Source: Methylococcus sp. EFPC2 (GTDB lineage Bacteria; Pseudomonadota; Gammaproteobacteria; Methylococcales; Methylococcaceae). Taken from it: DNA of 64,000 bases. The position numbers and the translations under genes are program-made. Positions 1 to 64,000 of the stretch are shown here, one piece after another. The stretch lies in assembly GCF_016925495.1 (NCBI RefSeq), contig NZ_CP070491.1:2914001-2978000 (forward strand), given 5' to 3'. The notes under the pieces were generated by a model. That model had not been told where the DNA came from and searched no databases. It worked only from the letters and a program-made list of their open reading frames with translations. How positions within the stretch are numbered: the stretch's first letter is position 1; the number at the start of each line of letters is the position of its first letter.

Positions 1-615
1 CACTCCGGCTAGGCCCTTAATTTTCGGATGAGTTGCCACGGGCTCGACGGCTGCGCCGGTGACCAGGCAGCGCATCTTGACGGCGGGTTTGGATTTCGGC
101 GCTTTGAGTGTGGCGCGGAAGTCACGCCACCAATCGTGCCAGTCGGTTTGCTCCAGCGGGTTGAGGGAGTCTATTCGGAAGCAAGCCGAGTCCGTGGGTT
201 TGGCTTTCAGCCGGGCCAGATCGGATCGGACTTGATCCATCGTGCCGCTGTCGGCCAACAACCTGACAACACTCTCCAGATACGGCGCGACATCCTTGGC
301 CTGTTGCAACAATCCGACGAAATAGCCATGTTTGGCGCGAAATTTATCCTGGTCCTTCTGCTCCAGATCGTCTTTCCAATAAAGGGCGACAGTCGGTAGA
401 CCGTCAACCAGGAAGTGCGCTCGTGGCGTATCGCCACCGACCAATTCCGGCTGGCTGAGGTTGGGGCTGCTATCAAAGGTCAGACCTTTTTCGTCGCCCA
501 GCGGCACGACGCCGGTGTAGCGTCCTTCCGGGGTACAGGTAATGGCCCATTTGACCGTCTTGCGGGTGAAACCGGGTTCCGACACACCGGCTTGCTTCAG
601 GATGGCGTCAAGCAT
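1..615 (-). CDS. cas8c: Cas8c/Csd1, type I-C Cascade large subunit (3' end outside window)
   Basis: Large subunit of the type I-C Cascade surveillance complex, which binds crRNA-guided target DNA. An open frame of 205 codons starts at the ATG at 615 and runs off the left edge, so only the N-terminal part is seen. It begins MLDAILKQAG and near the edge carries CLVTGAAVEPVATHPKIKGL, the conserved Csd1 segment. The start overlaps the cas5c stop by 8 bp, the usual cas5c-cas8c coupling in type I-C operons. cas7c, cas4, cas1, cas2 and an array would be expected further left, outside the window. The family call is secure; completeness cannot be judged. Confidence 0.88.
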   Translation of the reverse strand, partial: MLDAILKQAGVSEPGFTRKTVKWAITCTPEGRYTGVVPLGDEKGLTFDSSPNLSQPELVGGDTPRAHFLVDGLPTVALYWKDDLEQKDQDKFRAKHGYFVGLLQQAKDVAPYLESVVRLLADSGTMDQVRSDLARLKAKPTDSACFRIDSLNPLEQTDWHDWWRDFRATLKAPKSKPAVKMRCLVTGAAVEPVATHPKIKGLAGV

Positions 616-1348
616 GGGCTTCTTCCTCCACCGCTTTCAAAACCGCAGGCTCGTCATAAGCCGGTACGTCCATGACACCTTTGCGTAGTTGAGCGTGAAA
701 TACGCTGATACTGGGCTCTGCCTGATTGTCGTTGTCAGCACCGAGGTCGAATACGTCATAGAGCACGTAACCCAGATCGAGGCAGATATCGAAAGGCTCG
801 GGATTCGGCTGCTCGGCTTCCACCAATGCAAAGTACGCAGGAAACTCCCGGCAACCGAAATACGGTTGCTGAAAACACTGGCCGTTGCGGGCACGGCGCT
901 CGAACTGAGCATCGAAGCCGCGCACATCCTGACCTGTCGCCCGGAAGTGCAAATGGGCATGGAGCCGGTAGCGAACATTCTTCAATGCCATGGTTTGGCG
1001 CTGAGTGCGGCCTTTTTGGTCGGTCCCCAACTGGTCGCGGTCGCCGTCCGCCCACAAGGGTTCCGGCTCGGCCCGCCTTTCTCTCCAGCGCAGGATGGTG
1101 CTATCGCCCGGCGCCTTATCTTTCACCTCGTTACGGCGCAAGGCGATGTAGTTGGGTGGACTGAGCAGTTCGACCTTTTCCACCTGCCAGTAGAAGCCGT
1201 AGGACTTCTTCCAGTAGATTGCGTCGAAAATGCCTCGGGCGGCCGAAGGGGTGATGATGGGATAGCTGTAGCGCTCGACCTTCATCTCCGGCCGGGTGAA
1301 ACAAGCGAAATCGCCCCAGACGTCCAGACAGTGGGTTTTTCCTCGCAT
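608..1348 (-). CDS. cas5c: Cas5c (Cas5d), type I-C pre-crRNA endonuclease
   Basis: In type I-C systems Cas5 replaces Cas6: it cuts the repeat RNA and then holds the 5' handle of the crRNA in Cascade. The 246-residue product starts MRGKTHCLDVWGDFACFTRP and contains PSAARGIFDAIYWK, typical of Cas5d. The open frame extends upstream to 1588, but that extension (MWRYSLDV...) does not look like Cas5, so the start is placed at 1348; an ATG at 1360 is an alternative. It is followed by cas8c with an 8 bp overlap. Unusually, cas3 does not lie directly upstream: about 0.7 kb of non-cas sequence intervenes, so cas5c probably needs its own promoter or long read-through. Confidence 0.88.
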   Translation of the reverse strand: MRGKTHCLDVWGDFACFTRPEMKVERYSYPIITPSAARGIFDAIYWKKSYGFYWQVEKVELLSPPNYIALRRNEVKDKAPGDSTILRWRERRAEPEPLWADGDRDQLGTDQKGRTQRQTMALKNVRYRLHAHLHFRATGQDVRGFDAQFERRARNGQCFQQPYFGCREFPAYFALVEAEQPNPEPFDICLDLGYVLYDVFDLGADNDNQAEPSISVFHAQLRKGVMDVPAYDEPAVLKAVEEEAHA

Positions 1349-1360
1349 CACATTCTCCAT

Positions 1361-1823
1361 TTTGCGTTGATGTGCGGATTTCGCAGGAACTAACTCATGG
1401 CCGGCTCCTGCGGCAAAATTCAGTTTCAATGGCGCAACAAATAGACTAAAGCGCAGGAGGCCAAGAGCAATGTGTAAAACCGACCGGGCGGCAAACGCAA
1501 CAACAACAGCCGAAGCTCTCGCAAGCTCTTCCAATGCATCTGGAGACCTTTCAACGTGACTGAAGACGTCAAGACTGTAGCGCCACAAAATTCAGTCGTC
1601 AATTTTTTTGTCTCTGAAGTTGTTCTTAAATTCCATTGCACCATGAAGTAAGATACGATTTGTAGCACTCCCTGATCAAGGCATTGTCACCAGGCTCTGT
1701 ACCTTGATTAACCCATTAGGGAGTGGATTGAAACTCTGACGCTGTACTTAGTGGCAATATGGGCAGGAGCTTGTCGCTTCTGCCCCTTCGATACCTACGA
1801 AGCCAACCCAGTGCCTTTTTGAA
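1361..1823. other. Intervening sequence in the cas operon, no intact gene
   Basis: About 460 bp between cas5c and a decayed antitoxin gene. The only open frames are short and unlike known proteins, and the sequence is more AT-rich than the flanking cas genes. It contains a motif resembling the 3' end of a CRISPR repeat (1723-1734) and a 10 bp-stem hairpin (arms 1761-1770 and 1776-1785, loop of 5). It looks like residue of an old insertion, but no insertion sequence ends were recognised. Confidence 0.5.
1703..1734 (+). repeat. Lone CRISPR-repeat-like motif
   Basis: The 12 bases GTGGATTGAAAC at 1723-1734 equal the conserved 3' end of many type I-C repeats. They are preceded by a short CCC-ATTA-GGG inverted repeat (from 1712), whereas canonical I-C repeats have a longer GC stem. 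Only one copy is seen and there is no second repeat at spacer distance, so this could be a degenerate orphan repeat or chance. Confidence 0.3.
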
Positions 1824-2042
1824 ATGAACTCCACCCTATTGACCGAAATCTTGAATCTCAGTGTTCCGGATCGCATTCGCCTGGTCGAAGTCTTATGAGA
1901 TAGCATCGCCAAAGACGCAAGCGCGATCCCGTTGACCGATTGGCAACGGCGGGAACTGAATGCCTGCCTAGAGGAATTCCGCGTTGATCCCGAAAGTGGC
2001 AAACCATGGCCACAAATCAAGTCGAGCCTTTTGGAAGGATGA
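1824..2042 (+). pseudogene. Decayed addiction-module antitoxin (TIGR02574-like), in-frame TGA
   Basis: Reading from the ATG at 1824 gives MNSTLLTEILNLSVPDRIRL, then VEVL, a stop, and DSIAKDASAIPLTDWQRREL, ending LEEFRVDPESGKPWPQIKSS and a TGA at 2040-2042. This matches the short 'addiction module component' antitoxin family, whose members read roughly LSVxERIxLVExIWDSI and then PLTxxQRxELxxRLxExxxDPxxG. The TGA at 1896-1898 stands where the family has Trp (TGG), so one base change broke the gene. No RelE/ParE-like toxin gene follows: the frame ends 41 bp before the cas3 stop, which lies on the opposite strand. The stop splits it into short pieces, so it is easily missed. Confidence 0.7.
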
Positions 2043-2082
2043 TCGTAATTTCGGTGTCAGCTCACTCATTAGCAAAGCATTC

Positions 2083-4380
2083 TCACCCGATCCAAAGATT
2101 CAAGCTCTTCGGCGGCCGATAGCCCAACACCGGGTGATAATGCTCGGATACGGTCGCGATGAACCAGTCTTCGTTTCTGCTCCTACCACGCTGCCGCTTG
2201 CTTACTACCGGGATCAAGCCGTCCCAAACCACATCATCCTGCTTCGGACGGAACAGACTGACTACAAGAGGCCTAGCTTGCTTGATCCAGCAAGCGGTTA
2301 ATCCTTCCTCATCGGCCATGTCCGATAACTGCCGGAAAATCTCCATGTCATCCTGATACGGCACGACGACGTTAATCGTGTCTTGGTCAATCAAGCGGTA
2401 TTCGTGCGCGGTTTCAGGGAATGCTCCGGCCTTGATGTATTCCTCGATTTGCCGGGTCTTTTTCGAGTGTTCCGGCCTGCCAATGTCGTAAAGCTCGCGG
2501 TAGTAGGCAGTGATGAAATCGGGATTATCCAAATCCAGTCCGACCTTCCGGTGTCGTTCCAGCCACATGGCAGTGACTTGTGCTGCCTGGGCATAGGCTC
2601 CCGGCGGATAAGCGGCATCCTCCGGCATGAACACATGCACTTGCCCCATATCCAGCCTGCCTTCGCGATTGCAACGGCCGGCTGCCTGGATGATGGCGTC
2701 CAAGGGTCCGTGCGCACGCCAAACGACAGGAAAATCAACGTCGACTCCGGCCTCTATGCACTGGGTCGCGATCATACGAACGGGAAGACGTGCCTTGAGA
2801 CGCTTACGGACTTCCGTCAATACGGCTTGCCGGTGCGCGGCACAAAGGTTGGTAGACAACTGGAAAGTGCCTTCATCGGCCATCGCCTCCCATAAAGCCT
2901 GGGCGTGCCTTTTCAAATTGACGACGCATAACGCCTGAGGTTGCTCAAGCAGTCGCTCGGCCAACTCATTCCAGGACAGCATTTCGCCGGCCTCGGGCCA
3001 ATAAACTTCGACCCTCCTCATGGGCGCGAACAACGTGCTGGGATTCGACACGATCGGCCTGGGCTTCCAGCCTTGCGACGAGTGCATTCGGACCGCCTCG
3101 TGCAGATGCTCGAATGCCGGTTGGGTGGCGGTGGAAAACACCACGCTGGAGTCGTGGTCATGCGCCAAATGGGACAAGGCGGCGAGTGACGGAACCGCCA
3201 GCGAGGGGGGCAGGGTTTGCACCTCATCGAACAGGATGACGGATTGCCTTAACCGATGCAGTTTGCGGCAGGCTGAAGGCCGGTTGGAAAATAGCGACTC
3301 CAGCGCTTGTACGCTGGTCGTGATAATCAGCGGCGCATCCCAGTTTTCCGACAACAGACGACGCCGGCGTTCGGTACTGTCATCCTCATTGTCGCTCTTG
3401 TGCCCTTCACTCCCTCGGCCGGCCAAGGAGTGGTGTTCCAGGACATAATCCGGGCCGAAATGGGGAGCAAAGATTTCCCGGTAAATCCTCGCGGTTTGCT
3501 CGATGATACTGAGATAGGGAATGACCATGACCACTCGGCGCAATCCATGTCGCCGGGCATGGGCGAGAGCGAAGGCGAGCATAGCCAGGGTTTTGCCGCT
3601 GCCGGTCGGCGCCGTCAGCGTGAACAGGCCGGGGTCCTGTTCGGCGGCATCCAGGCAAGCGGTGCGCAATGCTGCGCGGGTTAAGGCCACTTTCTCATCC
3701 GATTCGGACTGTTTCGCAAGCTTCTCGATATGTTCCAGCAGAATGTTCAATGCTTGCTCGGCGTGTAACGCCGGTCCGGCGGTCCGATAAGCCTTACCCT
3801 CTCTATTGCCATTGAAATGGGCTTCGGTATCGAGAAAGTCGGCGTCAACCAGAGCCGAAAACAGCATGCGTATATCAAGCATCCTTGGCAGATCGCTGCA
3901 AAGTTCCATTCCACATAGGGTTCGGTCAGGCTTCGCCAGGTTCAAGCCGTCCGCGCTCAAGCGCGACTTCAGCTCCGGCAGGCTGGCATGGCTCAAAGCC
4001 AGTTGTAGAGGATGCTTGGCTAGCAGCCTTTCCGGCTGCAGCGCGCTTAGCCAAGCATCTTTGCTCTGGCAGAGCTCCTGCAGACCTATGTGATGCCCTT
4101 GTATGGCCAAAGCGGCGGCCATGGAGCCATATTCCGACAACGCCATCCAGGCACCCGCCGACCAATGGTCCAACCCTTGGTCTTCACCACGCAACCTCGC
4201 CTGAAACCGTTCACCGTACTTGCCCAGATCATGCAGCAGTCCGGCCAATTCGGCTTCGCTGCGCAGTGATGAATCTCCGGCGAATTCGCCGGCCAAGCGG
4301 CTGACGCAACGGAGATGCTCCGCCAGAGCATGTCGGTCGCCTACTCCGTTCTGGCTATGGGCGTAATAGATTTCTTCCAT
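2083..4380 (-). CDS. cas3: Cas3, HD nuclease-helicase of type I-C CRISPR system
   Basis: Recruited by Cascade to nick and degrade target DNA. The 765-residue protein has an N-terminal HD nuclease (His22, then LLHDLGKYGERF with the HD pair at 50-51) followed by an SF2 helicase with Walker A TAPTGSGKT (256-264) and the DEVQ box (385-388, within LFDEVQTL), characteristic of Cas3. Length is normal and no catalytic residue seems lost. The start at 4380 is chosen over the upstream ATG at 4407 because AAGGAA lies at the right distance before MEEIYYAHSQ. It is the first cas gene and lies 101 bp downstream of the WYL regulator gene, same strand. The usual direct junction with cas5c is broken by about 0.7 kb. 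Confidence 0.95.
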   Translation of the reverse strand: MEEIYYAHSQNGVGDRHALAEHLRCVSRLAGEFAGDSSLRSEAELAGLLHDLGKYGERFQARLRGEDQGLDHWSAGAWMALSEYGSMAAALAIQGHHIGLQELCQSKDAWLSALQPERLLAKHPLQLALSHASLPELKSRLSADGLNLAKPDRTLCGMELCSDLPRMLDIRMLFSALVDADFLDTEAHFNGNREGKAYRTAGPALHAEQALNILLEHIEKLAKQSESDEKVALTRAALRTACLDAAEQDPGLFTLTAPTGSGKTLAMLAFALAHARRHGLRRVVMVIPYLSIIEQTARIYREIFAPHFGPDYVLEHHSLAGRGSEGHKSDNEDDSTERRRRLLSENWDAPLIITTSVQALESLFSNRPSACRKLHRLRQSVILFDEVQTLPPSLAVPSLAALSHLAHDHDSSVVFSTATQPAFEHLHEAVRMHSSQGWKPRPIVSNPSTLFAPMRRVEVYWPEAGEMLSWNELAERLLEQPQALCVVNLKRHAQALWEAMADEGTFQLSTNLCAAHRQAVLTEVRKRLKARLPVRMIATQCIEAGVDVDFPVVWRAHGPLDAIIQAAGRCNREGRLDMGQVHVFMPEDAAYPPGAYAQAAQVTAMWLERHRKVGLDLDNPDFITAYYRELYDIGRPEHSKKTRQIEEYIKAGAFPETAHEYRLIDQDTINVVVPYQDDMEIFRQLSDMADEEGLTACWIKQARPLVVSLFRPKQDDVVWDGLIPVVSKRQRGRSRNEDWFIATVSEHYHPVLGYRPPKSLNLWIG

Positions 4381-4481
4381 TCGATATTCCTTGTCGGATG
4401 CTGTCAATAAAGCGGCCTACGAGCTTGAGGCGAATGCTACCCCACCCACTGCCTCAAAACCTGAGCCTGTAAATCCCGGTT

Positions 4482-5453
4482 TCACGAATATTTTTCCAGC
4501 GCGGATTTCAGGCGGGTTATGACGGCGGTGCGCAGTTCCGGTGGGGCTATGACTTCCACGTCGGGGCCGTGTTTGAGGATGTCCATGATGAGTTCGGTGG
4601 GGTTGCCGTAGGGGATTTCGAGCTGGTAGCGGCCGTCGGGGAGCCAGGTTCCGCGCTGTTGCGGGTGCCAGTGTTCGTCGGCGACCCAGCGGGCGCATTC
4701 GGCGCTGAAGCGGAGTTGCGCGACGGTCTGCGCGGGGCCGGCGAAGATGCCGTAGCTGGCGGCGTAGTGGGCGTCGAGTTCGGGGTCTGAAATAGCCTGC
4801 GCGGGCTGCTCCAACAACTCGGCCTGAAGGATGCGTTCGACGGCGAAGCAACGCAGTTCTTCGCGGCTGTGGCACCAAGCGTCCAGATACCAGTTGTCGC
4901 GGTAATGGCTGAGACGCTGCGGCGAAACTTCCCGCGTCTCGCGCCGGTCGCTGCCGCGGCTGTGATAGTCGATGCTCAGCCGCCGCTGTTGCAGTACGGC
5001 TTCGGCGCAGAGGGAAAACCAGCGTCCCGGTTTGCCGCGCTGGCCCAATGGGAGGATGCGGATGCATCGGCGCAGTTCTTCACCATCGCTTTCGCCGTGG
5101 CCACCGAGCAGGGCTTGTACCCGACTGCGCAGGGGCGCCAGGGCTTCGTTGAGCACGCCGGTTTCCAGGGTTTCCAGATAGCGGTCGATCACCAGTAGCG
5201 CGTTGAGTTCTTCCGCGGTGAAGAACAGGAAAGGCAGGTCGGTTTTGTGCCGCTCGGGGTGTAAATAGTGGTAGCCCTTGCGCCGCCGGTCATAGGGAAT
5301 CGGGTCGCAGGTGAGGTTGCGCAATTCCTCGATCACGCGGTTGATGGTCGCCCGCGAGCACTGCAGGCTGTCGACAATGGTGCGGTGGGATACCGGATGC
5401 TGATGGCCGAGCAGAAGGCGGTGCAAGCGGCAGATGCGGGTGAATTTTTCCAT
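4482..5453 (-). CDS. WYL-domain transcriptional regulator
   Basis: A 323-residue regulator: an N-terminal winged helix-turn-helix (VSHRTIVDSLQCSRATINRV, residues about 20-45) and a C-terminal WYL ligand-sensing region, ending in the WCX-type extension. WYL proteins near CRISPR or other defence loci often act as repressors, sometimes sensing nucleic acid or nucleotides. The gene lies directly upstream of cas3 on the same strand, which suggests control of, or co-transcription with, the cas genes. The start ATG at 5453 has AAGGAC upstream. The family is clear; the link to cas control is inferred from position. Confidence 0.85.
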   Translation of the reverse strand: MEKFTRICRLHRLLLGHQHPVSHRTIVDSLQCSRATINRVIEELRNLTCDPIPYDRRRKGYHYLHPERHKTDLPFLFFTAEELNALLVIDRYLETLETGVLNEALAPLRSRVQALLGGHGESDGEELRRCIRILPLGQRGKPGRWFSLCAEAVLQQRRLSIDYHSRGSDRRETREVSPQRLSHYRDNWYLDAWCHSREELRCFAVERILQAELLEQPAQAISDPELDAHYAASYGIFAGPAQTVAQLRFSAECARWVADEHWHPQQRGTWLPDGRYQLEIPYGNPTELIMDILKHGPDVEVIAPPELRTAVITRLKSALEKYS

Positions 5454-5524
5454 GGCGGGTCCTTAGTCCTGCGCCTGATTTCCGTTGCCGGCGTTCATGC
5501 CGGGTTTTCGATCGCGGGGTCTTA

Positions 5525-5558
5525 GCCGATGGGCACGCCTACGGCTTTGCCCATCCTA
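5525..5558. repeat. REP-like palindrome after the Wzt-like gene
   Basis: Arms GATGGGCA (5528-5535) and TGCCCATC (5548-5555) form a perfect 8 bp stem with a 12 base loop, just past the stop of the minus-strand ABC ATPase gene. No T-tract follows, so it is a poor intrinsic terminator. GTAGGATGGGCAAAGCC...GCCCATC-like palindromes are dispersed in many proteobacterial genomes. Only one copy was noticed here. Confidence 0.4.
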
Positions 5559-6779
5559 CTCCGGGGTTTCGAACCGCGCTTCCAAAGCCACCAGGCCGGA
5601 ATATTCGCCGGTTTGGACCTGAGCGACCGGCAGATCGAGCAAGTCCCGGCCGTAGGCTAGCCATTCCCCGTTCGGGCCCAGGAAACCGGCCGACAGGTGA
5701 TAGACGCCGGCGGTAAGGGATAGGAACGGCAGGGTCAGGCGCAGCTTGCCCGAACCACGCTCGAGCGCGAAGCTGAGGTTTGCGAGCCGGGAGTCGATGC
5801 TGCCGATGAGTACCCGGCCGAGGTTGCGTACGTGCACGATGAGCGCGGCTTCGCTTATCGGGGCATAGGCGTCGTAAGCCAGTTCCAGCACGAGTTCTCC
5901 TCCGGTGCGGGCAACCGCCTCGTCCTTGCGGCGCACTGGTTGGAGGGAACGGATGGCGACCAGATCGCTCCGGACGGGCGGTGGCGGCGGACTGACACCC
6001 AGCGGCTTGAGGCTGCGATCGAGGTAGCCGATGACCGCATGATATTGGTAGAACAAGGCGTCCGGATCGCCCAATGCGACCTGGCGGCCGTCAAACAGGA
6101 GCAGGCAGCGATCGGCGATCTGGCGCATGTTCATTTCCGAATGCGAAACGAACACGATGGCGGTGCCTTGTTGCTTGAGCCAGGCGAGGCGATCGAGGCA
6201 ACGCAGCTGAAAAGCGATGTCGCCCACCGCCAGCACCTCGTCGATCAGTAGCAAGTCCATAGTCGCGCAAGTGGCGATGGCGAATTCCAGCCGAGCGTAC
6301 ATGCCGTCGGAATAGGTTTTCACCGGGGCATCGATGGCGCGTTCCAGTTCGGCGAACGCGACGATCTCGTCGACCCGCCGGTCGATGTCGAGCTTGTCCA
6401 GGCCCAGCTGCGAGCACCGGAGATAGATGTTCTCCCGCCCGCTGAATTGCGGTTGCAGTCCGCTGCCGAGGCGGATGAGCGAGAGCGCCGCGCCCTCCGC
6501 CCTCACCTGCCCGCGGTCCGGCCGGTATTCGCGGTTGATAAGTCTCAACAGGGTGCTCTTGCCCGCGCCGTTGGGGCCGATCAGGCCCAGGCACTCGCCT
6601 TGCCTCAGTTCGAAGCTGATGTCCTGCAGGGCCCAGAATTCGTCGGGCCTCAGATCATTGCCAGGTTTCAGGTGCAACCGCTTGCGCAGAAAGTCGGCAA
6701 GACCGTAGAACAAACCACTGTGCCAGGAACGGCGGAATTTTTTGCCGAGATGGTCGGCGTGGACGATGACGGAGGACAC
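5556..6779 (-). CDS. Wzt/TagH-like ABC transporter ATPase for polysaccharide export
   Basis: ATP-binding subunit of an ABC-2 type exporter that moves lipid-linked polysaccharide across the inner membrane. The 407-residue protein has Walker A LIGPNGAGKS (67-76), an ABC signature region reading YSDGMYARL, and Walker B DLLLIDEVLAVGD. A C-terminal region of about 150 residues resembles the glycan-recognition domain of Wzt (from about residue 265). The permease Wzm, normally adjacent, is absent from both sides: the neighbours are the WYL regulator and a divergent CarS-like gene. The partner must be encoded elsewhere, or this is a remnant of a surface polysaccharide locus. Family confident, substrate unknown. 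Confidence 0.85.
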   Translation of the reverse strand: MSSVIVHADHLGKKFRRSWHSGLFYGLADFLRKRLHLKPGNDLRPDEFWALQDISFELRQGECLGLIGPNGAGKSTLLRLINREYRPDRGQVRAEGAALSLIRLGSGLQPQFSGRENIYLRCSQLGLDKLDIDRRVDEIVAFAELERAIDAPVKTYSDGMYARLEFAIATCATMDLLLIDEVLAVGDIAFQLRCLDRLAWLKQQGTAIVFVSHSEMNMRQIADRCLLLFDGRQVALGDPDALFYQYHAVIGYLDRSLKPLGVSPPPPPVRSDLVAIRSLQPVRRKDEAVARTGGELVLELAYDAYAPISEAALIVHVRNLGRVLIGSIDSRLANLSFALERGSGKLRLTLPFLSLTAGVYHLSAGFLGPNGEWLAYGRDLLDLPVAQVQTGEYSGLVALEARFETPE

Positions 6780-7034
6780 GAAAATTCCCGGGTTAAAAAC
6801 AGTAGTCGGATATTCAGGGTAAAGACGAGGCGGGGCCCTGGCTCATCCTTCATTTTCCCACGCGGCGTTGAGGATGACCGAGTTCCCGTAGCGTTTCAAT
6901 TGCACGGGACGGTGCCCACCCGGTCGACGGACCGGGTTTGACGCATAGTGCCCCGCCTCCTATGCTGATGCGCCGAATCCACCCACGACCTACCACGCCT
7001 CACGCCGCCAGCCCTTACCGACAGGGACCGCCCC

Positions 7035-7514
7035 ATGCTTTACGCACGGATACTCCTGCTGCTTTTCATTGCCAACGGCATCCCCATACTGATCGCCCGC
7101 CTATTGGGCACGCGTGGCGACCATGCACTGGACGGCGGTAAAACCTGGCGTGACGGACGGCCGATATTCGGGCCGTCCAAGACCTGGCGCGGGGTGCTGG
7201 GCTCGCTGCTTTTTACCCCGCTGCTCGCGCCCTGGCTGGGATTCTCGCCCTGGACGGGGCTGCTGGTCGCGGGCGCGACCATGGCCGGCGATTTGTTTTC
7301 CAGTTTCTGCAAGCGCCGGCTCGGCATCGCCTCCAGCGGCATGGCCCTGGGGCTGGACCAGATCCCCGAGGCGCTTTTCCCATTATTGTTATTCCGCGGG
7401 GAATGGGGCTTGGCGGCTGGGGATATCGTCGAACTGGTCGGCGCCTTTCTGATATGGGAACTGGTGCTCTCGCGCCTGCTCTACTGGCTGCACATCCGCA
7501 AGCAGCCGTATTGA
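7035..7514 (+). CDS. CarS-like CDP-alcohol synthase (DUF46), membrane protein
   Basis: A 159-residue integral membrane protein with about four membrane segments, resembling the CDP-archaeol synthase (CarS) family, which uses CTP to activate isoprenoid ether lipids in archaea and is related to CdsA. Family segments visible are GGKTWRDGRPIFGPSKTWRG, then GATMAGDLFSSFCKRRLGI and ALGLDQIPEALFPLL. Bacterial members exist, but their substrate is not established as far as I know. The stop is directly followed by a convergent metallophosphoesterase gene. No lipid or isoprenoid gene is adjacent, so the activated alcohol cannot be guessed from context. Confidence 0.78.
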   Translation: MLYARILLLLFIANGIPILIARLLGTRGDHALDGGKTWRDGRPIFGPSKTWRGVLGSLLFTPLLAPWLGFSPWTGLLVAGATMAGDLFSSFCKRRLGIASSGMALGLDQIPEALFPLLLFRGEWGLAAGDIVELVGAFLIWELVLSRLLYWLHIRKQPY

Positions 7515-7515
7515 T

Positions 7516-8499
7516 TCATCCGCGCCGCAGGGTGTGCAGGGTGATTTCCGGAGGACAGTTCAGGCGCACGTCGACGATGCAGGATCCCGAACCCACCGAG
7601 GTATAGCCGAGCAGATCGCGGTAACGCCAGCCTCCCGCGCAATAGGCGCGCGGGGCATTGGCGTTGAGCATCAGTGGTATCCCGCCGGGCAGGCAGATTT
7701 GCCCACCGTGAGTGTGGCCGCTCAGCATGATGTCGAAATGGGCATAGGCCGCGTGCCGGTACATTTCCGGCGAATGCGAAAGCAGCACGGACACGGCTTC
7801 ATCGGGGAGCGAATCCGAGGCCTTTTCCAGGTTTTCAGCCCGGTAATAATGGGGATCATCGATGCCGGCCAAATAAATGGATAGGCCGGAACGCTCCAGC
7901 GCAATCGACTCGTTCAGCAGCATCCGAATGCCCATGTCTTCCAAACTGGGCACCATGCGGATGGTGTCGTGGTTCCCCAGTATGCCGTAGACGGGGCCTG
8001 TGGCCAGCAGCAGGGGCATGAGCCGGCTCATGCCCTCCAAAGCCGCCTGATAAGGACCGAGCGTCTTGGCGCGATAATCGCCGGTGATGACGCAGGCATC
8101 CCAGCCGTCGACCCGCTCCACCGTCGCAATGAGCGCATCGGTCATGTCCGGCGCGCTGTCCAAATGCAGGTCGCTAAGCTGCAGCAAGGTGTAGCCATCG
8201 AAGGCCTCGGGCAGGTGCGGTAGGATGAATTCGTGACGCCGTATCTGCACGTCCCGCGCATTGCGCCGGCCGCGCCCATGCAAGCCGGTGCCGATCAGGG
8301 CGAGCCGGATGCAGGTGTGGATGGAAAACCAGTTCTCGATATGGAAAAAGGTGCGGCCGAAACCGAAAGCCCGGGCCTCGAAATCGTGTTCTATCCCCAG
8401 GCGCTGGTCGAGATGGCAACGGCCCACGCGCTCGGCGAGGCGCTGATAGGCCCAAGCCTCGATAGGTGGACAGCGGTAGTGATCGAAAGAAGGTTTCAT
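7516..8499 (-). CDS. Calcineurin-like metallophosphoesterase (YaeI/YkuE type)
   Basis: Binuclear-metal phosphoesterase of about 327 residues. Metal ligand motifs appear in order: SDLHLD, TGDY, GNHD, SHSPE and GHTHGGQ. The GHTHGGQ ending and a hydrophobic region near the N-terminus (ENWFSIHTCIRLALIG) fit the YaeI/YkuE group, membrane-associated enzymes some of which hydrolyse lipid A-type substrates such as UDP-diacylglucosamine. Start ATG 8499 is taken; a GTG at 8514 is possible and neither has a strong ribosome site. It converges on the CarS-like gene and lies divergent from RNase P RNA. Substrate not inferable. Confidence 0.85.
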   Translation of the reverse strand: MKPSFDHYRCPPIEAWAYQRLAERVGRCHLDQRLGIEHDFEARAFGFGRTFFHIENWFSIHTCIRLALIGTGLHGRGRRNARDVQIRRHEFILPHLPEAFDGYTLLQLSDLHLDSAPDMTDALIATVERVDGWDACVITGDYRAKTLGPYQAALEGMSRLMPLLLATGPVYGILGNHDTIRMVPSLEDMGIRMLLNESIALERSGLSIYLAGIDDPHYYRAENLEKASDSLPDEAVSVLLSHSPEMYRHAAYAHFDIMLSGHTHGGQICLPGGIPLMLNANAPRAYCAGGWRYRDLLGYTSVGSGSCIVDVRLNCPPEITLHTLRRG

Positions 8500-8596
8500 G
8501 ACGGCTACACACACGATGAGGTATATCCAAGTTTAGTCCCGTTCGAACACGGAACCGACGATGGTGAGCGCGGGCATAAGCCGGTAGACTATGCGC

Positions 8597-8965
8597 GGAG
8601 TCGGCCAGACAGTCGCTGTTCGCGGTTCACCCGCGGATGGAGGAAAGTCCGGGCTCCTCAGGGCAGGGCGCCAGGTAACGCCTGGGAGGCGCGAGCCTAC
8701 GGAAAGTGCCACAGAAAATATACCGCCTCGTCTCCTCGCGGGACGCGGTAAGGGTGAAATGGTGCGGTAAGAGCGCACCGCGCTTCCGGCAACGGAAGTG
8801 GCAGGGAAAACCCCGCCCGGAGCAAGACCAAATAGGGGGGCATTCGGGCAACCGAAACGTGCGGCCCGCACGGCTCCCGGGTAGGTCGCTTGAGACGCGT
8901 GGCGACACGCGCCCCAGATGAATGACTGTCCACGACAGAACCCGGCTTATCGGCCGACTCCTTTT
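8597..8965 (+). ncRNA. rnpB: RNase P RNA, bacterial type A
   Basis: Catalytic RNA of ribonuclease P, which matures tRNA 5' ends. Conserved blocks run in order: CCAGACAGTCGC near the 5' end, GAGGAAAGTCCGGGCTCC, GAAAGTGCCACAGAAA, a region with GGTAAGAGCGCACCGC, GGAGCAAGACCAAATAGGGG, GGTAGGTCGCTTGAG, AGATGAATGACTGTCCACGA, and the 3' AACCCGGCTTATCGG. The 5' GGAGTCGGCC pairs with the 3' GGCCGACTCC as helix P1, immediately followed by a T-run that probably serves as terminator. Ends are estimated from the P1 pairing. It sits about 110 bp before ftsH. Confidence 0.95.
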
Positions 8966-9077
8966 TCCTCGTTCGATTTTCCCATTCGAACGCACTCCAC
9001 ATCCTTGTGGAAACTTTTCGTATCACTCGGCAGTCCGTGCTGAAGCCAACCCCGACCCTGTTTCTCAGGAGGTCACG

Positions 9078-10997
<1,920 letters not shown>

Positions 10998-11014
10998 GCG
11001 CCCGACTTCCCTCG

Positions 11015-11044
11015 GCCTCAGGGCGACCGCTATCGCCCTGAGGC
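11015..11044. terminator. Strong hairpin at convergent gene ends
   Basis: Perfect 12 bp inverted repeat (arms GCCTCAGGGCGA at 11015-11026 and its complement at 11033-11044, loop of 6) between the ftsH stop and the end of the convergent secreted-protein gene, whose stop at 11030 lies inside the loop. No T-run follows on either strand, so it may stop transcription inefficiently or protect mRNA 3' ends. Confidence 0.5.
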
Positions 11045-11860
11045 TGCGCCCATGCCCAACACGCGCCGCGTTCCGCTAGGCTTTTTTCTGCTCCCGGCTA
11101 ACCATCCCAGCCCCGCCGATGCACTGGCGAACAACACCCATGCCCCCGGAAGCGGCACCACGGCGACCGGCGCGGTACGCACCGACCAAACGTAAGCCTT
11201 GCTGGTCTTGTCAAAGCCGAGCCCGCGGCGTCCGGTCGCGGTAGAAAAGACCTCCACATATTTCGCATTGGCCGGATACTCGGTGTCTCCCAGCCAGTAG
11301 AAGTCGCTCCGTACGTTCTGGAACAAATCGTAATTGGCCGCCCTCGCATGCGTGCTGGTGATGGGTCGGTCCGAACGTCCCCCGAGTTCATTGAAAAACA
11401 AATGCCGCAACTCGCTGCCCGGAGCGCCGGTTGAGAGTTCGTAGGTAGTCGGCAAGCGCCAGCCGGTCGCGCCATCGCCAAAACGGACATGGCTGTTGAC
11501 GTAGGTCACGAAGGCTTGCGCCCCCCACCAGTTCATGGCGCCGGTCGTGGTATCGAAATCGGTAGCCGAGAGCCGGTAATTGCCCGGCCCGGCGTTATCG
11601 TAGGCATTGGGGGTATCGTGGACGACCCCACGTACGCCACTGATGACCCCACGGACGAGAGCCTCGGCACCGCCCGGATGCCGGTCGGCCAGCGTCTTGA
11701 AAAAGTTGGCGTCCTTGACCCAATAAACATTGAGGTCGTCGTCGTAGATCTGGCCGTTGCTGACGTCGATCAGCGCGGCCTGGGCGGAAGAAAGGGACAA
11801 CAGGCTGACCGCGGCGATCAGTGGTAATCCGAACGCCTTGGGCGGGGTAAAGATACTCAC
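11030..11860 (-). CDS. Secreted protein with DUF1566/Lcl-like fold and VPLPGA sorting tail
   Basis: About 276 residues. A signal peptide ends at SSAQA; a central domain begins LIDVSNGQIYDDDLNVYWVK and includes WRLPTTYEL, typical of DUF1566/Lcl C-terminal-like domains seen in exported proteins. Near the C-terminus VPLPGAWVLFASASAGLGW followed by SRKK resembles a PEP-CTERM/exosortase signal (motif, hydrophobic segment, basic residues). Oddly, about 16 residues continue after the basic cluster. The GTG at 11860 is preferred because AGGAG lies seven bases before it; the ATG at 11866 is only one base from AGGAG. A predicted c-di-GMP-I riboswitch lies about 95 bp upstream on the same strand. Function unknown; probably surface-associated. 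Confidence 0.72.
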   Translation of the reverse strand: MSIFTPPKAFGLPLIAAVSLLSLSSAQAALIDVSNGQIYDDDLNVYWVKDANFFKTLADRHPGGAEALVRGVISGVRGVVHDTPNAYDNAGPGNYRLSATDFDTTTGAMNWWGAQAFVTYVNSHVRFGDGATGWRLPTTYELSTGAPGSELRHLFFNELGGRSDRPITSTHARAANYDLFQNVRSDFYWLGDTEYPANAKYVEVFSTATGRRGLGFDKTSKAYVWSVRTAPVAVVPLPGAWVLFASASAGLGWLAGSRKKPSGTRRVLGMGAASGR

Positions 11861-11955
11861 AGGCATACTCCTGACCGGTAAGGCCTGACAGATGGGTTGG
11901 AGGAAGTTTCGAACCTTGCCCGCCATGAGTGGCGGACGTTCCCTACGTTCGGCAG

Positions 11956-12035
11956 AGGCAACCCGGCTGTCTTGTCATCCTAAGACCCTGAGCTTTCCGG
12001 CCCGGCTTCGCAGCCGGTGTGGCGCGCGGCATGTA
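11956..12035 (-). promoter_or_regulatory. Predicted cyclic-di-GMP-I (GEMM) riboswitch
   Basis: On the minus strand the leader reads CCGGCTGCGAAGCCGG (P2 stem closed by a GCGA tetraloop), then GGAAAGCTCAGGGTCTTAGG, then ATGACAAGACAGCCGGGTTGCC. The order GNRA-capped stem, AAAGC, GGGTCTT...AAGACAGCCGGGTTGCC matches the class I c-di-GMP aptamer, including the tetraloop and the AGCCGGGTTGCC end. It ends at about 11956, about 95 bases before the start codon of the secreted VPLPGA protein. No T-rich terminator follows, so control would probably be translational or by another structure. Made by eye, without a covariance model. Confidence 0.7.
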
Positions 12036-12172
12036 CCGCACCAAGATGGTACGCGAGCGTCCAGCATGCATGCAACAGGAAGGGGATACCGGGTATGAGA
12101 TACCCGTTTTCGGCTCCTAAACGGCTCGCCGGCTCGGCGTGTGAAACAACCGGCCGGTCGCGTGCGTAAGGC

Positions 12173-13525
12173 TCAGATGTCGAAGAGTTTCAACACCTGG
12201 TTGATCTTGTCGCGGGCCTGATGCAGGACGTTGAGGGAGTGTTCGGGGGAGAGGGCGCCGTCCTTGAGCTTGCCGCAGGCGGGAATGGAATTGATGGCCG
12301 GCACCGCATTCATCCGCGCCGTTCCTATGCAGGCGTGCAGTTTGGACAGGATGACGATGTCGCTCAGGGTCAATTCGGGACCGCTGTCGTGAAACCACTC
12401 CTCCGCCAATAGCGGAATCTCGACCAGCTCCGTGGGAAAGTCCCAGCGCTCCAGCACATACGACCCGAGGGGCCCTCTCAGCCAGGGCAGAATGGTGGTG
12501 ATGTCTTCCGGCGTCCAGTAGTCGCGCGGGAAGTTTTCGGCGAAGTAAAGCAAGGGAACGGTGCCGATGTCGCATAACAGACCGGCAAGCAAGGCCTCTT
12601 CCTGGTCGAAACGTCCGTTTTCCGCCGCGAGCACGTAACACAGGCCGGACAGGTAGATGCTCTGCTTCCATTCATCCCGCAGCAACTGGTTGATGAAGGG
12701 GTCCTTGCAGCGAAAAATCTGTTTCAGCGTGTAGCCGATGACCAGGCTTCGGGTCGCCCTCACACCCAGGCGCACCACGGCGTCCTGACAGGTGGTGATG
12801 GGTCTCGTCGGCAGATAGAGCGGACTGTTGGCCACACGCACCAGTTTCGCCGAGATAGCCGGATCGATCTGTATGATGCGCACCAGCTCTGCGATATCCA
12901 TATGGCTCTCGACCGCCTTGCGCAACTTGAGCGCAACGTCGGGCAAGGTCGGCAACTGCAGTTCGTCGCCGTGGTAATGCTCGTAAAAGGCCTGGAACAA
13001 CCGAATGGACCTGACTTCATCCGGGATGGATTCGTCCAGCAGCTCGACGACGGCCGGCTGAGACGACGAGATCCCGCCATGTCGGCTCATGAGCTTTGGC
13101 GATACCCGCAACACCTGCACGTCGGTCAAGGCGGTCGCGGTGGCGCTGTAGCGCCGGGCGCTGCACAGCGGGAACCTCGCCTTCGCCGTGCGGGCTTGGA
13201 CCTCGTAGCGCTTGCCGTCGCCGAGTTCCATCAGCACCGTACCTTCCAACAGATAAAACAGGCTTTCCGAGGCGACATCGCGACGGAACAGCACGCTCCC
13301 CGGCCCGAAGACTTCTGAAAAGCGATCCGTGGCAAAAGCGGCCACTTCCTCCTCTCCCAGATTCCGGATGGGGAACAGCTGGCCGAGCATTTCCAGCGTC
13401 ACCGGCACGGGCTTCAGCGTGGAAGGCACCGCCTGTGCGACGGGTTCGATCGCGGCCGCATCGCCCGAAGGCGCTTCCAGGTCCTCGCTCTTTTTGGAGC
13501 CGAAAATACGCGAAAACAAACTCAT
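12173..13525 (-). CDS. cNMP-binding-like plus HDOD domain signalling protein
   Basis: A 450-residue cytoplasmic protein. Residues about 40-150 resemble a cyclic-nucleotide-binding fold (FGPGSVLFRRDVASESLFYL, LEGTVLMELGDG), and residues about 185-390 form an HDOD domain (LQLPTLPDVALKLRKAVESH, then IIQIDPAISAKLVRVANSPL). HDOD domains are HD-GYP relatives without catalytic residues that usually act as signalling scaffolds. A similar cNMP-HDOD layout occurs in several gammaproteobacteria. The gene starts 44 bp after hppA on the same strand, so it may be co-transcribed with the pyrophosphate module. Ligand and partners unknown. Confidence 0.85.
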   Translation of the reverse strand: MSLFSRIFGSKKSEDLEAPSGDAAAIEPVAQAVPSTLKPVPVTLEMLGQLFPIRNLGEEEVAAFATDRFSEVFGPGSVLFRRDVASESLFYLLEGTVLMELGDGKRYEVQARTAKARFPLCSARRYSATATALTDVQVLRVSPKLMSRHGGISSSQPAVVELLDESIPDEVRSIRLFQAFYEHYHGDELQLPTLPDVALKLRKAVESHMDIAELVRIIQIDPAISAKLVRVANSPLYLPTRPITTCQDAVVRLGVRATRSLVIGYTLKQIFRCKDPFINQLLRDEWKQSIYLSGLCYVLAAENGRFDQEEALLAGLLCDIGTVPLLYFAENFPRDYWTPEDITTILPWLRGPLGSYVLERWDFPTELVEIPLLAEEWFHDSGPELTLSDIVILSKLHACIGTARMNAVPAINSIPACGKLKDGALSPEHSLNVLHQARDKINQVLKLFDI

Positions 13526-13569
13526 AGGACTAAGCCGCCTGCCTCAATTCCGTGATGACCGGGCACACA

Positions 13570-15705
13570 TCATGACAACAGGGGCACGATGAGCAGGGCC
13601 ACGATATTGATGATCTTGATCATCGGGTTGATGGCGGGGCCGGCGGTATCCTTATAGGGATCGCCCACGGTATCGCCCGTCACCGCGGCCTTGTGCGCCT
13701 CGGAGCCTTTGCCGCCGAAATGGCCATCTTCTATGTATTTCTTGGCGTTGTCCCAGGCGCCGCCACCGGTGGTCATGGAAATCGCCACGAACAGGCCGGT
13801 GATGATGGAGCCGATCAACACGCCGCCCAAGGCCTCCTTGCCCAGCACCAAGCCGACGATCAAGGGAATCGCGATGGGCAGCAGGGACGGCAGGATCATC
13901 TCGTGGATAGCGGCCTTGGTCAGCATGTCCACGGCCTTGGAATAATCCGGCTTGGCGGTGTAATTCATGATGCCGGGTATCTCCCGGAACTGACGGCGCA
14001 CCTCGTTGACGATGCCGCCGGCCGCCCGGCCTACGGCTTCCATGGCCAGGGCGCCGAACAGATAAGGCACCAGTCCGCCGATGAACAGGCCGATGATGAT
14101 CTTGTGGTTGGACAGATCGAAGGCGATGCCGCCGCCCAGGTTGTGGGTGTAGTCGGCGAACAGCACCAGCGCGGCCAATCCGGCGGAACCGATGGCATAG
14201 CCCTTGGTGACGGCCTTGGTGGTGTTGCCGACGGCGTCGAGCGGATCGGTGATATCGCGGATCGCATCGGGCAGATCGGCCATCTCGGCGATGCCGCCGG
14301 CGTTGTCGGTGATGGGGCCGTAAGCGTCGAGGGCGACGATCATGCCGGTCATCGACAGCATGGCGGTGGCGGCGATGGCAATGCCGTACAGACCGGCCAG
14401 GGCATGCGCGCCCCAGATGCTGGCACAGACCGCCAGCACGGGCAGGGCCGTGGATTTCATCGACACGGCCAGGCCGGCGATGATGTTGGTGCCGTGACCG
14501 GTGGTGGACGCCTGGGCGATCTGGCGCACCGGGCCGAATTCGGTGGCTGTGTAATATTCGGTGATCACGACCATCAGGGCGGTCAGGATCAGGCCGATCA
14601 GGGCGGAGAAATACAGGCTGTGCGCGCCTATGCTCTCGCCGCCGAAACTGACCCCGCCGCCGAACAGGACCAGGGTAATGGGATAAAAGGCCAGGGCCGC
14701 CAAGCCGCCGGACACGATGACGCCCTTGTAGAGTGCGGTCATGATCTTCTTGCCGGGCTCGACCTTGACGTAGTAGGAGCCGACGATGGAGGTGAGGATG
14801 GATATACCGCCGAGGATCAGCGGATAAACGATGGCGCGTCCTGAGCCTTCGGTGAGTATGCCGCCCAGCAGCATGGTGGCGACCAGGGTCACCGCATAGG
14901 TTTCGAACAGATCGGCCGCCATGCCGGCGCAGTCGCCCACGTTGTCGCCCACGTTATCGGCAATCACGGCCGGGTTGCGCGGATCGTCCTCGGGTATGCC
15001 GGCTTCGACCTTGCCCACCAGATCGGCTCCGACGTCCGCGCCCTTGGTGAAGATGCCGCCGCCGAGCCGGGCGAAGATGGAGATCAGCGAACCGCCGAAG
15101 GCCAGGCCGACCAGCGCATGCAGCGGGTCCTCGACATGCGCCGCCAACAGCAGCGTGTAATAGCCGGCGACGCCCAAAAGTCCCAAGCCCACCACCAGCA
15201 AGCCGGTGATGGCGCCGCCGCGGAAGGCCACTTCGAACGCCGCCGCCAAGCCGCCGCTCGCCGCCTGCGCCGTGCGACTATTGGCGCGCACCGAAATGTT
15301 CATGCCGATGTAGCCGGCCGCCCCCGAGAGCAAGGCACCGATGGCGAAACCGAAAGCCACCGGCCATCCGAGCAGGAAGCCGATGACGAAAAACAGCAAT
15401 CCACCGACCAGACCGATGGTCTTGTATTGCCGATTCAGATAAGCCTGCGCGCCTTGCTGGATGGCCGCTGCGATCTCCACCATGCGGACATTGCCCGGCG
15501 GCTGGGCATTGATCCAGGCGATCGAGAGTATGCCGTAGATCAGGGCGGCGAGGGCTGCGGTGAAGGCAAAAGCCGTTCCGAAGTCGATGGCAAAGCCGAT
15601 AAAAAAGAACTCGACCAGACCGAACAGGGCGATACGCTTGCATCGCTTGTCTTGCAGGACCTGGCTCAAGCCGGCTTTGACACAAGCAACCGTAGAGTTC
15701 GACAT
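13570..15705 (-). CDS. hppA: Membrane-bound H+-translocating pyrophosphatase
   Basis: Couples pyrophosphate hydrolysis to proton pumping across the inner membrane. About 711 residues with roughly 16 membrane segments. The substrate site is seen in [20 protein letters not shown] and [20 protein letters not shown]. The segment [16 protein letters not shown] carries Lys where K+-dependent enzymes have Ala, which predicts a K+-independent H+ pump. ATG 15705 is preferred over GTG 15708, since AAGGAG lies seven bases before the ATG. It follows pfp by 50 bp on the same strand, the pairing reported as co-transcribed in Methylococcus capsulatus, so PPi metabolism is linked to glycolytic flux and membrane energy. 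Confidence 0.97.
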
Positions 15706-15755
15706 CACTATGCTCCTTTGTTGGTCTGGTTATGGGGCAGTTTCCGGGGCGGGAC

Positions 15756-17018
15756 TCAGGGCGTAAAAGTAGTGGAAAGCCTCTTTTCGACCGCCGAATT
15801 TTTCAGGACAACGTAGTCGGGAAGACCGCCACGGTAAGGTGGATAATCCTCGCCTTCGATCAAGGGCTGCAGATAGGCCCGGCACACGGGCGTGATACCG
15901 AAGCCGTCCTCGCTGATGAACTCGCGCGGCATCTTCTTTTCCACGTTGGCGACGTCGGCCAGATCCGCGCTGCCGATTTCCCAACGATAAGGGCTATCGG
16001 AGGTACGCACCACCGTCGGCATGACCGCGTTGCGACCGCTCAAGGCCAGTTCGACCGCGGCCTTGCCGAGGGCGTAGGCCTGTTCCACGTCGGTCCTGGA
16101 GGCGATATGCCGGGCGGCGCGCTGGAGATAATCGGCCACCGCCCAATGGAAGCGGTGTCCCAGTTTGCTCTTGATCAAATTCGCCACCACCGGCGCAACG
16201 CCACCCAGCTGGGCGTGGCCGAAGGCGTCGCGGACGCCGGAGTCGGACAGGAATTTGCCGTCCGCAGCCTTGACGCCTTCGGAAACCACGACCGAACAAT
16301 AGCCGTAGCGCCGTACCTTTTCGTCCACCTTGGCCAAAAAGCGCCCCGCATCGAAAGCCACCTCCGGAAACAGGATGACCAGGGGAATGTCGTGATTCTC
16401 GTCGGCAGCCAGGCCGCCGGCCGCGGCGATCCAGCCGGCATGGCGGCCCATCACTTCGATCACGAAGATCTTGGTGGAGGTGGCGCACATGGAGGCCACA
16501 TCGAAGCTGGCCTCGCGGGTGGACACCGCGATGTATTTGGCCACCGAGCCGAAGCCGGGGCAGTTGTCGGTGATCGGCAAATCGTTGTCCACCGTCTTGG
16601 GGATGCCGATGCAGGTCAGAGGATAGCCGAGCTTTTCGCCCAGCTGGGTGACCTTGTGCGCGGTATCCTGCGAATCACCGCCGCCGTTATAGAAGAAGTA
16701 GCCGATATCGTGGGCCTTGAACACTTCGATCAGGCGTTCGTACTGGGCCTTGTTTTCTTCCAGACCCTTGAGTTTGTAGCGGCAGGAACCGAATGCGCCA
16801 GACGGGGTGTAGCGCAGCGCGGCGATGGCCTCGTCGGACTCGAGGCCGGTGTCGATGAGATCTTCGGTGAGCGCACCGATGATGCCGTTGCGTCCTGCAT
16901 AGACCTTGCCGATGCGATCCGGATGGCGGCGGGCGGTTTCGATCAATCCGGCGGCCGACGCATTGATGACTGCCGTGACACCGCCGGACTGGGCGTAAAA
17001 AGCGTTCCTTATACTCAT
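15756..17018 (-). CDS. pfp: Pyrophosphate-dependent 6-phosphofructokinase
   Basis: Reversibly phosphorylates fructose 6-phosphate using PPi instead of ATP. The protein from MSIRNAFYAQSGGVTAVINA has 420 residues. The motif GGGDSQDTA supplies the Asp that marks PPi use in place of the Gly of ATP enzymes, and PKTVDNDLP contains the second PPi-selective Lys and the catalytic Asp. MGRHAGW is the sugar-phosphate loop. The frame is open upstream to 17210, but the family start is at 17018. It is first of the pfp-hppA pair and is divergent from a PilZ gene. In methanotrophs with the RuMP pathway the enzyme can also act on sedoheptulose phosphates. Confidence 0.96.
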   Translation of the reverse strand: MSIRNAFYAQSGGVTAVINASAAGLIETARRHPDRIGKVYAGRNGIIGALTEDLIDTGLESDEAIAALRYTPSGAFGSCRYKLKGLEENKAQYERLIEVFKAHDIGYFFYNGGGDSQDTAHKVTQLGEKLGYPLTCIGIPKTVDNDLPITDNCPGFGSVAKYIAVSTREASFDVASMCATSTKIFVIEVMGRHAGWIAAAGGLAADENHDIPLVILFPEVAFDAGRFLAKVDEKVRRYGYCSVVVSEGVKAADGKFLSDSGVRDAFGHAQLGGVAPVVANLIKSKLGHRFHWAVADYLQRAARHIASRTDVEQAYALGKAAVELALSGRNAVMPTVVRTSDSPYRWEIGSADLADVANVEKKMPREFISEDGFGITPVCRAYLQPLIEGEDYPPYRGGLPDYVVLKNSAVEKRLSTTFTP

Positions 17019-17215
17019 AAGCAGGCTCGGAATTAGGCTCAGATTCCGCATTAGAACAACAATGCCCACGCCGTTCAAGGCCGCCCGCCGTCTGCGAGAA
17101 CCGGGGAATATCTGCAACGGCGCGGGCTTGAAGCGCCGGGGCGCGCCGTATACCCTTGTTGCAGTAGCCACCCGACAGGGCCAGCCCCTTTCCGGCCCAT
17201 CCAACCCCATACCCC

Positions 17216-17569
17216 ATGGATGCGAGTAGCCCTATGCAAGAACGCAGAAAACATACCCGTTACAAAGTCACTCAAGCGCTGGCGGCGACCGACCTGGATC
17301 GCGAGCGGATACTGGGCCATCTGGTCGATGTGAGCTTGGATGGCTTGATGCTCATCACGCGGGAAACCTTGCCGGTCAACCGCGTATTTCAATTGCAACT
17401 GGAACTTCCGACTGAAATGGCGCCCGCTCGCTCCGTGGTGTTCGGCGCGGAAAGCCTGTGGCAGGAGCCCAGCGGCGATTCCGGACATTATTGGGTGGGC
17501 ATGCACATCATCGACATTTCACCGGAAAACAGCGTGCTCTTGAGCCGCTTGATCGACGATTATCGTTAG
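17216..17569 (+). CDS. PilZ-domain protein
   Basis: A single-domain protein of 117 residues (111 if the ATG at 17234 is used). PilZ domains bind cyclic-di-GMP through an N-terminal RxxxR and a later D/NxSxxG. Here QERRKHTRYKV supplies the Arg cluster and VDVSLDGLML the second motif (Asp-x-Ser-x-x-Gly). Both are intact, so binding is likely. It is divergent from pfp and is followed 120 bp later by a mechanosensitive channel gene on the same strand. The partner is unknown. Confidence 0.83.
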   Translation: MDASSPMQERRKHTRYKVTQALAATDLDRERILGHLVDVSLDGLMLITRETLPVNRVFQLQLELPTEMAPARSVVFGAESLWQEPSGDSGHYWVGMHIIDISPENSVLLSRLIDDYR

Positions 17570-17580
17570 AACCTCTCCCG

Positions 17581-17606
17581 GGCGCGCATCCTCGACGATG
17601 CGCGCC
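17581..17606 (+). terminator. Hairpin after the PilZ gene
   Basis: Perfect 10 bp stem GGCGCGCATC (17581-17590) with its complement (17597-17606), loop CTCGAC, starting 11 bp after the PilZ stop. No T-tract follows, so termination may be partial. Confidence 0.4.
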
Positions 17607-17689
17607 TGCGTCCCGGCGCCTCTCCGAGGACCGGCCGCGCCCCGCGTTCACCGCCCGGCTACCGCTACCGTATCCATACCTACGCATCC

Positions 17690-20161
17690 ATGCCCTACCC
17701 CGCTCGCTTCCTTATTCCGCTCTTAATCTGCCTGTGCGTTTTCAATTTTTCCGCCGCTGCGCAGGCGCCGGACAGCCCGCGCCCGCTGAGCACACTGGTC
17801 AAAGCCTGGAACAGCGTACTCGAAGAAGCCGATCAGAGCCTGCTCAAACCGGAAGTCGCGGACGAACGGCTGGAAGAACTCCGCGCCGAAGTGGCCAAAC
17901 TTCGCCTCGACGCCATCGCCGCGGCCGACGGCGCGGCACCCGATGTGCAACTGATACGGGACGAGCTCCAAGCCCTGGGCCCGCCGCCCGCCGAGGGCCA
18001 GCCGCCGGATTCCCCGTCGGTGGTTTCCAAACGCAAAGCCATCGTCGAAAAACTGGCCGCGGCGGAAGGCACGATCAAGGAGACCGAACTGGTCATCGCC
18101 CGTGCCGACCGGATACTCGGCCAGTCCGCAACCCTGCGCCGGCAGCGTTTCACCGAGCGTGTGCTCGCGCGCGGTCCCTCGCCGGTTTCCGCAGCCATAT
18201 GGAAAAAAGCCGGTTCCGACGATTTAGGGGCGATCCAGGCCTGCTGGACCGGAATGGCGGCGTGGTTCCAGAGCCCCGCATTGGCCCAGCAGGGCTGGCG
18301 CCTGGCGGCCAACCTCGCACTTGCCTTGGTAGCCGCCCTGACGCTGAGCGGGCTGTTACGCCGCTGGCTGACGCACCGCTACGGCTATGTGTCCGTGGCG
18401 ACGGAACCCAGCCACCGCCAACGCTTGCGCACCGCGCTCGTGGCCGGCCTGGTCCGCAGCCTCATGCCGGCTGGCGCCACGCTGTCGGCCTATTTTGTCC
18501 TGCGCGCATCGGATCTGCTCGACGATGCCGGCGTTCTGGCGCTGCGGGCCGCCCTCCTGGCGCTGATGTCCTTCTATTTTGTGGCGGCGTTCAGCCGGGC
18601 GGCATTGGCCCCGTTCGACCCGGACTGGCGCATCGTCGGCTTCGGCGACCAGGCCGCGCGCTCGGTCAGCCGCATGGTCACGGCTCTGGCCCTGGTGTTC
18701 GCCCTGGACTGGGTGATCGACACGCTCGGCGAGCAGTATGGCGCGTCGCTCGAACAAGTCATCGTCCATAAGCTGCTCTCCGGGCTGGTCGTCGCCGGCC
18801 TGTTGCTGGCCTTGTTGAGCGAAAGTATCTGGCACGCGCCGGCCGAGCGCTTCGGAGCGGAACTGGCCCAACGCGTCTGGCACAGACTGCGCTGGCTGCT
18901 GCGTCTCCTGGTCTTGAGCATTCCCGTTTCCGCTCTGCTCGGCTATGTGGCCCTGTCCCGGGTACTCGCGACCCAGTTGGTGCTGACCCCCGCCATCCTA
19001 CTCGGCGCCACGCTGGCGCGTCGCATCTGCGCGGAATCGATAGGCCATCTGTTCAGCCGGCACTCGGCCTGGGGACAGCACCTGCGGCTGGCCCTCAGTC
19101 TCACGGACGAAGGCTGCGAGATGTTGGGATTCTGGCTGAACGAGGCGGTCGGCCTCGTGATACTGCTGACGGCATTCGCCGCGCTGCTGGTCTTGTGGGG
19201 CGCCGGTCGAGACGATATCGCCGGTTGGGCCTACGACGCCTTCATCGGCTTCAAGATCGGCAACGTTACGCTGTCCTTGGCCGACATCCTGCTGGCGATC
19301 CTGCTGTTCGCCGTATTGCTGACGGCGACCCGTCTGTTCCAACGCATGCTGGAACACCGCCTGTTCCCGCGCACCCGGCTGGATTTGGGCGTGCGCAACT
19401 CCATCCGCGCGGCGGTGGGCTATCTCGGGTTCCTGCTGGCGGGCGCCGTTGCCGTTTCCATCGTGGGCATCGACCTGAACAACCTGGCCATCATCGCCGG
19501 TGCGCTTTCGGTCGGCATCGGCTTTGGCCTGCAAAACATCGTCAACAACTTCGTCTCCGGCCTGATCCTGCTGGTCGAACGCCCCATCAAATGTGGCGAC
19601 TGGGTCGTGGTCGGCGAACACCAGGGCCACGTGCGCAAAATCAGCGTGCGGGCCACCGAGATCACCACCTTCGACCGGGCTTCGGTGTTCATCCCCAACT
19701 CCAACCTGATCGCCTCGCCGGTGATGAACCGGACTTATGCCGACAAAGTCGGCCGCGTCGTGCTACCGGTGGGAGTCGCCTACGGCAGCGAAGCCTCGAT
19801 GGTCAGGGATTTGTTGCTGGATATCGTCGGAGCTCACCCCGACGTGTTGAAAAACCCCGCGCCGCAAGTTCAGTTCCGAAGCTTCAGCGAAAACACCATC
19901 CACCTGGAAATAGTCGCTTTCATCCCCGATGTCGACCGAGTGAAGAGCGTGACCAGCGATTTGGGATTCGAAATCGATGCGGTGTTTCGCCGCGAGGGCA
20001 TACAGATGACCGTCCCGCAGCGCGACGTGCACGTCCTGCTGCGGGAAGATCAGCTGGAAAAACTGATCGGAGCGCTGACTAAAGTATCAAACCGCGCGCC
20101 CAGCATGGAGACTCGATGCGAGCCAGCAGCCGTTACGGACAAGGAGCGCCCGCCGGCGTAG
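17690..20161 (+). CDS. MscS-family mechanosensitive channel with DUF3772 N-terminus
   Basis: An 823-residue inner-membrane channel. A signal peptide (cleaved near FSAAAQA) is followed by a periplasmic, partly coiled-coil DUF3772-type region (about 30-190) and about ten membrane segments. The MscS core includes the pore helix in AGALSVGIGFGLQNIVNNFV and the loop VERPIKCGDWVVVGEHQGHV; a cytoplasmic cage domain follows. Such large MscS proteins release solutes during osmotic downshock. No clear ribosome site precedes ATG 17690, but the signal peptide supports it. The 3' end overlaps the convergent secreted-protein gene by 29 bp. Confidence 0.88.
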   Translation: MPYPARFLIPLLICLCVFNFSAAAQAPDSPRPLSTLVKAWNSVLEEADQSLLKPEVADERLEELRAEVAKLRLDAIAAADGAAPDVQLIRDELQALGPPPAEGQPPDSPSVVSKRKAIVEKLAAAEGTIKETELVIARADRILGQSATLRRQRFTERVLARGPSPVSAAIWKKAGSDDLGAIQACWTGMAAWFQSPALAQQGWRLAANLALALVAALTLSGLLRRWLTHRYGYVSVATEPSHRQRLRTALVAGLVRSLMPAGATLSAYFVLRASDLLDDAGVLALRAALLALMSFYFVAAFSRAALAPFDPDWRIVGFGDQAARSVSRMVTALALVFALDWVIDTLGEQYGASLEQVIVHKLLSGLVVAGLLLALLSESIWHAPAERFGAELAQRVWHRLRWLLRLLVLSIPVSALLGYVALSRVLATQLVLTPAILLGATLARRICAESIGHLFSRHSAWGQHLRLALSLTDEGCEMLGFWLNEAVGLVILLTAFAALLVLWGAGRDDIAGWAYDAFIGFKIGNVTLSLADILLAILLFAVLLTATRLFQRMLEHRLFPRTRLDLGVRNSIRAAVGYLGFLLAGAVAVSIVGIDLNNLAIIAGALSVGIGFGLQNIVNNFVSGLILLVERPIKCGDWVVVGEHQGHVRKISVRATEITTFDRASVFIPNSNLIASPVMNRTYADKVGRVVLPVGVAYGSEASMVRDLLLDIVGAHPDVLKNPAPQVQFRSFSENTIHLEIVAFIPDVDRVKSVTSDLGFEIDAVFRREGIQMTVPQRDVHVLLREDQLEKLIGALTKVSNRAPSMETRCEPAAVTDKERPPA

Positions 20162-20579
20162 ACGAGACGATGTGCGCGATCTGCGTAGTGCCGTTGCAGA
20201 AATAGACGTTAGCGCCTGTCTGCCATAACTCCCAGGTGTAGGTACCATCACCGGTATAAATATACTTTACCGACCGGCTATTACCGATGCCGGTGATTTC
20301 CCACGTACCCCGCTTCACGCGCGGATCCACTGGGGTTCCGGCACCGACTTTGTAAAGGTTCGCCGGACCGGTGCCCGCACCCACCGAACAATGGTCTTCC
20401 TTCCAATCCTCGTTGCTCGGGGCCGGCGCCACAGCGTGGATGCTCTTGCCGCTTAACGCAGTGCGAATGGCGGGAGCCGTGCCGATGCGCACATCCCCGG
20501 CCGTACCACAGATCGCCATCGCTTCTCCGGATATCCCGGCGAGCAGTACCAGGCCCATCACCGCTAATTTTTTCTTCAT
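20133..20579 (-). CDS. Small secreted protein with four cysteines, unknown function
   Basis: A 148-residue protein with a clear signal peptide (MKKKLAVMGLVLLAGISGEA, cleavage after AMA). The mature part of about 126 residues has four Cys (24, 64, 128, 147), enough for two disulfides, and a Gly/Thr/Tyr-rich region (KRGTWEITGIGNS, YIYTGDGTYTWELW) suggesting beta structure. I do not recognise the family. The start has GGGGAGA upstream. It stands alone between two large membrane genes and its last 29 bp overlap the end of the convergent channel gene. Confidence 0.7.
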   Translation of the reverse strand: MKKKLAVMGLVLLAGISGEAMAICGTAGDVRIGTAPAIRTALSGKSIHAVAPAPSNEDWKEDHCSVGAGTGPANLYKVGAGTPVDPRVKRGTWEITGIGNSRSVKYIYTGDGTYTWELWQTGANVYFCNGTTQIAHIVSSTPAGAPCP

Positions 20580-20767
20580 TGTTTCATCTCCCCTCGGTTC
20601 AAATGAATCAGGATAGGGCGGACGGGCAGGCCCGTATTTTCCGAAGCCAGTCGACGATTCGAGACGTCTGCGTCAGGCAAGCGATTGCTTCCTCCACGAC
20701 GTCCATCCCCACCATAAGCATAAAATCCGGTTCTAGGATAGCACCGAGATACACGCGGCATCCACGA

Positions 20768-23700
20768 CTACCCCCGTTCGGAACACCGACTAAGCGTCAG
20801 TGTCACGGCAATCAAAAAGCCTGAATAAAACAACATCGACAGCCTCGGATTATCCAAAGTACTGCCCAACAATCCCACCACGAAAAAGGCCGACACGGCA
20901 CCGGCATATCCGGCGGAAACCAGATCCCCGGCGGCAGGCCACAAGGCCCGAAGCAATCCGACATACACCAATCCGAGTGCCAGCAAACCCAACACTCCCT
21001 GGGCGAAAAAAACCTCGACGGCTTGCTGGTGTATGTGCCAAGCCAAATCCTGATCGGCGACGAACAGCCAGCGCGCATCCCCTTGCTCGAATCCCCCGTT
21101 AGCCACCCGTTCCACCGCATCATCCGCCTTAAGGCTCACGTCGTCGACTTCGATGGCCCCCCCTCCGCCCGGATTCTGCAACGAAAGCTTGAGTGGGCGA
21201 TAAAGCCCGCCGGAACTTTGCAGCTTCTCGGTGTCCAGCGGCACGGACAGCGTTTGCCACTGCCCGGCCGGCGTCTCCGACTGCAGTCGCTGCCAGGTGC
21301 AGTCGAACGAATACAGCAACGCTTTGTGGCAAAGCGCCACGCTCAGGGCCGATTCGGCTTGTGCCTGACGCATCCTTACCGACAAGGTGTAAGGTTTTCC
21401 CGGTTCGATATCGACGATTTGATCGAGGAACACCGATTCGCCCGCACCCAGGCTCAGATAAGGATTGCCGCCCTCGCTCAGCACCGCGTAGGTACCCGGC
21501 AACTTTTCACTCTGCGCGCGCAAGAGATATAGCAGGGGATATTGACCGAAGCCCATGCCGGCCGCCCCGCTGAGCGCATTCCTGTCCATCAGGCCGAGCG
21601 CTCGGTGCCAGTGTCCGAAACGGATGGCCATATCGTCCGCCGCGAGCGTCAGGCGCTTCTGCGCGAAGCTACCCGAAACCACCGGTACCGCGACTGCGAT
21701 CGATGCCGCCACCATGCCGGCGAATAGCCACCACTTTGAGCCGGACGAGGAAACCGTGCGCCCCCGCCACAAACTCAGCGCCAAGGGGACTAATCCCACC
21801 AGCAAGGCCGCATAACCCACGCGTGCGAAAGTGACCATCATGGCGTAACTGGAAAGCACGACGGCCAAAACCCCGAGCCCACCATAGAGCCAGTTCCGCG
21901 CCTGCAACACCCAAGCGATCAGCAGGGGGAAGGTGAATGCGATGAAGGCTTCGATATAGGCCCCACCGGTGTTCATCCCCGAAAACGGGCCGGTCACCCG
22001 AAACACGTTATCGAAATCCGCCAGCCCCACGTAAGCTTGCCTTTCCCATAGAATTACCGCGGACGCCGATACCAGGGCAATCAGCCATCCTCGCCGGAAC
22101 CAGCGGACCGCCAGCGGGGCAAGCGCAGGTGGCACGCGCCTGGCGACGGGAACCAGCAGCAGGACCCACAACAAACCCTTGCCGACCCGCCAAGCCTCGA
22201 GCGGAGAATGGGAACTGGGTGGAACGGGCCAATCCGCTTCCAGCAAAGGCCAAAGTCCCCTCGCGGTGGACCAGGCCCAACTCGCCCACAAGGCGTAATA
22301 AGCCAGCCTCAGCCAGCGGTTCGGCCAGGGGGCAGGCGATCCCCGATAGTAACGGGGATAAACCAGGGCGAGCGTCAGCAAGACCGCCAGATCGAATTCG
22401 TCCAGCCACAAGCGGCCGGTGACGGGGCTCAGGTCCAGTATCGCCAACAGGACCGGCAACACGACAAACAGCCAAACCGGGTTCCGCCACAACAACGTGC
22501 CGTAGGCGAGCAGCCCCAGAACCAACCAGGGTCTGCCGACGGGATAGCCCCAGAAGCCGATCAGCATGAGCAACGCGGCGGTGAGCGTCACCAGCCAGGC
22601 CATGGGATGAACCGAAAAGGCGAGATCCGGCAACGACCGCACCGCGACCGCATCCGGATCCAGACGTCGGACCTGGGTTACGCCGACAGTCGCGAATTCA
22701 TAGGCCGGAACACCAGCACCCTCCTCCCGCAGCACGCGCTCCAGCCACAGGCACAAAGCCAGGGTGATCGCCGCCGACACCGACGCTATCACCACATTGG
22801 TGAAATCGGGATGACCGGCCGCCAGCCACAGCTTGCCGAACTCCATCGGCAGTGCCAGCAAGCCCGCCACCCCCGCCGCGATCGGCATGCCGCTCCGCCG
22901 GCCCAGGCGCGCCGCCCACACGGCCACGCCCACCGGCGCATACATGCCCGCCTGGGCCAGCAGGCTCACCATGGCCGCGGTTTCGGTGGTGTAGTAGTGA
23001 TAATAAAAAGGCAACCAGCGCTGGCTGTCCAAGCGTGCCAAGGCTTCCTGGGTGGACAGCCAGGGCCCGGGATAAGCCCCGTTGAGGACGGCTACGGCCA
23101 ACAGATAGGGCGGCAAGATCCAGGGCAAGATGCGTCTCAGCAGCCGGGCGACCGGCGCCGCACCCGACCGACGCAGATACTGCCCGGCCGCATATCCGGC
23201 AGCCAGCCCCGCACCGCGCAAAACCAGGGACCAGCCCTGGCTGACGCCGGAAGCCAGCATGATCTGCATGCTTTCCAGGACGAATCCGAGGGAAACGCCG
23301 ATCAGAAACACCCGACGCAGACTCAGGCTGCGCGCGGCCAGAGCCATCAATATGCCCAGCGGTACAACCGCCAGGACTTCGCCGAGCTGGCGGGCGCCGC
23401 AGCGCAGCCACCCGCCGCAATCGCCCGCCAACAGCCAGCCGAGGTTGTCCGAATCCAGCTTCCAGGCCAGTTCGTCGGGATCGACCAGCAAATCGTAAGG
23501 AAACAGCGAAAGCAGCAGATAGCCCAGCCCATAGAGGGTAAACACCGCCACCACCGACGGCCGCCCACCAGCTACATACGCGTCCAGCAGATCCGCCAGG
23601 CGCCAACGTCCCTGAAAGAACAGGGCGATCCCCGCCAACGAACCCAGTGTCTCGGCCAGCAAATCGTTGAGGGAAACGGTACGCGGCGCGAAAAATATCT

Positions 23701-24028
23701 GCGTGAACTCGACCGCGACCGCGACCGCCAGGCAAAACGCCAGCACCGGCAAGGCCGCCAACAGACGCAAAACGCCCGGCGCACGCAATCCGATGAGGGC
23801 GGCGCAGCCGAGGAAGGAAAGCGGAACGTAGAGCACGATATTGGCGACCCAGTCGGCGCGCGACCCGATCCCGAGATGCAGATAGGCGATGCCGGCGAAG
23901 CGCTGCAGTGCCAACTCCAGGCTCAGCGGCCGATATTCGAACGGCACCAGGCTGCCATAAACGACGAAGGCCAGATAGACGAGAAAAATCGGCCAGACGC
24001 GCAGACGTGCGGATAGTAATACGGTCAT
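20768..24028 (-). CDS. Giant membrane protein: VanZ-like units fused to an O-antigen-ligase module
   Basis: 1086 residues and about 20 or more membrane segments. The N-terminal half contains about three VanZ-like units, seen as VEFTQIFFAPRTVSLNDLLA, LESMQIMLASGVSQG and MEFGKLWLAAGHPDFTNVVI. The C-terminal half resembles Wzy/WaaL polymerase-ligases: FSGMNTGGAYIEAFIAFTFP and, near the end, HIHQQAVEVFFAQGVLGLLA, which looks like the family's periplasmic-loop His motif (His near 998). A soluble region of about 150 residues lies before that His in the periplasmic loop (DIEPGKPYTLSVRMRQA, then IEVDDVSLK and NGGFEQGDARW) and resembles a carbohydrate-binding beta-sandwich. Start ATG 24028 is chosen over frame extensions to 24145. 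Probably a surface-glycan polymerase or ligase; substrate unknown. Confidence 0.75.
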   Translation of the reverse strand: MTVLLSARLRVWPIFLVYLAFVVYGSLVPFEYRPLSLELALQRFAGIAYLHLGIGSRADWVANIVLYVPLSFLGCAALIGLRAPGVLRLLAALPVLAFCLAVAVAVEFTQIFFAPRTVSLNDLLAETLGSLAGIALFFQGRWRLADLLDAYVAGGRPSVVAVFTLYGLGYLLLSLFPYDLLVDPDELAWKLDSDNLGWLLAGDCGGWLRCGARQLGEVLAVVPLGILMALAARSLSLRRVFLIGVSLGFVLESMQIMLASGVSQGWSLVLRGAGLAAGYAAGQYLRRSGAAPVARLLRRILPWILPPYLLAVAVLNGAYPGPWLSTQEALARLDSQRWLPFYYHYYTTETAAMVSLLAQAGMYAPVGVAVWAARLGRRSGMPIAAGVAGLLALPMEFGKLWLAAGHPDFTNVVIASVSAAITLALCLWLERVLREEGAGVPAYEFATVGVTQVRRLDPDAVAVRSLPDLAFSVHPMAWLVTLTAALLMLIGFWGYPVGRPWLVLGLLAYGTLLWRNPVWLFVVLPVLLAILDLSPVTGRLWLDEFDLAVLLTLALVYPRYYRGSPAPWPNRWLRLAYYALWASWAWSTARGLWPLLEADWPVPPSSHSPLEAWRVGKGLLWVLLLVPVARRVPPALAPLAVRWFRRGWLIALVSASAVILWERQAYVGLADFDNVFRVTGPFSGMNTGGAYIEAFIAFTFPLLIAWVLQARNWLYGGLGVLAVVLSSYAMMVTFARVGYAALLVGLVPLALSLWRGRTVSSSGSKWWLFAGMVAASIAVAVPVVSGSFAQKRLTLAADDMAIRFGHWHRALGLMDRNALSGAAGMGFGQYPLLYLLRAQSEKLPGTYAVLSEGGNPYLSLGAGESVFLDQIVDIEPGKPYTLSVRMRQAQAESALSVALCHKALLYSFDCTWQRLQSETPAGQWQTLSVPLDTEKLQSSGGLYRPLKLSLQNPGGGGAIEVDDVSLKADDAVERVANGGFEQGDARWLFVADQDLAWHIHQQAVEVFFAQGVLGLLALGLVYVGLLRALWPAAGDLVSAGYAGAVSAFFVVGLLGSTLDNPRLSMLFYSGFLIAVTLTLSRCSERG

Positions 24029-24266
24029 GAAGAGCGCCTCGCGCGGATGACTGCCTGTGCCCCTAGAAGAACCCCCGGCACCCGGCGCGGTCAAGCCCTG
24101 TATCGCCGGAAAATGCCAAAAGCGTGTCGACTTGATGCAAATCAATACTTCCCGAACTCGCCGGGTTTAGAGTCTGGCCCCGGCGTGGCCCAGAGGCCAT
24201 GTCGAAACGGGGCAGGCTGTGGCCCGCCCGATTTCGTGTCAACCATCCTCACCGAGAGGGGCAAAC

Positions 24267-24674
24267 ATGACGCTACTAACCTGGACCAAAGAGCAGTTCG
24301 GCACCAACATCGCAAAATCCGACGAAGAGCATCAAACCATATTCGCACTGGTCAACCAACTGGTCGACCACGTCACCAGCGGCAACCGGCAAGCCGTGGG
24401 CAAACAGCTCGACGCCCTCATCGACTTCGTGGTCAAGCATTTCAAGATGGAAGAAGATCTGATGCAGGCCAACGGCTATCCCGATTTCGCCGCCCACAAG
24501 GCCAAACACGACGAGTTGGTGGCGACCTGCGCCGACTTGCAGAAAAAATTCCACGCCGGCCAAGCCGAGGTCACGGCGGACACGGCGGTGTTCGTCAAGG
24601 ATTGGCTATACCATCACATCCCCAACGTGGACAAGCACTACGGTCCTTTCCTGAACAGCAAAGGCGTCGCCTGA
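24267..24674 (+). CDS. Bacteriohemerythrin, oxygen-binding di-iron protein
   Basis: A 135-residue four-helix-bundle protein that reversibly binds O2 at two irons. All seven ligands are present and well placed: His22, His58, Glu62, His77, His81, His117 and Asp122 (motifs DEEHQTIF, HFKMEED, HKAKHDE, HIPNVDKHY). GAGAGGGG precedes the ATG at 24267; the frame extends upstream but that part is not hemerythrin. In Methylococcus capsulatus a bacteriohemerythrin has been reported to supply O2 to particulate methane monooxygenase, so a role in oxygen delivery fits if the host is a methanotroph. Monocistronic by context. Confidence 0.95.
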   Translation: MTLLTWTKEQFGTNIAKSDEEHQTIFALVNQLVDHVTSGNRQAVGKQLDALIDFVVKHFKMEEDLMQANGYPDFAAHKAKHDELVATCADLQKKFHAGQAEVTADTAVFVKDWLYHHIPNVDKHYGPFLNSKGVA

Positions 24675-24867
24675 ACGGCTTCGGCCGGAATAATAATCCG
24701 CCTTTGACTTAGCTCATTCCCTCGCTATCGGGACGGTCGGGCTGCGGGAGGCGCTGAACTCCGCGTCCGAGCCTGATCGTCCCTACCTCTATCGGCGTAC
24801 GCCTCCGCTCATTCCCCGATCGCCGCAAGGCATAGAGCAGCAGCCTTGGCCAAGCCGCACCCCGGGC

Positions 24868-25845
24868 TCAGCAAGGGCTTTCCGCCAGAAACACGGCCCT
24901 GCGCGGCGCGGGCAAGCCTTCTCGGGTCAAGTCCGGGTCGCCGGCATCGAGAAAGTCGGCCAGCGACTGAAAGCGCATCCAATCGGTGCTGCGCTGCTCC
25001 TCCGGCGTCGTGCGGCTCACATCAACCAAACGTACGTTGCGAAAACCGCAGCGTTTGAGCCAGGCCTCCAAGGTCGGGCAGGAAGGAATGAACCATACGT
25101 TACGCATGCAGGCATAGCGGTCTTCCGGAACCAGCACAGTACCGGGGCCGCCTTCGATGACCAGGGTTTCCAGCACCAATTCGCCCCCAGTCTTCAATAA
25201 GCCGCGCAATTCATACAAATGATCGATGGGCGAGCGGCGATGGTACAACACCCCCATCGAAAACACCGTGTCGAAAGCCTTGAGATCGGCCGGCATGTCC
25301 TCGATACCCAGGGGCAGCACATGCACGGGCCAAGCTCCGGCGAAGTGCTTGATCGCGTGGAATTGCACGACGCTGAGCAGGGTCGGATCGATGCCGATCA
25401 CCCGCCGGGCCCCGGCGCCGGCCATGCGCCAGCCGTGATAACCGCTGCCGCAGCCGACATCCAGCACGGTTTTCCCGTTCAACGGCCTGATCCGGTCGGC
25501 GAGGCGCCTCCACTTCAGATCGGAACGCCATTCGGTATCGATATGGATGCCGTGTACCGAATATGGTCCCTTGCGCCAGGGATGCAGTTCGCGCAGCAAG
25601 GCATCTATCGAGGCCAGCACCTGCGGGCCTATCTCTCCGTCGGCGCTGATGCTGACCGTATCACTCGCCAGGTCGACCTTGCCGGGGGCAATGTCCGGCA
25701 ATCGCGCCAGCACGTCGAGCCAACGTCCGAGGTCGCCGTGCCCGGAGGGATCAAGCCGGCTTGCGAGCAGATCGGGCAACTCCCGCAGCCAGGGCTCCAG
25801 GGCAGGGACATCGGTGGCATCCAGCAAATCGGTGTAATTCAGCAT
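24868..25845 (-). CDS. cmoB: tRNA U34 carboxymethyltransferase CmoB
   Basis: Transfers a carboxymethyl group from carboxy-SAM to 5-hydroxyuridine at tRNA position 34, making cmo5U. The 325-residue protein matches the family length and shows the Rossmann motif VLDVGCGSGYHGWRM, with KGPYSVHGIHIDTEWRSDLK and GVLYHRRSP, all typical of CmoB. cmoA, often adjacent, is not seen. The start at 25845 has no ribosome-binding site, and a TATAAT ends seven bases before it, suggesting a leaderless message. Reading further upstream would run into rlmM and should not be annotated. Confidence 0.96.
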   Translation of the reverse strand: MLNYTDLLDATDVPALEPWLRELPDLLASRLDPSGHGDLGRWLDVLARLPDIAPGKVDLASDTVSISADGEIGPQVLASIDALLRELHPWRKGPYSVHGIHIDTEWRSDLKWRRLADRIRPLNGKTVLDVGCGSGYHGWRMAGAGARRVIGIDPTLLSVVQFHAIKHFAGAWPVHVLPLGIEDMPADLKAFDTVFSMGVLYHRRSPIDHLYELRGLLKTGGELVLETLVIEGGPGTVLVPEDRYACMRNVWFIPSCPTLEAWLKRCGFRNVRLVDVSRTTPEEQRSTDWMRFQSLADFLDAGDPDLTREGLPAPRRAVFLAESPC

Positions 25846-25851
25846 GCGGCC

Positions 25852-25857
25852 ATTATA
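25852..25857 (-). promoter_or_regulatory. -10 box of a likely leaderless cmoB promoter
   Basis: A perfect TATAAT on the minus strand whose last base is 7 nt before the A of the cmoB ATG. Transcription would begin at about the A of the start codon. The -35 region is weak and lies in or near the T-run of the upstream terminator. Confidence 0.55.
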
Positions 25858-25874
25858 TCGGCACGCGTCCCGGC

Positions 25875-25901
25875 AAAAAAAAGCCCGCCGGGGCGGCGGG
25901 C
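25875..25901 (-). terminator. Rho-independent terminator between rlmM and cmoB
   Basis: GCCCGCCG-CCC-CGGCGGGC hairpin (25883-25901) followed on the minus strand by eight T. It ends the rlmM transcript about 170 bp after its stop and separates it from cmoB. A purine-rich tract on the plus strand (25908-25940) lies between. Confidence 0.85.
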
Positions 25902-26069
25902 GAAACGCTGAAGGAAGGAGGTAAGAAGAGGAGGAGACATCTCTTCGATTACTATCTAGCAGGAGCTGTGCCAGCGACGAAACACCATAAACGCGGGCTC
26001 CCCCGCTCCAGGAAACCCCGGACGCTCGACGGAATGGCGTTCTTTCGGTGCAAAAAGCACTGATACGGG

Positions 26070-27170
26070 TCAGGCCCCACGCCGTTCCCCCGTCCGGCCG
26101 GCGAGACGGAGAAACCCCGTCACCTCCTCGCGATCGTGATAAAGCTGCTTGAATGCCAAGGCATACCCCACTCCCGCCTGCTCCAGGCTGCGCGCGATGA
26201 TGTCCCGGCAGCGCTCGACTTCTTCGTAGCGTTTTTTCATCGGCAGCTTGAGGTTGAATATCGCCTGGCGGGCGTATCCTTCGGCCAGCCAGCGCGCCAC
26301 CAGCGCGGCGATGCGCGCGGGCTGCTCCACCATGTCGCAGACCAGCCAGTCGACCGGCGACGGAGGCCGGTAGCGAAACCCGTCCGCGCGCAAGTGTTCG
26401 ACGATGCCGGAGTCGAGCAGCTCCGGCGCCATCGGGCCGTTGTCCACCGCCGTCACGCGCAGGCTGCGCCGCACCAATTGCCAGGTCCAGCCGCCCGGAG
26501 CCGCTCCCAGATCGACCGCCTTCATGCCGGGCTGCAGGGCTCGCTCGGGTTCTTCCAGGAACGTGTGGAAGGCTTCCTCCAGTTTGAGCGTGGACCGGCT
26601 CGGCGCGTTGCGCGGAAAACGCAAGCGGGGGATGCCCATGACCCAGGGCGAGGCATTGCCCAGCCACGAAAGCCCCAGGTAGACAGTGGCCGAATCGATG
26701 AAGAACAGATGCAGGCGCGGGAGCTGCGACGATTTTTCGTCGACCGCCCCGGCCCGCTCGACGGCACGCCGGAATGGCGTTTCGAACTTGCGCACGAATA
26801 CCGACAAGGCTTTGGCCTCATTGGTGTCGGCGGTCTCCAGCCATACCGCGGAATAGCGCGGCGCCAGCGTCGCAGCGGCCGCCAGCAGGGGCGTAATACG
26901 GTCGTCTGCAGGCAGGTTTTGGATCAGCGGAGCCACATAGATCAACTGGCGCGCGAAACAAAGATCCGCAAACCGCAGCTTCGCCCGCAGCAGGTCCAAG
27001 GTCGCCGGGTCGTACGGCGTAAACAGCAGATAGGCGCTGGCCGGTTGAGCCTTGACGTAACCTTGCACACCCAGGTCGAGCGCATGCTGCTGGATTTCCG
27101 CGGCGGCTTCTTTTTCGAAACCGGCGCGGCAATACAGCACGACACCGGCGAGCAAATTCGTGGGCTTCAT
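26070..27170 (-). CDS. rlmM: 23S rRNA 2'-O-ribose C2498 methyltransferase RlmM
   Basis: Methylates the 2'-OH of C2498 in 23S rRNA. At 366 residues it equals the E. coli length. An N-terminal THUMP-like region is followed by a Rossmann domain with AVDLGAAPGGWTWQLVRR (SAM site), WLVCDMVEQP and FNLKLPMKKRY (catalytic Lys region). The frame is open to 28127 because of an antisense shadow, but the ATG at 27170 gives the family start MKPTNLLAGVVLYCRAGFEK. It follows the HDOD-REC-GGDEF gene by 53 bp. Confidence 0.95.
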   Translation of the reverse strand: MKPTNLLAGVVLYCRAGFEKEAAAEIQQHALDLGVQGYVKAQPASAYLLFTPYDPATLDLLRAKLRFADLCFARQLIYVAPLIQNLPADDRITPLLAAAATLAPRYSAVWLETADTNEAKALSVFVRKFETPFRRAVERAGAVDEKSSQLPRLHLFFIDSATVYLGLSWLGNASPWVMGIPRLRFPRNAPSRSTLKLEEAFHTFLEEPERALQPGMKAVDLGAAPGGWTWQLVRRSLRVTAVDNGPMAPELLDSGIVEHLRADGFRYRPPSPVDWLVCDMVEQPARIAALVARWLAEGYARQAIFNLKLPMKKRYEEVERCRDIIARSLEQAGVGYALAFKQLYHDREEVTGFLRLAGRTGERRGA

Positions 27171-27223
27171 ATTCGATACGGAGTTAAATTCGGGCGAGCC
27201 CCCGAGACCGGGGGCTCTATACG

Positions 27224-29086
27224 TCACGGAGCCAGCTTCACGCCGTTGCGTCCGGTTTGTTTGACCTGGTAGAGGGCCTGATCCGCCAGCTTGATGAGAT
27301 CCCGCCAGCCAGGTTGATCGCCCATCGAAACGGAAACCCCTATGCTCACCGTCAATGGATGCGCCAACGCCAGTTCCTCGGGCTGATGACCCTCGATCCC
27401 GCGCCGGACGCGCTCCGCCAGTTGCAGCGCGGCGGAGCCTTCCGTATCGGGCGCGATGACCAGAAACTCTTCCCCGCCGAAACGGCACACGATGTCGTTC
27501 ACGCGCAAGGTGGCGCGCATGAGCTTGGCGGCGTGGGCGAGCACCTTGTCGCCCACGTCGTGGCCGAACGCGTCGTTGACGGACTTGAAGTGATCCAGGT
27601 CGAGCATCATGACGCTCAAGGGACGATGGAAGCGCTGTGCGCCCATCCACTCCTGTTCCAGGCGCCCGAGGCCGTAACGCCGGTTCGGCAAGCCGGTGAG
27701 CAGGTCGGTATGGGCCATGGTTTCCAGCCGCCGGTTGACGACCGCCAGCTCCGCCGAATACCGCTCGATCCGCTTGCGCTCGCTGATCAAGTCCTGCTGC
27801 AGATTGATGATGCGCTGACCGGCCCGGATGCGGGCGCTCAAGATCTTGACGCTGGTGGGCTTGATGATGTAATCGTCGATCCCCGCTGCGAAGGCCTTGA
27901 CCAGCGCGTCTTCGTCCTCGGTCACGGTGAACATGATGACATACAGACTCTTGCCGAACGCCGACGCGCGCAGTGCCCGGCAAAGTTGCAGACCATCCAT
28001 GGGGGTCATGCGCCAATCGGTGATCACCATCTGCGGGGAGTGCGTGAGCGCATATTTGAGCGCCGACTCGCCGTCGCGACAAACCGCGACGCGGTGTCCC
28101 TCCGCTTCGATCTGGCCGGCCAGCCACTCCAACATCACGGGATCGTCGTCCACCAGCAGCACGTCGAGACCGCCCGCATCAAGCTTGGCAACCGGCGGAG
28201 CCTCCCTCGCCACGTCGGCGCTGGGTTTCCGGCCGGTCTCTATGCCGATCAACTCGCCCCATTCGCGCCATTCGCTTTCCACCTGGGCGAGCAAGGCCTC
28301 CAGAGCTTCCGCCCCCAAGGCATGACGCGTCATCAATGCCTGCAATTCGGGCAGCAGCACCTGCCTCGAATTCTGGTCGGCCCCGACATAGGCGGCGATA
28401 GGGCGCGCAAAGGCCAATTGACGTGCCAATCGGGCGGTGCGGGATTCCTCGGCGGTTTCGGCCTCCAGGCTCCGCTTCAACGCCTCCAGAAACACAGAGG
28501 GAAATCCCCAGTCGTCCAGCAGCATCAGGCTCAATTCGTCGTGGTCGATAGCGAAACGGGCCCGTTCCAGTTCGCACAAGGCCCATCCGCTTGCCCGTCG
28601 CAGGCACGCCGCAAACTCCGCCGGCCAGCACGTGGCCAACGCCAGGCGACCGATGTCCGCCAACAGCCCGAGTGTGAAGGCCTCTTCCGGCGGCACGACA
28701 CGCTCGCGGCCGGCGAGGGCTTGCAGGGCCACGGCACTGGCCAGCGAATTGGTCCAATACGCCGCATAATCGAAAGCGTCGCAATGGCCTTGCCTATATT
28801 TTCCGACCAGGGACAGGCTCAGCGCCACTTGCTTCACGGTCGTCATGCCCAGCAAAGCGACGGCCTCGCCCACGTAGACGACCGACCGCCGTACCCCAAC
28901 GAGCGGGGAGTTGACCAGACGCAACAGGCGTCCGGTCAAGGCCGGATCGGCCTGTACCACGTGTGTCAACTCCTGTGCCGAAGCATCCTCGCGCTGCGCC
29001 AGTTGCATGATGGCCAGTGCCGTTCCCGATGGCGTCGGCAGGCGATCGCTGATCTTAAGCTCATAAAAATTGAATCCCGTAGTCAT
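27224..29086 (-). CDS. HDOD-REC-GGDEF protein, predicted diguanylate cyclase
   Basis: A 620-residue cytoplasmic signalling protein. Residues about 20-215 are HDOD (LPTPSGTALAIMQL, VQADPALTGRLLRLVNS), about 308-425 a receiver domain with acidic pocket DDD (313-315), phospho-acceptor Asp357 and Lys409, and about 455-615 a GGDEF domain with active site GGEEF (537-541). An RxxD inhibitory site (RVND, 528-531) lies five residues before it, so product inhibition by c-di-GMP is expected. GGAGAAGGAG precedes the ATG at 29086; the frame continues upstream into ccmI. No histidine kinase is adjacent. It may be a c-di-GMP source for the PilZ protein and riboswitch in this window, an inference. Confidence 0.93.
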   Translation of the reverse strand: MTTGFNFYELKISDRLPTPSGTALAIMQLAQREDASAQELTHVVQADPALTGRLLRLVNSPLVGVRRSVVYVGEAVALLGMTTVKQVALSLSLVGKYRQGHCDAFDYAAYWTNSLASAVALQALAGRERVVPPEEAFTLGLLADIGRLALATCWPAEFAACLRRASGWALCELERARFAIDHDELSLMLLDDWGFPSVFLEALKRSLEAETAEESRTARLARQLAFARPIAAYVGADQNSRQVLLPELQALMTRHALGAEALEALLAQVESEWREWGELIGIETGRKPSADVAREAPPVAKLDAGGLDVLLVDDDPVMLEWLAGQIEAEGHRVAVCRDGESALKYALTHSPQMVITDWRMTPMDGLQLCRALRASAFGKSLYVIMFTVTEDEDALVKAFAAGIDDYIIKPTSVKILSARIRAGQRIINLQQDLISERKRIERYSAELAVVNRRLETMAHTDLLTGLPNRRYGLGRLEQEWMGAQRFHRPLSVMMLDLDHFKSVNDAFGHDVGDKVLAHAAKLMRATLRVNDIVCRFGGEEFLVIAPDTEGSAALQLAERVRRGIEGHQPEELALAHPLTVSIGVSVSMGDQPGWRDLIKLADQALYQVKQTGRNGVKLAP

Positions 29087-29187
29087 AAGCTCCTTCTCCG
29101 GTAGCCGATCCGGGGCGACGGCACGGCCTTGAACCCTCGTTCGCGTACAGGCGACTCGGACCTCCTGTCCATCGGAATGACCAGGAT

Positions 29188-30405
29188 TCAGCGCACCTCT
29201 CGCTCGATGCGGATACCCAGAACCTGGCCGTCCTGTACCGAGATCGGCTCGCTCAGTCCTTGCAGGTCGCCGGGTTGCGGGGTCGCCTGGCCGCTCTTGG
29301 AAACCCGCGCGCCTACCACCAGTTTGTCGACAGAAGATAGGTTCGTGCCTTGCATCATAGACATGGTATCGTCCAAGGTCACTTCCAGCGGCAGATCCCG
29401 AACTTGCTTGCGCACGACGGCCAGCGGCATGGGGGGACCCGAGGCCGCGCGGGCGAAGACGAATACGCTGTCTTCCGGCGCAGCCTTGGACCTGATCGCA
29501 TCGCTCAATTCGACCTTCACCCGGATCGATTTTTTCGCCTCGGCCTGACGCTGAACCGGGGCTTCCGCTGCAGCCGGCGGCGCTTCGCCCTTGACGCGGG
29601 CAATATATTGCGCGAGCTGTTTGGCGTCCTCGCTGTCGGGCGGGAACTGCGATCTGAGCGCCTCCCAGCGTTCGACCGCTTCCTTGGCATCCCCTCGCTT
29701 GGCCGCGGCCAGGCCGGTGAACCAAAGGGCACTGGGATGGCCCGGCTCCTTCTTCAATATGGCGGCGAGGATTTCGCCCGGCTTGCCGGTGAAATCGCCG
29801 TCCTTGCGCTCGGCCAGGGCCTGGGCATACAAGGCCTGGACGTCCAGATTGTCGGGCGCGATCCTGAGCGCGAACTCATAAGCCGAGATCGCCTTATCGA
29901 TCTGATCGGTGGCCAGCAGCGAGCGGGCCAGCAGCATCCAGCCGTCCAGGTCGTTGGGATTTTCCTGCAAGCGTTTGGCCAGGGCGTCCACCGTGGCCTG
30001 AAAATCGGCTGCTCCAGGCGCCTGGGCAGTTGTTCCTCGCGGCGCAGCCGCTTGAAAATCCGCCAACTCCGGACGACCGAGCTGTCCATAAACCAGCACC
30101 GCCAACAGCGGTGCCAGCAACAGCGCCACCAGCACGGACCAGCGACCGGCCTTGCCATTCAAACCGGCACGCGCCTCCGTCGCCGCGAGATCGGCCAGCA
30201 AGTCCCGATCCAACTCGGCCAACAAATCGTCCGCAGGCGCGTCCTTGCCATCCCCCGCCAACTCCTCGCGCCGCTGCTGATGCAGCAGCAAATTCAGTCG
30301 TTGCCGGTCCACCGATTTTTGCCGGCGATTTCCGAGCAGGGCCGGCAGAAAAAAGGCATAACCCACCAACAGCAGCAAAGCCGCCAGTATCCAGAATCCG
30401 AGCAT
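29188..30405 (-). CDS. ccmI: Cytochrome c maturation protein CcmI (TPR apocytochrome chaperone)
   Basis: Holds apocytochrome c for heme ligation by CcmFH. The 405-residue protein has two N-terminal membrane segments (FWILAALLLLVGYAFFLPAL and WSVLVALLLAPLLAVLVYG) flanking a short cytoplasmic loop, then a periplasmic TPR region (about 150-270: DLDGWMLLARSLLATDQIDK, DNLDVQALYAQALAE) and a C-terminal beta-rich domain. It is last in the ccm cluster, directly after ccmH with a 2 bp gap. Confidence 0.92.
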   Translation of the reverse strand: MLGFWILAALLLLVGYAFFLPALLGNRRQKSVDRQRLNLLLHQQRREELAGDGKDAPADDLLAELDRDLLADLAATEARAGLNGKAGRWSVLVALLLAPLLAVLVYGQLGRPELADFQAAAPRGTTAQAPGAADFQATVDALAKRLQENPNDLDGWMLLARSLLATDQIDKAISAYEFALRIAPDNLDVQALYAQALAERKDGDFTGKPGEILAAILKKEPGHPSALWFTGLAAAKRGDAKEAVERWEALRSQFPPDSEDAKQLAQYIARVKGEAPPAAAEAPVQRQAEAKKSIRVKVELSDAIRSKAAPEDSVFVFARAASGPPMPLAVVRKQVRDLPLEVTLDDTMSMMQGTNLSSVDKLVVGARVSKSGQATPQPGDLQGLSEPISVQDGQVLGIRIEREVR

Positions 30406-30407
30406 GA

Positions 30408-30866
30408 TTAACCTTCGAGCTTGTCCTTGAGTTGTTGCAGGCGGAGACGCTCTTCGGCGCTCAACACGGGTTCGCCCTCGCTGCTATCCGCACGGCGGCG
30501 GGCCTGACGCCAGAGCATGTAGGCGCCGGTACCGAAAAGCAGGAGCGGGCCGCCCCACAGCAGGACGGTGATGAATTTGAACGGCGGGCGGTAGAGGACG
30601 AAATCCCCGTAGCGATCGACCAGGAACTTGACGGCTTCCTGCTCGTCCTTGCCGCTCTGGATGATGGAATAGACCTCGTCGCGCAGATCCTTGGCCAGAT
30701 CGGCATCGGAATCGGCCAGGGATTGATTCTGGCAGACCAGACAGCGCAACTCCTTGATCAGGCTTTCATAACGCTGCTGCTTTTGAGGATCGTCGAACTG
30801 GCGAATCTCGGTCGCCTGCGCACCCAGACTCAACAGCAAGCCGAAAAGCAGGATCAAGGCCTTCAT
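30408..30866 (-). CDS. ccmH: Cytochrome c maturation protein CcmH/CcmL
   Basis: Membrane-anchored thiol reductant that prepares the apocytochrome CxxCH motif. The 152-residue protein has a signal peptide, the active site LRCLVCQNQSLADSDADLA (Cys-x-x-Cys) and one C-terminal membrane segment (FITVLLWGGPLLLFGTGAYM). The short form fits the split CcmH/CcmI arrangement. It overlaps ccmG by 4 bp, indicating translational coupling. Confidence 0.95.
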   Translation of the reverse strand: MKALILLFGLLLSLGAQATEIRQFDDPQKQQRYESLIKELRCLVCQNQSLADSDADLAKDLRDEVYSIIQSGKDEQEAVKFLVDRYGDFVLYRPPFKFITVLLWGGPLLLFGTGAYMLWRQARRRADSSEGEPVLSAEERLRLQQLKDKLEG

Positions 30867-31399
30867 GACACCGGGCCTTCCTGTTGCAGTTGCCGTATCA
30901 AGGGCAACAGGGTGTTCTCCAAGACCTCCTCGGTCACGGGGCCCGTTTGTTTGTAACGAATGACGCCTTGTTTATCGATGACGAAAGTCTCCGGCACGCC
31001 GTAGACCCCCCAATCGATGCCGACCTTGCCGTCGGCATCGAAGGCGCTGGCTGTGTAGGGGTTGCCTAATTTCGTCAGCCAGCCCAAGGCGGCGTCGCGC
31101 TCGTCTTTATAATTGAGGCCGTAAATGGGCACGATGCCTCTCTTGGACAGTGCGTTCAAGACGGGATGCTCCTGCCGGCAGGAAACACACCAGGATGCCC
31201 AGACGTTGAGCAGGCTCACCTGCCCCTTGAAATCGGCGTTGCCCAGCGACTTGGCGGGATCGCCGACCTGAGGCAGGGAAAAATCGGGCGCCGGCTTGCC
31301 GATGAAGGGCGAAGGGACTTCGCTGGGATCGAGGGTGAGGCCGACGCCCAGGAGGATCACCAGCCCCAGAAATACGAACAACGGGATCAGGAAGCGCAT
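30863..31399 (-). CDS. ccmG: Thioredoxin-like CcmG/DsbE
   Basis: Periplasmic membrane-tethered thioredoxin that keeps CcmH or apocytochrome c reduced. The 178-residue protein has an N-terminal anchor (FLIPLFVFLGLVILLGVGL), the active site NVWASWCVSCRQEHPVL and the family loop GVYGVPETFVID with cis-Pro. The start at 31399 follows the fliW stop by only 6 bp, so the two are probably translated from one message. Confidence 0.95.
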   Translation of the reverse strand: MRFLIPLFVFLGLVILLGVGLTLDPSEVPSPFIGKPAPDFSLPQVGDPAKSLGNADFKGQVSLLNVWASWCVSCRQEHPVLNALSKRGIVPIYGLNYKDERDAALGWLTKLGNPYTASAFDADGKVGIDWGVYGVPETFVIDKQGVIRYKQTGPVTEEVLENTLLPLIRQLQQEGPVS

Positions 31400-31405
31400 G
31401 GCAAA

Positions 31406-31858
31406 TCAATGGGCCTTGAATTCGATCGTGCCGACCTTTTCCCGCACGATCACGCTGGGCTCGATGTCGACCAACTGTTTTTGCAGGCCTTGGCGGCTCT
31501 TGGTGTTGATGACCAGGGGGGATTTGATGGAACCCCTGATGGGGCCGCTCCCACCCTCGTCCTTGTATAGCAGTATGAGCACCAGTATGTCGGCGGCCGC
31601 GCCTTCGCCCAGCAATTCCGTTTCGCTGTCGCTCAGCGTGAAATCGTAATGGATGCCGAATTCCGTGGGATCGGCGACCGAAAAGGCAACATCGGGGTTA
31701 TCCAGAGCTTGCAGCCAATAGACCAGGGGTTTGTCGCCTTCCTGATGAAAGAGCTTGTAGCGGTGCGTATCCTCAAAACCGGGAAGACCAACCGGAAACT
31801 CGATGGTGGTGCTCGGATCGACATTCAACTCGCCGAACAGAGCGCTTTTGATCAGCAT
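31406..31858 (-). CDS. fliW: FliW-like flagellar assembly factor / CsrA antagonist
   Basis: A 150-residue protein of the FliW family, which binds flagellin and, in Bacillus and Campylobacter, sequesters the RNA regulator CsrA. Family features are IEFPVGLPGFEDTHRYKLF, a central WLQALDNPDVAFSVADPTEF and SPLVINTKSRQGLQ. AAGGAGG precedes the ATG at 31858. Its position is odd: it lies between ccmF (162 bp upstream) and ccmG (6 bp downstream), with no flagellar gene or csrA in the window. It may be a stray insertion or may link cytochrome c biogenesis with a CsrA-type circuit; the second is speculation. Confidence 0.85.
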   Translation of the reverse strand: MLIKSALFGELNVDPSTTIEFPVGLPGFEDTHRYKLFHQEGDKPLVYWLQALDNPDVAFSVADPTEFGIHYDFTLSDSETELLGEGAAADILVLILLYKDEGGSGPIRGSIKSPLVINTKSRQGLQKQLVDIEPSVIVREKVGTIEFKAH

Positions 31859-32020
31859 GAGGGCCTCCTTATTGGCCTGGTGATTCGATTTAAACGACAA
31901 ACTATCTCTGGCTCAAAAGCACGACGGGACTAACCAGCCGCATTCCGCTAGGGCCGCACGTTGTAACCCATCGGGGTTAATACCAAGCCTGGCGGGCTTC
32001 CGGCAAACAGCCCGTCTCCG

Positions 32021-33994
32021 TTAACTTGCGGCCGCGACCGCGGCCGCAGGGATTTCGGCCCGTTTCGCCAATGCCCGGTAGCGTCTGTCCGATACCGACA
32101 ACAGGCCGCCGGTCATCATCAGCAGGCCGCCGAACCAGATCCAGCGGATATAGGGTTTGACATAGATCCGGACGCTCCACGCCCCCTGATCCAGCGGCTC
32201 GCCCAGGGCCACGTATAGATCGCGCGTCAAGCCGGGATCGATGGCGGCTTCGGTCATGGTGTTGCGTTGCACCGTGTAAATCCGTTTCTGCGGCTGCAAC
32301 CGGGCCACTTCGTCACCGCCCTTGGATACCCGGAAACTGCCTTCGCGGGCCTTGTAATTGGGCCCCTGGACCTCCGCTACACCGTCGAAGCGGAAATCGT
32401 AGCCGCCCAGGGAAAAGGTTTCGCCGGGCGCCAGCCGCACGGTTTTTTCCTCGCTGTAGTGATTGGACATCACCACGCCGACCAGAAAGACCGCAAGCCC
32501 GATATGCGCCGCCGTCATGCCGTAGATGCTGGGCGATTGAGCGCGCAGGCCGGCGAACAGGCTCTCCCTCGTCTTCAGCCGTGTGTACAGCGACAGCAGC
32601 TGTGTCGACACCAGCCAGAAGGCCATCGACAATCCCGCCATGGTGGCATAGTCGTCTTCGTCCAGCCACAGCCAGACCAGCCCCCAGCCCAGCATCAGGC
32701 TGGCGTCGAAGAAGTAGCGCACCCGTTTGAACAAGGCCTTCAAATCGCCACTCCGCCAGGACACCATGGGCGCAATGCCGGCCAGCAGGAATATGGGGGC
32801 CATCAAGGGCGCGAATACGCTGGCGAAATAGGGCGAACCGACCGAGATCTTGCCCAGTTTGAGTGCATCCAGCACCAGCGGATAAAGCGTGCCCAGCAGG
32901 ATGCTGGCCGAGGCCGTCACCAGGAGTATGTTGTTCAGCAGCAGCAGGTTTTCCTTGGAAACCGGCTGATAACGGGCGTTATCCCTCACCGAGGGCGCGC
33001 GCAGCGCATACAGCAACAGGGAGCCGCCGACTACCACAGCCAGGAAAATCAGGATGAATAGGCCGCGGGCGGGATCGGAGGCGAAGGCGTGCACCGAGGT
33101 CAACACGCCCGAACGGACCAGGAAGGTGCCGAGCAGGCTGAGCGAGAAGGCGAACAGCGCGAGCAGCACGGTCCAGGCCTTGAAGGCGCCGCGCTTTTCG
33201 GTCGCGGCGAGCGAATGCAGCAAGGCCGTTGCCACCAGCCAGGGCATGAATGACGCGTTTTCCACCGGGTCCCAGAACCACCAGCCGCCCCAACCCAGCT
33301 CGTAATAAGCCCACCAGGAGCCCAGCGTGATGCCGAAGGTGAGGAATATCCAGGCGACCAGCGTCCAGGGGCGCGACCAGCGCGCCCAGGCGGAATCCAG
33401 CGAGCCGCCGAGCAGCGCGGCGATGGCGAAGGAGAACGCCACGCTCAGCCCCACATAGCCCATGTATAGCATGGGCGGGTGTATGGTCATGCCGAAATCC
33501 TGCAGCAGCGGATTCATGTCGTTGCCGTCCAGCGGCGCCGGCACGATACGTTCGAAGGGATTGGAGGTGAACAGGATGAACAGTTCGATGCCTATGCTGA
33601 TCAGCCCCATCACGCCCAGTACCCGGGCCAGCATTTCATCGCTCAAGCTGCGGCTGAACAGCGTCACTGCGAAGGTCCACAGCCCCAGGATGAAAGCCCA
33701 AAGCAGCATGGATCCTTCGTGGGCGCCCCACACCGCGGCGATGCGATAATAAAGCGGCAGACTGCTGTTGGAATTGCGCGCCACGTAAACGATGGAAAAA
33801 TCGTTTTCGACGAAGCCTACGGCCAGACAGACGATGGCGACCAGCAGAAAGAAAAACTGGGCGCGTCCGGCCGGCTTGGCCAGTGCCATCCAGATCGGCA
33901 CGCCTTGCTGGGCGCCCATCAGCGGGAAAACGGCCTGCAGCAGTGCGGTCACCAGCGCCATAATGAGGGCGATGTGCCCGAGTTCGGCTATCAC
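32021..33994 (-). CDS. ccmF: Heme lyase subunit CcmF
   Basis: Core of the system I cytochrome c synthetase that attaches heme delivered by CcmE. The 657-residue polytopic protein has the Trp-rich WWD motif (GWGGWWFWDPVENASFMPW), an early HEGSMLLWAF segment with a conserved His, PPMLYMGYVGLSVAF, and a large periplasmic loop near the C-terminus. It overlaps ccmE by 4 bp. A 162 bp gap separates it from fliW. Confidence 0.96.
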   Translation of the reverse strand: MIAELGHIALIMALVTALLQAVFPLMGAQQGVPIWMALAKPAGRAQFFFLLVAIVCLAVGFVENDFSIVYVARNSNSSLPLYYRIAAVWGAHEGSMLLWAFILGLWTFAVTLFSRSLSDEMLARVLGVMGLISIGIELFILFTSNPFERIVPAPLDGNDMNPLLQDFGMTIHPPMLYMGYVGLSVAFSFAIAALLGGSLDSAWARWSRPWTLVAWIFLTFGITLGSWWAYYELGWGGWWFWDPVENASFMPWLVATALLHSLAATEKRGAFKAWTVLLALFAFSLSLLGTFLVRSGVLTSVHAFASDPARGLFILIFLAVVVGGSLLLYALRAPSVRDNARYQPVSKENLLLLNNILLVTASASILLGTLYPLVLDALKLGKISVGSPYFASVFAPLMAPIFLLAGIAPMVSWRSGDLKALFKRVRYFFDASLMLGWGLVWLWLDEDDYATMAGLSMAFWLVSTQLLSLYTRLKTRESLFAGLRAQSPSIYGMTAAHIGLAVFLVGVVMSNHYSEEKTVRLAPGETFSLGGYDFRFDGVAEVQGPNYKAREGSFRVSKGGDEVARLQPQKRIYTVQRNTMTEAAIDPGLTRDLYVALGEPLDQGAWSVRIYVKPYIRWIWFGGLLMMTGGLLSVSDRRYRALAKRAEIPAAAVAAAS

Positions 33995-34443
33995 TTGCGG
34001 TAATCCTTGTAATTGGCCGGCAACTGGCCGCTTTTCTTGAGGGCTTCGCCGACTTCCGGCGGCATGTAGTTCTCATCGTGCTTGGCCAGCACTTCGGTCG
34101 CCACGAACACGCCCTGCGCGTTCATCTGGCCGATGGAAATGATGCCCTGGCCTTCGCGGAAGAGGTCGGGCAGGATGCCGCTGTAAACCACCGGCACGCT
34201 GGCGGCCCCGTCGGTGACGCTGAATTCCACGTCCACCCCCGAACCGCGTTTGACGCTGCCCTGCACCACCAGCCCTCCGACCCGGAAGGAATAACCCGAA
34301 GGCGCATCCCCGGCGGCAACCTGGCTCGGCGTGTAGAAATACAGCAGATTCTTCTGGAAGGCGGTCAGGCCCAGGAAAGCGGCCACCGCGACGCCTGCCA
34401 CCATTAACCCGACCAGCACCATGCGGCGTCTGCGCGGCGTCAT
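33991..34443 (-). CDS. ccmE: Heme chaperone CcmE
   Basis: Periplasmic, membrane-anchored heme chaperone that binds heme covalently. The 150-residue protein has an N-terminal anchor (LVGLMVAGVAVAAFLGLTAF), a beta-barrel with FRVGGLVVQGSVKR and YSGILPDLFREGQGIISIG, and the LAKHDENYMPPEV segment containing the heme-binding His. It overlaps both ccmD (34440-34443) and ccmF (33991-33994) by 4 bp. Confidence 0.96.
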   Translation of the reverse strand: MTPRRRRMVLVGLMVAGVAVAAFLGLTAFQKNLLYFYTPSQVAAGDAPSGYSFRVGGLVVQGSVKRGSGVDVEFSVTDGAASVPVVYSGILPDLFREGQGIISIGQMNAQGVFVATEVLAKHDENYMPPEVGEALKKSGQLPANYKDYRK

Positions 34444-34613
34444 CGCGGATTCCTCGCCGACTGCTTCGGCTTGCGGGCCAGTTGCCTGCGCACCGCGCCT
34501 TGCCGAACCAAAGGCAGCACCAGGTTCAGGATCAAGACCGTGAGCGCGAGTCCATAGGAAGTCCAGACATAAAAGGCGTAACCGCCCATGTGGAAAAACT
34601 GTTCGAGCGACAT
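34440..34613 (-). CDS. ccmD: Small membrane protein CcmD
   Basis: Single-pass protein of 57 residues that helps release holo-CcmE from CcmABC. It starts MSLEQFFHMGGYAFYVWTSY and has one membrane helix (GLALTVLILNLVLPL) and a basic tail. The ATG at 34613 is chosen over an in-frame upstream start at 34697. It is first in the visible ccm unit; ccmABC, which normally precede it, are absent here, since the genes upstream on this strand are a NUDIX hydrolase and rsd. Confidence 0.88.
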   Translation of the reverse strand: MSLEQFFHMGGYAFYVWTSYGLALTVLILNLVLPLVRQGAVRRQLARKPKQSARNPR

Positions 34614-34749
34614 GGATGGGAGAACTCTCCGGAAAAGACGTTGACTGCGACAGAGGGTGGGGACGAGTGCAGCCCGATTCGACAGCACTCGTCGCAAGAA
34701 GTTGCGCGATTATACCGAGATGTGCGCGATCACCGGGCCTGCCGCCACT

Positions 34750-35319
34750 TTAAGACGCGCCGGGCGCGTCGTCCAGCATGCGCGGATCGTTCGGCCCGAT
34801 ATCCTCGGTGCGCAAGACGAATTCGCCTTGTTTGCGATCGGCGAAGAAATAATGCAGGGAGCGGTAGACGGTTTCGAACGAGATTTCGCGCCAGGGGATC
34901 TCGTCCTCGGCGAACAAGCGCGTTTCCAGGCTTTCATCCCCCGGCGAAAAGCGGCCGTCCACCATGCGCGCCTGAAAAAATACATAAACCTGAGACAAAT
35001 GCGGCAGGCTGAACAAGGTGTACAAATCGCCGGTATCCACCCGCACATTGGCCTCTTCCCAAGCCTCGCGCCGCGCGGCCTCGGCCAGCGTCTCGCCCTG
35101 CTCCATGAAGCCGGCCGGCAAGGTCCAATAACCCTTGCGCGGCTCGATGGCGCGCCGGCAGAGCAATATCCTGCCCTCCCAAACCGGTATGCAGCCGGCG
35201 ATGACCTTGGGATTCAGGTAGTGTATGCGGCCGCATTCATCGCAGATATGCCGCAAGCGATCGTCGCCTTGCGGCATTCCCCGTCGCACCGGGGCGCCGC
35301 AATCGCTGCAGTATTTCAC
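34750..35319 (-). CDS. NUDIX hydrolase with N-terminal zinc ribbon
   Basis: A 189-residue protein. An N-terminal zinc ribbon (YCSDCGAPV and ICDECGRIHY, Cys pairs) precedes a NUDIX domain with the box GFMEQGETLAEAARREAWEE (a full GX5EX7REUXEE match). It resembles small NudC/NADH pyrophosphatase-like enzymes; the substrate is uncertain. A GTG at 35319 is the likely start, because the nearby ATG at 35324 is in another frame and stops after two codons. The rsd-like gene ends 4 bp upstream, so the two are probably co-transcribed. Confidence 0.85.
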   Translation of the reverse strand: MKYCSDCGAPVRRGMPQGDDRLRHICDECGRIHYLNPKVIAGCIPVWEGRILLCRRAIEPRKGYWTLPAGFMEQGETLAEAARREAWEEANVRVDTGDLYTLFSLPHLSQVYVFFQARMVDGRFSPGDESLETRLFAEDEIPWREISFETVYRSLHYFFADRKQGEFVLRTEDIGPNDPRMLDDAPGAS

Positions 35320-35323
35320 GCCA

Positions 35324-35764
35324 TCAGTCCAGCATCGCCTGGATGAGGCTGTCTTCCAGTTCGAAGCGGGCAGCCAGCTCTTCGCCCAGACGCGACAAAT
35401 CGTCGGCCAGGCTGCGGCGCAGGGATACGCCGTCCAAGGCCTCGTATTTGTCGTTGAAAGCCACGGCGGCGTCGGTGACCTCGGTGACACGCGGGTAGAT
35501 GCGCTCCGCCACCTCGACAACCTTGCGCCTGCGCTCGTTGCCCTCGGCGATACGCTGGTAGATGCCGAAATGCCCCAGGCAAACGTAATCGATCATCACC
35601 TGGCAAAACTTGCGCAACTCTATTTCCAGCGGCTGGTCAGGACCGAACGGACGCATCGCGGCGATGGCACCGTATTCGGCCCAGACGGCCTGCCGCTCCT
35701 CCAGCAATTCTTGTATCAGTTTGTTGGTTTGCTGGCGGCGCTCGCTAACACTCTGAGTGATCAT
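35324..35764 (-). CDS. rsd: Rsd/AlgQ family sigma-70 regulator
   Basis: A 146-residue protein resembling E. coli Rsd and Pseudomonas AlgQ, which bind region 4 of sigma-70 and shift RNA polymerase towards alternative sigma factors. The clearest match is FCQVMIDYVCLGHFGIYQRI, very close to the Rsd segment FCQ..VDY...GHFSIYERI, followed by LGEELAARFELEDSLIQAML near the C-terminus. It lies divergent from purD and is followed 4 bp later by the NUDIX gene. Such proteins are easily annotated as hypothetical. Confidence 0.83.
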   Translation of the reverse strand: MITQSVSERRQQTNKLIQELLEERQAVWAEYGAIAAMRPFGPDQPLEIELRKFCQVMIDYVCLGHFGIYQRIAEGNERRRKVVEVAERIYPRVTEVTDAAVAFNDKYEALDGVSLRRSLADDLSRLGEELAARFELEDSLIQAMLD

Positions 35765-35852
35765 TTCCTACTCCCGTAAACTATCGGCATACTTTATGCC
35801 ATACGGGAAATGAGGACAATTGCCGGAAAACGGCCACGCTGCCGCTCGCCGC

Positions 35853-35881
35853 TGTCTCACGACCGACGCTGGCTTTATAAT
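35853..35881 (+). promoter_or_regulatory. Predicted sigma-70 promoter of purD
   Basis: Perfect TATAAT at 35876-35881, 36 bp before the purD ATG. At 17 bp spacing the -35 position (35853-35858) reads TGTCTC, a weak match, so activity may depend on an activator. Confidence 0.5.
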
Positions 35882-35917
35882 CCCGGCGTTTTCAAGACAG
35901 AATCAGGAAATTTTCGG

Positions 35918-37204
35918 ATGAACGTACTCATCGTGGGCGGCGGCGGCCGCGAACACGCCCTCGCCTGGAAAGCCGCCCAATCCAAGCGCGTAGGCACAGT
36001 ATTCGTGGCCCCCGGCAATGCCGGCACCGCCCTGGAGCCGGGTATCGAAAACGTGCCCATCGCCGCGGACGACATTATCGCCCTGCGTTACTTCGCCCAG
36101 GAACACGGCATCGGCCTGACCATCGTCGGACCGGAAGCCGCCCTGGTGCTCGGCATCGTCGACGAATTCCGCGCGGCCGGACTGCGCTGCTTCGGCCCGA
36201 CCAAGGCGGCCGCGCAGCTGGAGGGCTCAAAGGCCTACTGCAAGGATTTTCTCGCCCGTCACGGCATACCCACGGCGGCCTACCGCACGGTTACCCAAAA
36301 AACCGAGGCATGGGCCTATATACGCGAACGCGGCGCGCCGCTGGTAGTCAAGGCCGACGGCCTGGCGTCGGGCAAAGGCGTGATCATCGCCCAGACCGAA
36401 GACGAAGCCATCGCCGCCGTGGAGGACATGCTGTCCGGCAATGTCTACGGAGCGGCCGGCCACCGAGTCGTGATCGAAGAATTCCTGGTGGGGGAAGAAG
36501 CAAGCTTCATCGTCATGGCCGATGGCGTGCATGCGCTGCCCATGGCCACCTCGCAGGACCATAAGGCCCGCGACGACGGCGACGCGGGCCCCAACACCGG
36601 CGGCATGGGCGCCTACTCACCCGCACCGGTGGTCACCCCGGAGATACATGAACGTGTGCTGCGCGAGATCATCGAGCCCACTTTGCGCGGCATGACCGCC
36701 GACGGCCAGCCGTACACCGGCTTTCTCTACGCCGGCCTCATGATCGCCCCGGATGGCAGCCCCAAGGTGCTGGAGTTCAATTGCCGTTTCGGCGACCCGG
36801 AGACTCAGCCCATCATGCTGCGGCTGCAAAGCGATCTGGTCGAACTGTGCGAACTCGCCCTGGACGGCAAGCTCGATCTAGCCCAAGCGCTGTGGGACCC
36901 GCGCCCCGCACTGGGCGTGGTGCTGGCCGCCGGAGGTTATCCTTTCGACTTTCACCGGGGCGACGTGATCGAAGGCTTGCCGGAGACCGAAAGCGCCGAT
37001 ACCAAGGTGTTTCATGCCGGCACCAGCGAACGGGGGGGACACGTCGTCACCGCCGGAGGCCGGGTGCTGTGCGCCTGCGCCCTGGGCGACGACATCGCCG
37101 AAGCCCAGCACAAAGCTTATGCCCTGGCCGACAGCATCCGTTGGCAGGGCATCTATTTCCGGCGCGACATCGGCCACAAGGCGATCGCCCGCAGCAGCCG
37201 TTGA
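35918..37204 (+). CDS. purD: Phosphoribosylamine-glycine ligase PurD
   Basis: Second step of de novo purine synthesis: ATP-dependent joining of phosphoribosylamine and glycine to give GAR. The 428-residue ATP-grasp enzyme starts MNVLIVGGGGREHALAWKAA; visible motifs include PLVVKADGLASGKGV (ATP lysine), MATSQDHKARDDGDAGPNTG and EFNCRFGDPETQPI (metal-binding Glu/Asn). AGGAAA precedes the ATG. purH, often adjacent, is not here. Its stop overlaps the proposed TTG start of alkB. Confidence 0.96.
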   Translation: MNVLIVGGGGREHALAWKAAQSKRVGTVFVAPGNAGTALEPGIENVPIAADDIIALRYFAQEHGIGLTIVGPEAALVLGIVDEFRAAGLRCFGPTKAAAQLEGSKAYCKDFLARHGIPTAAYRTVTQKTEAWAYIRERGAPLVVKADGLASGKGVIIAQTEDEAIAAVEDMLSGNVYGAAGHRVVIEEFLVGEEASFIVMADGVHALPMATSQDHKARDDGDAGPNTGGMGAYSPAPVVTPEIHERVLREIIEPTLRGMTADGQPYTGFLYAGLMIAPDGSPKVLEFNCRFGDPETQPIMLRLQSDLVELCELALDGKLDLAQALWDPRPALGVVLAAGGYPFDFHRGDVIEGLPETESADTKVFHAGTSERGGHVVTAGGRVLCACALGDDIAEAQHKAYALADSIRWQGIYFRRDIGHKAIARSSR

Positions 37205-37818
37205 ACACCCCGCACCCCGCCAATCTGACCGAACGGGATGGCGAGCTGTATTACCAACCTGGATTTGTCCCACCCGATGCGGCTGGGGCTCTGTTCGAAC
37301 AGCTGAGCCGGGAGCTGGTCTGGCGGGAGGAGGAAATCGTCATCGCCGGCCGCCACGTCCCGGTACCCCGACGGGTGTGCTGGTACGGCGATCCCGAAGC
37401 GAGCTACCGCTATTCCGGCGTCGATCACAGCCCTCTGCCCTGGCCGGACACCCTGCTTGAATTGAAGCAGGCCATCGAGCGCTATTCCGGTTGGTCATTC
37501 AACAGCGTGCTCGGCAACCTGTATCGCGACGGCAACGACTCCATGGGATGGCATGCCGACAACGAAAAGGAACTGGGAGACTGTCCTCGTATCGCATCCC
37601 TGAGCCTGGGCGCGGAGCGCGTGTTCCAACTGCGCCACCGCCACGGCGAACGCCTGGAAATCCGGCTGAAAAACGGCAGCCTGCTGCTGATGGGAGGAAG
37701 CCTGCAGCACCACTGGCGACATTGCCTGCCCAAGACTCGCCATCCGACCGGCCCGCGCATCAATCTCACCTTCCGCCGCATTTTCGCCGCTCGCCATCAG
37801 GAGCAACCGCATGGGTGA
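37201..37818 (+). CDS. alkB: AlkB-like Fe(II)/2-oxoglutarate DNA or RNA dealkylase
   Basis: Oxidative demethylase of alkylated bases. About 205 residues with the double-stranded beta-helix signature: WHADNEKELG supplies His-x-Asp, LQHHWRHCLPK the third metal His, and PRINLTFRRI the RxNxTxR 2-oxoglutarate motif. No ATG or GTG fits near the N-terminus; TTG at 37201 overlaps the purD stop by 4 bp and gives LNTPHPANLTERDGELYYQP. It therefore seems translationally coupled to purD and to the next small gene (8 bp overlap). A DNA-repair or AlkB-homologue role is likely; the exact substrate is unknown. Confidence 0.88.
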   Translation: MNTPHPANLTERDGELYYQPGFVPPDAAGALFEQLSRELVWREEEIVIAGRHVPVPRRVCWYGDPEASYRYSGVDHSPLPWPDTLLELKQAIERYSGWSFNSVLGNLYRDGNDSMGWHADNEKELGDCPRIASLSLGAERVFQLRHRHGERLEIRLKNGSLLLMGGSLQHHWRHCLPKTRHPTGPRINLTFRRIFAARHQEQPHG

Positions 37819-37996
37819 AGTCATTCCCTTCAAGAAACCGAAGGCGTCCGAGAAACATCGCGGCAAGACGCTGTGCAAGAGCGGCTTCCACAAATGGCGC
37901 GTGGATAAGGAGCGAAGCTTCGACGTCAAGCAGGGCCGGCTGGTCACGATCTACCGCTGCGAACGCTGCGGCGTCGTTCGCAGCGAATTGAAATGA
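37811..37996 (+). CDS. Small basic zinc-ribbon-like protein
   Basis: A 61-residue basic protein with a Cys/His pattern: LCKSGFHKWRV (Cys, His) and YRCERCGVVRSELK (Cys-x-x-Cys), suggesting one structural zinc. Start overlaps alkB by 8 bp and its end overlaps the next NUDIX gene by 4 bp, so it is embedded in the purD-alkB-NUDIX chain and is very likely translated. Homologous short 'hypothetical' proteins are known in gammaproteobacteria, but I know of no function. The location next to alkB might suggest nucleic-acid binding. Confidence 0.75.
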   Translation: MGEVIPFKKPKASEKHRGKTLCKSGFHKWRVDKERSFDVKQGRLVTIYRCERCGVVRSELK

Positions 37997-38544
37997 CCCA
38001 GGACGCCACCGCTCAAGAACGGCTCTGGCTGGTGGACGAAAACGATGCTCCGCTGGGCCATTGCCGACGCGGCGACGCCCATCGCCTGGGACTGCGCCAT
38101 CGCGCCGCGCATATCCTGGTCTACGACGCGGTCGACCAGGTCTTCCTGCAAAAACGCTCGCCCAACAAGGACGTCAACCCCGGCCTCTGGGACAGCTCCG
38201 CGGCCGGTCATGTGGATTACGGTGAAACCTACGACGCCTGCGCCCGCCGGGAATTGCTGGAAGAACTGGGCCTCGCCGCCGGAGATAGGCTGCAATACCT
38301 GTTCAAGCTCGAAGCCGACGCGCACACCGGCTTCGAATTCGTGCAGGTTTACCGTCTGCGCTGCGACAGCACGCTCGTTCCGAACGCGGACGAAATCGCA
38401 GCCGGCGTTTGGCTTACATCCGCCGAACTGGATGATTGGGTAGACGACGAACACGCGCCACTCACATCCTCCCTGCGCCTGATCTGGCGCACGCTGCGTT
38501 CGAACGCCTTCCCGCTCTTGCTTTCACCGATCGCGCCCACATAA
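37993..38544 (+). CDS. NUDIX hydrolase, YfcD/Idi-like
   Basis: A 183-residue protein with the layout of YfcD-type NUDIX enzymes: LWLVDENDAPLGHCRRGDAH, HILVYDAVDQVFLQKRSPNK, and the NUDIX helix GHVDYGETYDACARRELLEE (GX5EX7REXXEE match). Relatives include isopentenyl-diphosphate isomerase, though the isomerase Cys is not apparent. It is last in the chain purD-alkB-small zinc protein, overlapping the preceding gene by 4 bp. Substrate unknown; nucleotide clean-up is plausible. Confidence 0.87.
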   Translation: MTQDATAQERLWLVDENDAPLGHCRRGDAHRLGLRHRAAHILVYDAVDQVFLQKRSPNKDVNPGLWDSSAAGHVDYGETYDACARRELLEELGLAAGDRLQYLFKLEADAHTGFEFVQVYRLRCDSTLVPNADEIAAGVWLTSAELDDWVDDEHAPLTSSLRLIWRTLRSNAFPLLLSPIAPT

Positions 38545-38618
38545 TGGCGTAGGGCCGGGGACCCGGCCCCCCGATAAGCATTCCACATCGCTGCTGTAGA
38601 CGCAGACAGGAGGTAGTC

Positions 38619-39125
38619 ATGGCCAAGAAAGAAAGCAAAGAGAACGCCCCGAAACAAGATCTGCTGGCGCCCTCCTCCGCGCCGCCTCGTGTTCCCGGCC
38701 CCTTCGACGAATTCGATCAGTGGTTCGAGGACTTCCTGCCACCCCGCTGGATACAGCCCTTCTTCCGCCGCGGCTGGCCGGATCTGGAGCCTGCGTTCGG
38801 CACCAAACCGCCCAAAATCGACGTCATAGACCGGGCCAACGAAGTGGTCGTCCGGGCCGAACTGCCAGGAGTGAAAAAGGATGATCTGGAAGTCTCGCTG
38901 AGCGATAACGTGCTGACCCTGCGCGCCCGCACGCATTCCGAGCGGGAGGAGGAAAAAGGCCATTACCACCGGCGGGAGATCAGCCGCGGCGAAATCCAGC
39001 GGTCCGTGAGATTGCCGGCCGCCGTGGAAGGCGACAAGACGACCGCCACATTCAAAGACGGCGTACTGGAGCTGGTGGCACCGAAGACGACTACATCCCA
39101 GCGCCAGACCATCAAGGTCGATTGA
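38619..39125 (+). CDS. Hsp20 small heat-shock protein
   Basis: ATP-independent chaperone of 168 residues. A variable N-terminal region (FDEFDQWFEDFLPPRWIQPF) precedes the alpha-crystallin domain (about 70-160: VIDRANEVVVRAELPGVKKD, FKDGVLELVAPK). The C-terminal IxI-type motif is weak (IKVD end). AGGAGG lies six bases before the ATG at 38619. It is monocistronic, with an intrinsic terminator downstream. No clear sigma-32 promoter was recognised. Confidence 0.93.
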   Translation: MAKKESKENAPKQDLLAPSSAPPRVPGPFDEFDQWFEDFLPPRWIQPFFRRGWPDLEPAFGTKPPKIDVIDRANEVVVRAELPGVKKDDLEVSLSDNVLTLRARTHSEREEEKGHYHRREISRGEIQRSVRLPAAVEGDKTTATFKDGVLELVAPKTTTSQRQTIKVD

Positions 39126-39204
39126 GAAGCAACGCAACTCCCTAAGCTCGAAACGACCGCGGCCCGACGGGCAACAGCGCAAGCCGTCCCGCCGGACTCA
39201 TTCA

Positions 39205-39232
39205 AAGGCCGGACCGGTTCCGGCCTTTTTTA
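39205..39232 (+). terminator. Rho-independent terminator of hsp20
   Basis: AAGGCCGGA-CC-GGTTCCGGCCTT hairpin followed by TTTT, 80 bp after the hsp20 stop. It isolates hsp20 from prlC. Confidence 0.85.
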
Positions 39233-39300
39233 TTCCTCAGCCGGCCCCATGTATCCCATGCCCAATCCGGTTAACTGATACTCTCATCGCAAAAACGACC

Positions 39301-41340
39301 ATGACCAATCCCCTGCTCGAACCACACGATCTCCCACCCTTTTCCGTCATCCGCCCCGAACACGTCGAGCCCGCCATCCGCCGGATACTCGACGAGAATC
39401 GACAAGCCATCGCCGCACTCCTACAAGAAGGCAACGAGTACCGATGGGATAATCTCGCCGCCCCTATGGAAGACTTGGACGATCGGCTGAGCCGGACCTG
39501 GGGCTCGGTGGGACATCTGAACGCCGTTGTCAACAGCGATGCCCTGCGCGAAGCCTATAACGCTTGCTTGCCTTTGATCAGCGACTACTCGACGGAAGTC
39601 GGCCAGAATGCAGCCCTCTGCCAGGGCTACCGCCAACTTGCCGAGAGTCCGGAGTTCACGACACTGGAGGAAGCGCAACGCAAGATCGTGGAAAACGCGC
39701 TGCGGGATTTCCGTCTGTCCGGCGTCGACCTGCCGGCGGAACAGAAAGCCCGCTACAAAGAAATCGCCCAGGAATTGTCCCGGCTCACCAGCCAGTTTCA
39801 GGATAATCTGCTCGATGCCACCCAAGCCTGGACCAAACACATCGAGGACGAGGCCCAGTTGGCGGGCATCCCCGAGTCGGCGCGGGCGGTCGCCCGCCAG
39901 ACCGCCGAGCGGCAGGGCAAGAGCGGATGGATATTCACACTGGAATTTCCGTCCTACTACGCGATCATCAACTACGCCGACGACCGCGAGCTGCGGCGTG
40001 AGTTTTATTCCGCCTATGCGACCCGTGCCTCGGAACTGGGGCCCAAGGCCGGCCAATGGGACAACGGTCCGCTGATGGAGCGCATACTCGCCCTGCGCCA
40101 CGAAGAAGCCCGGTTACTGGGATACGCCAATTATGCCGAGCTGTCGCTGGCCACCAAGATGGCCCGGAATACCGTCGAAGTCACGGCGTTCCTGGAAGAT
40201 CTCGCACGGCGCTCGCTGCCAGTCGCCCGCCGCGATCTGGAAGAACTGCGCGCTTTTGCTCGCGAGCAGCATGGCCTGGACCAGCTGGAGTCCTGGGATT
40301 TGGGCTATTACTCGGAAAAGCTGCGCGAACACGCTTACGCCTTGTCGGAAGAAGAACTCAAGCCCTACTTTCCGGCTAATCGGGTGGTCGCCGGCATGTT
40401 CGCCGTGGTCGACCGCTTGTACGGGCTCAAGATTCGCGAACTGAAAGACGTCGATGTCTGGCATCCCGATGTGCGCTATTACGAAATTCGCGACCGCGAC
40501 GGCGAGTTACGCGGTTCTTTCTATCTGGACCTCTACGCCCGCCCCAACAAGCGCGGCGGAGCCTGGATGGACGAATGCATCCCGCGCCGGCGTCTGAGCA
40601 CCTCCGTGCAGTCGCCGGTCGCCTATCTGATCTGCAACTTTACCCCGCCGGCCGGCACGGACCCCGTTCTGCTTCGCCACGATGAGGTGTTGACCTTATT
40701 CCACGAATTCGGACATGGCCTGCACCACATGCTGACCAAGGTGGATCATCTCGGCGTATCCGGCATCCATGGCGTGGAATGGGACGCGGTCGAGCTGCCC
40801 AGCCAATTCATGGAAAACTTTTGCTGGGAACGCGAGGCCCTGGATCTCATCGCCGGTCACTACCAGACCGGAGACCCCTTGCCGCAAGCCTTATTCGACA
40901 AGATGATCGCCGCCCGCAACTTCCAGTCCGGCATGCAGATGGTCCGACAACTGGAATTCAGCCTCTTCGACTTTCGCATCCACAAGGAGTATGCCCCGTC
41001 ATTGGGGGGACGCGTTTATCAAATTCTCGAGGATGTTCGTGCGCAGACCGCGGTGTTCATTCCTCCGGCCTTCAACCGTTTCCCGCACAGCTTTTCCCAC
41101 ATCTTCGCCGGTGGATACGCGGCGGGCTACTACAGCTACAAATGGGCAGAAGTACTCTCCAGCGATGCTTTCGCCCTATTCGAGGAACAAGGCATATTCG
41201 ACCCGGAAACGGGACGCGCATTCCTGGAGAAAATACTGGAACGAGGCGGAAGCCGGGAGGCGCTAGAGTCGTTCACCGATTTTCGCGGCAGGGAGCCGCA
41301 GATAGACGCGCTACTCCGCCACAGCGGCATCGCCGCATGA
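39301..41340 (+). CDS. prlC: Oligopeptidase A (M3 family zinc metallopeptidase)
   Basis: Cytoplasmic peptidase that degrades oligopeptides, including released signal peptides. The 679-residue protein matches E. coli PrlC in length and carries the zinc motif in LFHEFGHGLHHML (HExxH) with a downstream Glu in VEWDAVELPSQFMENF. The N-terminus PLLEPHDLPPFSVIRPEHVE is typical. It stands as a single gene. Confidence 0.96.
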   Translation: MTNPLLEPHDLPPFSVIRPEHVEPAIRRILDENRQAIAALLQEGNEYRWDNLAAPMEDLDDRLSRTWGSVGHLNAVVNSDALREAYNACLPLISDYSTEVGQNAALCQGYRQLAESPEFTTLEEAQRKIVENALRDFRLSGVDLPAEQKARYKEIAQELSRLTSQFQDNLLDATQAWTKHIEDEAQLAGIPESARAVARQTAERQGKSGWIFTLEFPSYYAIINYADDRELRREFYSAYATRASELGPKAGQWDNGPLMERILALRHEEARLLGYANYAELSLATKMARNTVEVTAFLEDLARRSLPVARRDLEELRAFAREQHGLDQLESWDLGYYSEKLREHAYALSEEELKPYFPANRVVAGMFAVVDRLYGLKIRELKDVDVWHPDVRYYEIRDRDGELRGSFYLDLYARPNKRGGAWMDECIPRRRLSTSVQSPVAYLICNFTPPAGTDPVLLRHDEVLTLFHEFGHGLHHMLTKVDHLGVSGIHGVEWDAVELPSQFMENFCWEREALDLIAGHYQTGDPLPQALFDKMIAARNFQSGMQMVRQLEFSLFDFRIHKEYAPSLGGRVYQILEDVRAQTAVFIPPAFNRFPHSFSHIFAGGYAAGYYSYKWAEVLSSDAFALFEEQGIFDPETGRAFLEKILERGGSREALESFTDFRGREPQIDALLRHSGIAA

Positions 41341-41387
41341 GCGGGAAGTTGGGCGCAATGAGCGTCCGCCCGTAGGCGGTGAAACAG

Positions 41388-41423
41388 CAGCCTGAGTTCA
41401 GAGACTCGGGCTGTCGCGCTTTT
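41388..41423 (+). terminator. Possible terminator after prlC
   Basis: A 10 bp stem (CAGCCTGAGT / ACTCGGGCTG, one wobble) with a six-base loop, followed by TCGCGCTTTT, about 48 bp after the prlC stop. The U-tract is short, so efficiency may be moderate. Confidence 0.5.
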
Positions 41424-41605
41424 CAGAACGCACTATGGAGAATCGACCCGCTACGGCCAAATCCAGGACAACGGAAACGATAGACGGCCTAATAGACCTG
41501 AAGTCCAAGAGGCGAAGCAAGAATGGTCTGCGCGAAGGGGGAGGTTTACGAGCGGCTTATAACAAGGCTGGAGGTGTCGCGCGCGCCTTCCAATAAACCA
41601 AGGTG

Positions 41606-41662
41606 TGTGGCAAGTATAAGAGACAAGGGCACTTGGCGATTATTCCGCTTATGCTTGCCACA
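41606..41662. repeat. Long inverted repeat downstream of a micro-gene
   Basis: Arms TGTGGCAAGTATAAG (41606-41620) and CTTATGCTTGCCACA (41648-41662) pair over 15 bp with one mismatch around a 27-base loop. It lies 10 bp after the stop of the 41-residue membrane protein gene on the minus strand. It has no T-run. It may be a 3' mRNA structure or the ends of a tiny mobile element. Confidence 0.55.
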
Positions 41663-41671
41663 TCGTGGAGC

Positions 41672-41797
41672 TTACTTCGGCTCTTCGTCCTTGAATACCC
41701 AACGAATGAAGAATACACCAACGGCGATGATTGCGATGGTAACAACGATACCCGTCGGGGATCTCATTTTTTCAACCAAATCGAGAATTGCTCCCAT
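41672..41797 (-). CDS. 41-residue single-pass membrane protein, unknown
   Basis: From the ATG at 41797 the frame reads MGAILDLVEKMRSPTGIVVT, then IAIIAVGVFFIRWVF and KDEEPK, ending TAA at 41672. One strong transmembrane helix lies at about 16-33, with an amphipathic N-terminus and an acidic C-terminal tail. AAGGTAGG lies about 8 bases before the start. Codon use is ordinary and the arrangement (ribosome site, helix, short charged ends) is that of real small membrane proteins that act as subunits or regulators of larger complexes. No neighbour identifies a partner. It is below usual annotation size limits. Confidence 0.65.
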   Translation of the reverse strand: MGAILDLVEKMRSPTGIVVTIAIIAVGVFFIRWVFKDEEPK

Positions 41798-41883
41798 TTC
41801 GTAACCTACCTTAACGTTATTTATTGAAAGGTTTTAGTAACGTAGCGAAGGTCCAAATCCCCCTCTACTATACCAAGCCTATC

Positions 41884-42311
41884 TTACCGCGTGGGCTTGC
41901 GCTGTCAAGGGTGGCTCGAAAAACGGCCCACCCCGGAAAAAGATCGTCCAAGGTCTATTGACGGCGCAATCGGCTCGGATGGCACCTTGGCCCGGACCGA
42001 CGAGCCGGTCTCCTGCCACCTTTCACTGAATTCAAGGTGCGCACCGTGCTTCTCAAGCCCTCGGACCAACAAGCGCCCTCATCCGCTCGAGCAGGCGCAT
42101 TTGTGGGCTGGCCAATTCGGCCGACCGTATGGAGCACGTCCAGATGTACTCCGTCGAGTACCGACTCGGCGCAACCAGGGCCGATATCGCTTGTCTAGAC
42201 GGGCGGGGCGACCGCCGCCGGCAGTCATGGACGCAGAGGAAGAGCAACGTGGCAACGAACCGATGCCGACCGATCGGCTGACGAAAAAGGAGAGGCCGAT
42301 ATCCATGCCTC
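41884..42311. other. Region without a convincing gene
   Basis: Several overlapping open frames exist on both strands (up to 190 codons on plus), but none has a recognisable family, a good ribosome site or natural composition; they are Arg/Pro-rich, as expected for shadows in GC-rich DNA. It may be decayed coding sequence. Confidence 0.4.
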
Positions 42312-42352
42312 AACAAAAAATGCCCGGTAGCGGACACCGCTACCGGGCATGC
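42312..42352 (-). terminator. Rho-independent terminator of the small lipoprotein gene
   Basis: ATGCCCGGTAGCGG / CGCTACCGGGCAT hairpin (about 13 bp stem) followed on the minus strand by TTTTTTG. It lies about 110 bp after the stop of the lipoprotein gene. Confidence 0.85.
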
Positions 42353-42459
42353 GTGAAAATGGAGTCCAAGGCTCGGCGGCTTCTTTATGAGCCTTCCTAT
42401 GCAGTGCCGAAAGTCATCCGGCCAGTGTTGTTATCGCCTTGGCCCAACGCTGAGACTGA

Positions 42460-42579
42460 TTAGCCCAGCTGAACGGGGGCACTTACCTTCTGCTTGTCGC
42501 CGTCGGGGGAGTTACCGCAACCAACCATGGCTACAGACAGCAGGGCAACACTGATAACGCACAGTACGAGCTTTTTCAT
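42460..42579 (-). CDS. 39-residue lipoprotein
   Basis: From ATG 42579: MKKLVLCVISVALLSVAMVG, then CGNSPDGDKQ and KVSAPVQLG, TAA at 42460. A signal peptide with lipobox AMVG-Cys (Cys21) predicts a lipidated mature peptide of only 19 residues. A strong ribosome site (GAGGAGG), a sigma-70 promoter and an intrinsic terminator frame it as an independent transcription unit. It resembles entericidin-type micro-lipoproteins in size and style but not clearly in sequence. Function unknown; envelope-related by location. It is too small for most gene callers. Confidence 0.78.
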   Translation of the reverse strand: MKKLVLCVISVALLSVAMVGCGNSPDGDKQKVSAPVQLG

Positions 42580-42645
42580 AATTCCTCCTCAATTTCACAT
42601 TGGAAAATACTTAATTATTTTGAGAGTGCCCTAGAGCACAGCGTT

Positions 42646-42674
42646 TTTATAAATAAGAATCGCACAAAATGCAA
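42646..42674 (-). promoter_or_regulatory. Sigma-70 promoter of the small lipoprotein gene
   Basis: On the minus strand TTGCAT (42674-42669), a 17 bp spacer, and TATAAA (42651-42646). The implied leader is about 60 nt and AT-rich, ending in GAGGAGG before the ATG. Confidence 0.65.
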
Positions 42675-42749
42675 TAGGGACTCCGAGCATGCCACCCGCA
42701 TTCCGGACCAACACCCTAGGCCGCGGCGGGCGGCCGTCGACTCGAAGCA

Positions 42750-44582
42750 TCATTCGACCGTGACGGATTTCGCCAAGTTTCGGGGCTGATCCACATCCGT
42801 TCCCCTGATCAGGGCGACATGATAAGCGAGGATTTGCAGCGGGATGGTGTACACGATGGGTGCTACGACTTCGTCGGCCTCGGACACCCGCAACACATTT
42901 ACATTGGGCACACTCGTCATCGCCGCGCGGGCATCAGCGAATACATAAAGCTGCCCGCCACGGGCCTGAACCTCCTGAAGATTGGACTTCAGCTTTTCCA
43001 GCAATTCGTTGTTGGGCGCCACGGCGATCACCGGCATTTCTTCATCGATCAGTGCCAGCGGCCCATGCTTGAGTTCGCCGGCCGGATAAGCTTCGGCATG
43101 GATATAGGAAATCTCCTTGAGTTTGAGCGCGCCTTCCATTGCAACCGGATATTGGGCCCCACGACCGAGGTAAAGCGCATGCTCCTTGTCCCCGAATCGC
43201 TCAGCCCACTTCTCGATCTCCTCTTCCAGCAGGAGCGCGCGCTTGATCTGACCAGGCAAATCCTCCAACTCGCGCACGATACGCGCTTCTTCGGTTGTCG
43301 ACAGGCCGTTGTGACGCCCCAGGACGACGACCAATAACAACAATGCAGTAAGCTGCGTGGTGAAAGCCTTGGTCGAGGCCACGCCGATCTCCGGGCCCGC
43401 TCGCGTCATCAACGTGGATTCGGACTCGCGCACGATGGAGCTTTCCGGTACGTTGCATATCGCCAGAGTATGCGCATACCCCAAGCGCTTGGCCTCCTTG
43501 AGCGCGGCCAGGGTGTCTGCCGTTTCACCCGATTGGGAGATCGTGACGAACAGCGTTCCAGGCTGAACGACATGTGGTCGGTAACGGAATTCGCTGGCCA
43601 CCTCCACGTCACAGGGCAGGCCGGCAATCGATTCCAGCCAATACCGCCCCACCAGACCCGCGTGGTAACTGGTCCCGCAGGCAACGATTTGTACGGCGCG
43701 TATATTTTTCAGCGCCGCTTCCGCATGCGGACCGAATGCCGCTTCGAGGACCTTGCCGCCATGGATGCGGCCATCCAGGGTCTTTTCGATTGCGACGGGC
43801 TGCTCGTGTATCTCCTTCTGCATGTAGTGGCGATACTCGCCGCGCTCTACGGCATCGGCGGCCAACTTGGTTTCATGGACGGGCCGCTCCACCTGGTTAC
43901 CCTTGCGATCGTAAACCGTCACCGCGTCCGTGCTCAGATCGGCGATATCGCCGTCTTCCAGAAACAGGAAACGTTGAGTCTCACCGACCAACGCGAACAC
44001 ATCGGAAGCGATGAAGTTTTCGCTTTCGCCCAAACCCACCACCAGGGGACTGCCATGGCGGGCACCGATGAGCCGATGCGGTTCCTGCGCGCTGATGACC
44101 CCGATCGCGTACGCTCCCTCCAATATCTCCGTGGTTTGCCGCACCGCATTCAATAGATCCAAGCCTTGATCGAGCAGGTCATGGATCTTGTGAACGACGA
44201 CTTCGGTATCGGTTTCCGAGTGGAACTCATACCCTTTAGCCTGCAGTTCGACGCGCAGCGCTTCGTGGTTCTCGATGATGCCGTTATGGACCACCGCGAC
44301 GGTTTCCCGCGAGAGATGGGGATGGGCGTTGCGTTCCGAGGGAACCCCATGGGTAGCCCAGCGCGTATGAGCGATCCCCAGCTTGCCGGCGACTGGGCAG
44401 CTATCGAGAAAACTCTGCAACTCCCTGATTTTCCCAACCCGACGGGCGCGTTGCAGCTGACCTTCGTCGTCCAACACCGCAACCCCGGCCGAATCGTAGC
44501 CACGGTATTCCAATCTGCGCAGGCCTTCCACCAATATGGGCGTGACCACCCGATGAGCCACCCCTCCGACGATTCCACACAT
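42750..44582 (-). CDS. glmS: Glutamine-fructose-6-phosphate aminotransferase GlmS
   Basis: Makes glucosamine 6-phosphate, the first step towards UDP-GlcNAc for peptidoglycan and LPS. The 610-residue protein starts MCGIVGGVAH with the catalytic N-terminal Cys, followed by a glutaminase domain (1-240) and two SIS isomerase domains (CGTSYHAGLVGRYWLE, ISQSGETADTLAALKEAKRL). The C-terminus ends NLAKSVTVE as in the family. Start 44582 is fixed by the need for Cys2. It follows glmU by 2 bp, so both are co-expressed. Confidence 0.97.
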   Translation of the reverse strand: MCGIVGGVAHRVVTPILVEGLRRLEYRGYDSAGVAVLDDEGQLQRARRVGKIRELQSFLDSCPVAGKLGIAHTRWATHGVPSERNAHPHLSRETVAVVHNGIIENHEALRVELQAKGYEFHSETDTEVVVHKIHDLLDQGLDLLNAVRQTTEILEGAYAIGVISAQEPHRLIGARHGSPLVVGLGESENFIASDVFALVGETQRFLFLEDGDIADLSTDAVTVYDRKGNQVERPVHETKLAADAVERGEYRHYMQKEIHEQPVAIEKTLDGRIHGGKVLEAAFGPHAEAALKNIRAVQIVACGTSYHAGLVGRYWLESIAGLPCDVEVASEFRYRPHVVQPGTLFVTISQSGETADTLAALKEAKRLGYAHTLAICNVPESSIVRESESTLMTRAGPEIGVASTKAFTTQLTALLLLVVVLGRHNGLSTTEEARIVRELEDLPGQIKRALLLEEEIEKWAERFGDKEHALYLGRGAQYPVAMEGALKLKEISYIHAEAYPAGELKHGPLALIDEEMPVIAVAPNNELLEKLKSNLQEVQARGGQLYVFADARAAMTSVPNVNVLRVSEADEVVAPIVYTIPLQILAYHVALIRGTDVDQPRNLAKSVTVE

Positions 44583-44584
44583 GT

Positions 44585-45955
44585 TTAAGTCCTCTTCTTG
44601 ACGGGACGCTGCCATCCCGAAATGCTTGCTTGCTTGGCGCGGCTCAGCGTTAATGTATCCGCCGGGGCATCCTTGGTCAGCGTAGTGCCGGCGCCCAAAG
44701 TAGCGTTGCGCCCCACCGTAACCGGTGCAACCAACTGAGTATCCGAGCCGATGAACGCGCCATCTTCAATGACCGTGAGGTGCTTGTTGGCGCCATCGTA
44801 ATTGCAGGTAATGGTGCCGGCGCCGATGTTTACGCCGGCGCCCACCCGGGCATCACCGACATAACTCAAATGGTTGATCTTGGAACCCTGGCCCACCGTG
44901 GTTTTCTTGATCTCCACGAAGTTGCCGATATGCACGTCCTCGGCGAGTACGCTTTCCGGACGTATGCGCGCGAATGGACCGATACGGCCACCGGCACCGA
45001 TTTGCGCATTTTCAATCACGCTGTTGGCCAGAATTTCCACCCCGTCCCCGATTTCGCTATCCGAAATCAAGACGTTAGGACCGATTTTGACCCGGTTTCC
45101 CAGGCGGATGCGCCCCTGCAGCACCACATTGACGTCGATTTCGACATCCTGGCCCAGCGCTTCGATGTCTCCGCGCAAATCGAAACGCGCCGGATCACGC
45201 AGCGTGACCCCCTTATCCATTAAATCTTCGGCATGCCGCAACTGATAGAGGCGTTCGAGTTGGGCAAGTTGCGCCCGGTTGTTGATGCCCAATACTTCAC
45301 TTTCCTCGTCCGGCTGGGTGGTATCGACATAGAATCCGTCTTCGACCGCCAAGGCGATGATGTCGGTGAGGTAGTACTCGCCCTGCGCATTATCGTTGTT
45401 TAAACGCCCCAGCCATTCCTTGAGCTTAGCGCCGGGCACCGCCAATATACCGGTGTTGACCTCACCGATAGCGCGCTGTTCATTACTGGCGTCCTTTTCC
45501 TCCACGATGCGCACGACTTTGCCTTGTGAGTCGCGCACGATACGCCCGTAACCGCTGGGATTGTCCAGCCTGATGGTCAATAGCCCCAAACTTTGCGGAC
45601 CGACATGCTGTATCAGCTTCTGCACCGTTTTCAGCCTCAGCAGAGGCACGTCGCCGTACAGTATGAGCACCTTATTCGCATCACTGATCCGATCGGCCAC
45701 CTGCATGACGGCATGACCGGTACCCAACCGTTCTGTTTGCTCCGTCCAGCGGACCTGCAAATCCGATAAGGCGCTGAGAACCTGCTCGCCGCCATGGCCG
45801 TACACTACGTTGATCTCCTGCCCGCCAAGCTGACGGGCCAGACGGTACACATGCTCCAAGAGCGGTGTGCCGCCGATTTTATGCAGGACCTTCGGTGTCG
45901 CCGAACGCATACGTGTTCCCTGGCCGGCGGCCAGTATGATCGTCTGTAATTGCAT
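44585..45955 (-). CDS. glmU: Bifunctional N-acetylglucosamine-1-phosphate uridyltransferase GlmU
   Basis: Acetylates glucosamine 1-phosphate and transfers UMP to give UDP-GlcNAc. The 456-residue protein has the nucleotidyltransferase motif LAAGQGTRMRS (9-19) and metal site YGDVPLL, and a C-terminal left-handed beta-helix with hexapeptide repeats (INIGAGTITCNYDGANKH). Length is normal. It sits downstream of the ATP synthase operon, separated by an intrinsic terminator, and directly before glmS, the common gammaproteobacterial order. Confidence 0.97.
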   Translation of the reverse strand: MQLQTIILAAGQGTRMRSATPKVLHKIGGTPLLEHVYRLARQLGGQEINVVYGHGGEQVLSALSDLQVRWTEQTERLGTGHAVMQVADRISDANKVLILYGDVPLLRLKTVQKLIQHVGPQSLGLLTIRLDNPSGYGRIVRDSQGKVVRIVEEKDASNEQRAIGEVNTGILAVPGAKLKEWLGRLNNDNAQGEYYLTDIIALAVEDGFYVDTTQPDEESEVLGINNRAQLAQLERLYQLRHAEDLMDKGVTLRDPARFDLRGDIEALGQDVEIDVNVVLQGRIRLGNRVKIGPNVLISDSEIGDGVEILANSVIENAQIGAGGRIGPFARIRPESVLAEDVHIGNFVEIKKTTVGQGSKINHLSYVGDARVGAGVNIGAGTITCNYDGANKHLTVIEDGAFIGSDTQLVAPVTVGRNATLGAGTTLTKDAPADTLTLSRAKQASISGWQRPVKKRT

Positions 45956-46095
45956 GATGATAAGTGGATGCTATTAATGAATACGATGTCCGCCTCGGGA
46001 CGGCGATCATGCCGGAAACCCGATATGGTGGGACCGAGGCGAATGACGAATTAAGCCGGGAGCATACAGCGGCGCCTGGAGAAAAGCGCGCAAAC

Positions 46096-46146
46096 AAAAA
46101 AACCCGGTAGTCGCGGAAATTATAGTTCCACAACTACCGGGTTTTG
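46096..46146 (-). terminator. Terminator of the ATP synthase operon
   Basis: AAACCCGGTAGT / ACTACCGGGTTT stem of 12 bp with a T-run on the minus strand (TTTTTTTG), about 17 bp after the atpC stop. The plus strand also ends in TTTT, so it could work in both directions. Confidence 0.88.
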
Positions 46147-46162
46147 TACTGCAGGAAACTTC

Positions 46163-46582
46163 CTAGCGGTTTTTACGCCAGCGCTCCAGGGTTTTGAGTT
46201 GCTCAAGCGCCTCGGTCAGCTCCAACTGCACCTTGGCCAGATCGCGCTTGCCCGATTTGTCGGTCAAGGCTTCCTCGGCACGCCGCTTGGCCTCCTGAGC
46301 GGCCGCTTCGTCGATGTCCTTGGCACGTATCGCCTTGTCCGCCAACACCGACACCACATGAGGCTGCACCTCCAGAATGCCGCCGGACACATAGAACGGC
46401 AGGGTTTCCTTGTTATCCACCTTGACGCGGACTTCCCCCGGCTTGAGGCGGGTGAGCAGCGGCGCGTGACGCGCCGCGATGCCGACGTCGCCCTCCGCGG
46501 CAGGAACGATCACCAACTCCGCCAAGCCGGAGTAAATCGCTTCCTCCGCGCTCACGATGTCTACATGGATGGTCATAGCCAT
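46163..46582 (-). CDS. atpC: ATP synthase F1 subunit epsilon
   Basis: Regulatory central-stalk subunit of 139 residues. N-terminal beta-sandwich (IHVDIVSAEEAIYSGLAELV, GDVGIAARHAPLLTRLKPGE) and C-terminal helical hairpin (AAQEAKRRAEEALTDK). Last gene of the atp operon, 21 bp after atpD, followed by a terminator. Confidence 0.96.
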   Translation of the reverse strand: MAMTIHVDIVSAEEAIYSGLAELVIVPAAEGDVGIAARHAPLLTRLKPGEVRVKVDNKETLPFYVSGGILEVQPHVVSVLADKAIRAKDIDEAAAQEAKRRAEEALTDKSGKRDLAKVQLELTEALEQLKTLERWRKNR

Positions 46583-46603
46583 GGTTCGGCCCTCTTAGTT
46601 GGT

Positions 46604-48001
<1,398 letters not shown>

Positions 48002-48026
48002 TTATTTAAAGCTCTATTCGAACCGC

Positions 48027-48890
48027 TTAAACCGCCGCCGCGCCGCCAACGATTTCGGAAATTTCCTGCGTGATCGCCGCCTGGCGCGCCTTGTTGTAGA
48101 TCAGCTGCAGCTCGTTGATGAGCTTGCCGGCATTGTCCGAAGCGCTTTTCATCGCGACCATGCGGGCCGCCTGTTCGCATGCGTTGTTCTCGACCAGACC
48201 CTGGAAGACGATGGACTCGATGTAGCGCACCAGCAAATCGTCCAGCACTTCTTTCGCGTCGGGCTCGTACAAATAATCCCAATGGCCCTTCAACTCTTCG
48301 GCAAACTCTTCCACCCGTATCGGAAGGAGTTGTTCCAGCTTGGGCTTCTGCGTCATGGTGTTCACAAACTCGTTGTAGAACACGTAAAGCGCATCGATCT
48401 CGCCTTTGCTGTACTCGTCCAGCATGACCTTGATCACGCCGATGATGTCCTGCAAGTGCGGGGTATCGCCGAGCTTCGTGGCCTGGGCGAGTACGTCGAC
48501 GCCGATCCCGTTGAAAAATACGCTGCCCTTCTGGCCGATGGTAACCATCCGCAGGTCGATCTTCTCGTCCTGCCAGGCGCGAAACTTTTTCAGGGCCTGA
48601 CGGAACAAGTTCGAATTCAGACCTCCGCACAAACCGCGATCGGACGAAATCAACACCACGCCCACGCGCTTGACTTCCCTTTCCACGGTGAACGGATGCG
48701 TGTATTCAGGCTTGGCATGAGCCAGATGCTTGATGATCTGAGCGATCTTCTTGGAATAGGGTCGGGTGGCCTGCATGCGGAGCTGAGTCTTCCGCATCTT
48801 GCTGGTAGCGACTTTTTCCATGGCGCGCGTGATCTTCTGAGTATTCTTGATACTCGCGATCTTTACGCGGATTTCTTTACCTACGGCCAT
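48027..48890 (-). CDS. atpG: ATP synthase F1 subunit gamma
   Basis: Rotary central shaft, 287 residues. N-terminal helix [20 protein letters not shown] and C-terminal helix [17 protein letters not shown] are the conserved coiled-coil ends; [16 protein letters not shown] lies in the middle. Located between atpA and atpD. Confidence 0.98.
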
Positions 48891-48901
48891 TTACGTACCC
48901 C

Positions 48902-50443
48902 TTACCAGGCGTGCGTTGCTTTGAATTTCTTGATCGCCGCGTCGATAGCCGACTGGATTTCGTCGTTGTAATCACCGCTCGCATTGATCTTGTCCAGCAA
49001 ATCGGCGTGCTCGGACTTTAAATAGCTCTGCAGAGCATCTTCGAAATCGCGCACCTTGCTGACTTCAACATCGTCCAGATGGCCTTCATTCGCCGCATAG
49101 ATGGAAACGCCCATCTGCGCGACGCTCATCGGCGCGTACTGGTTCTGCTTCATCAGCTCGGTCACGCGCTGGCCACGCTCGATCTGCTTGCGGGTGCTTT
49201 CGTCCAGATCGGAGGCGAACTGGGCGAATGCCGCCAATTCGCGATACTGAGCCAAGTCGAGACGAATACCGCCGCCGAGCTTCTTGATGATCTTGGTCTG
49301 CGCGGCGCCGCCTACGCGGGAAACCGACAAGCCGGCGTTCACCGCCGGACGGATGCCGGAGTTGAACAGATTGGTTTCCAGGAAGATCTGGCCGTCGGTG
49401 ATGGAGATCACGTTGGTCGGAACGAACGCGGAAACGTCGCCGGCCTGAGTTTCGATGATGGGCAACGCGGTCAGGGAGCCGGTCTTGCCTTTCACCTTGC
49501 CGCCGGTCAGTTTCTCGACTTCTTCGGCATTGATGCGGGAGGCACGTTCCAGCAAGCGGGAATGCAGGTAGAACACGTCACCCGGATACGCTTCGCGGCC
49601 CGGCGGACGGCGCAGCAGCAGGGAAACCTGGCGGTAGGCCCAAGCCTGCTTGGTCAAGTCGTCATAGATGATCAGGGCGTCTTCGCCGCGGTCGCGGAAA
49701 TATTCGCCCATGGAGCAGCCGGAATACGGCGCGATGAATTGCAGCGCGGCCGACTCGGATGCGGAGGCCACCACGATGATCGTGTGGGCCAGAGCGCCGT
49801 GTTCTTCCAGTTTACGGACGACGTTGGCGATGGAGGACTGCTTCTGGCCGATGGCGACGTAGATGCACTTAACCCCGGTGCCTTTCTGATTGATGATCGT
49901 GTCGATGGCGATCGCGGTCTTGCCGGTCTGGCGGTCGCCGATGATCAGTTCGCGCTGGCCGCGGCCGACGGGGATCATGGAATCGATCGCCTTCAAGCCG
50001 GTCTGCAGCGGTTGGCTGACGGATTGACGACTGATGACGCCCGGTGCGATCTTTTCGATCGGCGAGCGCTCGCTCGTATTCAGAGGCCCCTTGCCGTCGA
50101 TCGGATTGCCCAAGGCGTCCACGACGCGGCCCAACAAGGCCTCGCCTACCGGTACTTCCAGAATGCGGCCGGTACACTTGACGCTGTCGCCTTCGGCCAG
50201 GTGATCGTAGGAGCCCAGCACTACGGCGCCGACGGAATCCCGTTCCAGGTTGAGCGCCATGCCGTAGGTATTGCCGGGAAATTCCAGCATTTCACCTTGC
50301 ATGACGTCGCTCAGGCCGTGCACACGGACGATACCATCGGTCAGACTGACGACCGTTCCTTCGGTGCGCGACTCAACACCCAGATCGAATTTTTCGATCT
50401 TGCTTTTGATGAGGTCGCTAATTTCAGAGGGGTTCAATTGCAT
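48902..50443 (-). CDS. atpA: ATP synthase F1 subunit alpha
   Basis: Regulatory nucleotide-binding subunit, 513 residues, same length as in E. coli. P-loop GDRQTGKTA and the arginine-finger segment [17 protein letters not shown] are visible. Starts [20 protein letters not shown]. Confidence 0.98.
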
Positions 50444-50458
50444 GATTCTTTTCTCGCT

Positions 50459-50995
50459 CTAGTTGTAGAGTCTCTTTGCCAATCGCTGAAGCTGCCCACG
50501 CACACTGGCGTCGATGACCCGGTCGCCGGCCTTGATCAGCACGCCGCCGATCAAGGACTCATCGACGTGCACATCGAGCCGCGGCTCTCTACCCAAGTTC
50601 TTTTTAAGTACTTCGGCCAACTGTTTGTGTTCTTCTTCTTCCAGCGGATAGGCTGTCGCGACGCGAACGTCGACGTAACCCTCATCCTGCGCCTTGTACT
50701 GTTCGAACTGATCCCGAATCGCGCCGGCCAGACCGATACGGCGGTTGGCGACCAGGATACGAACGAAGCTGCGGGCTTCGTCGTCCAGATGCCCGCCGCA
50801 CAAGTCCAGCACGGCCTCGACGAACTGTTCCTTTTTGGCTTTCGGGTTGCTCGCTGCCGCCGCGATGCGGGGCTCTGCGATAACCTGCGCCAGGAGCCCA
50901 AGAGCGGTCGACCATTGCTCGGCCGTCCCGGTCTCACGTGCCCTCTTGTACGCGGCGACCGCGTAAGGCCTTGCCAGGGTCGCTACTTCGCTCAT
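50459..50995 (-). CDS. atpH: ATP synthase F1 subunit delta
   Basis: Peripheral-stalk subunit linking F1 to the b subunits, 178 residues. [17 protein letters not shown] at the N-terminus and [20 protein letters not shown] near the C-terminus are characteristic. Overlaps atpF by 4 bp. Confidence 0.96.
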
Positions 50996-51474
50996 TGCGC
51001 CTGACCCAACTGCTTGCCTAGGTTATCGATGATTTCCTTGTGCTTACCCTGATCGACTTCCTTCTTGAGTATCTGCTCCGCAGCGGACAGCGCCAGGGAA
51101 GCGACTTGCTGACGCAATTTCTCCTGGGCCTGTTGAACCTCGCGATCGATCTCCGACTTGGCCGCATGAACGATGCGCTCGCCCTCCTGCTTGGCCGCCA
51201 GCTTGGACTCCTCGGCCAATTCATTGGCGCGTTTTTGAGCCAGGTTCACGATCTCGGATGCCTGGTCCTTGGCATCTTTCAGTACGGATTTAGCCTTCTT
51301 ATCCGCAAGCTCGAGCTCATGCTTGCCTTTATCGGCTGCGGCCAACCCTTCGGCGATCTTTTTCTTGCGCTCTTCGAGCGCCTGTAACAAGGGCGGCCAA
51401 ACGTACTTCATGGTGAACCACACCAGAAGCGCGAAGGTGATGATCTGCCCGATAATGCTGGCATTAATACTCAC
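50992..51474 (-). CDS. atpF: ATP synthase Fo subunit b
   Basis: Peripheral stalk, 160 residues. One N-terminal membrane helix ([20 protein letters not shown]), then a long charged helix rich in Lys, Glu and Ala. Standard length. Lies between atpE and atpH. Confidence 0.97.
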
Positions 51475-51523
51475 GGCGCTTACCTCATTCTTTAAAGATA
51501 GGGAACGGTATCGTCCGAACCGC

Positions 51524-52984
<1,461 letters not shown>

Positions 52985-53186
52985 TCGCCGTTCCCCCCCA
53001 CAAAACGCGCGGCATCATACCAACCGGGTCGGCAAACATCAACGACGCGACGGAGTGCGCGAGCCGGCCCGGCCCCCAAAATCCTCAATCCAAACCCCTG
53101 ATTATAAAGAGCTCCGTTTCTAATCGGACGCAAAAGACGGCAATCGAAAATGAACTCTTTCCTGCTCGGCCGAAACCCGTCTCTCC

Positions 53187-54044
53187 TCATTCCAGGCGCT
53201 TCAATACGCCATCCAACTGGTCGAGATTGTCATAGTTGATGATCAGTTTGCCGACCCCTTTTTTGCCGTGCTTGATTTCCACCCTGACGCCCAGGGTCTG
53301 GGTCATGCGCTCGACCAGGCGCTCGATGTCCGGGTCCTGCCGCGGAACAAGCTGGGCCTCACCGGGCGCCTCGTTGAGCTTGCGTATCAGACTTTCGGTT
53401 TCCCGCACGGTCAGTTGTTTTTCCGCGACCTTGCCGGCGATTTCGCCCTGCTTGTCGTAAGCGACGCCCAGGATGGCACGCGCGTGCCCCATCTCGATGG
53501 CGCCGCTTTGCAGGTAGGCCTTCGCATCGGGATTCAGTTCGTTCAGACGCAGCAGATTGGTCACCGTGGCGCGCGACTTGCCCACCGCATCGGCCACCTG
53601 CTGATGCGTCATGGAGAACTCCTCCAGCAAGCGGCGCAACGCCTCTGCTTCCTCCAAAGGATTGAGGTCTTCGCGCTGGATGTTTTCGATCAACGCGATC
53701 GCCAATGCCGCCTGATCGGTAACTTCGCGAACCACGGCCGGTATCTCGTGCAATCCCGCCAGTTGCGCGGCCCGCCAGCGGCGTTCGCCGGCGATGATTT
53801 CATACCGATCGGGATCGACGCTTGCGCGCACGACGATGGGTTGCACCACGCCCTGCGCGCTGATGGAGTCGGCCAGCTCCTGCAGGCCGGCGGGATCGAA
53901 GTCCTTGCGCGGCTGGAATCGCCCGCTCTTCAGGAACTCGACGGGCAGCGTGCGCAACTTGTCGCTGCCTCCGATGACGTCGGTGCGTGTGGTACCGAGC
54001 AAGGCGTCGAGTCCGCGCCCCAGCCCTCTTTTCTTAACGCTCAT
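53187..54044 (-). CDS. parB: Chromosome partitioning protein ParB
   Basis: CTP-dependent DNA clamp that loads at parS and drives origin segregation. 285 residues: N-terminal KKRGLGRGLDALLG (ParA-interaction), the CTP-binding GERRWRAAQLAG box, NIQREDLNPLEEAEALRRLL, an HTH (MTHQQVADAVGKSRATVTNL) and a C-terminal dimer domain. ATG 54044 is preferred to a TTG at 54065. parA lies directly upstream. No parS palindrome was seen in the window. Confidence 0.96.
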   Translation of the reverse strand: MSVKKRGLGRGLDALLGTTRTDVIGGSDKLRTLPVEFLKSGRFQPRKDFDPAGLQELADSISAQGVVQPIVVRASVDPDRYEIIAGERRWRAAQLAGLHEIPAVVREVTDQAALAIALIENIQREDLNPLEEAEALRRLLEEFSMTHQQVADAVGKSRATVTNLLRLNELNPDAKAYLQSGAIEMGHARAILGVAYDKQGEIAGKVAEKQLTVRETESLIRKLNEAPGEAQLVPRQDPDIERLVERMTQTLGVRVEIKHGKKGVGKLIINYDNLDQLDGVLKRLE

Positions 54045-54061
54045 GATGCATTCCCAGAGTT

Positions 54062-54844
54062 TCAATCGGGTCGAGCGCCGTTCTCGTTGCGCCGGACGAT
54101 CTCTCCCGCCAGCGCCAGATAGGCCACCGCGCCGCGGGAGGATTTGTCGTAATGGATGACCGGCAGGCCGTGACTGGGCGCCTCGGCCAGGCGGATGTTG
54201 CGGGGCACGATGGTGCGCAGCACCTTGTCGCCGAAATGTTCCTGCAACTGGCCGGACACTTCCCCCGCAAGCCGGCTGCGCGCGTCATACATGGTGCGCA
54301 GCAGGCCTTCGATGCCCAGCCTGGGGTTCACCGTATCGCGGATGTTGCGCAAGGTGTCCATCAGGTCGGACAGGCCTTCCAGCGCGTAATACTCGCACTG
54401 CATGGGGATCAACACGCTGTCCGCCGCCACCAGTGCGTTGACGGTCAGCATGTTTAAAGACGGCGGGCAGTCGATGAGGATGTAATCGTAACGGTCGCGG
54501 CAGTCCCGCAAGGCCGTCGCGAGTATGCGCTCACGATCGGCCTTCTGCAGCAGTTCCACCTGGGCGGCGGTCAGGTCGGCGTTGCCGGGCAACAAATGCA
54601 GGCCGAGGGTGGTGAGCTCGACGACCGCCTCGCGGATGGCGGACAATCCGAGCAGGACGTCGTAGACGGTGTGCCGCACGTTTTTTTTGTCCACGCCGCA
54701 GCCCATGGTGGCATTGCCCTGCGGATCGATGTCCACCAGCAGCACGCGCCGTTGCGTCGAGGCGAGCGATGCCGCCAGGTTGACGCTGGTGGTGGTCTTG
54801 CCCACGCCCCCCTTCTGATTGGCCACCGCAATGATTTTAGCCAT
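54062..54844 (-). CDS. parA: Chromosome partitioning ATPase ParA (Soj)
   Basis: 260-residue ATPase moved by ParB to segregate origins. The deviant Walker A KGGVGKTTTSVNLAASLA with its signature Lys is at residues 10-17, with VLLVDIDPQGNATMGCG next and IDCPPSLNMLTVNAL as Walker B region. Only 2 bp separate it from rsmG, so the rsmG-parA-parB set is likely one operon. Confidence 0.96.
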   Translation of the reverse strand: MAKIIAVANQKGGVGKTTTSVNLAASLASTQRRVLLVDIDPQGNATMGCGVDKKNVRHTVYDVLLGLSAIREAVVELTTLGLHLLPGNADLTAAQVELLQKADRERILATALRDCRDRYDYILIDCPPSLNMLTVNALVAADSVLIPMQCEYYALEGLSDLMDTLRNIRDTVNPRLGIEGLLRTMYDARSRLAGEVSGQLQEHFGDKVLRTIVPRNIRLAEAPSHGLPVIHYDKSSRGAVAYLALAGEIVRRNENGARPD

Positions 54845-54846
54845 GG

Positions 54847-55470
54847 CTATCCCCGATTTCTGATTTTGATGAGATGGCGTTCGGCCTCCACGCCGGGCAC
54901 CGCGAGCGCCTGTCCTTCCACGTCCCAGCCCGTCAACTCGGCGATCTCGCTTGCGGGCAGTTTGCCCTTCTGCGCGAGGATGGTCCCACCGGGCTTCAGC
55001 AAGGAGCCGGTCTGTCTGACGATGTCAGCCAGACTGGCATAAGCACGCGCCAAGACCACATCGTAGCCCTCCGCGTCGCGGAACTGCTCGATACGGCTAT
55101 GCACCACTTGCACGTTGCGCAAGCCCAGTTCGATGGCGGCCTGCTGGACGAAGCGGGTCTTCTTGGAGTTGCTGTCCAGCAGCGTAAAACGATGTGTCGG
55201 CGAGTAGATCGCCAGCGGAATGCCGGGCAACCCGGCGCCCGTTCCCACGTCCAGCACCCGCTCGCCCTGCAGATGCGGCAAGATGGCCAAGCTGTCCAAC
55301 AGGTGCAGACGCACCCGGTCTTGCGGTGAGGCGATGGCGGTCAGGTTGTAGATGCGGTTCCACTTGCCCATCAGGTTCAGGAATTCCAGCAAGCGCGCTT
55401 GCCGGATCGAATCGGCGGGCAGACCCAAGGCGGCGAGGCCCTCGCTCAGCAGTTCTTCGACGGTACTCAC
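54847..55470 (-). CDS. rsmG: 16S rRNA G527 methyltransferase RsmG
   Basis: Makes N7-methyl-G527 in 16S rRNA; loss gives low-level streptomycin resistance in several bacteria. The 207-residue protein has the SAM motif VLDVGTGAGLPGIPLAIYSP and KWNRIYNLTAI. Lies 4 bp after mnmG, in the conserved gid order. Confidence 0.96.
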   Translation of the reverse strand: MSTVEELLSEGLAALGLPADSIRQARLLEFLNLMGKWNRIYNLTAIASPQDRVRLHLLDSLAILPHLQGERVLDVGTGAGLPGIPLAIYSPTHRFTLLDSNSKKTRFVQQAAIELGLRNVQVVHSRIEQFRDAEGYDVVLARAYASLADIVRQTGSLLKPGGTILAQKGKLPASEIAELTGWDVEGQALAVPGVEAERHLIKIRNRG

Positions 55471-55474
55471 CGGC

Positions 55475-57349
55475 TCAAACGCTTAATTTTTTCAAGTGAA
55501 CCAACAGCAATGAAATGGCTGCCGGCGTGATGCCGGGTAGACGGGAGGCCTGCCCTATGGTCTCCGGTTGCTGGCGGCGCAGTTTTTCCCGCACCTCGTT
55601 GGACAACCCGACGACGTTGGCATAATCGAAAGACTCCGGCAGACGCCAGTGATCGTGGCGGCGCGCACGCTCGATGTCCGCCTGCTGACGGTCGATGTAG
55701 CCGGCATATTTGGCCTGGATTTCGACCTGCTCGGCCACCGCGGCATCGATGGACGAACCTTCATCGAGGACCAGGGGAGCCAGATCCGCCAGGATCACCT
55801 CGGGGCGGCGCAGCAAATCCAGCGCACTGGCTTCGCGCACCAGCGGGGAACTCAAAACCTCGCCGTATCGCTCGACCTCGGCCGAACCCGGCTTGATCCA
55901 ACGCGTCGCAAGCTCTTCCCTGAGCTGGGCGATCGCCTCGCGTTTGGCCTCGAAGGCCTGCCAGCGCACATCATCCACCAGTCCCAGGTCGCGGCCCTGT
56001 GCGGTGAGCCTGAGGTCGGCATTGTCCTCGCGCAGCAACAAACGGTATTCGGCCCGGCTGGTGAACATGCGGTAAGGCTCGGCCGTTCCGCGGGTGATGA
56101 GATCGTCGATCATCACGCCGATATAGGCTTCGTCCCGGCCCGGCGACCATACCTCAAGCTCCCGCGCCTTGCGGGCGGCGTTCAAGCCGGCGATCAAGCC
56201 CTGAGCCGCCGCCTCTTCGTAACCCGTGGTGCCGTTGATCTGGCCGGCGAAAAACAGGTGCTCGACATGCTTGGTTTCCAGCGTGGACTTGAGCCCGCGC
56301 GGGTCGAAGAAGTCGTATTCGATGGCATAGCCGGGACGGGTGATGTGCGCGTTCTCGAAGCCCCTGATAGACCGGACCAGCGCCAACTGCACGTCGAACG
56401 GCAGGCTGGTGGAAATGCCGTTCGGATAGACTTCCCGGCAATCCAGCCCTTCGGGCTCGACGAAAATCTGGTGCGAGTCCTTGTCCGCGAAACGCACGAC
56501 CTTGTCTTCGATCGAGGGACAATAACGCGGCCCAACGCCTTCGATCACGCCCGCATACATGGGCGAACGATCCAGTCCGCCACGGATGATTTCATGCGTC
56601 CGCGTGCTGGTCCGCGTGATATAGCAGGAGATCTGCGGCGGATGATCCTCGCGCCGGCCCAGGAAGGAAAACACCGGCGTCGGCGTATCGCCCGCCTGTT
56701 CCTGCATCACCGAGAAATCGATGCTGCGGCGGTCTATGCGCGGCGGCGTGCCCGTCTTCAACCGGGAAACCGTGAATGGCAGTTCGCGCAAACGTCGGGC
56801 CAACGCATTGGAAGGCGCATCGCCGGCGCGGCCACCTTCGTAATTCTCCAGGCCGATATGGATGCGCCCGGCCAGGAAGGTGCCTACGGTCAGCACGACG
56901 GAACGCGCACGGAAGCTCAGCCCCATCTGGGTCACCACGCCGACGGCCCGGCCGTTTTCCACGATCAGGTCGGACACGGTCTGCTGGAACAGCCACAGAT
57001 TGGGCTGAGTCTCCAGCGCCCGGCGCACCACCGCCTTGTAGATCTGCCGGTCGGCCTGCGCCCGCGTCGCCCGCACCGCCGGTCCCTTGCTGGCATTCAG
57101 GATGCGGAACTGGATGCCGGCCTGATCGATGGCCCTCGCCATCAGACCGCCCAGCGCATCGATTTCCTTGACCAGATGCCCCTTGCCTATGCCGCCGATG
57201 GCGGGATTGCAGCTCATCTGCCCCAGGGTTTCGACATTTTGCGTCAGCAGCAGAGTCACCGCGCCCGTGCGCGCGGAAGCCAAGGCGGCCTCCGTCCCGG
57301 CGTGCCCGCCGCCGACCACGATCACGTCAAATTCGTTGGGATATTGCAT
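55475..57349 (-). CDS. mnmG: tRNA uridine-5-carboxymethylaminomethyl modification enzyme MnmG
   Basis: With MnmE, installs cmnm5U at tRNA wobble position 34. The 624-residue protein has the FAD-binding [17 protein letters not shown] near the N-terminus, the segment [20 protein letters not shown] and TGTFLAG-type loops ([20 protein letters not shown]). Start ATG 57349 gives the family N-terminus [18 protein letters not shown]. mnmE, rpmH, rnpA and yidC, often upstream, are not here: the next upstream gene is a MarR-like regulator. Confidence 0.97.
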
Positions 57350-57479
57350 GAAACCAAGGCGTTTAGAACGAAGGGCACGGAAGGGACTACGGTCGACAGC
57401 CCGCAGGGAAACGGGGACCAGCCGTAATGTAGTGGGCACGCATATTACACCAAACCCGTCGGCGGGTCAGGCGGCAGCG

Positions 57480-58061
57480 TCAGGAAGCGGCGGCGCTGGA
57501 AGGGGGTTGATGTTCGCGGCAAATCGAATCGATGTCCTCGCCCTGCAGCTGCTCGCCCGTCAAGGTACAGCGCCGGGCGTCGTCCTCCTCGATCTTGTGG
57601 TACCGGCAAGTCTTGCAAACGCCGAAAGTCTTGAGCTGATTCGATTTCTGCAAAGCCTGCAGCAGGGAATCCAGCGCGGCAACCGCCGACGCCCGCTCTT
57701 CGGCGGACATGATCTCGACCGCGCTTTCCAGGTTGCCTGGGGGGAAAAAGTCCCTCACGGCCTGCCTGCCCGCCTCCGTCAACACCAGATGGATGACCCG
57801 CCGGTCTTTGAGATCCGGCCGCTTTTCCACCAAACCGGCCATTTCCAGCACGCCCAAGGTTTGCGACACCGTGCCTTTGGTCAAGCCCAAATAGTCGGTC
57901 ACCGCCGCCGGTGTATTGCTGTAGCGGTTGCAATGGCTTAGGTAGCGCAAGGCTTCCAGTTGCACGGGCTGCAGCCCCCGACCCACGCTCAGCTTGCGGG
58001 TATCGGTCCGCAACAGATTGGCGATACGCTCCAGATATTCGTAAATCGGTTCGCTTAGCAT
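57480..58061 (-). CDS. MarR-family regulator with C-terminal four-cysteine cluster
   Basis: A 193-residue protein. Residues about 30-105 form a MarR-type winged helix (VTDYLGLTKGTVSQTLGVLE, then wing DRRVIHLVLTEAGR). The C-terminus adds Cys149, Cys152, Cys165 and Cys181 (VCKTCRYHK, RRCTLTGEQL, DSICREHQ), a spacing fit for zinc or an Fe-S cluster, which is unusual for MarR proteins and hints at redox or metal sensing. The ATG at 58061 has no ribosome site; a -10-like TACCAT ends eight bases before it, suggesting a leaderless message. Two identical-type palindromes lie just upstream and are likely operators. It is divergent to nothing obvious: thiC lies upstream in the same orientation. Confidence 0.85.
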   Translation of the reverse strand: MLSEPIYEYLERIANLLRTDTRKLSVGRGLQPVQLEALRYLSHCNRYSNTPAAVTDYLGLTKGTVSQTLGVLEMAGLVEKRPDLKDRRVIHLVLTEAGRQAVRDFFPPGNLESAVEIMSAEERASAVAALDSLLQALQKSNQLKTFGVCKTCRYHKIEEDDARRCTLTGEQLQGEDIDSICREHQPPSSAAAS

Positions 58062-58068
58062 GAAAATG

Positions 58069-58147
58069 ATGGTATCGAAACGATATAAATTTGACAATCG
58101 GGCGACAGCCCCTATAAGCTAACCTCGTATCGCCGCGATACTATAAT
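58069..58147. promoter_or_regulatory. Paired palindromic operators and overlapping promoters upstream of the MarR-like gene
   Basis: Two sites share the form GTATCG-N3-CGATAY: GTATCGAAACGATAT at 58072-58086 and GTATCGCCGCGATAC at 58127-58141, 55 bp apart start to start. Between them on the plus strand is TTGACA (58091-58096), a 16 bp spacer, and TATAAG (58113-58118), a near-consensus sigma-70 promoter. On the minus strand TTGTCA (58097-58092), 17 bp, TACCAT (58074-58069) could drive the MarR-like gene, overlapping the first site. Just after the second site TATAAT (58142-58147) appears. Autoregulation with both sites is likely. Confidence 0.65.
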
Positions 58148-58321
58148 ATCCTTCCGCTTCACCTCCTCAATATGACGGGGAGTGACGGGCGTCAATCACG
58201 GGTAACCGGGCGCTTCGCTCCTCGCTTTTTTGCCACCCCGTCGACACGGTCGACTCCGGCAGACCGCGCTCGCAAAATCCAAGTCGCAAACGCGGCGGCC
58301 TCCCGCGGGTTCGCAATAGGT

Positions 58322-60358
<2,037 letters not shown>

Positions 60359-60432
60359 GCAAATAGGCCGGGTAAACTAAAGCATCGGGGGGCCATTTGC
60401 AAGGCTGACGGCCTCCGACCGCGTCCTTGACC

Positions 60433-61161
60433 CTATCCCTGCCCGCCCTCCGCCTGCCGCCACACGCAGCGCCCGCCGCTGCTCTTGGCCACGGCGTCCA
60501 GACGCTTTTCGTGAGCCTGCAAATCTTCATCGCCGCAGCGTATCACCCGCAGGGCGGGTCTGGGCCCCGATGCGAACAGCGCAGGGGTAGCGGCCGCATC
60601 GACCGACGAGCCCACCGCGTCTTCCTCCAGCATCAGGGCGGACTGGCCGCCGGTCATCGCCAGGTAGACTTCGGCCAGGATCTCGGCATCCAACAAGGCT
60701 CCGTGCAGCTCCCGGTGGGCGTTGTTGACGTTATAGCGCTTGCACAAGGCATCCAGGCTGTTGCGCTGGCCGGGATGTTTCTTGCGCGCCATCGCCAGGG
60801 TATCCAGGACGGCGCAGTGGTCCGCCAGCGACTTCGGATGGCCCTGACGCTTCAGCTCGGCGTTGATGAAACCGGTATCGAAAGGCGCATTGTGGATGAT
60901 GAGTTCGGCGCCGTCGACGAAGTTCAGGAAGTCGCCGACGACATCCTCGAAGTGCGGCTTGTCGGCGAGAAAGGCGTTGTCCAGGCCGTGAACCTCGACG
61001 GCACCCTGATCGATTTCGCGATCGGGGTTCAAATAGACATGGAAGCGACTGCCGGTGAGGCGGCGGTTGAGCACTTCCACGCAGCCGATTTCGATGATGC
61101 GATGGCCTTCCTCCGGCTCCAGGCCGGTGGTTTCCGTGTCGAGTACGATTTGTCTGGCCAT
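60433..61161 (-). CDS. dnaQ: DNA polymerase III epsilon subunit (proofreading exonuclease)
   Basis: 3'-5' exonuclease that proofreads replication. The 242-residue protein has ExoI VLDTETTGLEPEEGHRIIEI, ExoII HNAPFDTGFINAEL and ExoIII HGALLDAEILAEVYL (DEDDh), plus a C-terminal tail that binds the polymerase. Its start follows the rnhA stop by 2 bp, so the two are co-transcribed; in E. coli they are divergent. Confidence 0.96.
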   Translation of the reverse strand: MARQIVLDTETTGLEPEEGHRIIEIGCVEVLNRRLTGSRFHVYLNPDREIDQGAVEVHGLDNAFLADKPHFEDVVGDFLNFVDGAELIIHNAPFDTGFINAELKRQGHPKSLADHCAVLDTLAMARKKHPGQRNSLDALCKRYNVNNAHRELHGALLDAEILAEVYLAMTGGQSALMLEEDAVGSSVDAAATPALFASGPRPALRVIRCGDEDLQAHEKRLDAVAKSSGGRCVWRQAEGGQG

Positions 61162-61163
61162 GT

Positions 61164-61619
61164 TCAGCCTCTTTTCGCCCCGCTGTGGAGGCTGTCTATG
61201 CCTTTGTTCGCCAACCGGTCGGCGCGCTCGTTGCCGTCGTGTCCGGCGTGGCCCTTGACCCATTGCCAGCTCACCCGATGCGGCTTTTGCGCGGCCACCA
61301 GCCGTTGCCACAGATCCGCGTTTTTCACCGGCTCTTTGGATGCGGTCTTCCAGCCCCGGCGTATCCAGTTGGGCAGCCATTCGGTGATGCCCTTGGAGAC
61401 ATAGACCGAGTCGGTCACCACACAGACCGCGGAGGGACGGGTCAAGGCTTCCAGCCCGCGGATGGCCGCCATGAGTTCCATGCGGTTGTTGGTGGTGTCG
61501 GGCTCGCCGCCGCAGAGTTCCTTTTCCTTGCCCTTGTATTGCATCAGCACGCCCCAGCCGCCGGGCCCCGGATTGCCGCGGCAAGCGCCGTCGGTGTAGA
61601 GATAAACGATATCGGTCAT
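61164..61619 (-). CDS. rnhA: Ribonuclease HI
   Basis: Cuts the RNA strand of RNA-DNA hybrids. 151 residues with the four acidic ligands in [16 protein letters not shown] (Asp), [18 protein letters not shown] (Glu), [12 protein letters not shown] (Asp) and [11 protein letters not shown] (Asp). ATG 61619 gives the standard N-terminus [11 protein letters not shown]. Placed just before dnaQ. Confidence 0.97.
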
Positions 61620-61750
61620 GGAATCATTTGTATGGGAGGGCGGCCCGGGCGCAAGGCCGGACCGCTCGGCCCGACATAATACATACACCGAAGCGTATGC
61701 AGAATGGCCGGGAGCACCCCGTAAAAAAATGCCCGGTGTCTATCCGTGGT

Positions 61751-61778
61751 TTGATGCCCCGGCCCGGCCCCGTATAAT
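61751..61778 (+). promoter_or_regulatory. Promoter for the small acidic protein and uppP
   Basis: TTGATG (61751-61756), 16 bp, TATAAT (61773-61778), 24 bp before the first possible start codon. Confidence 0.6.
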
Positions 61779-61802
61779 CGCGCCCTTTATTCGGATATCC
61801 CC

Positions 61803-62012
61803 ATGCATATCGACCGAGACGGCAACATGGAACTGACGGCCGAGGAGAATCAGGACCTGATGGATCAACTGGACATCGCCCCCGCCGATTACGACGACCC
61901 GCCAGTTGAGATCGAAAGCCTGGGCACCGAGGACAAGGTATCCCGCTTCCAGGCCACCAACACCCGCACCGGCAAATCGGTGGTCCTGGTGTTCGACCTG
62001 CTGGACGACTAG
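61803..62012 (+). CDS. Small acidic protein, unknown function
   Basis: 69 residues (61 if the ATG at 61827 is used), strongly acidic: ELTAEENQDLMDQLDIAPAD and a second half with SRFQATNTRTGKSVVLVFDL ending DD. No membrane segment or Cys. I do not recognise a family. It has its own promoter, and uppP starts 39 bp later on the same strand, so they probably share a transcript. Confidence 0.65.
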   Translation: MHIDRDGNMELTAEENQDLMDQLDIAPADYDDPPVEIESLGTEDKVSRFQATNTRTGKSVVLVFDLLDD

Positions 62013-62051
62013 AACCCGGACTCCACCATCCTCCCCAACCAGAGTTACTCT

Positions 62052-62873
62052 ATGGACATCACCGCCCTGCTCCACGCGCTCATACTCGGCATCGTCGAAG
62101 GATTGACCGAATTCCTCCCCATCTCCAGCACCGGGCACTTGATCCTGGCCGGCGACCTGCTCGGCTTCAATTCCGACAAGGGCAAGGTCTTCGAGATCTT
62201 CATCCAGTCCGGTGCCATCCTGGCGGTGTGCTGGGAATACCGAGCCAAGATCTACAGCGTACTCCGCGGCCTGTTCAGCGATCGCACGTCCCAGCGCTTC
62301 GTCGTCAACCTCATCATCGCCTTCATTCCGGCCGCGGTGCTGGGCCTGCTGTTCGGCAAGGCGGTGAAGGCGCATTTGTTCAGCCCCGTCCCGGTCGCCA
62401 CCGCCTTCATCGTCGGCGCGTTCGTGATCCTCTGGGCCGAGCGCCGCGAACATGTGGTACGCATCCACTCGGTCGACGATCTCGATTGGAAGGACGCGTT
62501 GAAGCTCGGTATCGCCCAGACTTTCGCACTGATACCCGGCACCTCCCGCTCGGGCGCGACCATCGTCGGCGGACTGTTCTTCGGCCTGTCGCGCAAGGCG
62601 GCGACCGAGTTTTCGTTTTTCCTGGCGATCCCGACCCTGTTCGCCGCGACCGCTTACGATCTGTACAAGCACCGCGACATCTTGTCTTTCGACGACCTGG
62701 ACCTGTTCGCGGTCGGCTTCGCCAGCGCATTCGTCAGCGCATTCCTGGCGGTACGCGGCCTGCTGCGCTACATCGTGCGGCACGACTTCACCGCCTTCGC
62801 CTGGTATCGCATCGCGTTCGGCGTGGCCGTACTGGTGACCGCTTATTTCGGACTGGTCGAATGGTCGCAATGA
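62052..62873 (+). CDS. uppP: Undecaprenyl-diphosphatase UppP (BacA)
   Basis: Recycles undecaprenyl diphosphate to the carrier lipid for peptidoglycan and surface glycans. 273 residues, multi-pass. The two active-site motifs are intact: [15 protein letters not shown] (11-25) and [13 protein letters not shown]. High expression can give bacitracin resistance. Confidence 0.96.
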
Positions 62874-62910
62874 CCGCCGGCCTTTACCGCGCCTGCCCCG
62901 GAAACCTTAA

Positions 62911-63732
62911 ATGCCTTTGTTAGCCTGGATCGTCCTGTTCACCCTGCTGGGCGGCGTGTTGAGCGTATTGGCCGCCGCGCTGTTCCTGCTCACGCCCGAC
63001 CGGCATCGTTCCCGGCTGTTGCCCCACGGCGTGAGCTTCGCGCTCGGCGCCCTGCTGAGCGTGGCGTTTATCGACCTGTTGCCGCACGCCCTGGAAAGCG
63101 CGGGACCGGCCGGCAGCGAAAGCCTTTTCGCCACCGTACTGACCGGCATACTGAGCTTCTTCCTGCTGGAAAAACTGCTGCTGTGGCGGCATTGCCATAC
63201 CAGCGACTGTGAAGCCCACTTCGACATGGACGAGCACTTCCATCAACCGGCCGGCACCTTGATCGTGGTGGGCGACGGGATCCACAACTTCGTGGACGGC
63301 GTCCTGATCGCCGCGGCTTTCCTCACGGACATACACCTCGGCGTGGTCACGGCCCTCGCCGTGGCCGCCCATGAAATCCCACAGGAAGTCGGCGATTTCG
63401 CCATCCTGCTGCAATCCGGCTGCACGCGGAGCAAAGCCCTGCTGTTCAACATGCTGTCCAGCCTCGGCACCCTGATCGGCGGCCTGCTGGCCTATTTCAG
63501 CCTGGAAAGCCTGCACGGCGCGCTTCCGTACATCCTGGCCCTGGCCGCTTCCAGTTTCATCTACGTCTCGGTGGCCGACCTCATCCCCACCCTGCACAAG
63601 AAAACCCACCCGGAAGCGGTCGTTCAACAGATGACGCTGATTCTGGCGGGCGTCCTGCTGATCGCGACGGTGCACCACTATGCGCACGACTTCCAGCCGC
63701 CGGTGACTCGGGAACCCGTTGCCCACCCATGA
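62911..63732 (+). CDS. ZIP-family divalent metal transporter
   Basis: 273 residues, about eight membrane helices. The metal-path motifs are seen in HNFVDGVLIAAAFL and AAHEIPQEVGDFAILLQSG. A His-rich loop (HCHTSDCEAHFDMDEHFHQP) between helices 3 and 4 is typical of metal-sensing loops. Probably zinc or iron uptake. It follows uppP by 37 bp on the same strand. Confidence 0.92.
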   Translation: MPLLAWIVLFTLLGGVLSVLAAALFLLTPDRHRSRLLPHGVSFALGALLSVAFIDLLPHALESAGPAGSESLFATVLTGILSFFLLEKLLLWRHCHTSDCEAHFDMDEHFHQPAGTLIVVGDGIHNFVDGVLIAAAFLTDIHLGVVTALAVAAHEIPQEVGDFAILLQSGCTRSKALLFNMLSSLGTLIGGLLAYFSLESLHGALPYILALAASSFIYVSVADLIPTLHKKTHPEAVVQQMTLILAGVLLIATVHHYAHDFQPPVTREPVAHP

Positions 63733-63975
63733 CCCCTTCCGGGAACGCCATCCCCGTCCGTAAAAATCCTGCTACCGGGGATGACAATTCCATGGCCAAT
63801 CGGCGAAGTTTTGATTAGTATGTGAAAGCTTGACCGCAAACGCCGGTTTATTCCGCCCTTGCCCGGCACACCGGATGGGAGCGTCCCTCCAGCCCCTGCC
63901 CCCCGCAGGGTAGTGTCAAGCAAGCGCCATGTTTATCGTGGCGTCCCCTACAACGATTGAGGAGATTTCATAAAA

Positions 63976-64000
63976 ATGAGCAAAATTGCTAAAAAGCTGA
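63976..64000 (+). CDS. Start of a gene cut by the window edge
   Basis: ATG at 63976 begins MSKIAKKL, continuing out of the window. GAGGAG lies 11 bases upstream, a slightly long spacing. Lys-rich start could be a signal peptide, but identity cannot be judged. The 240 bp before it contain a hairpin CCCTGC-CCCCC-GCAGGG (63895-63911) and no other gene. Confidence 0.5.

Follow-up and report, generated by a model that had tools for sequence, protein, structure and literature searches.

The window analysed here, a 64,000-nucleotide stretch of the genome of the methane-oxidising Methylococcus sp. EFPC2, carries a gene (20768..24028, minus strand) whose 1086-aa product joins three VanZ units to a WaaL/Wzy-type module with a CBM-like domain in its last large loop. 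This design is common: a scan found 292 relatives, and the best 80, which were kept, have titles mostly from Beta- and Gammaproteobacteria. New here is that VanZx3, WaaL/Wzy-CBM and heparinase-II/III-like modules occur in all three pairwise fusions, one heparinase match lying below its cut-off, and also as separate genes; new as well is an unnamed small secreted protein that adjoins the fusion in many loci and goes with VanZx3 in all of its strong carriers at class level. We tentatively read the fusion as an exopolysaccharide polymerase or ligase coupled to a Lipocone unit on the same polyprenyl-diphosphate carrier, with a small secreted protein encoded next to it as a partner, and place the chance of this reading somewhat below even. 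An initial annotation of the same DNA had described the design, while missing both its commonness and the adjacent small gene.

The reading frame runs from an ATG at 24028 to a stop at 20768-20770, and an alternative in-frame TTG start is possible upstream, at 24145. An AlphaFold2 model built from 72 sequences (mean pLDDT 89.6, pTM 0.74) shows, in order, the VanZ units, a low-confidence linker between the two halves (within residues 442-470; 22619..22705, minus strand), a further bundle of helices and, at residues 847-967, a domain rich in strands. The large fusion of three VanZ units with a WaaL/Wzy module, as first annotated, is borne out by the ORF, Pfam, profile-profile comparison, AlphaFold2 and fold matches; the domain search and structure prediction of the full protein that had been proposed as a check placed VanZ above its Pfam cut-off and recovered a WaaL fold and a beta-sandwich loop. 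An antisense ORF (22208-24016, plus strand, 602 aa) was judged a mechanical shadow of a high-GC gene, because 13 full-length proteins, the window's own among them, share a conserved minus frame. A Pfam HAD match within the helical bundle was dropped (E 0.083, below cut-off). Conservation was read from an alignment of 71 of the best 80 relatives plus the window protein (72 sequences), which left out five relatives under 1000 aa (L106, L109, L115, L117, L118) and four others that are longer or divergent (L112, L119, L122, L124).

VanZ (PF04892) matches the fusion protein in two stretches, at 74.3 bits against a Pfam cut-off of 30.1. Unit 1 (residues 10-154; 23567..24001) is defined by Pfam, conservation, AlphaFold2 and profile-profile comparison, and units 2 (residues 155-290; 23159..23566) and 3 (residues 291-437; 22718..23158), all on the minus strand, by the last three; each is modelled as four long helices. 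Comparison of profiles taken from alignment columns of the 72 homologues pairs unit 1 with unit 2 (93.0%, E 3.5e-7) and with unit 3 (90.5%, E 1.4e-6), and unit 2 with unit 3 at 49.3%, while none of the other 18 among the 21 pairs (a unit with a WaaL/Wzy segment, or two such segments) exceeds 9.3%. By this measure the third unit is real, as had been proposed, although it had gone unnoticed that, judged from the aligned residues, only unit 1 keeps the canonical VanZ pocket. Its N63, E107, Q110, R116, D122 and E126 are each kept in 72/72 sequences, whereas the pocket is changed in unit 2 (E217, E252, Q255 and S267 each 72/72; R271 70/72) and in unit 3 (E396 72/72, K399 70/72, D408 71/72). Unit 1 has the VanZ-1 H2 Asn and H3 ExxQ (N63, E107, Q110 in 72/72), and in place of the H4 motif DxDDxxxN it has S119-x-N121-D122-x-x-x-E126, each 72/72. 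No solved structure resembling the VanZ half appeared in the Foldseek or VIA-align lists, which other domains filled; this absence is not evidence of a new fold.

The WaaL/Wzy-type module (residues 475-1080; 20789..22606, minus strand) is supported by Pfam, conservation, AlphaFold2, Foldseek and VIA-align. Although Wzy_C (PF04932) scores 27.1 bits at residues 721-829, under the curated cut-off of 31.7, the model matches WaaL 7tpg (VIA-align Z 21.4, 358/403 residues, 5.1 A; Foldseek E 2.2e-3), which upholds the original assignment. The soluble beta-sandwich annotated in its periplasmic loop is likewise found, as a CBM4-like domain (residues 844-971; 21116..21499, minus strand) located by the model, Foldseek, VIA-align and a profile. 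It matches 4mgq in fold (Z 12.2, 126 residues, 2.6 A) and in a sequence-profile search (E 3.4e-5), and its C900 and C910 are present in 72/72; Foldseek rows for toxin receptor-binding domains were taken merely as a common beta-sandwich fold. The motif once described as a catalytic-type His is present as H-I-H (residues 998-1000; 21029..21037, minus strand) but is not invariant among the 72 homologues: H998 is His in 62/72 and H1000, which has the spacing of the WaaL His, in 12/72. The WaaL-type His is replaced by Asn in six relatives (L051, L054, L059, L060, L062 and L095, the last from Methylotuvimicrobium buryatense 5G). R736, R792 and R803 are invariant, each 72/72. The WaaL/PglL catalytic set is given in part of PMC3643930 as two Arg and one His (R215, R288 and H338 in E. 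coli), to which Arg and His residues of the fusion may correspond. Neither PglL_A (PF15864), Wzy_C_2 (PF11846) nor TIGR03097 is listed for the fusion protein at E up to 1.

Evidence for module swapping comes from several relatives. For example, VanZx3 is found stand-alone, as in L205, and joined to a lyase-like domain; WaaL/Wzy-CBM proteins without VanZ also exist (L018-L021, L193-L195), L193 being a Wzy-heparinase fusion (Hepar_II_III 19.3 bits, below the cut-off of 24). In L201 the VanZx3 and WaaL/Wzy halves are adjacent genes with the small gene upstream, and the separate WaaL/Wzy scores 33.7 bits to PF04932, against the cut-off of 31.7. Exopolysaccharide/exosortase-A-type neighbours occur in 31 of the best 80 loci of the 292 relatives, in clusters named from one or two representatives each as TIGR03097, TIGR03098, TIGR03099, TIGR03013, Asn synthase and polysaccharide deacetylase; these neighbours come from our own ORF picker, which mis-called some antisense frames, including the window's. 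An exosortase match is present in 42/44 fusion genomes compared with 160/251 overall (p 1.8e-7), and an XrtA match above the curated cut-off in 24/44 compared with 71/251. Of the scanned window genes beside the fusion, none was recognised as a glycan gene, and this genome's own XrtA lies at C1:952505, about 2 Mb away. Because the modules swap and such neighbours recur, the earlier suggestion that VanZ acts on lipid-linked glycans gains support. This is not a new idea: passages of PMC12419801 already predict polyprenyl-diphosphate glycan head groups as the target of VanZ-1, associate this family with exopolysaccharide systems and name WaaL-like enzymes among those fused to it or encoded nearby.

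The small gene (20133..20579, minus strand) lies 188 bases downstream of the fusion gene, is co-directional with it and encodes a 148-aa protein with a start that looks signal-peptide-like by eye. It adjoins the fusion in 31 of the best 80 loci of the 292 relatives, and E61, H63, G91, W93 and Y108 are invariant in its family. The protein is modelled as a barrel whose top structure match is a designed barrel (Z 7.4), above the best lipocalin (Z 6.8); Foldseek gave no match under E 0.5 for this model.

Across 369 genomes surveyed at class level, all nine strong carriers of the small protein have VanZx3 (p 2.6e-12, by Fisher tests that take genomes as independent), and 5/9 are without the WaaL/Wzy-CBM half, these five representing two families, with three in one genus. 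With all candidates scored, four of the five gave no match to the Wzy-CBM half and one gave a 21-bit match. In the other direction, the small protein is missing from 14/23 VanZx3 genomes of the class and from 11/44 order genomes having both halves. The order-level carriers do not tell the two halves apart (33/36 with VanZx3, 34/36 with Wzy), and a mirror-tree over 29 loci (406 pairs) gave the small protein a partial r of 0.27 with the Wzy half and -0.09 with VanZx3, which lends no support to VanZx3 as its partner and slightly favours the Wzy half. Distant members may be missed, because only members encoded next to fusions went into the profile, and absences in the order and class surveys are soft because at most 3 and 2 candidates per genome, respectively, were scored. 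Each half was re-scored with all candidates in 16 class genomes, while order-level absences rest on the first pass; re-running the Wzy half across the class (at most 3 candidates scored) returned the same 13 Wzy genomes. Which genomes counted as having both halves, VanZx3 or Wzy was decided by hand-sorting the search rows. The best reading is that the small protein is a partner family of the VanZx3 module, with class co-occurrence for it and the mirror-tree not.

Observed are the domain composition, the conservation of unit 1, the swapping of modules and the co-occurrence of the small protein; from these we infer a topology, a substrate, two reactions, their coupling and a role for the small protein. 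The fusion would be an exopolysaccharide enzyme of the inner membrane, its two active sites coupled and both facing the periplasm. Its WaaL/Wzy-type half would transfer or polymerise a glycan borne on undecaprenyl diphosphate, with the CBM-like domain holding the growing or acceptor glycan beside the active site. VanZ unit 1 may work on the same carrier, breaking or exchanging the bond between lipid and phosphate and thereby freeing the chain or processing the used carrier, while units 2 and 3, lacking standard chemistry, may hold lipid or help to form the site. The small barrel-like protein would serve the VanZ triple as a soluble partner, and its most likely ligand would be the released glycan or the lipid head group. 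The published Lipocone chemistry (PMC12419801) speaks for this explanation. Counted against this explanation are the SxNDxxxE of unit 1 where VanZ-1 has DxDDxxxN, the non-invariant WaaL-type His, a window without a recognised glycan neighbour, XrtA over cut-off in just 24 of the 44 fusion genomes, the many VanZx3 genomes lacking the small protein and a mirror-tree that leans to the Wzy half.

The VanZ triple could instead do no more than scaffold an ordinary Wzy polymerase or WaaL ligase, or gather lipid for it, with unit 1 non-catalytic. The lost pockets of units 2 and 3 and the existence of same-kind WaaL/Wzy-CBM proteins without VanZ fit this; yet the unit-1 polar pocket is intact in every homologue, although overall these share 30-55% identity with the window protein, and stand-alone and lyase-fused VanZx3 have no polymerase to scaffold, leaving the idea unlikely, if with a real chance. 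We consider it decidedly unlikely that the fusion is a protein O-oligosaccharyltransferase with the small protein as its dedicated acceptor, in the manner of PglL-type enzymes that adjoin their target genes. Such adjacency has precedent in parts of PMC3643930 and PMC12645811, and the frequent adjacency here, the WaaL-like fold and the slight distance correlation with the Wzy half agree with it, but PglL_A and Wzy_C_2 are not listed, the invariant residues of the small family include no Ser/Thr site, and five of nine strong class carriers pair the protein with VanZx3 without Wzy-CBM, although other WaaL-type enzymes are possible there.

A sensory role, in which the VanZ triple would detect lipid-linked glycan or the state of the envelope and control the ligase or, via the small protein, matrix assembly, seems to us improbable: VanZ fusions with signalling and ligand-binding domains are described in part of PMC12419801, but Pfam and the AlphaFold2 model revealed no cytoplasmic signalling domain in the fusion, and the modules joined to VanZ are of glycan-synthesis or lyase-like type. 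A part in resistance to glycopeptides or to other antibiotics aimed at the cell wall, suggested by the name and by weak NCBIfam matches to vanZ-A (21.7 bits) and vanZ-F (17.7 bits), was rejected as very improbable since these scores fall far under the curated cut-offs of 250 and 375; those neighbours that were recognised in related loci are also exopolysaccharide-type. A bolder reading, a long shot, is that VanZx3 and the small barrel form the core of an undescribed terminal exopolysaccharide export step, in which unit 1 would take the finished chain off undecaprenyl diphosphate and pass it, covalently or as bound cargo, to the barrel, with WaaL/Wzy and heparinase-like modules as exchangeable plug-ins. 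If true, VanZ would gain both a reaction and a partner protein.

These observations matter in that a single polypeptide here ties VanZ to a polymerase/ligase whose fold is known, that a lyase-like module takes part in the swapping, and that a soluble partner is linked to VanZ genetically. The role of VanZ within the van cluster is still unknown according to a passage of PMC12419801, whose VanZ reactions are predictions, and a demonstrated VanZ activity was not found in the literature. With the fusion itself and a small secreted protein that follows its VanZ part from genome to genome, the job of VanZ becomes testable. One gene, a few pocket residues and one small secreted protein offer handles on what VanZ does to lipid-linked glycans, in methanotrophs and betaproteobacteria that can be manipulated genetically.

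As the initial annotation had stated, no characterised protein of this design was found, here in a literature search by title and abstract that covered the Lipocone paper without its figures and supplements. Compared with VanZ-1 (Lipocone; PF04892), as described in parts of PMC12419801, the window protein shares the H2 Asn and H3 ExxQ of unit 1, the Pfam VanZ match, the exopolysaccharide context and the predicted action on polyprenyl-diphosphate glycans; it differs in its three tandem units with one canonical, its H4 SxNDxxxE, its fusion to a ligase/polymerase and its pairing with a small secreted protein. It resembles the WaaL O-antigen ligase (PF04932; 7tpg) in fold over 358/403 residues and in conserved Arg residues, unlike which it scores under the Pfam cut-off, has a CBM-like loop domain and a non-invariant His, and carries an N-terminal VanZ triple. 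TIGR03097 PEP_O_lig_1, the exosortase A-associated putative O-glycosylation ligase, is a neighbour of the fusion in some genomes (L045), but the fusion is a separate protein without a match to it. PglL/PglS-type O-oligosaccharyltransferases, in parts of PMC3643930 and PMC12645811, likewise place a Wzy_C-type enzyme beside a small secreted protein gene, whereas the fusion is without PglL_A or Wzy_C_2 matches and its partner, for which the model gives a barrel instead of a pilin-like fold, accompanies VanZx3 even without the Wzy-CBM half. Finally, the loop domain has the beta-sandwich fold of CBM4/CBM16-type modules (4mgq, 1gu3, 2zex), with a profile match to 4mgq, but sits within a loop of a membrane glycosyltransferase-type protein, where it may bind carbohydrate.

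The fusion gene (20768-24028, minus strand) is a reading frame of 1086 aa. Pfam scores VanZ at 74.3 bits, split over two stretches; Wzy_C, at 27.1 bits, stays below its cut-off. A profile built from 72 homologues resolves three VanZ units: unit 1 (residues 10-154 of the window protein) matches unit 2 (155-290) at 93.0% and unit 3 (291-437) at 90.5%, units 2 and 3 match at 49.3%, and the remaining 18 of 21 segment pairs reach at most 9.3%. AlphaFold2 models the protein with confidence (mean pLDDT 89.6, pTM 0.74): the VanZ half consists of three units, each made of four long helices, and is followed by a linker of low confidence within residues 442-470 and by a second helical bundle whose last large loop holds a strand-rich domain. 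In VIA-align comparisons, this bundle matched the WaaL structure 7tpg (Z 21.4, 358 of 403 residues, 5.1 Å) and the loop domain matched the carbohydrate-binding module (CBM) 4mgq (Z 12.2, 126 residues, 2.6 Å), with numerous further CBM4/16/36/6 entries at Z 9-10. Foldseek also ranked 7tpg top, followed by CBMs, with weak scores (best E 2.2e-3), while 4mgq was matched at the sequence level by profile (E 3.4e-5). Together, the Pfam, profile, AlphaFold2, VIA-align and Foldseek results bear out the anatomy proposed in the initial annotation, namely a triple VanZ, a Wzy/WaaL module and a beta-sandwich within its loop.

Residue conservation was assessed across 72 aligned sequences, 71 of which share 30-55% identity with the window protein. 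Unit 1 carries R57, D59, N63, E107, Q110, R116, S119, N121, D122, E126, G129 and G133 in every sequence. The invariant residues of unit 2 are E217, E252, Q255 and S267, and those of unit 3 are E349 and E396; the H4 positions of both are unlike those of unit 1. R736, R792 and R803 of the WaaL/Wzy half are each present in 72/72. The catalytic-type His motif of the initial annotation stands only in part: position 998 is His in 62 sequences but is not invariant, being Asn in 6, Arg in 3 and Asp in 1, and only 12 sequences have H1000. A passage in PMC3643930 names R215, R288 and H338 as important in E. coli WaaL, and some of the conserved fusion residues may pair with these. Since Asp262 of RodA is proposed, in a passage of PMC10449877, to play the role of WaaL's His, catalysis may survive the loss of this residue.

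Among 61 genomes (the window's own and 60 relatives), 18 have a match, full-length in 13 including the window's own. Genome contigs yielded 292 relatives when scanned; the best 80 of these, which were retained, include Methylococcaceae, Nitrosomonadaceae, Comamonadaceae, Rhodocyclaceae and Accumulibacter. Representatives of the gene clusters beside these fusions include TIGR03098, TIGR03099, TIGR03097, TIGR03013, an HtrA-like protease, Sat/APS kinase, another VanZ protein, Asn synthase and polysaccharide deacetylase. By our own clusters, at least one exosortase-A-type hallmark neighbour is present in 31 of these best 80 loci, and in 18 of the 41 with more than 8 kb on both sides. The HtrA-like protease cluster occurs in 19/80 loci, Sat/APS kinase in 12/80 and a VanZ-only gene in 7/80. 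At three loci (L114, L123, L124), a VanZ-only gene, a gene without a Pfam or NCBIfam family (checked on L050) and a Sat/APS kinase gene are clustered downstream of the fusion, hinting at sulfate activation. At the order level, an exosortase match was found in 160/251 genomes and in 42 of the 44 with both fusion halves (p 1.8e-7); 71/251 and, by our own count, 24/44 exceed the cut-off for exosortase A (XrtA). The window fusion is set apart from related loci, its scanned neighbours being a mechanosensitive channel, hemerythrin, PilZ, PFK and a Methyltransf_9 gene that we take to be CmoB-type. Its genome's XrtA gene lies approximately 2 Mb away, and another exosortase match is at C1:2192103. Elsewhere in the window, an ORF predicted to be membrane pyrophosphatase-like adjoins a PFK-family gene (Pfam PFK; 13570-15708 and 15756-17210, both minus strand).

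A small gene at 20133-20579 encodes a product of 148 aa whose start, judged by eye, resembles a signal peptide. Neither Pfam nor NCBIfam assigns it to a family, and 27 members gave stray single matches only. By profile, 31/80 loci have a member; none is more than 1.7 kb from the fusion gene and 30 of the 31 are no more than 1 kb away, despite a search span of up to 10 kb on each side. Aligned members have a single Cys at one of two alternative positions (first only in 27/32, second only in 5/32, both or neither in none), and E61, H63, G91, W93 and Y108 are invariant. These patterns suggest, from sequence, a folded, oxidised, extracytoplasmic domain. The model is strand-rich (mean pLDDT 80.1), and its best matches are weak and to barrels (designed barrels, lipocalins; Z up to 7.4). 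Three of 15 loci around small genes (L138, L140, L143) have, close by, another short ORF that looks secreted and carries the motif YYDVxNW.

The two halves of the fusion also occur apart. The triple VanZ (VanZx3) stands alone in L205 (by Pfam), L207 and L208 (by our own profile), lies beside a separate WaaL/Wzy-CBM gene in L201 and is convergent with one in L202. In L201, a single strand carries the small gene, VanZx3, WaaL/Wzy-CBM and an ORF resembling, by eye, the HtrA-like neighbour, in that order. Six loci (L042, L189, L203, L204, L210, L212) fuse VanZx3 to Hepar_II_III_C/DUF4962. The L042 protein (9654-13208, genome G013), in which a heparinase II/III-like C-terminus replaces WaaL/Wzy, is the second VanZx3 protein of its genome. 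The WaaL/Wzy-CBM half is VanZ-free in L018-L021, as well as in L193 (117-4391) and L194 (1786-6201), which have long extra C-termini resembling Hepar_II_III_C (19.3 bits, below the cut-off of 24) and a beta-helix (22.0 bits, below 25.9), respectively. Across 95 VanZx3 domains, a quick tree intersperses the stand-alone and the heparinase-fused forms among the WaaL/Wzy fusions, with seven changes of fusion label, at least four of them forced by well-supported branches. Most members of a divergent VanZx3 clade (L185-L188, L197, L198 and relatives), eight rows of which are in this tree, have ~350 extra residues.

Whether the small protein tracks one half in particular was examined at the order and class levels. 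Within the order, 33 of the 36 genomes (of 251) with a small gene have both halves (p 2.4e-28); the exceptions are G137, whose small gene has an internal stop, and G161 and G234, with fusion fragments only. Both halves without the small gene are seen in 11 of 44 genomes. The two genes co-occur even where they are hundreds of kilobases apart (G043, G100, G124, G164) or on separate contigs (G076, G166, G215). A specific link to VanZx3 is favoured at the class level, where all nine strong carriers (of 369 genomes) have VanZx3 (p 2.6e-12) and only four have WaaL/Wzy-CBM (p 1.1e-4). In the other direction, 14 of 23 VanZx3 genomes lack the small gene. Including G404, which has a weak small-protein match (E 2e-4) and neither half, gives 9/10 and 4/10. 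These counts scored at most two candidates per genome; when every candidate was scored in 16 genomes, VanZx3 was retained in 9/9 strong carriers, WaaL/Wzy-CBM had no match in G271, G418, G491, G525 or G404, and G586 had a 21-bit match only. In G491 and G586, a VanZx3-heparinase-like gene (L204 and L203, respectively) is found 24 bases and 2.1 kb from the small gene. Against this link, independent cases are few, as the five Wzy-less carriers fall in two families, and order-level data fail to tell the halves apart. Moreover, none of the 18 order genomes with VanZx3 unjoined to Wzy (16 divergent and low-scoring, plus G042 and the fragment G247) has a small gene, and distance correlations weakly favour the WaaL/Wzy half.

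The anatomy, conservation, module swapping and co-occurrence observed here are accompanied by a putative topology, putative substrates and reactions, and possible partner binding. Our preferred reading, at somewhat less than even odds, is a fusion in which an exopolysaccharide polymerase/ligase is coupled to a Lipocone that processes the carrier. The novelty lies in a single chain holding VanZ triple, ligase/polymerase and CBM, in the exchange with a lyase-like module, and in the candidate small-protein partner. Among titles and abstracts, the sole relevant work was the Lipocone study PMC12419801, whose figures or source data may show this architecture. In its text, VanZ-1 is proposed to act on exopolysaccharide precursors by cleaving or exchanging their polyprenyl-diphosphate link and is tied to WaaL-like enzymes through neighbourhood or fusion; betaproteobacteria are also described in which VanZ-1 is duplicated and its second copy inactive. 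With one intact unit and two altered ones, the window fusion fits this frame.
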